Assembly: GCA_015487095.1 (NCBI GenBank) | Contig: WFQM01000263.1 | Coordinates: 1 to 32,478, forward strand | Length of the DNA: 32,478 bases | Source of the DNA: Gammaproteobacteria bacterium | GTDB taxonomy: Bacteria > Pseudomonadota > Gammaproteobacteria > SZUA-152 | Reading direction: 5' to 3' | Shown: positions 1 through 32,478 of the stretch, piece by piece | Layout: every line of letters starts with the position of its first letter | How positions within the stretch are numbered: position 1 is the stretch's first letter | The notes under the pieces: model-generated | Told to the model about the DNA's origin: nothing | The model's database searches: none | Seen by the model: the letters and a program-made list of their open reading frames with translations, nothing else | Made by a program: the position numbers and the translations under genes

Positions 1-340
1 GCTCCAATTTCAGTGATTCCTTTCACACGCTACAGACCTCCCGGGGTAAGGCACTTAACTTTCCTCGCGTAGACGCCCAATTTATAAAACGTATCCCGTT
101 TGCAGATGGAGGGCTTCGCGGTCACGGACCCAAACGCTTCGCGGGGCCGGCTCTGGCCGCTCGCCCCGAATACGTCACACCTCATATTGAGTTCTTGTTC
201 ATCGCCCCGCGATTTCGCGTTGGGCTTCCTCCAGACCCTGCCTCGCGGCAACGCCCTTGCCCTTTCGCTAACCTTCGGCTCTGCGAATACCTGAATAAGA
301 GGACTTTCACCTCTCCAGTTAAATGCCATGCCCGGCACAC
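1..340 (-). mobile_element. group II intron, 5' part (domain I region), cut by the window edge
   Basis: Read on the minus strand, the segment starting at 340 opens with GTGTGCCGGGCATGGC, which fits the GUGYG 5' splice consensus of bacterial group II introns. It continues with domain I landmarks I recognise from bacterial introns: GGAGAGGTGAAAGTCCTC, then AGCCGAAGGTTAGCG, GGGCAAGGGCGTTGCC and GTCTGGAGGAAGCC. Near the window edge, CCCCGGGAGGTCTG resembles the stretch just before the intron-encoded reverse transcriptase. That ORF and the 3' end (domains V/VI) would lie left of base 1. The open frames across this segment are RNA structure rather than genes. The exact 5' junction could be 340 or 342 because GTGTG repeats there. 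Confidence 0.8.
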
Positions 341-520
341 ACGGATGTTGAGGCTGAGCTGAACCGGCAAAAAGTACAGCGTCAATGAAAAACCCACCGA
401 CGAGATAAACATACCTGCTAAACACCCCTGGCCGGGTTGTTTTCTCAAAAATTCCATTCAGGTTACCAACATTTGTTTAGGGTCTGCTGGATTAAACCTA
501 AATTAAAAGTACACAATCAC
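341..520. other. 5' exon flank of the intron and intergenic region
   Basis: This is the upstream exon side of the intron. On the minus strand two overlapping open frames cross it. One starts at the ATG at 457 and encodes a short hydrophobic stretch (LAGMFISSVGFSLTLYFLP) before reaching the intron boundary. It could be the beginning of a small membrane protein, divergent from the arsR-type gene and split by the intron, but no convincing ribosome binding site precedes it. I do not call it as a gene. Nothing else is recognisable here. Confidence 0.4.
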
Positions 521-557
521 TTGTCTGAAATAATAGTTGCGCTATAGTGCAACTATG
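521..557 (+). promoter_or_regulatory. promoter and ArsR/SmtB-type operator of the metal operon, apparently leaderless
   Basis: A -35 box TTGTCT (521-526) and a -10 box TATAGT (543-548) are separated by 16 bases. An inverted repeat with perfect 8-base arms, ATAGTTGC (533-540) and GCAACTAT (549-556), covers the -10 box and runs into the start codon at 555. The expected transcription start, 6-7 bases after the -10 box, falls on or next to that ATG, and there is no Shine-Dalgarno sequence. The arrangement suits repression by the encoded ArsR-family protein and a leaderless mRNA. Confidence 0.7.
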
Positions 558-959
558 CATCTGGCGCGAATCCCATCTGACACTGTTTTTCAGGCTCTGG
601 CCGATGAAACCCGGCTGCGTATCATCCATTTGTTGGTGGAGACCGGCGAGGAATCCTGTTTGTGTGAGCTGGTGGACAGCTTGCTGGAGCCGTCTTACAA
701 ACTTTCACGTCATCTGAAAATCCTGCGTCAGGCGGGGTTGCTGACATCACAGAAAGAAGGACGCTGGGTTTATCACCGTATGCTTGAAGAGCCTTCTTAC
801 ATAATGCGTTTATACGATGTGGTGCGTGCCTTGCCCGATGCGGATGGTATTTACGCCGCCGATCTCGCGCGGTTCCGTGAGCGCCTGTGCCTGCGCGATG
901 GAGGCCGTTGTCTCGTGGGTATCCAGAGCGAGGAATTTCGTGCGGAGGCGGTCGACTGA
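555..959 (+). CDS. ArsR/SmtB-family metal-responsive repressor
   Basis: This 134-residue winged-helix protein should repress the metal operon and release DNA when metal binds. The N-terminal part (VFQALADETRLRIIHLL) and the recognition helix region (YKLSRHLKILRQAGLL) are typical of the family. A CLC motif (C35, C37) lies in the position of the ArsR/CadC metal-binding cysteines, and C112 and C119 near the C terminus could complete a thiolate site. I chose the ATG at 555 because it agrees with family length and the promoter places the transcript start there; a TTG at 537 lies inside the operator. The stop overlaps the ATPase start (TGATG), implying translational coupling. The ATPase/RND context suggests Cd, Zn, Pb or Co sensing, but the exact ion cannot be read from the sequence. 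Confidence 0.88.
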   Translation: MHLARIPSDTVFQALADETRLRIIHLLVETGEESCLCELVDSLLEPSYKLSRHLKILRQAGLLTSQKEGRWVYHRMLEEPSYIMRLYDVVRALPDADGIYAADLARFRERLCLRDGGRCLVGIQSEEFRAEAVD

Positions 960-2884
960 TGGCCTGCCCAGATTGTGCAACCGTGGCCACCGGTGGCACC
1001 ATGCCGCCACCCTGGCGCAATCCACAGGTGGTGACATCGGCCTTATCCGGGCTGTTGTTGCTGGTGGGTTTCGTGGGCGGCAAGCTGGGCCTGCCAGCAC
1101 CGGTGGCGACGGCCCTTTATATCCTCGCCGTGATTATCGGCGGCTGGTATTTCGGCCGCGAGGCCATCACGGAGCTGGTGCGCGAACGTGAAATTGGCAT
1201 TGAGCTGTTGATGAGCGTGGCGGCCGTGGTGGCCGGGCTTATGGGGCAGTGGGCCGAGGCCGCCATGCTGGTATTTCTCTACTCCATCTCCGAGGCCGCC
1301 GAAGGCTATACCGAGGAGCGCACGCGCAACGCCATTCGCGCCCTCATGGATCTGGCGCCGAAGACCGCCCTGGCGCGGCGCGATGGACAGGAAGTGCGCA
1401 TTCCTGTCGAGGAATTGCGGGTGGGCGATGTGTTCATCGTCTATCCCGGCGAGGCGGTGGCCACCGATGGCGAGATCATCGACGGCCGCTCCAGCCTCAA
1501 CGAAGCGCCGGTCACCGGGGAGTCCGTGCCGGTGGAAAAGACCCTTGGCGACACGGTGTTCGCCGCCACCCTCAATGGCGAGGGTGCGCTGACTGTGCGC
1601 GCTACCAAGACAACGGCAGACAACACCCTGGCGCGCATCATCCAGCTGGTGGAGAAGGCCCAGGCCAGCAAGGGCAAAAGCCAGCGTTTCATCGAACGTT
1701 TCGGCCACCGCTACAGTCCGGTGGTGCTGCTGGTGGGCATCCTGCTCGCCGTCGTGCCTGGCCTGCTGGGCATGGGCTGGGAGGAGTGGCTGACCCGCGC
1801 CACTGTGTTCATCGTCGCCGCCGCCCCCTGTGCGCTGGTGATCTCTATTCCCATCACCCTGGTGGCGGCCATCGGCACCGCCGGGCGCAACGGCATCCTC
1901 ATCAAGGGGGGTGTGCATCTGGAGAATCTGGCCAGGGTGCGCGTGGTGGCGCTGGACAAGACCGGCACCCTGACCCTGGGCCGCCCGCAGGTCACGGACA
2001 TCGTGCCCTTGAACGGCCACGGCGAACGCGACATTCTCACCTCAGCCGCAGCGCTGGAACGGCGCTCTCAGCATCCCCTGGCCCGGGCCGTGCTTGAGCG
2101 GGCGGAAAATGATGGCATTGAGCCGCAGGAAGCCACGGATTTCACCACCCTCACCGGTGCAGGTGCCCAAGGCCGGGTTGGCTACGAAATGCTTTATGTT
2201 GGCAGCCCCCACTTGTTTTCCGAGCTCGGGGCAGACTTCGACGGCGCGCAGCCGCGCATCGAGGCCTTGCAGCGCGAAGGCAAAACCGTGGTGCTGGTGG
2301 GCACGGAAATGGCTTTGCATGGTCTTATCGCTATTGCCGACCCTCTGCGTCCCGAAGCCCGCGAGGCTATTGCCGGTCTCAAACGCGCGGGCATCCACAA
2401 AGTCATCATGCTGACCGGTGATAATCGTCTGGCCGCCGAGGCCATCGCCCGGCAGGCCGGCATCGACAAGGTTTTCGCCGAACTCAAACCGGAGGACAAG
2501 ACACTTAAGGTGGAAGTGTTAACGAAACAGTATGGTCAGGTGGCCATGGTGGGCGACGGTGTCAACGACGCCCCGGCCCTGGCTGCCGCCCACGTCGGCA
2601 TCGCTATGGGCGCGGCCGGTACCGATGTGGCGCTGGAAACGGCGGACGTGGCGCTGATGGGCGACGACCTGTCGAGGTTGCCTTATCTGATTCGCTTCAG
2701 CCGTCGTAACTGGAGTATTATCCGCCAGAACCTGGCCCTGTCTGTGCTGGTGATTGGTAGCCTGATCGTCGGTGCGGTGAGCGGGGTGTTTTCACTGCCG
2801 ATGGCGGTCATTGCTCACGAAGTGAGCGAGTTTGTGGTCATCGCTAGTGGTTTGAGAATGTTGAGGAGTCAGACAGGGGCTTAG
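959..2884 (+). CDS. P1B-type heavy-metal-translocating ATPase (CadA/ZntA-like, APC variant)
   Basis: This 641-residue inner-membrane pump should export a metal cation from the cytoplasm using ATP. It has the actuator motif TGES, the phosphorylation motif DKTGTLT (D333), an HP motif within SQHPLA, TGDN and GDGVNDAPAL. The transport motif in the membrane helix before the phosphorylation site reads APCALV (A289-P290-C291), where classic Zn/Cd/Cu pumps have CPC. The N terminus has only a CPDC motif (C3, C6) and no complete HMA domain. I chose the ATG at 959, which overlaps the repressor stop by one base; an upstream in-frame start at 887 would read through the repressor gene. The divalent ions Zn, Cd, Pb or Co are likely from context, but the altered motif makes specificity uncertain. 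Confidence 0.9.
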   Translation: MACPDCATVATGGTMPPPWRNPQVVTSALSGLLLLVGFVGGKLGLPAPVATALYILAVIIGGWYFGREAITELVREREIGIELLMSVAAVVAGLMGQWAEAAMLVFLYSISEAAEGYTEERTRNAIRALMDLAPKTALARRDGQEVRIPVEELRVGDVFIVYPGEAVATDGEIIDGRSSLNEAPVTGESVPVEKTLGDTVFAATLNGEGALTVRATKTTADNTLARIIQLVEKAQASKGKSQRFIERFGHRYSPVVLLVGILLAVVPGLLGMGWEEWLTRATVFIVAAAPCALVISIPITLVAAIGTAGRNGILIKGGVHLENLARVRVVALDKTGTLTLGRPQVTDIVPLNGHGERDILTSAAALERRSQHPLARAVLERAENDGIEPQEATDFTTLTGAGAQGRVGYEMLYVGSPHLFSELGADFDGAQPRIEALQREGKTVVLVGTEMALHGLIAIADPLRPEAREAIAGLKRAGIHKVIMLTGDNRLAAEAIARQAGIDKVFAELKPEDKTLKVEVLTKQYGQVAMVGDGVNDAPALAAAHVGIAMGAAGTDVALETADVALMGDDLSRLPYLIRFSRRNWSIIRQNLALSVLVIGSLIVGAVSGVFSLPMAVIAHEVSEFVVIASGLRMLRSQTGA

Positions 2885-2898
2885 GGCCTTTTATTGCT

Positions 2899-3195
2899 AT
2901 GCGTCGAATTATCACCCAACTGCTGATTCTCGCCATGCTTGCTACCAACGTGGCATGGGCAGGTGACAACTGTTTTGCCACATCTGTCAGCGACACAGTC
3001 GTGCTGGCGCAGATCGATGTCGAGCAGGACAGTGGCGCATGTGAGGATCTGTGCGTCGGCTGGTTGCACCTGCATTCCATTACCCCGGAAACCGGGCATG
3101 CCGATTTTCCATCCGCCGGTCAGGCTGTCGCCTGGTCGGATATGATTTTCGATTCCCGCGATCAGGAACCCCCTCTTCGACCTCCCCAGATCTAA
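2899..3195 (+). CDS. small secreted Cys-containing protein in the metal operon
   Basis: This 98-residue protein starts with a clear Sec signal peptide (cleavage expected after NVAWA, about residue 21), so the mature protein is probably periplasmic. The mature part has cysteines at CEDLCVGWLHLH, a mixed Cys/His cluster that could bind metal, and ends in a proline-rich tail. It lies 14 bases after the ATPase and 81 bases before czcC on the same strand. Small secreted proteins of unclear function are common just ahead of czc-type efflux genes, and I place it in that group without naming a family. The start has only a weak upstream purine stretch. Confidence 0.65.
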   Translation: MRRIITQLLILAMLATNVAWAGDNCFATSVSDTVVLAQIDVEQDSGACEDLCVGWLHLHSITPETGHADFPSAGQAVAWSDMIFDSRDQEPPLRPPQI

Positions 3196-3276
3196 GTACC
3201 TGCCCGGGACGACGTTGTCCCCCCGTTGTTTGTAAAGCGTGTTCAATGCACGACTATTTTTGGCAAGGACTTATCC

Positions 3277-4506
3277 ATGAAAAACCGATTATTTCTATCC
3301 GCAGCCGTACTCGGCTGTCTGTTGCTGTTGAGCCTCAATGGTGCCAACGCTGCACCTCAACCCGCCTTGGCAGGCTGGGTTGGTACTGTGCTCGACACGA
3401 ATCCACGCGCTCGGGCGGCGCAGTCCGCACTGGACGCGGCCCAGGCACGTGAACGGGCTGCCGACCAGCCGCTCTACAACCCGGAGCTGGGCGTCGAATA
3501 CGAAGACGCCAGCGATGTCACCAAGACCCTGGGGTTAAGTCAGGCCATCGACTTTAGCGACAAGCGAGGCGCCCGCACACGTGTTGCGAGCCTGGAACGT
3601 GAACGCATGGCCGCCGAACTGGCGGGGGTGCGGCAGGAGCTGGCGGCAGAATTGCTGGCGGCGCTGGCGGATTATCACACGACGCATGAATTGCTCACCC
3701 TGGCCGAACAGCGCCGCGCCTTGATGCAGCGCTTTCTGGCGCTGACCGAACAACGTCGTCAAGCCGGTGATCTGGGGCAGGTGGAACTGGACCTGGCCAG
3801 ATTGGCCGCCACCGAGTCCAGTCTGCAATGGGCACGTTTGCGAGGCATGCAGGCTCAGGCCGAGCAGGCTCTGCTGGCCATTGCTGACAGAGACGGGACG
3901 GGTTGGCCGGTGTTGCCGGCCATCCCCGATCTCGCCCGGCTCGACGATGCACAGCTCGATGGCTTGCTGGAGCAACTGCCGGCAATACGTGCCGCCCGTG
4001 CGCAAATGGCCATGGCCCGCGCAGCGGTTGAAGTTTCCCTTCGCCAGCGCCGCGCCGACCCCACTCTCGGCCTGCGTGGTGGCCGCGAGGGTGAGGAAAA
4101 TCTGCTGGGCCTGAGCTTCTCCATTCCGTTGAATCTGCGCAATACCTTCACCGCCGAGGTGGACGTGGCCAACGCCGACGCCATCCAGATTGAGCAGGAT
4201 GCGCAGGATCGTTATCGGCGCAGTCGCGCCCGGCTGGTGGCTACGGCGCAGCGTTTTGAAATAGGCCGCACGGCCTGGGATGACTGGCTGCAAACCGGGC
4301 AGAGCAGCCTGGAGAGTCAGACCCAGTTGCTGGAACGCCTGTGGCGTGCCGGTGAGCTCAGTACTTCCGATTATCTGGTGCAACTCAAGCAGACACTGGA
4401 CACCCGCACCGCCGCCGTCGAGCTGCGCGGCAGCCTGTGGCAGGCGTGGTTCGAATGGCTTGCCGCCAGTGGCAAAACAGAATTCTGGTTGGGGCTGAAG
4501 CCATGA
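3277..4506 (+). CDS. czcC: outer-membrane factor of a heavy-metal RND pump (CzcC family)
   Basis: This 409-residue TolC-like protein should form the outer-membrane exit duct of the tripartite pump with the next two gene products. It has a signal peptide ending near NGANA and long Ala/Glu/Arg/Gln-rich helical repeats typical of the coiled-coil barrel, with a characteristic early stretch NPELGVEYED. The start at 3277 is preceded by an AAGGA at the right distance; a frame extending back to 3226 lacks one and would precede the signal peptide with 17 odd residues. It is followed 32 bases later by the membrane fusion gene. Assignment to the Czc/Cnr/Ncc group rests on the czcCBA order and sequence style. 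Confidence 0.87.
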   Translation: MKNRLFLSAAVLGCLLLLSLNGANAAPQPALAGWVGTVLDTNPRARAAQSALDAAQARERAADQPLYNPELGVEYEDASDVTKTLGLSQAIDFSDKRGARTRVASLERERMAAELAGVRQELAAELLAALADYHTTHELLTLAEQRRALMQRFLALTEQRRQAGDLGQVELDLARLAATESSLQWARLRGMQAQAEQALLAIADRDGTGWPVLPAIPDLARLDDAQLDGLLEQLPAIRAARAQMAMARAAVEVSLRQRRADPTLGLRGGREGEENLLGLSFSIPLNLRNTFTAEVDVANADAIQIEQDAQDRYRRSRARLVATAQRFEIGRTAWDDWLQTGQSSLESQTQLLERLWRAGELSTSDYLVQLKQTLDTRTAAVELRGSLWQAWFEWLAASGKTEFWLGLKP

Positions 4507-4538
4507 CCTCATCCCCGACTAAATCCCTGGAGAAAAAT

Positions 4539-5642
4539 ATGATGAACACATTACTTAATCGCTTCCTGATTCTCGGCCTGCTGATCAGTCTGCCGGTCTT
4601 TGCCGAGGAAGAGCACGAAGAGGAAGAGGGCGGCATCCCGCCCATGAGTGTCGAGCAGCGCGAGGCCCTGGGGATTCGCACCCAGGTGGTGGGCACGCAT
4701 CTGATGGCAGAAGAGCTGACCGCTCCCGGCGAAGTGACGGTGAACCGCTACCGCACCGCCGAGGTGACACCGCGCATCAGCGCACAGATTACCCGGCGCC
4801 ATGCGCGCATGGGGCAGCAGGTCAAAAAAGGCCAGAAGCTGGTCACGCTCTCCAGCGTCGCCATGGCCGAGGCCCAGGGACAGTTGCTGATTGCCGATCG
4901 TGAATGGCGTCGGGTGCAGAAGCTGGGCCGCAAGGTGGTGTCGGAGAAACGCTACGTGGAGACCCAGGTCTCCCGCCAGCAGGCCTACGCAAAAGTACTG
5001 GCCTTTGGCATGACCGAATCCCAGGCCAAAGCCCTGCTGAAACAGGGTGATGTGTCCAAAGCCACGGGCACCTTCGACCTGCTCAGTTCGCAGGCGGGCA
5101 CGGTGTTGAGTGACAATTTCGTCATCGGCCGGGTGGTGGAACCGGGGCAGGTGCTGATGGAAATCAGTGATGAATCGCGCCTTTGGGTGGAGGCGCAGCT
5201 GGCCGCAGAGGTGGCCAGCCGCATTGCGGTGGGTAGCACCGTGCGGGTCAGCAGTGATGAACGCCGCTGGGTGAAGGGTAAGGTGATACAGATCCACCGT
5301 CTGGTGGACGACACCACCCGCACCCTGGCGGTGCGCATCGAACTGGATTCCGGCAACGCCGGTCTGCGCCCCGGCCAGTTTGTGAAGAGCGCCATTCAGA
5401 TTGCGCCGGGGGCAGCCGTGGTGGCGGTACCCCGGGAGGCGGTGCTGTTGTTGCAGGGCGATTATGTGGTGTTCAAGCCAGTGGGCGAGGAAGTCCACGC
5501 CGTGCCGGTGGAACGCGGGGCAACGCGGGGCAACTGGACCGAAATAAAGGCAGGTCTGGCGGTGGGTGACGAGATCGTGACTCAGGGCGCTTACGTGCTC
5601 AAGTCGCTGTTACTGAAATCTCAGATCGGCGACTCGGATTAA
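4539..5642 (+). CDS. czcB: membrane fusion (periplasmic adaptor) protein of a heavy-metal RND pump (CzcB family)
   Basis: This 367-residue adaptor should link the inner-membrane CzcA-type pump to the outer-membrane factor. A signal peptide (LISLPVFA) is followed by an acidic, His-containing segment (EEEHEEEEGG), which could attract cations. The barrel-sandwich hybrid halves (ISAQITRRHARMGQQVKKGQKL and, later, FDLLSSQAGTVLSDN), the coiled-coil hairpin between them and the beta-barrel (SRLWVEAQL) follow in the usual order. The ATG at 4539 is preceded by a TGGAG motif; a second ATG follows at once. The stop is 12 bases before the pump gene, so the genes are co-transcribed. Confidence 0.9.
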   Translation: MMNTLLNRFLILGLLISLPVFAEEEHEEEEGGIPPMSVEQREALGIRTQVVGTHLMAEELTAPGEVTVNRYRTAEVTPRISAQITRRHARMGQQVKKGQKLVTLSSVAMAEAQGQLLIADREWRRVQKLGRKVVSEKRYVETQVSRQQAYAKVLAFGMTESQAKALLKQGDVSKATGTFDLLSSQAGTVLSDNFVIGRVVEPGQVLMEISDESRLWVEAQLAAEVASRIAVGSTVRVSSDERRWVKGKVIQIHRLVDDTTRTLAVRIELDSGNAGLRPGQFVKSAIQIAPGAAVVAVPREAVLLLQGDYVVFKPVGEEVHAVPVERGATRGNWTEIKAGLAVGDEIVTQGAYVLKSLLLKSQIGDSD

Positions 5643-5654
5643 GGGGGCGAGACA

Positions 5655-8600
5655 ATGTTAAATAATCTGGTTGAAGCATCCTTACGCTATAAATTTCTGG
5701 TGATCGTGGCCTTCGCCGTGGTGGCCTTTCTCGGCTGGCGGGCGGTAACCACGGTGCCCATCGACGCCTTTCCCGACGTCACCCCGGTGCAGGTGAACAT
5801 CTACACCGAGGCGGCGGGTCTGGCGGCCGAAGATGTGGAAGAGCTGCTGACTTTTCCGGTGGAATCGGGCATGGCAGGTCTGCCCGGCGTGCAGCAGATC
5901 CGCTCGGTGAGTCTGTTCGGGCTGTCCTATGTCTCGGTGTATTTTTCTGATGATCTCGATATCTACTTTGCCCGACGGCTGGTAATGGAGCGTTTGCAGG
6001 AAGTGGGGGATCGTTTGCCGGAGGGTTACGGTAAGCCCGAGATGGGGCCCAATACCTCCGGTCTGGGCCAGGTTTTCTGGTACACCGTGGAGCGCGCCGA
6101 CAAGGCTCTGGCCGAGAGTCAATATGAAGCAAAAGGGCAACCGGCCATCAGCAATATGGATCTGCGCAGCCTTCAGGACTGGCAGGTGCGGCTGATGCTG
6201 CGCACCGCACCCGGGGTGGACGACGTGATGTCCTGGGGTGGCGAGGAACGGCAGTTTCAGGTGGTGATCGATCCGCTGAAGCTGATCGAATACGACCTCA
6301 CCTTCCGTGAGGTGATGGAGCTGATCGAGCGTAACAACGGTCAGGTGGGTGGTCAGTACATCAATCAGGGCTCTGAGCAGTATCTGGTACGTGGTCTGGG
6401 GCTGGTGGCGGATGAAACCGACATCGGCAACATCGTGGTCAAGGTGGAAGATGGCATCCCGGTCTATCTTCGCAATGTGGCGACCATCAGCCAGCAACCC
6501 GCGCTGCGCTTTGGTGCCGTGACCCGTGACGGTGAGGAAGTGGTGCTGGGCATGGCTCTGGCGCGCATCGGCGAAAACGCCAAAAACGTCGTCGATGCGG
6601 TGAAGGAGAAATTCGCCGTGGTCGAGTCTGCCTTGCCGGAAGGCGTGGCCCTGCGGCCGGTCTATGATCGCACCGACCTGGTGGACAAGGCCATGAGTAC
6701 TGCGGTGATGGCGCTGGTGGAAGGCTCTATTTTGGTGGCCATCGTGCTATTTCTGTTTCTCGGTGAGATTCGTTCAGCCATCGTGGTGATTTCCGCTTTG
6801 CCGCTTGCCATGCTGATCGCCTTTATTTTCATGGGCGAGATGGGGCTGACGGCGAATCTCATGTCGCTGGCGGGGCTGGCAATCGGTATCGGCATGATGG
6901 TGGATGGTGCCATCGTGATGACGGAAAATGCCTTCCGCATCATGTCCGAGTGGCGGAAAAAAGGTGAAAAGGTCAACCGCAGCGCGGCGGTGTTGGTGGC
7001 GGCTAAGGAGGTGGCAAACCCTATCACCTTCGCCATCATTATCATTATCGTGGTGTTCCTGCCGTTGTTCAGCCTGGAAGGCCTGGAGGGCAAGCTGTTC
7101 AAGCCCATGGCCTTCAATATCAGTTTCGCCATGGCCGGTTCCCTGCTGCTGACGCTGACCATTATCCCGGTACTGGCGGCGCTGATTCTGAAGCCCAAGG
7201 AAGAGCGTGACACGATGCTGGTGCGCTGGCTCAAGCGCGCCTACCTGCCTACTTTAGCCTGGTCGCTGGCGCACAAGCGCACGGTGATGGGGGGCGCCGT
7301 GGCACTGCTGGTGGGCAGCCTGGCCTTATTCCCGCTACTGGGTAAGGAGTTCATGCCGCAGTTGCAGGAGGGCTCCATCATGTGGCGCGTGGTGTCCATC
7401 CCATCGACCTCGCTGGAGCAGTCCATCGAGATCTCCAAGGATGTCTCGCGGGTGCTCACCGCCTTCCCCGAGGTGAAGACCACGGTCGCCATGATCGGCC
7501 GCGCCGAGAAGGGGGAGACCGCCGACGTCAACTACATGGAAATCTACACCGAGCTGAATCCCCACGAGGAATGGCCCGTGGACCGGGAGATGGCGTCACT
7601 GGCGGACGAGATGCGGGAGAAACTGGAAGAGGCCGTGCCGACGTCGGTGATCAGCTTCACCCAGCCTATCCAGATGCGTGTAGAGGAATTAATCTCTGGT
7701 GTGCGAGCGACCCTCGCGGCCAAGCTTTACGGGCCGGACCTGGAAGGACTCGACCGCATCAGCCAACAGGTGAAGAATGCCATCAGCCAGGTGGACGGTG
7801 TGGCAGACCTGTCGCTGGAGGCCAATCTGGGCAAGCCGCAGATTCGTATTCGTGTCAATCGTGAGCAACTGGCTCGCTACGGTATGAATGCCGATGAAGT
7901 GCTGGATGTGGTGCGTGTCGGCATTGGCAACGAGCCGGTCTCCAGCCTCATCGACGGCATCAAGCGTTTCGACATCACCGTGCGTCTTAGTGATGATGCC
8001 AAGCAGTCAGTGGATGCGATTCGCAATATTCCCCTGCGCAGCAGTAATGGCGCGATTGTGCCACTGCACAAGGTGGCCGACGTGTCGGTGAAAGAGGGTT
8101 ATTCCTTCATCCGCCGTGAGCAATTGCAGCGTTATGCGGTCATCCAGATGGATGTGCGTGGCCGCGACGTCGATAGCTTCGTGCAGGATGCCGAGGCGGC
8201 CATCGAGTCGCAGGTAGAGCTTCCGCCGGGCTATTGGATCGAGTGGGGCGGCGCGTTTGAAAATCAGCAGCGGGCCTTGCAGCGCCTGTCCATCATTGTG
8301 CCGCTGACCATCTTCTTCATCTTCGTGTTGCTGTACACGGCGTTTAATTCGATCAAGTACGCCACCCTGATCATTGCCAACGTGCCCTTTGCCACCATCG
8401 GCGGTCTGGTTTCACTGTACATCAGTGGGCAATACCTGTCGGTGCCTTCAGCCATTGGCTTCATCGCCGTATTCGGTGTGGCCATGCTCAACGGTATCGT
8501 GCTGGTGAGTTTCATCAACGAACTGCGGGAGAAAGGCAAGTCCGTCGGCGAGGCGGTGCGCAAGGGTGCGGAGATGCGCCTGCGCCCGGTGATGATGACC

Positions 8601-8774
8601 GCCAGCGTCGCCATCCTCGGCCTGCTGCCCATGTTGCTGTCCAGCGGCGTCGGTGCCGAGACCCAGCGTCCCCTCGCCACCGTGGTGGTGGGTGGACTGA
8701 TCACCTCCACGCTACTGACCTTGCTATTGTTGCCGGTGATCTACGAGTGGATAGAGACACGCAAACAGAAATAA
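5655..8774 (+). CDS. czcA: heavy-metal efflux RND transporter, inner-membrane pump (CzcA family)
   Basis: This 1039-residue proton-driven antiporter should drive metal export through the CzcCB partners. Its length, the N-terminal helix, two large periplasmic loops and two blocks of membrane helices fit the HME-RND family, as does QPIQMRVEELISGVRATLAAK in the second loop. The helix-4 charge motif reads GIGMMVDGAIVMTEN. D417 and E424 match the second aspartate and the glutamate of CzcA, but the first aspartate (DFG in CzcA) is replaced by glycine (G411), as in CusA/SilA-like pumps. The ATG at 5655 follows a GGGGGCGAG ribosome site. The periplasmic loop resembles divalent-ion (Co/Zn/Cd) pumps, so ion specificity remains open. 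Confidence 0.92.
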   Translation: MLNNLVEASLRYKFLVIVAFAVVAFLGWRAVTTVPIDAFPDVTPVQVNIYTEAAGLAAEDVEELLTFPVESGMAGLPGVQQIRSVSLFGLSYVSVYFSDDLDIYFARRLVMERLQEVGDRLPEGYGKPEMGPNTSGLGQVFWYTVERADKALAESQYEAKGQPAISNMDLRSLQDWQVRLMLRTAPGVDDVMSWGGEERQFQVVIDPLKLIEYDLTFREVMELIERNNGQVGGQYINQGSEQYLVRGLGLVADETDIGNIVVKVEDGIPVYLRNVATISQQPALRFGAVTRDGEEVVLGMALARIGENAKNVVDAVKEKFAVVESALPEGVALRPVYDRTDLVDKAMSTAVMALVEGSILVAIVLFLFLGEIRSAIVVISALPLAMLIAFIFMGEMGLTANLMSLAGLAIGIGMMVDGAIVMTENAFRIMSEWRKKGEKVNRSAAVLVAAKEVANPITFAIIIIIVVFLPLFSLEGLEGKLFKPMAFNISFAMAGSLLLTLTIIPVLAALILKPKEERDTMLVRWLKRAYLPTLAWSLAHKRTVMGGAVALLVGSLALFPLLGKEFMPQLQEGSIMWRVVSIPSTSLEQSIEISKDVSRVLTAFPEVKTTVAMIGRAEKGETADVNYMEIYTELNPHEEWPVDREMASLADEMREKLEEAVPTSVISFTQPIQMRVEELISGVRATLAAKLYGPDLEGLDRISQQVKNAISQVDGVADLSLEANLGKPQIRIRVNREQLARYGMNADEVLDVVRVGIGNEPVSSLIDGIKRFDITVRLSDDAKQSVDAIRNIPLRSSNGAIVPLHKVADVSVKEGYSFIRREQLQRYAVIQMDVRGRDVDSFVQDAEAAIESQVELPPGYWIEWGGAFENQQRALQRLSIIVPLTIFFIFVLLYTAFNSIKYATLIIANVPFATIGGLVSLYISGQYLSVPSAIGFIAVFGVAMLNGIVLVSFINELREKGKSVGEAVRKGAEMRLRPVMMTASVAILGLLPMLLSSGVGAETQRPLATVVVGGLITSTLLTLLLLPVIYEWIETRKQK

Positions 8775-8779
8775 CGGAA

Positions 8780-8806
8780 TACCCCCCCTCCAACACTGGG
8801 GGGGTA
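8780..8806 (+). terminator. perfect C/G hairpin between czcA and the PII-like gene
   Basis: TACCCCCCC (8780-8788) and GGGGGGGTA (8798-8806) form a perfect nine-base-pair stem with a nine-base loop, starting six bases after the czcA stop. It is followed by ATCTTTCCC, not a long T tract, so it is a weak or partial terminator, or an mRNA-stabilising structure that lowers expression of the downstream PII-like gene relative to the pump. Confidence 0.6.
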
Positions 8807-8836
8807 ATCTTTCCCAACGTATTCAGGAGAGCGACC

Positions 8837-9163
8837 ATGAAAGAGATCAAAGCCATTATCCACCGTAATCGCGTTGCCGATGTAGTGCATGCGCTGAAAA
8901 GTGCGGGGTTCGGCAACCTGTATATCGCTGACGTCAAGGGCATGCTCAAGGCGCTGGACAACAAGGAACAGAATTATTCCGTCGAACTGGGCGAGGCCGT
9001 TATTACCGAAATCCGCCTGGAGCTGGTGTGCGAAGACGCGCGGGCTGATGAGGCGACCCGCCTGATTCAGGAACAGGCCCGCACAGGCCAACCCGATGCC
9101 GGATGGATTTTTGTCAACGACATCGGACAGGTAATCCGTATTGAAGGTGAGCTGGAAGCTTGA
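8837..9163 (+). CDS. PII-like signalling protein linked to a heavy-metal RND pump (PII-NG type)
   Basis: This 108-residue protein has the PII core. It starts with MKEIKAIIHRNRVADVVHALKSAG; the middle is a loop region (KGMLKALDNKEQNYSVELGEAVITEIRLELVCED), and the C-terminal part TGQPDAGWIFVNDIGQVIRI occupies the place of the classical TGxxGDGKIFV segment. The T-loop is unlike GlnB/GlnK and has no uridylylation-type context, so ordinary nitrogen signalling is unlikely. PII-like genes of this kind are known next to heavy-metal efflux operons; their ligand and role are not settled. A strong ribosome site (CAGGAGA) precedes the ATG. The gene is last in the operon, after the hairpin. Confidence 0.82.
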   Translation: MKEIKAIIHRNRVADVVHALKSAGFGNLYIADVKGMLKALDNKEQNYSVELGEAVITEIRLELVCEDARADEATRLIQEQARTGQPDAGWIFVNDIGQVIRIEGELEA

Positions 9164-9297
9164 TTGGACAAACCGCAGCCGTCGTGCGTACTATTTTTTT
9201 CGCTGCCATTTCTGGATCTGGTGATTGGCATAGTCTGCTACGAATACACTACCGTCTTCCGCTTCGACAACCGCAATTAGTGTCGTTCATATTAAAT

Positions 9298-10206
9298 CTA
9301 AAAATTAAAGCGCACACCCGCGCGAGCGATGGTGTTGAGTTCCAATGCGTTCCCATTGAGATTCTGCATAACTGGAAATTGCACTACGGTTTCGGCTATC
9401 CAGCGACGGGTGACGTATTGCAGCCCCGGTGCTAGCAAAACCTTTGTGCCACCGGAGTTGGCATCGTTTACGCCGTTGATGATGTTTTTACTCTGGTTGA
9501 TGACATTCACTTCCAGTACGGCATAAGCGAATCCCGGTATACCGCTGCCCAGCTCACGTGGCCAGATCCGCTTTTGCAGCGACGCATCCAGACGCAGTAC
9601 ATCACCGGCTTCAAAGTTATTGGCTTCATTGTTGATCCGGTAACTCAACTGGGCATCCAGTTGGTAGTCTAATGTTTGCCGCGTAACGACCATGCCGCCA
9701 AACACATCCCAGGAACCACTGCCGAGTTGCAACGGTGGTGGCAGTGTGCCGAGACTGTCGCTGGCCGTGTCGTCACCGGTGGGGGCTTTGAGACCGGCAA
9801 AGGCGGCTAGGCGCAGGGTACGGCCGGCCTGATTTTTTTGCTGAAAAATGTAACGCGCAAAGGTGCTAACGTCACCCAGCCCGACGTTACTGCGATTGAT
9901 TTTACCCGCGCCCATGTTCATTGACAGATCAATGTCCCGGTAGGGCAACACACCAAACAGGGCCAACCGGTTGCTGATGCCATAGGCCAGTGTGGTGGCG
10001 CTTATAGTTTCCGAGCGGTCACGTTTTGCCTCACCGGGGTCATCCCCGGACTGCATAACAATAAATTGTTGGCGAAACAGAAATTCTTCCTTGGCCACCG
10101 GCAGTGCTGTGTTGAAGGTGATGGGTGCAGCCAGGGCACTGCTGGTCATTGTGACCAGTAGCAGACTGAGTCCGGCTAAGCAATAATTTCCAGTTCGCTT
10201 ATCCAT
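9298..10206 (-). CDS. outer-membrane porin-like protein (MetA/phenol-pathway transporter-like family)
   Basis: This 302-residue protein has a signal peptide (cleavage near SSALA, residue 26-27) and a repeated amphipathic beta-strand pattern. It ends in RAGVRFNF, with the C-terminal phenylalanine typical of outer-membrane beta-barrels. It resembles the family annotated as 'transporter' or 'putative MetA-pathway of phenol degradation' proteins, often found in metal or aromatic compound loci. It begins three bases after the stop of the HMA-domain gene, so the two are one transcription unit. The substrate is unknown; metal-related transport is inferred from the neighbours only. Confidence 0.75.
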   Translation of the reverse strand: MDKRTGNYCLAGLSLLLVTMTSSALAAPITFNTALPVAKEEFLFRQQFIVMQSGDDPGEAKRDRSETISATTLAYGISNRLALFGVLPYRDIDLSMNMGAGKINRSNVGLGDVSTFARYIFQQKNQAGRTLRLAAFAGLKAPTGDDTASDSLGTLPPPLQLGSGSWDVFGGMVVTRQTLDYQLDAQLSYRINNEANNFEAGDVLRLDASLQKRIWPRELGSGIPGFAYAVLEVNVINQSKNIINGVNDANSGGTKVLLAPGLQYVTRRWIAETVVQFPVMQNLNGNALELNTIARAGVRFNF

Positions 10207-10209
10207 GGT

Positions 10210-10548
10210 TTACCGCGCCTTCTCGGTCATACTTTTCATGGTGAAGCCGGCATCGTTAATAATGATTTTCAACTCATCCTCTTTGAAGCTCTTTCCTTCG
10301 TCGGTCTTAACGATCACCAGACCATTCTTGAGGTCCACATCTACGCTTTCAACACCTTTAGTTTTTATGAATTTTTTCTCGATGCCGTAGGCGCAGAAGG
10401 GGCAGGCAAGGCCATCGACGCGCAGGTCGTATTCGGTGCCGCCAGCAAAACTTGCGCTGCTCCACATTAAAGCTGCACCGGTGAGTGTGGCTGCAAGCAT
10501 CAAGCGCGTGCTTTTAATAACGGTATTTTTGAGGTTTGTAATATTCAT
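10210..10548 (-). CDS. periplasmic HMA-domain metal-binding protein (MerP-like)
   Basis: This 112-residue protein has an N-terminal signal peptide (SSASFA) and one heavy-metal-associated domain with the motif GLACPFC (C49, C52) followed by AYGIEKKF. The domain shape (YDLRVDGLACPFC ... GVESVDVDLKNGLVIVKTDEG ... DELKIIINDAGF) is the ferredoxin-like HMA fold. It should carry a soft metal ion in the periplasm. I chose the ATG at 10548 because GGAGAA precedes it at good spacing; an upstream in-frame start at 10599 lacks such a site and would place 17 residues before the signal peptide. It is cotranscribed with the porin-like gene. It differs from the MerP of the mer operon in the window. Confidence 0.82.
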   Translation of the reverse strand: MNITNLKNTVIKSTRLMLAATLTGAALMWSSASFAGGTEYDLRVDGLACPFCAYGIEKKFIKTKGVESVDVDLKNGLVIVKTDEGKSFKEDELKIIINDAGFTMKSMTEKAR

Positions 10549-10582
10549 ATGAGGTTCTCCTGTGTAAAACAATAATGGGGAA

Positions 10583-10922
10583 TTAAAGGTGCCATTCAAA
10601 CGTCATTTTGGCGCAGTAGTCAGACTTATTCTGTGTACCATTCAGATCACTGGCGATGGGTAGTTGTATGCCGGCCTTAATGGCGAAGTTACGAGTAGTC
10701 CAGAAGATGCCGGGAGAAATGAACCACTCGGTGCCGCCACTCCGAGTTCAGATGCCTTTTCGTTACCGGCTTTTCACTATGCACCTCGACCGCGGCTTCC
10801 ACACCATCCTTGAACAACACGTGAGGGCCAATGCCGAACACAGAGTCATGGGCGAAGGCATTACCACTGACGCTGGCGAGTAACTCGCTCGTTACCAGAG
10901 TGGGACAAGTTAATGATTTCAT
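10583..10922 (-). pseudogene. internally deleted outer-membrane transporter pseudogene
   Basis: The N-terminal part starts at the ATG at 10922 after a good AGGAGA site. It encodes a signal peptide, then HDSVFGIGPHVLFKDGVEAAVEVHSE (written in part), a typical mature start of this porin-like family. After about 60 residues the frame changes. In another frame the C-terminal end of the same kind of protein is readable (SGGTEWFISPGIFWTTRNF, then AIKAGIQLPIASDLNGTQN, ending FEWHL) with its stop at 10583-10585. The central portion, probably most of a 250-residue protein, is missing and the two ends are out of frame by one. It heads the minus-strand unit that continues to the HMA-domain and porin genes. 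Confidence 0.75.
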
Positions 10923-10966
10923 TTGTTTTCTCCTGGGATTCGGCTGCAATCTGTTTCGCTGGTGTG

Positions 10967-11000
10967 AGTATTGACTCATTGGAGTTCACTCCAGGTTCAA
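10967..11000 (-). promoter_or_regulatory. MerR/ZntR-type promoter-operator of the minus-strand metal unit
   Basis: On the minus strand a TTGAAC -35 element (complement of 10995-11000) is followed directly by CTGGAGTGAACTCCA. The perfect dyad TGGAGT-GA-ACTCCA (10980-10993) sits exactly where ZntR or another MerR-family activator binds in the E. coli zntA promoter, between -35 and -10 with a long spacer. The -10 region is weak (TCAATA or AATACT nearby), which fits activator dependence. No MerR-family activator gene is adjacent. It should drive the pseudogene/HMA/porin unit. Confidence 0.65.
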
Positions 11001-11076
11001 TCTTTTTTACATTTTTGTTTAAAAAAATTTTAGGGTTCGAAAAAGGCTCTAGGTCAAGTAATCACAAAACGAAACA

Positions 11077-11112
11077 TTGATATATTTGGATAGGCGTATA
11101 TAATTGGCCTCC
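11077..11112 (+). promoter_or_regulatory. promoter of the arsenic operon repressor, near-leaderless
   Basis: TTGATA (11077-11082) and a perfect TATAAT (11099-11104) are 16 bases apart. The transcription start should fall at about 11111, one or two bases before the arsR ATG at 11113, leaving no room for a Shine-Dalgarno sequence. An AT-rich region precedes it. Confidence 0.7.
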
Positions 11113-11448
11113 ATGAACACTGAATCCCTTGCCGCACTATTTAAAACCCTCTCTGAGCCCGTGCGCTTACGGATTGTTTATCTATTGCTGGAGTCGGGTG
11201 AGCTCTGCGTCTGCGATCTGGTAGAAACATTGGGGCTGTCGCAAAGCGTGGTGTCTCGACATCTTGCCTATCTACGCAATAACGGGTTGGTCTCCACCCG
11301 GCGTGAAGGTGTGTGGGTTCACTATCGTATTGTGGATGCCTGTTGCGAGCCGTTGTTTGAGCATATCCGCCAATGTGGAGCGGATAATGAAGAGATGCAG
11401 ACTGATCTCAAAAAACTGGCAGCAACGGCTCAGCAGAAGTGTGGGTGA
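11113..11448 (+). CDS. arsR: ArsR-family arsenic-responsive repressor
   Basis: This 111-residue winged-helix repressor carries ELCVCDL (C32, C34), the As(III)-binding signature of classical ArsR, just before the recognition helix (LSQSVVSRHLAYLRNNGLVSTRREG). A second Cys pair (VDACCEP) lies further on and may provide another ligand. It should repress the downstream GAPDH-arsJ-acr3 genes until arsenite or a related trivalent species binds. I chose the ATG at 11113; a TTG at 11104 overlaps the -10 box. It is separated from the first enzyme gene by about 120 bases containing a dyad. Confidence 0.9.
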   Translation: MNTESLAALFKTLSEPVRLRIVYLLLESGELCVCDLVETLGLSQSVVSRHLAYLRNNGLVSTRREGVWVHYRIVDACCEPLFEHIRQCGADNEEMQTDLKKLAATAQQKCG

Positions 11449-11532
11449 ATGAGAGACTCTGTTTGCTTAAAGATTGAATTGTGGGCCGAAGCAATCCGGT
11501 TTTTTTAAAGGCCTTTTTTAAACCCCCAATAC

Positions 11533-11548
11533 ATCCGCTTATGCGGAT
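11533..11548 (+). promoter_or_regulatory. dyad upstream of the GAPDH gene (possible ArsR site)
   Basis: ATCCGC-TTAT-GCGGAT is a perfect six-base inverted repeat between arsR and the GAPDH gene, a few bases before the ribosome site TAAGGAG. It could be an operator for ArsR or an RNA hairpin that controls access to the ribosome site. Nearby AAAGGCCTTT is a further short palindrome. Function is inferred from position. Confidence 0.4.
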
Positions 11549-11569
11549 ATGCGGTAAGGAGTGAAAGCA

Positions 11570-12568
11570 ATGATTCGAGTGGGCATTAACGGTTTTGGGC
11601 GCATGGGACGGCTGGGTCTGCGTGCAGGGTGGGATAGGTCGGAATTTCAGGTTATGCGCATCAATGAAACGGCTACCGATGCAGAAGGGTCGGCCCATTT
11701 GCTCAAGTTCGATTCGGTGCACGGTACCTGGTCTCACGACACGGGCGCAGAAAACGGAAATGTCATCATCGGTGACAGGACATTGGCCCACACATCGAAT
11801 GCCGCCATTGGCGATAGCGACTGGTCGGGTTGCGATATTGTGATCGAGACCACGGGTAAACATCACAAAAAGCCGGAAACACTCAATGCCTATTTTGAGC
11901 AGGGTGTGAAGAAGGTGATCGTGGCGGCCCCCACCGAAGGGGCGCTTAATATTGTTTACGGCATCAACGACCACAAGTACGATCCGGCCAGCCATCATCT
12001 GCTGACGGCTGCGTCTTGTACCACCAACTGCCTGGCACCTGTGGTGAAGGTGATGCACGAAAAAGTGGGCATCCTGCACGGTTCCATGACCACCATTCAC
12101 GACATTACCAACACCCAGACCATCGTTGACAAAGGCCACAAGGATCTCCGCCGGGCACGCGCCTGTGGCAATTCGCTTATTCCCACCTCAACCGGGTCGG
12201 CCAAAGCCATTGGCAAAATCTTTCCCGAGCTGGATGGGAAACTCAATGGTCATGCTGTGCGTGTGCCGTTGCTTAATGCGTCATTGACTGATTTTGTCTT
12301 TGAGGCAGCACGCCCGGTCACAGCGGATGAAATCAATGCCTTTTTCAAGGAGGCGGCGGAAGGTGAATTAAACGGCATTCTGGGTTATGAAGAGCGCCCG
12401 CTGGTGTCCGTGGATTACCTCAACGATCCACGTTCTTCCATTATCGACGCCCTTTCCACCCTGGTTATTCATGATACCCAGGTAAAAATTTACGCCTGGT
12501 ATGACAACGAATGGGGCTACGTCAACCGCATGATGGAGCTGGTGGCCAAGGTTGCACGGAGTCTGTAA
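11570..12568 (+). CDS. glyceraldehyde-3-phosphate dehydrogenase of the arsenate-detoxification type
   Basis: This 332-residue protein is a complete GAPDH with the NAD-binding start [20 protein letters not shown], the catalytic motif [10 protein letters not shown] (C150) and the C-terminal motif [12 protein letters not shown]. The position between arsR and arsJ identifies it as the dedicated copy that joins arsenate to glyceraldehyde-3-phosphate, giving 1-arseno-3-phosphoglycerate for export by ArsJ. That role is known for this gene pair and is inferred here from context. The start at 11570 has AAGGAG eight bases upstream; a GTG at 11561 is part of that site. The stop codon is directly adjacent to the arsJ start. 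It is not a general glycolytic copy by context. Confidence 0.9.
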
Positions 12569-13777
12569 ATGCAGACTGAGCTTCGCAATTACCTGTTGAT
12601 CAGTGGCGGTTATTGGGCCTTCACACTCACCGATGGCGCGATCCGCATGCTGGTGGTGCTTTATTTTCACCTGCTGGGTTATTCACCCTTCGAGGTGGCA
12701 ATGCTGTTTTTGTTTTACGAATTTTTCGGCATCGTTACCAACCTGCTGGGGGGATGGCTGGGGGCGCGCATCGGCCTGAATCTCACCATGCACATCGGCA
12801 TGGGCTTACAAGTACTGGCACTGCTCATGCTCACTGTGCCGGAGGCCTGGCTTAATGTGGCTTATGTGATGTTCGCCCAGGCCTTGTCGGGTATTGCCAA
12901 AGACCTGAACAAGATGTCCGCAAAAGCGGGAGTGAAAATGCTGGTGCCCCCCGGCAATGAGGGCAGCGGCTCCCGTCTGTTCAAATGGGTGGCGATGCTC
13001 ACCGGTTCCAAAAACGCCCTGAAGGGAGTCGGCTTTTTCCTGGGTGCGGTCTTGCTGGAATTTGTGGGATTCCGGAGTGCTTTGTTGATACTGGCAGGCG
13101 GTCTGCTGCTGGTATTGATGTTTACCGCGATGGTGTTGCCACGAGGACTGGGCAAACCCAAAGCCAGTCCCAAATTCTCTCATCTCTTTTCCAACACACC
13201 CGCTGTCAACTGGCTTTCAGCGGCGCGATTCTTCCTGTTTGGTGCGCGTGATATCTGGTTTGTGGTGGGCTTACCCGTTTTTCTGTTTTCAGTGCTGGGC
13301 TGGCAATTCAGCGCAGTGGGTGCATTTTTTGCCCTGTGGGTGATTGTGTACGGCATCATCCAGTCCTGTGCACCGATAATACTGCGGGGGCACCACCCTG
13401 GTGGGGCAACTGCGCGGGGGTGGGCCTTTGCTCTGGTATTGATTCCCGTCGCTATCGCACTGGCTTTGCAGCAAGGCATGGAACCAAACCGGGTGATTAT
13501 TATTGGCCTGACTGTTTTTGGTGCGGTATTCGCCATCAACTCAGCGGTGCATTCCTATCTGATTGTTGCCTGGTCTGAGCATGATAAGGTGTCGATGAAT
13601 GTCGGTTTTTATTATATGGCCAATGCCGGTGGACGATTAACCGGTACCGTGTTGTCCGGCTGGATTTACCAGACCCAGGGGCTGGTGGGCTGCCTGTGGT
13701 GGTCAGCGGCCTTTGTGCTGATGGCGGCATTGCTGTCGATACGCCTGCCAGCGGGAAGCAAAGAGGCCTATCAATGA
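12569..13777 (+). CDS. arsJ: ArsJ, organoarsenical (1-arseno-3-phosphoglycerate) exporter, MFS family
   Basis: This 402-residue inner-membrane protein has around 12 hydrophobic segments and the ArsJ-type N terminus (LRNYLLISGGYWAFTLTDGA). The paired GAPDH start and the sequence GIAKDLNKMSAKAGVKMLVP support ArsJ rather than a general MFS drug pump. By known biology, ArsJ removes 1-arseno-3-phosphoglycerate, which would otherwise break down to arsenate and 3-phosphoglycerate. The ATG directly follows the GAPDH stop with no gap. The gene ends in an ATGA overlap with acr3, so translation is coupled along the operon. Confidence 0.9.
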   Translation: MQTELRNYLLISGGYWAFTLTDGAIRMLVVLYFHLLGYSPFEVAMLFLFYEFFGIVTNLLGGWLGARIGLNLTMHIGMGLQVLALLMLTVPEAWLNVAYVMFAQALSGIAKDLNKMSAKAGVKMLVPPGNEGSGSRLFKWVAMLTGSKNALKGVGFFLGAVLLEFVGFRSALLILAGGLLLVLMFTAMVLPRGLGKPKASPKFSHLFSNTPAVNWLSAARFFLFGARDIWFVVGLPVFLFSVLGWQFSAVGAFFALWVIVYGIIQSCAPIILRGHHPGGATARGWAFALVLIPVAIALALQQGMEPNRVIIIGLTVFGAVFAINSAVHSYLIVAWSEHDKVSMNVGFYYMANAGGRLTGTVLSGWIYQTQGLVGCLWWSAAFVLMAALLSIRLPAGSKEAYQ

Positions 13778-14784
13778 GCCAATCACCCACATCTGAAGAT
13801 AGGCACAAACATCATCTTGATCCTCTTACTCGCGGCCTGCCTTTGTGGATCATCGTTGCGATGGGACTGGGGCTCTGGGTAAGTCAGCTTGCGCCTGAGT
13901 TGGGGAAAGCTTTGGAGTGGGGTATTCCGTTGGGGCTGTTTTTAATGATCTATCCGGCCATGACCAAACTGCATCTGGAGGACATCAAAAGCGCGGCGCG
14001 TAATCGTACCGCAACGGCACTGATTCTAGGATTCAACTACATCCTCAACCCGGCCCTGTTATGGTTTTTCGGTTGGCTGTTTCTGCGTGACTATCCGGAA
14101 TTATGGATTGGCCTTATTTTGCTCGGCGTGGCTCCTTGCATCGCCATGGTGCTGGTGTGGACCGATCTGTCGCGCGGAAATAACGCGCTGTCGGTCACCC
14201 TGATGGCCTGGAATAGCCTGATTCAAATCCTCACCACCCCCTTTTTTATCTGGCTGATCATAGGCCAACAGGTCGATGTTGACGTATTGATGATCGCCCA
14301 GAGCGTCTTTTTCTACTTGGGATTGCCGCTGTTCTTCGGTTTTCTGACACGCCAGATTGCGGTACGCAGGAAGGGGGCTGCCTGGTTCGACGGTGCGGTG
14401 CAACCGCGTCTGGATAAACTGCAACTGGCTGCGCTGTTGTTCACCCTGCTGATCATCTATGCCCTGCAAGGCGAGGTCGTACTGGCGCATCCTGAATTTA
14501 TCTGGCGCATGGCGATACCGCTATCACTGTTCTTCGTCACGCTGTACGGCATCGTGTTCTTTCTTTCCCGTGCTGCGGGGCAGAATTACGAAAACAGCAC
14601 CGCCATTGCCTTTAATGCAACAGGGCGAAACTTTGAGCTGGCGATTGCTCTTGCGATTACCGCCTTCGCCGCCCAACCGCTGGTGGGTGTCTCGACCGCT
14701 ATTGGTCCATTGATCGAAGTGCCTTTGATGCTTGCCATTGTCTGGTGGAGCAAGCGCATGGCGGTGAGGCTTCGGTGGAGTTGA
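13774..14784 (+). CDS. acr3: Acr3-family arsenite efflux permease
   Basis: This 336-residue membrane protein has about ten hydrophobic segments and Acr3 signatures: GVAPCIAMVLVW with the conserved Cys (C122) and AFNATGRNFELAIAL with the conserved Glu (E288). It exports arsenite, the product of arsenate reduction, using the proton gradient. The ATG at 13774 overlaps the arsJ stop (ATGA); a start at 13696 would lie inside arsJ. The N terminus is His-rich (DRHKHHLD). No arsC reductase is in the window, so arsenite must come from uptake or from an unlinked reductase. A transposon-like element begins directly after the stop. Confidence 0.9.
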   Translation: MSQSPTSEDRHKHHLDPLTRGLPLWIIVAMGLGLWVSQLAPELGKALEWGIPLGLFLMIYPAMTKLHLEDIKSAARNRTATALILGFNYILNPALLWFFGWLFLRDYPELWIGLILLGVAPCIAMVLVWTDLSRGNNALSVTLMAWNSLIQILTTPFFIWLIIGQQVDVDVLMIAQSVFFYLGLPLFFGFLTRQIAVRRKGAAWFDGAVQPRLDKLQLAALLFTLLIIYALQGEVVLAHPEFIWRMAIPLSLFFVTLYGIVFFLSRAAGQNYENSTAIAFNATGRNFELAIALAITAFAAQPLVGVSTAIGPLIEVPLMLAIVWWSKRMAVRLRWS

Positions 14785-14785
14785 T

Positions 14786-14970
14786 ATCATCCTAAATTAA
14801 TCAGTTGAGCCTACTGCGAACGTCTAATGCACTCAATCTAAATGACTTTTTCGAACATTTTGAACTCACCGTATGGGGGATACGCTTTCATTCAAAATAA
14901 CCGAAAAAGTCATTGATCTTGAGCACCTTAGCCGCTCTCGCGACGGCTCAACTGATTAATTTAGGATCAT
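14786..14970. mobile_element. MITE-like non-autonomous element with perfect 21-bp inverted ends and 5-bp target duplication
   Basis: The element 14791-14965 (175 bp) is bounded by perfect 21-base inverted repeats at 14791-14811 and 14945-14965, beginning CCTAAATTAA. It is flanked on both sides by the direct repeat ATCAT (14786-14790, 14966-14970), which fits a target-site duplication. There is no coding frame. Inside are further nested inverted repeats: AATGACTTTTTCG (14841-14853) with CGAAAAAGTCATT (14902-14914), and ATTTTGAA (14857-14864) with TTCAAAAT (14891-14898), so the whole element can fold into one long hairpin. It begins within two bases of the acr3 stop. I do not recognise its parent insertion sequence. 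Confidence 0.8.
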
Positions 14971-15144
14971 CGTTTTTGTTTTGCAGACGTGTTTCAGCTA
15001 AAGGTCAGCCGTTCTGGCAGATCGAGCATTTCCACCATTTTCAACTCCCGTAAAAAAGCCGAATTAACGCTTGACTCCGTTGTGTGGTACAGACTCTAGA
15101 ATCAACACATTATTAACCCTATTCCGGCAATAGAGGAGCAATCG
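14971..15144. other. leader and intergenic region before merT
   Basis: Apart from the mer promoter this region holds no gene. On the minus strand a short frame ending at about 15000 reads RELKMVEMLDLPERLTFS, which could be the tail of a lost gene (for instance a divergent gene removed by rearrangement), but it is too short to assign. No merR is present. A ribosome site AGAGGAG precedes merT. Confidence 0.35.
15071..15102 (+). promoter_or_regulatory. MerR-type promoter of the mer operon
   Basis: TTGACT (15071-15076) and TAGAAT (15097-15102) are separated by a long 20-base spacer (19 if the hexamer is shifted by one). The spacer holds a MerR-like dyad: CTCCGT followed by GTACAGAC, matching the start of the Tn501 mer operator (TTGACTCCGTAC) very closely. 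This points to control by a MerR activator, yet no merR lies beside it. Confidence 0.75.
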
Positions 15145-15555
15145 ATGGACACTTCAGAGACATCTGTACCGACAGTAGATGCGTCAGGAGAAACCGGCGA
15201 GAAAGAGAACCAGGGTCTCTCAAAAGGTACCCTGATCGGCAGCATCATTGCGGGCATTGCTGCCTCCACCTGTTGCATCGGGCCTTTGGTATTGCTGACC
15301 CTGGGCGTTAGCGGCTCATGGATTGGCAATCTCAGCGCCATGGAACCCTTCCGACCCTATCTTATCGGTGTGACGCTGATATTGCTGGGCCTGGCATTTC
15401 GTAAACTGTATCTGGTCCCTCAAGCCTGTGCCGTGGACGCACCGTGTTCTACGTCATCAAATCTGCGCAAACAGCGCATCACTTTCTGGATCGTTAGCGT
15501 GTTTGTGCTGATCGTCATGAGCTTCCCTTGGTATGGGCCCTATTTGTTGGACTAA
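15145..15555 (+). CDS. merT: mercuric transport protein MerT
   Basis: This 136-residue inner-membrane protein should take Hg(II) from MerP and pass it to the cytoplasmic reductase. The first membrane helix has the essential pair STCCIGP (C43, C44), and a second pair lies in the cytoplasmic loop (C95, C101 in QACAVDAPC). Three hydrophobic helices are visible, as usual for MerT. It has a longer hydrophilic N terminus (about 28 residues) than Tn21/Tn501 MerT. It starts after AGAGGAG and is followed 65 bases later by merP. Confidence 0.9.
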   Translation: MDTSETSVPTVDASGETGEKENQGLSKGTLIGSIIAGIAASTCCIGPLVLLTLGVSGSWIGNLSAMEPFRPYLIGVTLILLGLAFRKLYLVPQACAVDAPCSTSSNLRKQRITFWIVSVFVLIVMSFPWYGPYLLD

Positions 15556-15620
15556 CAGAAATTGAATTTTGTTTTTCGTTTGTTGACTGCATTTTTATAA
15601 AAACCAAGGAGTACAAAGCA

Positions 15621-15932
15621 ATGCGTAAATTATTTTTGGTATTGGGTCTGTGTTTGTCTGTACTTGGCATCGCTATGGTGACTTCAACGGCATCCCTGGC
15701 AGGTGAGTTAAAAACCATCACCCTGTCTGTGGACAAAATGACCTGCAACATGTGCCCCATTACGGTGAAAAAGGCTTTAAGAAAAGTGGAAGGAGTGAGT
15801 GAAGTCAGCGCCAAATATGAAGGCGATGGTGTGGGTTGGGCAAAGATCACCTATGACCCATCCAAAGTTAAAGTGGAAGACCTTACCTTTGCCACCGAGC
15901 AGGCCGGTTACCCTTCCAGGCTTCAGCAATGA
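15621..15932 (+). CDS. merP: periplasmic mercury-binding protein MerP
   Basis: This 103-residue protein has a signal peptide (STASLA) and one HMA domain with MTCNMC (C42, C45). It should bind Hg(II) in the periplasm and deliver it to MerT. The start at 15621 has AAGGAG nine bases upstream; a longer frame back to 15528 is an out-of-context extension overlapping merT. It overlaps the merA start by four bases (ATGA). Confidence 0.92.
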   Translation: MRKLFLVLGLCLSVLGIAMVTSTASLAGELKTITLSVDKMTCNMCPITVKKALRKVEGVSEVSAKYEGDGVGWAKITYDPSKVKVEDLTFATEQAGYPSRLQQ

Positions 15933-17365
15933 GCTATTGCAGTGGAAACGAAAGTAAGTCCGGGGATGGCAGTCAACACATAGCCATCGTTGGCACTGGC
16001 TCTGGCGCTTTTGCTGCGGCAATAAAAGCAGTCGAACGAGGTGCCCGCGTTACCATTATCGAAGGTGGTGACATGATTGGTGGCACCTGTGTAAATATCG
16101 GTTGTGTACCGTCAAAGATATTTATTCGCGGTGCCCACATTGCTCACCTGCAAGGCCATCATGTCGTCGATGGACTGCCACTGAACACTCCCGTCATTGA
16201 CCGCAAGGCAATGGTGGCTCAACAACAGGGCTGGGTCGAAAAACTGCGTTACGCAAAATACGAAAGTATTCTGGAAAGTAATCCCGGCATCACGCTGTTA
16301 CGCGGCATGGCTCGCTTTGAGAATGCTTCCACGTTGATCGTGACCCAGGCGAATGGCATGGAAACCACGTTACAGCCTGATCGTATTCTACTGGCCGTCG
16401 GTGCGAGTGCATCGATCCCGAAAACGGCAGGACTGATTGATACGCCTTTTTGGACCTCAACAGAGGCGCTGGTTGCGGAAGAACTGCCCAAACATTTAAT
16501 CGTATTGGGTGGCTCGGTGATAGCACTTGAACTGGCACAGGCCTTCCGCCATTTGGGTACTGAAGTGACGGTGGTCGCACGCAGCACACTGTTATCAAAA
16601 GAAGACCTGGAAATTGGCGAAGGGTTGAAGCAAGCTTTCGAAGGAGAAGGCATTCGTGTGTTAACCGACACCCAAGTAGACAGTGTGATGTTCCTGTTGG
16701 GTGAATTTAAATTAGAAACAAATCAGGGACTCATCACTGGCGATCAATTACTCGTCGCCACTGGCCGTCAACCGAATACCGAAGCGCTGGACCTGGACAA
16801 AGCCGGAGTAAAAACGGACAAACGTAGCGGCATCATTATCGATGACCACATGCGAACCAATGTCGAGAACATTTACGCCGCTGGTGATTGCACGAATCAA
16901 CCACAGTTCGTCTACGTTGCAGCTGCTGCCGGCACACGTGCCGCCCGCAACATGACGGGCGACGATGTAGCCATTGATTTGTCCGTCATGCCTGCTGTGG
17001 TATTCACCAATCCACAAGTGGCTAGCGTGGGCTTAACGGTACAACAAGCCGAAGCGCAAGACATGGTTGTCGATAGCCGAACCCTGGATCTCGAAAACGT
17101 GCCGCGTGCTATCGCTAATATGGATACCCGCGGCCTCATAAAACTGGTTGCCGAAAAAGACAGTGGTCACATTGTGGGCTGCCAGGTGCTGGCGGCTGAA
17201 GGCGGTGAAATTATTCAAACGGCGGCATTAGCTATCCGCAACCGTATGACCATCCGGGATTTGGCAGATCAATTATTCCCTTATCTCACCATGGTGGAAG
17301 GATTGAAACTGACGGCACAAACCTTCAACAGGGATGTGAAACAACTTTCTTGTTGTGCCGGTTAA
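15929..17365 (+). CDS. merA: mercuric reductase MerA without an N-terminal HMA domain
   Basis: This 478-residue flavoprotein reduces Hg(II) to volatile Hg(0) with NADPH. The FAD site (IAIVGTGSGAFAAAIKA), the redox-active pair GGTCVNIGCVPSK (C54, C59), the NAD(P)-binding region (LIVLGGSVIALELAQAF), the second FAD segment (NIYAAGDC) and the C-terminal vicinal pair SCCAG (C475, C476) are all present. It lacks the NmerA heavy-metal domain of Tn501-type enzymes, so it receives mercury directly or via thiols. The short N-terminal lead (MSYCSGNESKSGDG) has one Cys. It overlaps merP by four bases and is followed after four bases by a merD-like gene. Confidence 0.95.
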   Translation: MSYCSGNESKSGDGSQHIAIVGTGSGAFAAAIKAVERGARVTIIEGGDMIGGTCVNIGCVPSKIFIRGAHIAHLQGHHVVDGLPLNTPVIDRKAMVAQQQGWVEKLRYAKYESILESNPGITLLRGMARFENASTLIVTQANGMETTLQPDRILLAVGASASIPKTAGLIDTPFWTSTEALVAEELPKHLIVLGGSVIALELAQAFRHLGTEVTVVARSTLLSKEDLEIGEGLKQAFEGEGIRVLTDTQVDSVMFLLGEFKLETNQGLITGDQLLVATGRQPNTEALDLDKAGVKTDKRSGIIIDDHMRTNVENIYAAGDCTNQPQFVYVAAAAGTRAARNMTGDDVAIDLSVMPAVVFTNPQVASVGLTVQQAEAQDMVVDSRTLDLENVPRAIANMDTRGLIKLVAEKDSGHIVGCQVLAAEGGEIIQTAALAIRNRMTIRDLADQLFPYLTMVEGLKLTAQTFNRDVKQLSCCAG

Positions 17366-17369
17366 TTTT

Positions 17370-17651
17370 ATGAACGCATATACCATTTCCAAGCTGGCCG
17401 AAGACGCGAGTGTTAGTTTCGGTATCGTGCGCAATTATCAAATGCGCGGCATGTTGCAGCCTTGTGAATGCACAGATTGTGGTTATGGTATTTACGATGA
17501 ATCAGCATTATCACGCCTGCGTTTTATTCGGGCTGGCAAGAAAGCAAAAATTTCACTTAACGATTTTGAAATTCTATGCAAAACACTGGATGAACAGGAT
17601 AAGGAATGCATTCCTCTGGCAAGCATCAACGATAAAGTCAGCACTAAATGA
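17370..17651 (+). CDS. merD: MerD-like regulator, shortened
   Basis: This 93-residue protein begins MNAYTISKLAEDASVSFGIVRNYQMRG (in part), matching the MerR-type helix-turn-helix of MerD. The segment CECTDCGYGIYDESALSRLRFIRAG follows the MerD pattern but has three cysteines. It ends soon after the region LCKTLDEQ, about 28 residues shorter than MerD of Tn501, lacking most of the C-terminal dimer helix. MerD removes MerR from the mer operator and so turns the operon down. The start at 17370 lies four bases after merA; the upstream GTG frame at 17355 overlaps merA. Confidence 0.8.
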   Translation: MNAYTISKLAEDASVSFGIVRNYQMRGMLQPCECTDCGYGIYDESALSRLRFIRAGKKAKISLNDFEILCKTLDEQDKECIPLASINDKVSTK

Positions 17652-17770
17652 AAACGTGAAAATGCTGATATCATTCCAGTCACACCTCATTTAACCTGGT
17701 TGTTTTCTCGATCAAAAAACGCAATGAAGACCAATGCTATTAAATGCGGTGGTGAAAATGACGATTATTA

Positions 17771-18628
17771 TCAATTCTCTCCGGTTAACGATAGACCCAG
17801 CTGGTACAACGGCTTTTTTTTGCCTCCGGTAATTTTTGCGGCCAGCGCACTGGCCTGACTCAGCGGCAGTTCATCGAGCAGTATTTTGAGAATACGTTGC
17901 GCTTCACCATCCGGTGCATCGTCTTCTGCGGCGTTGACGCCAGCCACCAATAACACCATTTCCCCTTTTTGCTGATCCGGGTCGTCACTGGCCCATTCGC
18001 GTAACGCTGCCACCGCATCGCCCTTGATGGTCTCAAAGGTTTTGGTAAGCTCCCGTGCCAGCACCACATGACGGTCTGCACCAAACACGGCAACCATGTC
18101 GGCGAGTGTGTCCAGCAATCGGTGCGGGGCTTCGTAAAAAATCAGCGTGCGGGTTTCTGCGCCCATTGCTTCCAAACGTTTTTTGCGCGCGGTGCTTTTT
18201 GATGGCAAAAAACCTTCAAAGACAAAACGGTCTGATGGCAACCCGGCAGCCGACAGGGCGGCAATCATCGCGCTGGCTCCAGGAATAGGCACAACTTTGA
18301 TGCCCGATTCACGGGCCAGACGCACCAAGTGAAAACCAGGATCGCTGATCAGCGGGGTACCTGCATCAGAAATCAGCGCTACGCTTTTGCCTTGCGCCAG
18401 ACGCGCCACCACGTCCGGTGCCCGGTCACGCTCGTTGTGATCGTGCAGGGCCAGGGTTTTGCTGGTAATTTGATATTGCTGCAACAGGCGTCCACTGTGC
18501 CGGGTATCTTCTGCGGCAATGAGATCCACCCCGGCCAATACCGTCAGCGCACGCTGGCTGATGTCTGCCAGATTGCCGATTGGTGTGGCCACCACGTATA
18601 AAACACCCGTTTCCACTAACTCGTTCAT
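17771..18628 (-). CDS. rsmI: 16S rRNA (cytidine-1402 2'-O) methyltransferase RsmI
   Basis: This 285-residue SAM-dependent enzyme methylates the ribose of C1402 in 16S rRNA. Family motifs are [55 protein letters not shown] and FYEAPHR. Length matches the E. coli protein (286). I chose the ATG at 18628; a GTG at 18634 two codons earlier is possible, and both lie just after GAGGTGAGG. It is divergent from lpoA with 37 bases between the start codons, as in many gammaproteobacteria. It marks the chromosome side of the junction with the mer operon; the two genes converge with about 120 bases between them. Confidence 0.95.
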
Positions 18629-18665
18629 TGACACTGCCTCACCTCATCCACATACTTTCCGGTTC

Positions 18666-20690
18666 ATGCGGAATCTAACACAAAGTTTCAGGCGTCAGCG
18701 CCAACTCTTCCTGATCAGCTTACTGTCTTTGCTGCTGGTGGCCTGCGTCAGCGCGCCACCGGTCCAGCAGGAACAGTTGGGTGACATGGGCCCTGACACT
18801 GTGGCACTGGAGCAAATGGCCACCGATGGTCGTTTCCTTGATGCGGCGCTGGCCTATTCCAGGCTTGCAGCGAATGCTCCCTCGCCACAACGTGAGCACT
18901 ATACACTGCGCACCGCTGAGCTGTTGATGCTGGGCAATTACGTGCCGCAGGCCCACCAGATGCTCGATGAAATTGATGCTGCTGCACTTTCAACCGATTT
19001 ACAGATTCGTCACGCCCTGCTTTCCGCCAGCATTTCCCTGGCAAGACAATTGCCGGATATGGCTCTGAGCTCTCTGGATCTGGCGGAAAACCTGTTGATG
19101 ATCACGGACGAAATCAACCCGCAAGACATGCGGCGTTTGCATTATCTGCGCGCCACTACCTTTGCGCAGTTGGGCAATCATCTGGAATCTGCTCATGAGC
19201 GGGTATTACTGGAGCCTCTGCTCGATGACCCGGAGGCTGTGCTCGCCAATCAGGAGGCTATTCTCAACGCGCTGCAAAATATTCCCCCCAGCATGTTGCA
19301 AACCCTGCAAACCGCTGGGCCACCGGATGTGCTCAGTGGCTGGTTGGAATTGGTACTGCTCGGCAGCAAAATGGCGGATAACCCGCAGGGTGGTATCGAT
19401 ATGGTCACTTGGCGTGAACGTTATCCTGCCCATCCGGCACAAGATGACATTATCGTGGCGGTACTGTTAGCGCGTCCCCGGGTGTTACCTCTGCCGACAA
19501 AAATCGCGCTAATCCTGCCGCTGAATAATCGCTTCGCCAAGGCTGCCAGTGCCGTGCGTGATGGTTTTCTTGCCGCCTATTACGCGCAACCCGACAATAC
19601 ATCTGTAAATTCACCCGGTTTGGAAAACAGCGACAATCTGGCTGGCAGCGGCGATAGTATGGTTGCGTTTGATACACCGGCCAGCGTGGTGCCCAGCATC
19701 GCCATTTACGATGCGGGCGACGACCCGGCATTTATTGATCTGATTTATGAACAGGCCGTCGATGATGGTGCCGAATTTGTGGTGGGCCCGCTCAACAAGG
19801 ATGCCGTCAATCAATTGGCTGCACATGATGAATTGCCCGTGCCGGTGTTGGCGCTCAATTACAGCGAACAACAGGGTGAAAATGCAGCGAAGGGTTTGCC
19901 CGATAATCTGTTCCAGCTCAGTCTGTCACCAGAACAGGAGGCCCAGCAAATTGCTGAACGTGCCTGGCTGGATGGTTACAGTCGTGCGGCGATCATTACT
20001 CCTTCGTCTGCCTGGGGAACACGAGTGGCCAAGGCATTCAGCGAGCGCTGGTTGCAGTTTGGTGGCCATGTGGTGGAAAAACAGACTTACGACGCCAAAA
20101 AAAGTGACTATTCACTCCCGATTCGTCGCTTGCTCAATGTCGATGAAAGTGAGCAACGCCACAAAGCTCTGCGCCGGGTGCTGGGCAAAAAAACGGAATT
20201 CATTCCTCGTCGCCGACAGGATATCGACTTTATTTTCATGGCCGCCGGTTCACGGCAGGCACGGCTGATTCGTCCACAGTTACGTTTTCACCACGCACCC
20301 AAAGTGCCGGTGTACGCTACATCGCACAGTTACAGTGGCAGTATCAACGCTGATATGGACAGAGATATGGACGGTGTCACATTCGCCGACATGCCGTGGA
20401 CGCTGCACACTGAGCAGTCCACTCATGCCCTCAAGGCCGACATCGAGGCCATCTGGCCCAACGCCAGCAAGCGCTATTCGCGCCTTTTTGCATTGGGTGT
20501 GGATGCTTATCGGGTGATCGGTGAACTCAATACCCTGCGGCGCAACCGTTCGGCATTTTATCCTGGAGAAACCGGCGACCTGTATCTGGACGTAGCCAAT
20601 CGCCTGCAACGACGGTTATTATGGGCGAAATTTGAGCGTGGCATACCGCAGTTGCTCAACGAATATTCAGACACACCGTCAGACCCATAA
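18666..20690 (+). CDS. lpoA: LpoA, outer-membrane lipoprotein activator of penicillin-binding protein 1A
   Basis: This 674-residue lipoprotein should activate the peptidoglycan synthase PBP1A from the outer membrane. The signal peptide ends in a lipobox LVAC (C27). The N-terminal half is rich in short helices (TPR-like: LDAALAYSRLAANAPSPQ). The C-terminal half from about residue 275 is a periplasmic-binding-protein-like domain (KIALILPLNNRFAKAASAVRDGF ... VVGPLNKDAVNQL). Length fits the E. coli protein (678). I chose the ATG at 18666, the last possible start before the signal peptide; a longer open frame runs back through the opposite rsmI gene. Gene order rsmI-lpoA-yraN is conserved. Confidence 0.93.
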   Translation: MRNLTQSFRRQRQLFLISLLSLLLVACVSAPPVQQEQLGDMGPDTVALEQMATDGRFLDAALAYSRLAANAPSPQREHYTLRTAELLMLGNYVPQAHQMLDEIDAAALSTDLQIRHALLSASISLARQLPDMALSSLDLAENLLMITDEINPQDMRRLHYLRATTFAQLGNHLESAHERVLLEPLLDDPEAVLANQEAILNALQNIPPSMLQTLQTAGPPDVLSGWLELVLLGSKMADNPQGGIDMVTWRERYPAHPAQDDIIVAVLLARPRVLPLPTKIALILPLNNRFAKAASAVRDGFLAAYYAQPDNTSVNSPGLENSDNLAGSGDSMVAFDTPASVVPSIAIYDAGDDPAFIDLIYEQAVDDGAEFVVGPLNKDAVNQLAAHDELPVPVLALNYSEQQGENAAKGLPDNLFQLSLSPEQEAQQIAERAWLDGYSRAAIITPSSAWGTRVAKAFSERWLQFGGHVVEKQTYDAKKSDYSLPIRRLLNVDESEQRHKALRRVLGKKTEFIPRRRQDIDFIFMAAGSRQARLIRPQLRFHHAPKVPVYATSHSYSGSINADMDRDMDGVTFADMPWTLHTEQSTHALKADIEAIWPNASKRYSRLFALGVDAYRVIGELNTLRRNRSAFYPGETGDLYLDVANRLQRRLLWAKFERGIPQLLNEYSDTPSDP

Positions 20691-20705
20691 ACCCGGACCC
20701 CTGCG

Positions 20706-21089
20706 ATGTTCAGCAAAAACCGCCAAAATGACACCCGTGCTGCAACGGGCAAACAGGCTGAAGCTCGCGCCTGCGAATATTTGCAGGCTCGGGGGCTCAC
20801 GCTGGTGGAACGCAACTACCTGTGCAAGCGTGGCGAAATCGATTTGATCATGCAAGACAAACACTCCACGGTTTTTGTGGAAGTGCGTTATCGGCGTAAT
20901 GACCATTTTGGCAGCAGCGCAGAAAGCGTTGATTGGCGTAAACAGGCAAAATTGCTAGCCACTGCCGAGCACTATTTACAGCAACATCCTAAGGCGGCAC
21001 AAAGCGTCTGTCGTTTTGACGTGGTGGCGCTCACCACGGAAAACGGGCAACAGACCATTGACTGGATTATCGATGCCTTTCAGGCATGA
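20706..21089 (+). CDS. yraN: YraN / UPF0102 family protein
   Basis: This 127-residue protein has the UPF0102 signatures GKQAEARACEYLQ, RNYLCKRGEIDLIMQD and VFVEVRYR. These resemble the active-site pattern of restriction-endonuclease-like folds (E, D, ExK-type), although the last lysine is arginine here. The biological role is not established. It lies 15 bases after lpoA and is probably co-transcribed with it. Confidence 0.9.
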   Translation: MFSKNRQNDTRAATGKQAEARACEYLQARGLTLVERNYLCKRGEIDLIMQDKHSTVFVEVRYRRNDHFGSSAESVDWRKQAKLLATAEHYLQQHPKAAQSVCRFDVVALTTENGQQTIDWIIDAFQA

Positions 21090-21126
21090 CTACCTACATT
21101 AACAACCGACACAAAACGAGAACACC

Positions 21127-21708
21127 ATGAAACCCGATAAACTGTTACTCATTTTATTTGCCCTTGCTGCCTTCACGTTGAGCACCGGTTGCGTTGCCCC
21201 GGTGCTGGTGGCGGGCGCTGCCGGTGGTGCCAGCGTTGCGCATGACAAGCGCAGCAATCAGACCATGATTGATGATCAGCTGATCGAAACCAAAGCCAAA
21301 GATGCTATTTACGCCGATGTCAAAATGGCCAAACGTGTGCATATCAACGTCACCAGTTTCAATCGTGTGGTGCTGCTGACCGGCGAGGCGCTATCCCGGG
21401 CAACACGCGATAAGGTGGTGGATATCGTGCGCCACCTCGACAAGGTACGCCGTGTACACAATGAAATTCGGGTTGCCGACCTCACCGGGCTTTCTGCACG
21501 CACCAACGACACCTGGATTACCTCAAAAATAAAAACCCAAATGCTCACTACCAAAGGTTTTGACTCCTCGCGCATCAAGGTGGTGACCGAAGACGGCAGC
21601 GTATTCCTCATGGGGCTGGTGACAAAAGAAATCGGCAATCAAGCCGCGGCTATCGCCCGCGAAATTTCCGGCGTGAAGCGTGTGGTGAAGGTGTTTGAAT
21701 ATCTGTAA
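21127..21708 (+). CDS. dolP: DolP-type outer-membrane lipoprotein with two BON domains
   Basis: This 193-residue lipoprotein has a lipobox STGC (C22) and two BON domains. The first runs over about residues 45-110 (IETKAKDAIYADV ... VVLLTGEALSRATRDKVVDI) and the second over about 120-190 (ITSKIKTQMLTTKGFDSSRIKVV ... VFLMGLV). DolP (YraP) supports outer-membrane integrity at the division site. It is 37 bases downstream of yraN. In E. coli diaA sits between these two genes; it is absent here. Confidence 0.92.
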   Translation: MKPDKLLLILFALAAFTLSTGCVAPVLVAGAAGGASVAHDKRSNQTMIDDQLIETKAKDAIYADVKMAKRVHINVTSFNRVVLLTGEALSRATRDKVVDIVRHLDKVRRVHNEIRVADLTGLSARTNDTWITSKIKTQMLTTKGFDSSRIKVVTEDGSVFLMGLVTKEIGNQAAAIAREISGVKRVVKVFEYL

Positions 21709-21717
21709 CCCTCTGTA

Positions 21718-23124
21718 ATGGAGATCCCTGCTGATGTTACCCGGGCGCTGATTCAATTATTAGGCGCAGACCGAGTGCTCACTGCGACTAGCGACCGGCT
21801 GGCCTATGGGTATGATAACAGCCGCGAACAGGCACTACCGGGACTGGTGGTATTTCCTCGCAGTCACGACGAAATAGTCGCCATCGTACAGCGCTGTTGT
21901 CACGATAAAATTCCGCTGGTCACTCGTGGTCGAGGCACTGGCACCACTGGGGCAACCGTGCCCGTCAGCGGTGGCATCGTACTTTCCACCGAACGCATGG
22001 CACGCATTCTGGAAATTTCACCCGATGACCGGCTGATGGTGGTGGAACCCGGCGTGACCAATCAGGCCGTGCAGGAAGCCGCAGCGGCACAGGGGTTTTT
22101 CTGGCCACCCGACCCCACCAGTGCGGCAGTCTGCACCGTCGGCGGCAATCTCGCCTACAATTCCGCAGGACCACGGGCAGTTAAATACGGCACGCCACGG
22201 GAAAACACCCTGGGACTGCGTGCAGTATCCGGAACCGGAGAGGAAATCCGCACGGGCACACGCACCACTAAAGGCGTGGTGGGCTACGACCTCACGCGCC
22301 TGTTAATTGGCTCCGAAGGCACCCTGGCGATTATCACCGAAGCCACACTCAAGCTCACCCCCCTGCCCGAAACCAAACGCACCTTGCAAGCAATCTACGC
22401 TGATATTGCTTCGGCAACGCAAGCAGTATCGCGCATCATGGCGCAACCGGTGGTGCCCTGTGCGCTGGAGTTCATCGACGGTGCGGCGATTGAAATGGTG
22501 CGTGAAATATCCACGGCGGAGTTACCCAAAAGAGCCGGTGCGTTGCTGATGATTGAAGTGGATGGCCCAACATCGGCCATGGCCGAAATGATGGATGCCG
22601 TGAGTCAGGCCGCCACAACCCAGGGTCTGCTAAGCCTGAAAACTGCCAATACCGCGGAAGAAATTCAGGCGCTATGGGCCACACGCAAGGCACTGTCACC
22701 GGCACTGCGCAACGTAGCGCCGAAAAAAATCAACGAAGACGTGGTGGTACCCGTTTCAAAAATCCCGGCATTACTGAACGGGCTGGAAACGCTGGCGCAG
22801 CAACACGACGTGACCATTGTTAATTTTGGTCATGCCGGCAATGGTAATATCCATGTGAACCTGCTGGTAAACCCTGATGATCCCCGTCAACTGGCCAGTG
22901 CCGAGGCCTGTCTTGATGCTGTCTTTTCACTGGTGCTGGGACTGGGCGGCACCCTTTCCGGGGAGCATGGTATTGGTCTGGTCAAACGGGAATTTGTCGC
23001 CCGTGAAATTACAGCCCCAACGCTACACCTGATGCAGAACATTAAACAGGTTTTTGACCCCCATAATATTCTTAATCCCGAGAAAGCTTTCCCCCGCAAA
23101 CCCACGCCCGGACAACCGGCATAA
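21718..23124 (+). CDS. FAD-linked oxidase of the GlcD / D-lactate dehydrogenase family
   Basis: This 468-residue enzyme should oxidise a 2-hydroxy acid such as glycolate or D-lactate using FAD. The FAD-binding type 4 domain occupies about residues 35-225, with VTRGRGTGTTGATVPVSGG, WPPDPTSAAVCTVGGNLAYN and TTKGVVGYDLTRLLIGSEGTLAI. The C-terminal oxidase domain has NFGHAGNGNIHVNLL and GGTLSGEHGIGLVKREF, the conserved metal/substrate site region. It starts ten bases after dolP with no clear ribosome site. There is no GlcE/GlcF partner adjacent, so a single-subunit D-lactate dehydrogenase is plausible; substrate cannot be fixed from the sequence. Confidence 0.88.
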   Translation: MEIPADVTRALIQLLGADRVLTATSDRLAYGYDNSREQALPGLVVFPRSHDEIVAIVQRCCHDKIPLVTRGRGTGTTGATVPVSGGIVLSTERMARILEISPDDRLMVVEPGVTNQAVQEAAAAQGFFWPPDPTSAAVCTVGGNLAYNSAGPRAVKYGTPRENTLGLRAVSGTGEEIRTGTRTTKGVVGYDLTRLLIGSEGTLAIITEATLKLTPLPETKRTLQAIYADIASATQAVSRIMAQPVVPCALEFIDGAAIEMVREISTAELPKRAGALLMIEVDGPTSAMAEMMDAVSQAATTQGLLSLKTANTAEEIQALWATRKALSPALRNVAPKKINEDVVVPVSKIPALLNGLETLAQQHDVTIVNFGHAGNGNIHVNLLVNPDDPRQLASAEACLDAVFSLVLGLGGTLSGEHGIGLVKREFVAREITAPTLHLMQNIKQVFDPHNILNPEKAFPRKPTPGQPA

Positions 23125-23331
23125 CCCACTAAAAAATTAAAGTTTTCCCGTTTTCACTCCGCTAAGTTTGTAGCAATCAACAGACATCCGTTGCCCTCGT
23201 GCAAAACGATATCTGCTGGCTCATGGCTTGATAAAAACTACCACTCAAACTCGTCGTTAAAAATAAACAAATAAGCAGAACTGATTTTAACGGGTATTTT
23301 TGACAATACGTTGGTATTTACTGCAAAAACA
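23125..23331. other. intergenic region, AT-rich
   Basis: No gene is visible. A TTGACA hexamer at 23300-23305 could be a -35 box for the following small gene, but I see no matching -10 box at the usual distance. Confidence 0.3.
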
Positions 23332-23547
23332 ATGGCCATCAAACGAAACCTTCACAATATTGATATTGCCATACGCATACTCATTGGTATCGCACTGATT
23401 TATTTTGGTTTTGTCGATACAAGCTACATCAGCAATGATATGACACGCTGGTTATTGGGTGTTTTCGGCATTGTTAATTTTCTTGCCGCAGTATTACGCT
23501 CCTGTCCGATTTATGCCCTTGCGGGTATCAACACTTATCAAAAATAA
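23332..23547 (+). CDS. small DUF2892-like inner-membrane protein
   Basis: This 71-residue protein has two hydrophobic helices (IAIRILIGIALIYFGFV and WLLGVFGIVNFLAAVLRSCPIYALAGI) and the pattern RNLHNIDIAIRILIG...G...R.CPIYALAGI seen in DUF2892 proteins, like the membrane part of YgaP. The CP in the second helix is conserved in this group. Function is unknown. The ATG at 23332 is preferred to a TTG at 23311. It precedes the c-di-GMP gene by 24 bases. Confidence 0.7.
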   Translation: MAIKRNLHNIDIAIRILIGIALIYFGFVDTSYISNDMTRWLLGVFGIVNFLAAVLRSCPIYALAGINTYQK

Positions 23548-23571
23548 TTGACACTCCGAATACCCTGATCA

Positions 23572-25485
23572 ATGCCATTACGACTTAAACTGATATTGTC
23601 GTTCATTACTATCAGTCTGATGGTCGTCAGTATTTTCAGTGTTGTCGCCTATATCAGTGCTCGCGAATACACTCAACACATTGAACAAGTCCGTTTGCAC
23701 AAAAGCAATGAACATCTGTTTGAAATGCTGGATACATCACTGCCTTTGCTTGACCAACTTCAGGACATCGTGCCACATCACGAAAACCGCGATAATGTTT
23801 TCAGCATCATTGATATTTCGCAGAAAAAAATACTACCGGGCGGAGGATTCAACCTTGGCACACATTTATTAGCAGATCTGTTAATTCAATCCAGCAACAA
23901 AATACAACAAGGCAATTTTACTATTGGCGAACAGGAATATTTGTGGTCCGCAGACCCGGTACCTGACAGCCAGTACATTATCGCCAACACTTATCTCCGA
24001 GACAGCAGCGATATATCAACTTTTTTCAGTTATGTCGGCACTCCGCTCAGTACAACATTGTTTATCAGCATCTGGATTTCTGTCTGGGCCGCACTTTTAC
24101 TCGCCAGATTATTCCGGCAAATCAGTGAAAAAAATACACTACTGGAATACCAGGCCAGCCATGATCTGCTTACCAGGTTACCCAATCGGGGGGCTATTGG
24201 GCGCAGTGTCCAACAGGAAATGGAAACGGCCAGAGCCCGCAACGAAGAGTTGGTTTTTTGTCTGGTTGATATCGATGCACTCAAGGAAGTCAATGATAGC
24301 CTCGGACACAAAAGTGGTGACATTTTATTAGACCAGGTTACCCAACGCCTGAAACGCACGCTACAGGATTCAGGACACATCGGCCGATTTGGTGGGAACA
24401 AGTTTTCGGTCATGATAAAACGCAGCGAAACTGACAATGCAGAAAGTATTTGCCGTAAATTACTGGAAAGCTTTGAACCCATCTATGAAATTAATGGCCA
24501 CAGCCTTTATGTACACGCCACTCTGGGCATCGCTATTTTTCCGGAACATGCAAATAGCGCGCAAGAACTGATTCAAAAAACAGAAACCGCCTTGCACACC
24601 GCAAAAAAATTGGTTATCGATTCCAGCGTCTATGATGTCAGCCAGGACAACAACAGTGCCGAACGCCTGCGGCTGACACACGATTTGCGCAATGCCATAC
24701 ACAACGAGGAACTGCAATTATATTATCAACCTCAGTTTGATGTACGTCGTAATGAAATTGGCAGCGTTGAAGCACTGGCCCGCTGGATACACCCGCAACA
24801 GGGGTTCATCCCGCCCGATACGTTTATTGAAATTGCCGAACACACCGGCCTGATTCAATCACTAACAGACTGGGTATTACGCACCGCCATCAAACAATGT
24901 GCCGAATGGCGCGACATGGGAAAATATCTCACCGTGTCAGTCAATCTGTCTGCACGGAATTTGCACGATGAAACACTGAGCAGCCAGATTTCCAATTTAC
25001 TCCATTATTGGGATGTTTCCCCTGGCAAACTTTGTCTGGAGATCACCGAAACAGCAATGATGACTAACCCGGCACACGCTAAAAAACTGCTTAAGGAGCT
25101 GGACGATCTTGGTGTACGTCTCTCCATTGATGATTTTGGAACAGGTTATTCTTCATTAGGTTACTTGAAACAATTGCCTGTTGATGAATTGAAAATCGAT
25201 AAATCATTTGTGCTGAATATGGCAAAAGATGAAAGCGATGCATCCATTGTGCGTGCCACGGTCAGCCTTGCACATGACCTGGGTCTGGAAGTTGTTGCTG
25301 AAGGGGTCGAAGACCAGGTTTCACAGGATGAATTAAGTCGCCTGGGATGTGAATACATTCAGGGATACCATATTGCCCGACCTATGCCGCACGATGAGCT
25401 TACCGCAATGCTGATATCAACCAAGGTAAAAAATAACACTCAAGCCGATGAAATTCTTGTTGGTGTACAAGCAAACCATCTTTAA
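23572..25485 (+). CDS. membrane-bound GGDEF-EAL protein, probable c-di-GMP phosphodiesterase
   Basis: This 637-residue inner-membrane protein has two membrane helices (about residues 5-28 and 165-182) bracketing a periplasmic sensor, then a GGDEF domain and an EAL domain. The GGDEF signature is degenerate: GGNKF (residues 274-278) with a readable DALKEVNDSLGHKSGD stretch, so diguanylate cyclase activity is unlikely. The EAL domain keeps EALARW (E400), the metal/general-base stretch SIDDFGTGYSSLGYL, ITETAMM, and VVAEGVED, so phosphodiesterase activity is likely. It should lower c-di-GMP in response to a periplasmic signal; a PilZ-domain effector lies a few kilobases away. It ends at 25485. Confidence 0.9.
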   Translation: MPLRLKLILSFITISLMVVSIFSVVAYISAREYTQHIEQVRLHKSNEHLFEMLDTSLPLLDQLQDIVPHHENRDNVFSIIDISQKKILPGGGFNLGTHLLADLLIQSSNKIQQGNFTIGEQEYLWSADPVPDSQYIIANTYLRDSSDISTFFSYVGTPLSTTLFISIWISVWAALLLARLFRQISEKNTLLEYQASHDLLTRLPNRGAIGRSVQQEMETARARNEELVFCLVDIDALKEVNDSLGHKSGDILLDQVTQRLKRTLQDSGHIGRFGGNKFSVMIKRSETDNAESICRKLLESFEPIYEINGHSLYVHATLGIAIFPEHANSAQELIQKTETALHTAKKLVIDSSVYDVSQDNNSAERLRLTHDLRNAIHNEELQLYYQPQFDVRRNEIGSVEALARWIHPQQGFIPPDTFIEIAEHTGLIQSLTDWVLRTAIKQCAEWRDMGKYLTVSVNLSARNLHDETLSSQISNLLHYWDVSPGKLCLEITETAMMTNPAHAKKLLKELDDLGVRLSIDDFGTGYSSLGYLKQLPVDELKIDKSFVLNMAKDESDASIVRATVSLAHDLGLEVVAEGVEDQVSQDELSRLGCEYIQGYHIARPMPHDELTAMLISTKVKNNTQADEILVGVQANHL

Positions 25486-25539
25486 CCTAAATTAAGAACT
25501 CAATCACTCGGTTAGTGCTTTTTACTGAAAACACCGCCA

Positions 25540-25562
25540 TTCCGGCATTGTTTTAGCCGGAA
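25540..25562 (+). repeat. short hairpin downstream of the EAL gene
   Basis: TTCCGGC (25540-25546) and GCCGGAA (25556-25562) form a perfect seven-base stem with a nine-base loop. There is no T tract, so it may be a transcription-end hairpin or part of a repeat. Confidence 0.4.
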
Positions 25563-25630
25563 CCCAGAGATGCCCCTCCAGACAAATGTTCCAACACATC
25601 GTGTCATGGCACTGGCAAGGAACGTGTTAT

Positions 25631-25716
25631 TAACGCAGAGGTCGTAGAGGCGCAAAGGACTCAGAGAAAAACACGGAAAACTTTGTGTCCTCTGCATCTC
25701 TGCGGCCTCTGTGTTA
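25631..25716. repeat. long imperfect inverted repeat (AACGCAGAGG / CCTCTGTGTT type)
   Basis: The arm 25631-25666 (starting TAACGCAGAGG) pairs with 25681-25716 (ending CCTCTGTGTTA) at about 28 of 36 positions across a 14-base loop. This purine-rich GCAGAGG pattern is one I associate with dispersed palindromic intergenic repeats in many bacteria. It lies in the intergenic region between two genes that face each other (the EAL gene and sfsA), where it could act as a bidirectional terminator or be a mobile palindrome. Confidence 0.7.
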
Positions 25717-25776
25717 AATACCCGGTAATTTTTAAAGTAGGGATTTTTTAACGCTTAATTCACACTTTAACCGCGC

Positions 25777-26484
25777 TTACACACAGACCGGCATGACTTT
25801 TGTCAAACGAATACCGGTCACACTAACGTCTGCCTGATAGGCAATAGCTTCAACACCTTTTTTCATCGCCTCGTGCAACGTTTGGGCATAAACCGCATCA
25901 ATTGTCTCTGCTGGACGAAATTCACGACAATCATTTCGTTGTACACAATAAAAAATTACCGCTCGCGCACCCTGCTCAACAACATGGGTTAATTCACGCA
26001 AGTGTTTTGTGCCGCGTACCGTTACAGCATCAGGAAATAACGCCACACCGTTGTCCGCCAGAGTGACGTTTTTCACTTCAACATAACAGGGAGGCGCAGA
26101 CCCGGAAGGTTCCAGCAACAAATCGATACGGCTACGCTCTTCGCCGTACGGTACTTCACGGCGAATATGGGCATAACCTTTTAACTCAGGTATCCGATCT
26201 GCAACAATGGCTTCGTTCACCAGATGATTGCCCAGCAAGGTGTTAATACCACATAGCACCCCCGGAGCGACTTCCACAATTTCCCAACTATGGGGATATT
26301 TACGTTTGGGGTTATCAGAAACGCTGAGCCACACGCGACTACCGGACTCACTGCAACCGGTCATCGCGCCGGTATTTGCAGTGTGCGCCGTAATCACTTC
26401 ACCATTTTTTAATTCAACATCTGCCAGGAAACGTTTATAACGTTTGATCAAACGTCCTTCGATCAAAGGCTGAGGAAATTCCAA
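25777..26484 (-). CDS. sfsA: SfsA, DNA/RNA nuclease SfsA family
   Basis: This 235-residue protein matches SfsA over the whole length: LIKRYKRFLADVELKNGE, HTANTGAMTGCSESGS, SDNPKRKYPHSWE, ERSRIDLLLE, CYVEVKNVTLAD, FPDAVTVRGTKHLRELTHVVEQGARAVIFYCVQR (in part) and ITGIRLTK-like end. SfsA has been linked to sugar fermentation regulation and nuclease activity. The start codon is TTG at 26484 (LEFPQPL, with methionine), placed where the E. coli protein begins with MEF; there is no strong ribosome site. It starts 14 bases after the htpG stop, so it is probably co-transcribed. Confidence 0.93.
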   Translation of the reverse strand: MEFPQPLIEGRLIKRYKRFLADVELKNGEVITAHTANTGAMTGCSESGSRVWLSVSDNPKRKYPHSWEIVEVAPGVLCGINTLLGNHLVNEAIVADRIPELKGYAHIRREVPYGEERSRIDLLLEPSGSAPPCYVEVKNVTLADNGVALFPDAVTVRGTKHLRELTHVVEQGARAVIFYCVQRNDCREFRPAETIDAVYAQTLHEAMKKGVEAIAYQADVSVTGIRLTKVMPVCV

Positions 26485-26498
26485 GCGGCTGGCAAAAA

Positions 26499-28418
26499 CT
26501 ATTTTGCCATAGCCAGCAGCAACTCATTCATGCGGCGCACAAACGTCGCCGGGTCATCCAATTGACCACCTTCGGCCAGCATCGCCTGATCAAACAGCAC
26601 TTTTGTTAATTCCGTGAAACGGCTCTCGTCAGCTTCATCTTTTAGCTTCAATACCAGGGGATGCCCAGGATTGATTTCAAAAACCGGTTTGCTACCCGGC
26701 ATATTCTGGCCTGCTGATTTAAGAATGCGCTCCAGATTGGCACTCATATCATTTTCACCGGTTACCAAGCAGGCTGGCGAAGATGTCAGGCGATGGGTGA
26801 CTCGCACTTCGCTCACATCATCACCCAGCGCTGTTTTAATACGCTCGACAATTTCGGTGAAGGCTTTGCTGGTCTCTTCCTTCTCGGCCTTTTCCTTTTC
26901 GTCTTCCAACTCGCCCAGGTCCAGTTCACCCTGAGCCACCGATTTTATGGGTTTATCATCAAACTCGGTCAATGAGCTGATCATCCATTCGTCAACACGA
27001 TCCGCTAACAACAACACTTCTATGCCTTTGTTACGGAAAATCTCCAGATGCGGGCTGTTTTTCGCTGCCGAAAAACTTTCTGCGGTTACATAATAAATAT
27101 CCTTCTGTCCCTCTTTCATGCGGCTCACATAATCCTGCAACGACACATCCTGGGTTTCGCTGTCGGTGTGAGTGCTGGAAAAACGCAACAACTTGGCAAT
27201 GCGTTCTTTGTTTGCAAAGTCTTCGCCTGGTCCTTCCTTGATTACCCGTCCAAACTCTTTCCAGAACGTGGCATATTTTTCGGCGTCATTTTTGGCCATG
27301 TTTTCAAGCAGGCTAAGCACTTTTTTCACTGAACCGGCACGAATGGTATCAATGGCCTTGTTGTGCTGAAGGATTTCCCGGGATACGTTTAATGGCAAAT
27401 CCGCAGAATCAATAACACCGCGCACAAAACGCAGATAATTTGGCATCAGTTGATCAGCATCATCCATTATAAATACGCGACGCACATAGAGCTTTATGCC
27501 ATGACGTTGCTCCCGGTCCCACAAATCAAACGGTGCCCGTGCCGGAATATACAGCAACGAAGTATATTCATAGTTTCCTTCCACCCGATTATGTGTGCGG
27601 GCCAGCGGGTCTTCAAAGTCATGAGCAACGTGTTTATAAAATTCATTGTATTCATCGTCGGTGATATCGCTCTTGGGGCGTGCCCATAACGCGGATGCAC
27701 GATTAACCACTTCGAGCTCCGGCTCCGCAGCTTTGTCTTTTTCCTCATCGTCTTCCTTCACATCAAACTGCTGCTTTTCCATCATAATGGGCAACGTAAT
27801 GTGGTCAGAGTATTTGCCGATGATATTGCGCAGGCGCATGCCATCCAGAAATTCATCTTCATTTTCGCGCAGGTGTAATTGCACCACGGTACCATGGGTA
27901 TCCATTTCCACGGTTTCCAGGCTGTATTCGCCTTCACCTGCCGACTCCCAGCGCACACCATGCTCCGCACCCAACCCGGCGCGGCGGGTAGTCAGGGTCA
28001 CTTTGTCTGCGACGATGAACGAAGAATAAAAACCCACGCCGAACTGACCAATCAAATTGGCATCTTTTGCCTGATCGCCCGTCAGGGATTCAAAAAATTT
28101 GGCCGTACCGGATTTGGCAATGGTACCAATATGTTCAATCACTTCCTGGCGTGACATGCCAATGCCGTTGTCACTGATGGTGATGGTGCGTGCTTCTTTA
28201 TCAAACGCAACGTGAATCTTGAAATCCGCATCACCTTCAAACAAAGCATCGTCGGACAGGCCTTCAAACCGCAGTTTGTCGGCGGCATCCGAAGCATTGG
28301 AAATCAACTCACGCAGAAAAATCTCTTTATTGCTATAGAGTGAGTGAATCATGAGATGCAGCAGTTGCTTCACCTCAGTCTGAAATCCCAGGGTTTCTTT
28401 ATGCGCTTTAACCACCAT
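26499..28418 (-). CDS. htpG: molecular chaperone HtpG (bacterial Hsp90)
   Basis: This 639-residue ATP-dependent chaperone has the N-terminal GHKL nucleotide-binding motifs: [21 protein letters not shown] and [18 protein letters not shown]. The middle domain holds [19 protein letters not shown], and the C-terminal dimer domain ends in NELLLAMAK. Length agrees with E. coli HtpG. I chose the ATG at 28418 because AAGGAG lies six bases upstream; the reading frame extends 13 codons further to 28457 without such a site. The C-terminal linker is highly charged ([19 protein letters not shown]). Confidence 0.96.
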
Positions 28419-28467
28419 CGTTTTTACTCCTTGCACTATTTTGTTTGTGTCAATCACAGAAATTTAT

Positions 28468-28500
28468 GAGGCATATTATGCCTCGTTGTTTTACAACGAG
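28468..28500 (-). repeat. two overlapping perfect hairpins between the PilZ gene and htpG
   Basis: GAGGCAT-ATT-ATGCCTC (28468-28484) and CTCGTTGT-TTT-ACAACGAG (28482-28500) are both perfect and share the three bases at 28482-28484, so they compete for those bases. They sit between the PilZ gene stop and htpG start. They may terminate the PilZ transcript, or form a switching structure or heat-dependent leader for htpG. No T tract follows either stem. Confidence 0.45.
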
Positions 28501-28549
28501 AAAGGCCCGGCAGAATCACTAGGGACTAAGGAAAGGAAAAGACGAGTAA

Positions 28550-28942
28550 TTATTGTCGGTTGGCCACCTTGGCCTTGAGCAAAAAATGCCGCAATTCCTG
28601 TATTTGTTGCTCATCTGTGGGACAAAAAACCAGTGCGGCACCATCTGCTGCGGTGCGCACCACTTTGGCAGAAATACGGTGCTGTGTTGAATCAGCCCCG
28701 GTGTGCGCATGAAACACCAGCTCAATGTCCGTTTTGCTGATGATGGGCATTTTTTCTGACGGTAAAAAAACACCGTTCAGACCGATATTGCCCGTACGGC
28801 AGCGGAACATCCCTTTCACATATTGCTCGTGAAAATGCACTTCCGTATCCAGTTCCAGCGTGTGCCGATGCGCCAGGCGTTTGTCTTCTGCCTCCGGTCG
28901 GCCTGCTGTCTTTGTGTCTTGCGTTTTGTTATCGCCGTCCAT
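28550..28942 (-). CDS. PilZ-domain protein
   Basis: This protein of about 130 residues has one PilZ-like domain. It has the R-x-x-x-R start (RLAHRHTLEL), the second motif TGNIGLNGVFL (where D/NxSxxG is usual, so the serine is replaced by glycine), and the barrel strands (IELVFHAH ... ISAKVVRTAADGAALVF). It may bind c-di-GMP, with the altered second motif leaving that uncertain. The start is not clear: ATG 28942, ATG 28957 and GTG 28963 are in frame and none has a good ribosome site. Confidence 0.7.
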   Translation of the reverse strand: MDGDNKTQDTKTAGRPEAEDKRLAHRHTLELDTEVHFHEQYVKGMFRCRTGNIGLNGVFLPSEKMPIISKTDIELVFHAHTGADSTQHRISAKVVRTAADGAALVFCPTDEQQIQELRHFLLKAKVANRQ

Positions 28943-29158
28943 CCCCACAAATCCCATCCGCACATTGCAACAGAGGCCAACATCCTAACGAGCTTTTTGA
29001 GCAAACGCCAGTACAGAAAAACGCCCTGGCAGACAACTGGCTTGCAAACAAACCCATATTTTTCAAAACAAACCAACGAGGGAGATAATCGACGCAAACT
29101 GCTATCGATTCAGACAAACAAGAGGAACAAACAAAATCCAGGCAGACGTATTTTCAGG

Positions 29159-29659
29159 TTATTTTTTTTCGAATTTTTTACGCAATGTTACAGCCAGTTG
29201 CTGGGCCTTTTTCAATTGCGCTGGCGACAAAAAACTGGCTGCTCTGGCCTTGGCATTGTGTTCCCGGCCACCTCGAATATAGCTTGCAAGATCCAGCCAT
29301 GCGTAGGCCTTCACGTCATCTTGCTCAGTGCCTGCCCCTTTGTAATACATGATACCAACATTCGCCACACCAGCATCATAGCCTTGATCCGCCGCCTTTT
29401 TATACCAGAAAAAAGCCTGCGGGAGATTACGCTTCACTCCCTGGCCAAGATGCAACATCACGCCTACCGCCGCCTGCGCATAAGCAACACCTTTGTCCGC
29501 ATCTACTTTAAATTCTTTGAAGGCGCGGGGAAAGTCCCCCTTGATAATAGCCGCCTGGCCACTTGAAATATCCGCAAACGATTGTCCGCTAAACAGAGCC
29601 AAGACCAGCAACACCTGTCCGATGCAGACACCTTTTCGCCTGAGCATATTACTTTGCAT
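29159..29659 (-). CDS. secreted Sel1-repeat protein
   Basis: This 166-residue protein has a signal peptide (FSGQSFA) and Sel1-like (SLR/TPR) repeats: KGVAYAQAAVGVMLHLGQGVKRNLPQAFFWYKKAADQGYDAGVANVGIMYYKG (shown only as a region, about residues 50-105) followed by TEQDDVKAYAWLDLA. Such repeats mediate protein contacts in the periplasm. I chose the ATG at 29659 because AAGGGA is nine bases upstream; a start at 29677 is in frame but lacks a site. Function is unknown. Confidence 0.78.
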   Translation of the reverse strand: MQSNMLRRKGVCIGQVLLVLALFSGQSFADISSGQAAIIKGDFPRAFKEFKVDADKGVAYAQAAVGVMLHLGQGVKRNLPQAFFWYKKAADQGYDAGVANVGIMYYKGAGTEQDDVKAYAWLDLASYIRGGREHNAKARAASFLSPAQLKKAQQLAVTLRKKFEKK

Positions 29660-29729
29660 TACTGAAAGTCCCTTCATTCACAAATGGATTAAGTTCAATC
29701 ACTAAATAATGGGGTTGTGGTACAAAAAA

Positions 29730-29805
29730 TGGTGCCGACGCACGGACTCGAACCGCGAACCTACGCATTACAAGTGCGTTGCACTACCAATTGTGCTACG
29801 TCGGC
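29730..29805 (-). tRNA. tRNA-Thr (anticodon TGT)
   Basis: The 76-base minus-strand sequence folds into a standard cloverleaf. It has acceptor stem GCCGACG/CGTCGGC, D arm GCAC/GTGC, anticodon stem ACGCA/TGCGT with loop CTTGTAA (anticodon TGT), T arm CGCGG/CCGTG with loop TTCGAGT, discriminator A, and an encoded CCA. It reads ACA codons. A TTTTTT run follows the CCA on the minus strand and could end transcription. Confidence 0.95.
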
Positions 29806-29882
29806 CTGTTGATCAGGGGCGCTATTGTAGGCATTTGCCCTCGCTTTCGCAACGGAAACCGAACAACAATATCAGCTCTCCC

Positions 29883-30602
29883 TCATTGACACCCAACCTG
29901 CCCCAACTTGGCCCGCTGTAAACCATCTACCATTTCGGTGATATTTGCTACGGTGGCAACCTGATCACCGGACACCGTCAAATCCAGCCAAATCTGCTTG
30001 TTGGCACGATACTGGGTTTCCAGCACCGCTTTCAAGCCCAGTTTTTTGACTTGCTGGAATCGGCTGTTTGCAGCACTTTCGCGGGTGAACAAACCCAGCG
30101 AGATCGCATTCTGGTGGCTACCCTTGCCCATAATATACAGATCATTCAAGCCCTTTTTCTGTAGCTCTGTAACTTTGCGTTTAGCAGCCTGATAACTTTT
30201 TGAGGACGGTAGATACACCCAATACCCCCTGGGGGTGCGCTGGGATATTTCGCGATATTTAACATCGACACCCAACGCAGCAAGTGTTCCAGAGCTACGC
30301 TTGGCAACATCAGCACTGGTAAAAGGGCCAAGAGTGAAACAGGAAGGCTCATCTTGCAGCTCAAGAGGTTTGGCCAGCATATCAATTGGTTTTGCCGATG
30401 GTTTGTCTGCGGGAGATTCCGGGAGTGGTGCATTTTCCCCACCCAAACCACGCTCACGCAGCAAAATGAGCTTATCAACGCCCTGTGGCAATGGGGGCTG
30501 CTTCAGAACCGTGGACGATGCCAGCTCAGTAGTATCATCAAACTGTGTATAAAAATAAACAGCATTGAGCAGTAAAAAAAACAGGAAAAGAATTTTTAGC
30601 AT
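29883..30602 (-). CDS. SPOR-domain protein downstream of coaX
   Basis: This 239-residue protein has an N-terminal membrane anchor (ILFLFFLLLNAVYFY), a low-complexity proline-rich linker, and a C-terminal SPOR-like repeat (CFTLGPFTSADVAKRSSGTLAALGVDVKYRE and SLGLFTRESAANSRFQQVKKLGLKA, residues about 88-200). SPOR domains bind denuded peptidoglycan at division sites. A SPOR gene after coaX is common in gammaproteobacteria. The start at 30602 gives the membrane anchor at the very N terminus. Confidence 0.82.
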   Translation of the reverse strand: MLKILFLFFLLLNAVYFYTQFDDTTELASSTVLKQPPLPQGVDKLILLRERGLGGENAPLPESPADKPSAKPIDMLAKPLELQDEPSCFTLGPFTSADVAKRSSGTLAALGVDVKYREISQRTPRGYWVYLPSSKSYQAAKRKVTELQKKGLNDLYIMGKGSHQNAISLGLFTRESAANSRFQQVKKLGLKAVLETQYRANKQIWLDLTVSGDQVATVANITEMVDGLQRAKLGQVGCQ

Positions 30603-30661
30603 TTACAACACATTCCACCAGCCCACACGACAAACTCCATTGTTGATTATCCTAGGATCAT

Positions 30662-31462
30662 CTATTCATTACACCCGGCAATAATCGCCAGACCTTTTAA
30701 CACCCATTCTGCTCCATGTAAGCTGCCTTTGGGTAAACCCGGTAGAAGCAATTGAGCATCGCCACCGGTTACCACACAGACGGGGGTTAACTGCCCGTGC
30801 TTGCGACATTGTTGTAACACCTGCTGCACTGCACCTGTAGTAGCGGCCATTATACCTGCCTGCACTGCGCTGGCTGTATCCTGCACACAGAATATTGAGG
30901 CGTTCTTTGCGTCATCAACCTCAATTTGTGCCGTAATTTGTGTCGTGTTCGCCAGCAGGTTTTGCCGCATTATCGCCATGCCTGGAGCGATCAGACCACC
31001 AACATGCACCCCTTCTGCACTAAGCACATCGATAGTCAGTGCAGTACCACAGGCAATCACACAACAGGCACCGGTAATATGATGCCGGGCCGCCACCAGT
31101 GCGGCCCAGCGGTCGGCACCCAGTTGTCTCGGTTGCCGGTAGGCACACTGCACACCGAAAGCTTGTGCCTGCGCCTGCACAATGTCTATCGTCAAGAGGG
31201 CTGTTTCCTGTAATGCCTTTTCCTGCAAACAATTACCAAGCCACCACTGACGCAACAGTGATTCAAACTGCTCACCCGCTACATTGCTCAGCACCAGTTT
31301 CTTGATCATGCCTTTTTTTGCCAGATCCCCCCACTGCGTTTGAAATTGTGCGAGCAATGTTGGCCACTCGTAGGTAAATACTCCACTTTGTAAAAACTGC
31401 CCCCGCTCACAAAGCGCCCATTTCAGGCGGGTATTTCCCGCATCCAGCAACAACACACTCAT
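30662..31462 (-). CDS. coaX: type III pantothenate kinase CoaX
   Basis: This 266-residue kinase phosphorylates pantothenate, the first step of coenzyme A synthesis. It has the ASKHA nucleotide-binding signature LLDAGNTRLKWAL, LGADRWAALVAA, and ACGTALTIDVL ... GGLIAPGMAIMRQNL, all type III features. Its start overlaps the birA stop by four bases (ATGA), and the SPOR gene follows. The length fits other gammaproteobacterial CoaX proteins. Confidence 0.95.
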   Translation of the reverse strand: MSVLLLDAGNTRLKWALCERGQFLQSGVFTYEWPTLLAQFQTQWGDLAKKGMIKKLVLSNVAGEQFESLLRQWWLGNCLQEKALQETALLTIDIVQAQAQAFGVQCAYRQPRQLGADRWAALVAARHHITGACCVIACGTALTIDVLSAEGVHVGGLIAPGMAIMRQNLLANTTQITAQIEVDDAKNASIFCVQDTASAVQAGIMAATTGAVQQVLQQCRKHGQLTPVCVVTGGDAQLLLPGLPKGSLHGAEWVLKGLAIIAGCNE

Positions 31463-32472
31463 TGTCCTGCTCCATATGTACCCGGACTCTCCATTTTTGC
31501 CGAAAGCCTCACCGACACCTCTCCACTATGATGACGCTGTAATTCACCATTACGTGCCAGCAACAATGCACCGCTTTCGTCCACACCGCGTGCCACGCCA
31601 CGTACCGCACCCGTGGGTAAATCCAGGATAATCTCATTACCTGCCAGAGCATCCCATTGTCTCCATTCGTCCATAAAGGGTATCAAACCCTGCTGTTCAA
31701 AATCGGTAACAGCATGCACCAAATAGCGTAACAAAGACGCCGTCAGTTCATTGCGCGACACTGTTTTACCCAGGGCAGACTCAAGATCAGTCCACGGCTG
31801 ATCCACCGACGACATCTCCGTCGCAGGAGTACGGATATTCAGCCCCACACCCACAACTACAGCGCAAGGTCCGGCGGATTCACCCGCCAGCTCCAATAAA
31901 ATACCTGCCAGTTTATGGCCGTCCAGCAAAATATCGTTAGGCCATTTCAGTTGTGCTGACACCAACCCGTTATCACGCAAAGCACGCACCACCGCCACAG
32001 CAATAGCCAGACTTAAGCCACCCAAAGAAGTCGCGCCAGCATGAAACCGCCACAACAATGAGAGATAGAGATTACCACCAAGGGGTGATACCCACTGGCG
32101 ACCTCGACGCCCACGCCCCATATGTTGGCATTCAGCAATGCAAACATAGCCAGAAGTATTTTCCTGTCTGGCCACTTCCAGCAACCGAGCATTGGTGGAA
32201 TCAATTTCATAATACACATCGAGCTGTTGCACAGCCTGCCGCGTACCAGTATCCAATGCTGCAAGTATGCTGTCACGATTCAATAGCTCTACCGGCTGCG
32301 CCAGACGATAACCTTTACCGCGCACACAATAAATTTCCAAACCAGTATTTTGCAATGACTGCACCGCTTTCCACACAGCTGTACGACTACAGCCGGTAGC
32401 CTGCCCCAAGGCTGGACCGGACTGAAATTCACCATCAGCCAGTAGTGTCAAAATCGTTTGAGCGAGAGTCAT
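31459..32472 (-). CDS. birA: BirA, bifunctional biotin-protein ligase and biotin repressor
   Basis: This 337-residue protein has the N-terminal winged helix (GEFQSGPALGQATGCSRTAVWKAV, about residues 13-40), the ligase core with the adenylate-binding loop GRGRRGRQW, and KWPNDILLDGHKLAGILLE, and a C-terminal domain with a DLPTGAVRGVARGVDESGALLL segment. It should attach biotin to carboxylase and repress biotin synthesis genes. Its start at 32472 is six bases from the window edge, so its promoter is outside. It forms an operon with coaX. Confidence 0.95.
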   Translation of the reverse strand: MTLAQTILTLLADGEFQSGPALGQATGCSRTAVWKAVQSLQNTGLEIYCVRGKGYRLAQPVELLNRDSILAALDTGTRQAVQQLDVYYEIDSTNARLLEVARQENTSGYVCIAECQHMGRGRRGRQWVSPLGGNLYLSLLWRFHAGATSLGGLSLAIAVAVVRALRDNGLVSAQLKWPNDILLDGHKLAGILLELAGESAGPCAVVVGVGLNIRTPATEMSSVDQPWTDLESALGKTVSRNELTASLLRYLVHAVTDFEQQGLIPFMDEWRQWDALAGNEIILDLPTGAVRGVARGVDESGALLLARNGELQRHHSGEVSVRLSAKMESPGTYGAGQ

Positions 32473-32478
32473 TATCCA

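Follow-up and report, generated by a model that had tools for sequence, protein, structure and literature searches.

The PII-family gene that follows the heavy-metal efflux operon in the window (the whole analysed stretch of 32,478 nucleotides, contig WFQM01000263.1 of a Gammaproteobacterium) belongs to a clade that has kept the PII fold and the T-loop, while the residues that hold nucleotide and 2-oxoglutarate in canonical PII proteins have been replaced. The members of this clade probably do not read ATP or 2-oxoglutarate, and they may read metal. The loss of the site was absent from the preliminary description of this locus, and it is the main point that the present analysis adds. With the fold and the T-loop kept and the nucleotide site dropped, such proteins would either signal metal or serve the pump without any ligand.

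Our preferred reading, which we hold tentatively and at somewhat less than even chances, is that the window PII docks on CzcA, does not read nucleotides and is possibly gated by metal, and that a hairpin in front of its gene sets its output. The gene would be the last cistron of an arsR-ATPase-czcCBA operon, with a product that acts for the pump and has no part in nitrogen control. The protein would form the usual PII homotrimer, the T-loops of which would dock on the CzcA trimer from the cytoplasmic side, like those of GlnK on AmtB. Little is known of how heavy-metal RND pumps are controlled once they are made, and what the metal-linked PII proteins do is still guesswork; the recurring hairpin offers a further point of attack, on the amount of regulator relative to pump.

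The PII gene and its linkage to czcA

The genes of the putative operon are as follows:

537..959, + strand: ArsR/SmtB-type metalloregulator (NF033788, 77.7 bits)
887..2884, + strand: heavy-metal P-type ATPase, start codon uncertain (TIGR01525, 616 bits)
2899-3195, + strand: ORF of 98 aa before czcC, without a Pfam or NCBIfam match
3274..4506, + strand: czcC, outer-membrane factor (Pfam OEP)
4542..5642, + strand: czcB, periplasmic adaptor (TIGR01730, above the cut-off)
5655..8774, + strand: czcA, heavy-metal RND permease of the CusA/CzcA family (TIGR00914, 1094 bits)
8837..9163, + strand: PII-family protein of 108 aa (Pfam P-II, AlphaFold2 model, PDB fold matches, residue table)

They stand in an operon-like order (arsR, P-type ATPase, the 98-aa ORF, czcC, czcB, czcA, PII), and the ArsR/SmtB-type protein is likely to be the regulator of the operon. 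The PII-like gene is real, as observed earlier. Its coding sequence starts with the ATG at 8837, preceded by CAGGAG, which is the start common to the relatives; a longer ORF that opens with the GTG at 8747 was rejected, as it covers the end of czcA and the hairpin. The product scores 54.6 bits with Pfam P-II (PF00543), for which the cut-off is 25, and this is its sole Pfam match at E 0.001, a level at which neither PF11582 (DUF3240) nor CutA was found. The AlphaFold2 monomer has a pLDDT of 92.9, and its best match among PII structures is GlnZ (Z 15.8, 90 residues, rmsd 0.9). Thus, the preliminary description was right about the PII fold and about the position of the gene after that of the RND pump, the stop codon of which is at 8774. 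Its remark that no nitrogen genes lie nearby agrees with the neighbours that were scanned, which are metal-resistance genes. Public annotation names genes of this type "P-II family nitrogen regulator"; a nitrogen role for the window PII was rejected, as a GlnB with a canonical T-loop is encoded elsewhere in the genome (L002).

The linkage with czcA was assessed in a set of 87 PII loci, comprising the window, 80 named loci and six further ones; L001, L006 and L008 denote the window, and L009, L010 and L011 (duplicates of L019, L020 and L022) as well as the partial L018 were left out of all counts. In 78 of the 87, the PII gene is preceded by a czcA in the same orientation that ends no more than 1.5 kb away. 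Among the other nine, the sequence of L015 begins 104 bases before the PII gene, and those bases resemble the end of czcA, while L045 and L064 have czcB before the PII gene and czcA behind it. When the pump was taken as the starting point, a close CzcA (E at most 1e-290) was found in 34 of the 369 genomes of the class, 30 of which gave loci; at least 300 nt of downstream sequence were present in 26 of the 30, and 22 of these 26 czcA orthologues are followed by a PII gene, the exceptions being L122 (with 303 bases of downstream sequence), L138, L144 and L146.

The CzcA partners of the window clade form one subfamily, with a mean identity of 0.78 among themselves, while their identity to the partners of the other PII type described below does not exceed 0.48, and all 24 of them carry the TM4 motif in the form A-G-GMM-DGA-VM-EN. 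The classical divalent pumps have a different motif, DFG-DGA-VEN, according to an excerpt of PMC3637150, and for this reason the motif does not tell the metal of the window pump, the nearest solved relative of which is ZneA. Distances between the PII proteins and between their CzcA partners are correlated (Mantel r 0.81 for 24 pairs, with none of 2000 permutations as high). Linkage and correlation, both drawn from sequence comparison, show co-inheritance and not contact. The earlier proposal that the PII protein is a candidate signalling partner of the efflux system is thus well supported as linkage, the association being strong from the side of the PII loci as well as from that of the czcA orthologues; as a mechanism it is unproven, and contact and signalling are conjectural parts of it.

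The ligand site and the T-loop

Alignment of the 87 proteins with canonical PII splits them into two sets. The GDG-type set (n = 70) has GDG in all 70, Lys90 in 63, Arg103 in 66 and Lys or Arg at position 58 in 66. The second set (n = 17), which includes the window, has GDG and Arg103 in none, and Trp90 and Glu58 in 16 each. A search of the class matched PII in 27 of 369 genomes and gave 19 further loci, all of which fall in the second set and bring it to 36 members, henceforth the window clade; L100 and L101 are counted in it despite a C-terminal GDG, the sorting being done by position 88. In this clade Leu37 and Ala or Ser88 are present in all 36, His9 and Glu58 in 35 each, Trp90 in 34, Asp41 in 33 and Cys65 in 30, and position 101 varies, with Arg in 9 of 36. 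The window PII itself has His9, Ala39, Asp41, Glu58, Ala88, Trp90 and Glu103, with Leu51 in place of Tyr51, and retains Thr83, Gly84, Gly89 and Arg101. In a tree of 102 rows, built on few columns, with some long branches and with six near-copies dropped from the 70 GDG-type rows, the 36 members make up one side of a long-stemmed branch with support of 100/98.

The roles of the altered positions are known from GlnK. Excerpts of PMC8395244 on the methanogen protein give Thr29', residues 38-39, Gly87, Lys90, Val64', Arg101' and Arg103' as contacts of ATP, and Arg9, Lys58 and the backbone of Gln39 and Gly41 as those of 2-oxoglutarate; the change K58N by itself abolishes the binding of 2-oxoglutarate and weakens that of ADP, as stated in a passage of PMC6908673. 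Judged by these roles, the window PII lacks a good part of the hold on the phosphates (Lys90, Arg103), the ligand of Mg (Gln39 to Ala) and both carboxylate clamps. Weak binding of nucleotides could nonetheless persist, given that Arg101 and Thr83 are kept. The other 70 czcA-linked PII proteins keep the site, and because of this the ancestral role of PII beside czcA was probably nucleotide sensing. It could be argued on the same grounds, and from the retention of Thr83, Gly84, Gly89 and Arg101, that the window PII still binds ADP or ATP in an altered way and couples the pump to the energy charge; with Asp88, Lys90, Arg103, Gln39 and Lys58 all gone, we regard such an energy sensor as unlikely.

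As for the trigger, we suggest a metal ion, with less assurance than for the docking, because the carboxylate-clamping pair Arg9/Lys58 became His9/Glu58, with Asp41 at the base of the loop. His and Glu can bind divalent metals; binding at His9/Glu58 is a guess from sequence and chemistry, and one row of the window clade is without His9 and another without Glu58. A broader scenario, which we consider rather doubtful, is that the whole clade became a metal sensor by charge reversal of the pocket (Arg9/Lys58 to His9/Glu58, Lys90 to Trp) and gates its cognate RND pump from the cytoplasm, with its dose set by a hairpin that arose repeatedly at the junction of czcA and the PII gene.

The T-loop lies in the following region:

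8872..9004, + strand: T-loop region of the PII protein, with the adjoining beta strand (alignment, conservation, pLDDT)

Residues 36-56 correspond to 8942-9004. The window PII reads GMLKALDNKEQNYSVELGEAVITE at this place and differs there from the genome's own GlnB; the alignment reveals no GlnK-like match, in keeping with the atypical T-loop noted earlier. After removal of rows more than 95% identical, the mean pairwise identity of the T-loop in the window clade is 0.56 versus 0.57 for the rest of the protein (34 rows), compared with 0.35 versus 0.61 in the GDG-type set (67 rows), and the AlphaFold2 pLDDT of the block 41-50 is 88 in the window PII versus 66 in a Geobacter-type protein. Such conservation fits a single conserved partner.

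A conserved T-loop next to a dismantled site, with Trp90 in place of Lys, would also be expected of a constitutive, ligand-free subunit that assists the CzcA trimer or its assembly and has gained no new ligand site for the one it lost; the overlap of the PII start with the czcA stop in many relatives, which suggests equal output of the two proteins, points in the same direction. We find this explanation somewhat improbable, as it leaves the conservation of His9, Asp41 and Glu58 at the former site to be accounted for in some other way. The protein could also be a cytosolic metal buffer or chaperone that, like CutA, makes no contact with the pump: the operon is one of metal resistance, and His9 (35 of 36) and Cys65 (30 of 36) are conserved. 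The conserved T-loop and the tight linkage to one CzcA subfamily, however, suggest a protein partner, and a free buffer of this kind has in our opinion little chance of being correct.

The intercistronic hairpin

The spacer between the two genes is 62 nt long and contains the perfect 9-base-pair hairpin that the preliminary description had placed there:

8780..8806, + strand: hairpin with nine perfect pairs, between the czcA stop and the ribosome site of the PII gene (sequence)

Its sequence is TACCCCCCC-TCCAACACT-GGGGGGGTA, the middle part forming the loop of nine bases. The 3.6-Mb genome has no second occurrence of the pattern TACCCCCC-N8..14-GGGGGGTA. The minimum free energy of the spacer is -23.9 kcal/mol, and none of 200 shuffles folds as low. 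Rfam has no known element here at the gathering threshold.

In general, czcA and the PII gene overlap or stand close together, or else they are set well apart, in which case a hairpin is mostly present. A perfect Watson-Crick stem of at least 8 bp is present in 21 of the 35 czcA-PII spacers of 45-130 nt, compared with 12 of 90 control spacers, i.e. other codirectional spacers of the same loci, delimited by a simple ORF caller (Fisher p 4e-7 in the 87-locus set, with kinship ignored). The wider control was taken because the czcB-czcA spacers alone, with such a stem in 1 of 7, were too few. Outside the nearest relatives the stem is found in 14 of 27 spacers. It begins 5-13 nt past the czcA stop in 17 of the 21 cases and ends 22-33 nt ahead of the start codon in 18. 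A separate survey of the window clade covered 38 loci, including two plasmid members, with czcA in reach in 34. The gap is at most 20 nt and without a hairpin in 16 of these 34, so the hairpin is not required; it is 40-160 nt in 15, and 12 of these 15 have at least seven pairs and a fold matched by at most 5% of shuffles. The exceptions are L013 with an interrupted stem, L107 with a long hairpin missed by the rule and L100 with a long spacer and no stem.

The stem is kept while its letters change, as judged from the stems of the relatives, from Shewanella sp. ANA-3, where a perfect stem of 13 bp with an unrelated sequence precedes the window-type PII gene, and from RNAalifold, which for eight near spacers gave eight paired columns, two of them changed on both sides, with a small covariation term and with pair counts that are rough, as the alignments leave some stems out of register. 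A recurring stem with varied letters points to an RNA element rather than a protein operator. Sites of CsoR/RcnR-type repressors are G/C-rich palindromes, and the shape of the window palindrome is the one feature that would speak for a DNA operator of this type. We rejected this highly improbable candidate, since the letters of the palindrome are not conserved across the orthologous loci, which keep only the stem, and no promoter-like site was found adjacent to it.

The hairpin might also be an intrinsic terminator of the czc transcript, with the PII gene read from a promoter of its own. The terminator search indeed gave one hit here, with the tail TAATCTTTCC (chance mean 0.6), and 7 of the 21 stems in the relatives are accompanied by at least five T in eight. 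However, the T-run of the window is weak, which makes its stem a weak terminator at best, no sigma-70-like promoter was found on the + strand in 8600-8837, and in other relatives the PII gene overlaps czcA; complete separation of the two transcription units is therefore improbable in our view. According to the reading that we prefer, the hairpin would act in the mRNA directly past the czcA stop codon and uncouple the translation of PII from that of czcA, and it would set the output of PII either by partial termination or by protection of the upstream 3' end. Tuning of the PII level, as suggested earlier, is plausible because the hairpin is a recurring feature of the RNA.

Related systems and the surroundings of the operon

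A group of PII proteins linked with metal transport genes is already known, as stated in part of PMC4285133. The pairing of PII with czcABC is not new; it is known as PII-NG, e.g. GSU2134 of Geobacter sulfurreducens, a PII-family gene in a czcABC operon like that of the window, and the preliminary description was correct in treating PII-like proteins near heavy-metal pumps as known. Excerpts of PMC7726332 describe the G. sulfurreducens PII-NG-czcABC operon as up-regulated with cobalt and down-regulated with excess iron, and argue the role of the metal-linked PII from structure and context only. The linkage to czcABC-type metal transport genes that characterizes PII-NG is the one found here at 78 of 87 loci. 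However, the nucleotide signature, GDG and K/R-I-R, is intact in the Geobacter-type proteins that we collected and has been lost from the window clade. PII-NG proteins are reportedly without canonical PROSITE signatures, according to the abstract of Sant'Anna et al. (2009). In the literature searched, we found neither the dismantled site of the window clade nor the czcA-PII hairpin described, although that work may cover a part of this. PII beside czcA was not encountered in the portions of the literature on Nitrosococcus, Bacteroides, Geobacter comparative genomics and Azospirillum/Caulobacter pumps that were covered, nor in excerpts of PMC8218464.

GlnK and GlnB with AmtB share with the window PII the fold, the gene adjoining that of a membrane transporter and the expected docking by the T-loop. 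On the other hand, the window transporter is an RND exporter, the T-loop is unlike that of GlnK, and Tyr51, Lys58, Lys90 and Arg103 of the canonical proteins are absent, the site Q39, K58, D88, K90, R103 being replaced by A39, E58, A88, W90, E103. As regards the PII-like proteins of the DUF3240 family, another PII-like gene likewise follows another CzcA in the same genome (L007), but the window PII has no PF11582 match. CutA1, which shares the PII-like fold and the link to metal (part of PMC7726332), differs similarly, the window PII having no CutA match in Pfam. The hairpin resembles known intercistronic stem-loops and weak terminators in its place just past a stop codon and before the next ribosome site, and differs from them in that stems with unrelated letters recur at one gene junction across several phyla.

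Two further PII-like proteins are encoded near other CzcA-type pumps of the same genome (L007, 1501-1803; L005, 207-512, - strand), the former of which matches both DUF3240 and P-II, so that three distinct pairings of a PII-like protein with a pump coexist in one genome. On a plasmid of Rhodanobacter thiooxydans (L148, 7422-8378), the PII gene shares 4 bases with czcA, and a gene for a cation diffusion facilitator comes after it; in Thiogranum (L027, upstream of 1463) an unrelated coding stretch separates czcA from PII, with a gap of 746 nt. The 98-aa ORF before czcC is also present in L019, with 72% identity. Metal ATPases usually have CPC; the P-type ATPase of the window reads APCALVIS at this place and HEVSE near its end. 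The operon is part of a larger metal-resistance island, which at 11104-17651 contains arsR, an ArsJ-associated GAPDH gene, arsJ and an ACR3-like gene, followed by merT-, merP-, merA- and merD-like genes. At 51-252 on the - strand, there is a match of 111.8 bits to RF02001, a group II intron domain family, and it may be that a mobile element borders the metal-resistance island.

Follow-up and report, generated by a model that had tools for sequence, protein, structure and literature searches.

A gene-less 175-bp foldback MITE between arsenic and mercury resistance genes of a gammaproteobacterium, with a likely parent among divergent IS1380-like transposases

The 175-bp palindrome lying between an acr3-like gene and a merT-like gene on contig WFQM01000263.1 (the window, that is, the whole 32,478-nucleotide stretch analysed here) is a true and well-supported MITE, a copy from a new family of a known kind of element, whose gene-less members are mobile and very common across gammaproteobacteria. 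We consider it highly probable (roughly 0.85) that this non-autonomous element was mobilised in trans by a divergent IS1380-like (DDE) group of transposases and entered the site after acr3 by ordinary intergenic insertion. In such an origin, a transposase supplied in trans would recognise the terminal CCTAAATTAATCAGTT(G/A) repeats and insert the element at a WTNAW site, duplicating these 5 bp and leaving acr3 intact. The transposase would come from the IS1380-like group, whose IS resemble the element closely in their ends and use targets of this type, and the full-length foldback would be kept either by selection or by some other process that acts on palindromes.

The element proper is 175 bp long and occupies 14791-14965 of the window (+ strand), as read directly from the sequence and as supported by a repeat search, by folding and by its recurrence in the same genome; the range of 14786-14970 given earlier also counts the two ATCAT duplications. 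The junction reads ...TTGA-T-ATCAT-CCTAAATTAATCAGTTGAGCC...GGCTCAACTGATTAATTTAGG-ATCAT-CG. The terminal inverted repeats, perfect over 21 bp, lie at 14791-14811 (+, CCTAAATTAATCAGTTGAGCC) and 14945-14965 (-), and both are supported by direct reading, the repeat search and copies of the ends elsewhere. The target-site duplications, likewise read directly, lie at 14786-14790 and 14966-14970 (both +), and the left one fits the family duplication WTNAW. Nested within the element is a second inverted repeat with 47-nt arms, 77% complementary and with covarying pairs, at 14818-14864 and 14891-14937 (both +). The first-pass annotation had proposed a palindromic 175-bp MITE with perfect 21-bp ends, an ATCAT duplication and nested inner inverted repeats, and all of these stand: the ends and duplication on direct reading, the inner repeats as the 47-nt arms, and the MITE itself on its copies, their 5-bp duplications and the empty sites of other copies. 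No ORF of at least 80 aa lies within the 175 bp, and a transposase gene is thus absent; no Rfam family matched at the element.

Upstream lies the acr3-like arsenite efflux gene (13696-14784, +; PF01758), whose product scores 258.9 bits on TIGR00832 (acr3), slightly below the cut-off of 282.8, and whose true start is probably later than the listed 13696. Its TGA stop codon occupies 14782-14784 and the duplication starts at 14786, so that the element lies just outside acr3 and leaves it unaltered; a single base separates the two, in agreement with the earlier statement that the element starts within two bases of the stop. The gene closes an arsR - ArsJ-associated GAPDH - arsJ - acr3 cluster at 11104-14784, an organoarsenical efflux set. 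Downstream, the merT-like gene (15145-15555, +; PF02411 MerT, E = 1.1e-32) is the first of a mer cluster that includes a heavy-metal-domain gene and merA. The locus therefore carries a mobile element, probably a neutral one, between two metal-resistance clusters. Close to the contig end, the window also contains domains D1-D4 of a group II intron (51-252, - strand; Rfam RF02001).

Searched with the whole element, its own genome contains about 40 places with 84-100% identity, and relatives carry further copies. The 21-bp end, for which a search had been suggested in the genome and its relatives, occurs in 73 copies at up to 3 mismatches in the own genome, whereas the reversed control gave 0; the palindrome is thus not a chance feature. 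Among 57 genomes searched as relatives, 12 match the element, some with more than 10 copies, and the family recurs in most relatives of the same genus and in scattered genomes from other families of the class. An 18-bp end is present in 15 of 24 genomes across the order, and a class-wide sample of 369 genomes contains its exact form in 17 (reversed pattern, 0). Most of the outlying hits in the class are again two ends flanked by duplications that agree fully or nearly, and in several cases the ends lie 175-177 bp apart. Shorter MITE forms of 54-115 bp were also found; the 70-bp one in L043 derives from the 175-bp form by internal deletion. No copy was present in the plasmid collection, and a 31-base end query against plasmids and phages returned matches at chance level only. 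The first-pass annotation had staked its reading on other copies or a related IS existing somewhere, and both many copies and a likely parent IS group were found. Among individual copies, one in a genome of another family (L131 194-368, G216) is 96% identical to that of the window, reflecting either a recent transfer or a stray contig in the G216 assembly, and another (L053 1105-1547, G004:C38) is interrupted by another foldback element, roughly 270 bp long, in a nested insertion. The window contains a second dispersed repeat, GCAGAGGTCGTAGAG...CTCTGCGGCCTCTGTGTTAA (25620-25740), with similar stretches in L171, L181, L038 and L188, and several such repeats have a MITE copy within them or next to them.

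Target-site duplications are a regular feature of the family. Of 98 collected elements, 70 are flanked by a perfect 5-bp duplication and 17 more by one with a single base difference; in all 70 perfect duplications the second base is T and the fourth is A (a TNA middle), and nearly all fit WTNAW. Two empty sites were found for other copies than the one at the acr3-mer junction: the element in G000:C165 is matched by a single ATTAT in G009:C82 (94% identity over 443 bp), and that in G002:C69 by G004:C59 (83%). The insertions avoid genes: 10 of 78 fall inside ORFs, whereas 266 of 390 WTNAW sites taken as controls from these stretches do so, counts that rest on simple ORF calls rather than gene predictions.

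The whole length of the element folds back, with an RNA fold of -77.1 kcal/mol for the element with its flanks (z = -10.6) and a DNA fold of -46.1 for the element (z = -11.3). Across 46 distinct aligned copies and a 47-pair structure, 95.5% of cells stay paired, a share that is favoured by deriving the structure from the same alignment. Changes on both sides affect 23 pairs and 209 cells, compared with a shuffled mean of 69.6 and 0 of 500 shuffles reaching 209; when the arms are slid against each other, no more than 21 such cells are left. Some pairs show at least three states, for example AU, CG and GC at columns 65-117, and a minimum of 52 switches between Watson-Crick types is estimated, roughly, since the tree built from unpaired columns alone is weak. 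The pattern of paired changes is unusually clear: the arms evolved together, and the hairpin has been kept across the family.

How the foldback is maintained admits two readings, both compatible with the element being a MITE. Template switching, which corrects imperfect palindromes, occurs in bacteria and would act without strand bias; it is a serious but tentative explanation that such correction, and not selection for the hairpin, produced the paired changes in the arms. In line with it, G-T and A-C mismatch cells are equally common (55 vs 58, one column left out), so no single RNA strand is favoured. Against it, conservation within the stem is as high at unpaired positions (88%) as at paired ones (86%), although correction should erase bulges, and the same figures speak against simple arm-to-arm copying. 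It may instead be, and we put this forward as a conjecture, that these elements form a foldback MITE superfamily in many gammaproteobacterial families, and that selection acts on both their size, near 175 bp, and the bulged hairpin that spans the whole element. If so, the hairpin could, for example, be a structured substrate for the IS1380-like transposase or a hairpin that works in both orientations. That bulges are conserved next to covarying pairs throughout a MITE prompts the question of whether such transposases need a folded DNA substrate.

IS1380 ends start with CC and are accompanied by duplications of 4-5 bp, and on these grounds IS1380 transposases were sought. The search went from a truncated transposase (L116) through tblastn to an IS on a Polaromonas plasmid (L231), and then through a search of the class to intact relatives. 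It led to a candidate parent group of 524-aa transposases whose IS ends, CCTARAWWAATCAGTTR, are identical to the element end at up to 17 of 18 positions. The intact IS in G181 (L235) encodes a 524-aa transposase between ends CCTAAAAAAATCAGTTAA and CCTAGATTAATCAGTTGA; the latter matches the window MITE end at 17/18 positions and a variant in G019 and G021 at 18/18, and the former matches the window end at 15/18. Its flanks (TTCAA/TTGAA) show no direct match, and the IS (1351-3075 of L235, G181:C84) is bordered by mutually inverted 20-bp repeats, as if centred in a palindrome. The IS in G307 (L236) has ends CCTAGAAAAATCAGTTAC and CCTAAAAAAATCAGTTAA (13/18 and 15/18) and a perfect duplication ATGAT. 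The Polaromonas plasmid IS has ends CCTATTTTCGGCAGTTAG and CCTAGAAACGGCAGTTAG with a CCTAN7CAGTT motif and a perfect duplication TTAAA, which is the second commonest MITE duplication. The candidate parent transposases exceed the Pfam cut-off for PF13701, but against the IS1380 model of NCBIfam they reach 131, 128 and 155 bits, short of the required 180; the group is therefore called divergent IS1380-like.

The first-pass annotation had proposed to look for an autonomous IS with the same ends: L235 and L236 have similar ends, and neither the own genome nor the order yielded an intact IS with MITE-like ends. The own assembly is split into 348 contigs and may lack a repeated IS. The nearest candidate in the order is L116 (G014), where the truncated IS1380-like transposase lies beside one end (13/18), possibly by chance, given how many of these ends G014 contains. 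The intact classic IS1380 of the genus (L017, ends CCTAAATCCTGCAAG) was rejected as the parent, as the likeness of its ends stops after the first 7 bp and its duplication, TAGAA, does not fit WTNAW; a decayed remnant of an L017-type transposase is found in the own genome (L042, G000:C171 2107-2904). PF01609 (IS4/IS5/IS1634-type) transposases near MITE ends were also rejected: at L104 an IS5-like gene adjoins half a MITE, and L113 is a decayed fragment that lacks matching ends. These circumstances, namely an order that has yielded no intact IS1380-like parent and a resident IS1380 of different target, would suit mobilisation of the MITE by another transposase family, with the likeness to IS1380-like ends due to convergence or shared short motifs. 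We regard this as unlikely, given that the 17/18 and 15/18 matches fall exactly at the two ends of the intact L235 and that the target type and the CCTAN7CAGTT motif recur in other IS copies. Trans-mobilisation by the IS1380-like group, which we infer from these ends and targets, gives a likely parent to a very abundant, previously unassigned MITE family and ties IS1380-like transposases to MITE spread.

The foldback is very stable, its paired changes preserve it across the family, and it separates two genes, acr3 and merT, that run in the same direction, all of which could be taken to favour a domesticated terminator or insulator separating the ars and mer operons. No intrinsic terminator matched within 14700-15160 in a scan that covers loops of 3-8 bases only, and the sequence lacks a G+C-rich stem with a T run directly behind it, the T-rich stretch being flanking DNA several bases past the stem. 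Moreover, the gaps that received insertions (32 tandem, 20 divergent and 12 convergent) resemble those of control sites (56, 30 and 20), from which it follows that many copies lie upstream of genes; the insertions show no preference for terminator positions. Of the distances from insertions to stop codons, 19 of 56 are under 25 bp, compared with 16 of 96 at control sites, a nearness that may reflect the T-A-rich target. The idea of the first-pass annotation that the hairpin may end arsenic-operon transcription and insulate mer thus gains no specific support; a domesticated terminator or insulator is improbable, and any insulating role at this locus is unlikely to be special.

Many contigs of the own assembly terminate inside MITE copies, and a false join of ars and mer pieces through the repeated 175-bp sequence is nevertheless very improbable, because both sides bear an identical ATCAT, a duplication that is rare in the family (2 of 70; chance match about 3%), which argues that the join is real. 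No empty site was found for the acr3-mer junction itself, as the order holds no orthologous junction and the matches in relatives lack the acr3 side. Ordinary insertion of a MITE after acr3 remains the reading that we prefer.

Correia/NEMIS, RUP and ERIC are bacterial MITEs. Like bacterial MITEs in general, the element is short and gene-less, with terminal inverted repeats, a hairpin and many mostly intergenic copies; it differs in its ends and in its 5-bp WTNAW duplication, which is neither TA (the IS630 type) nor 10 bp. A 14-mer of the MITE end did not occur in the literature searched, and a limited search, covering part of the literature, returned no description of an IS1380-derived MITE. 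The MITEs of Thiomargarita hupL and dsrA provide further bacterial cases for comparison (PMC4853749). TIMEs, miniature elements derived from Tn3 (PMC4133298), resemble the element in their duplications of 5 to 6 bp within AT-rich DNA and in mobility without a transposase of their own, but have Tn3-type ends, whereas the element ends in CCTAAATTAATCAGTTGA. REP and REPIN sequences are also palindromic, intergenic and present in many copies; REPs are 20-40 bp long (PMC3733652) and associated with REP-associated tyrosine transposases (PMC2817692), whereas the element is 175 bp long and has target duplications. The IS1380 family (ISEcp1, IS1380A and relatives) shares the PF13701 DDE transposase of the likely parent group, ends beginning CCT and 5-bp duplications. 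The IS group with MITE-like ends differs from that family in falling below the NCBIfam cut-off and in its WTNAW target, and its transposases are about 23% identical to that of L017, the IS1380 element of the same genus with ends CCTAAATCC and duplication TAGAA.
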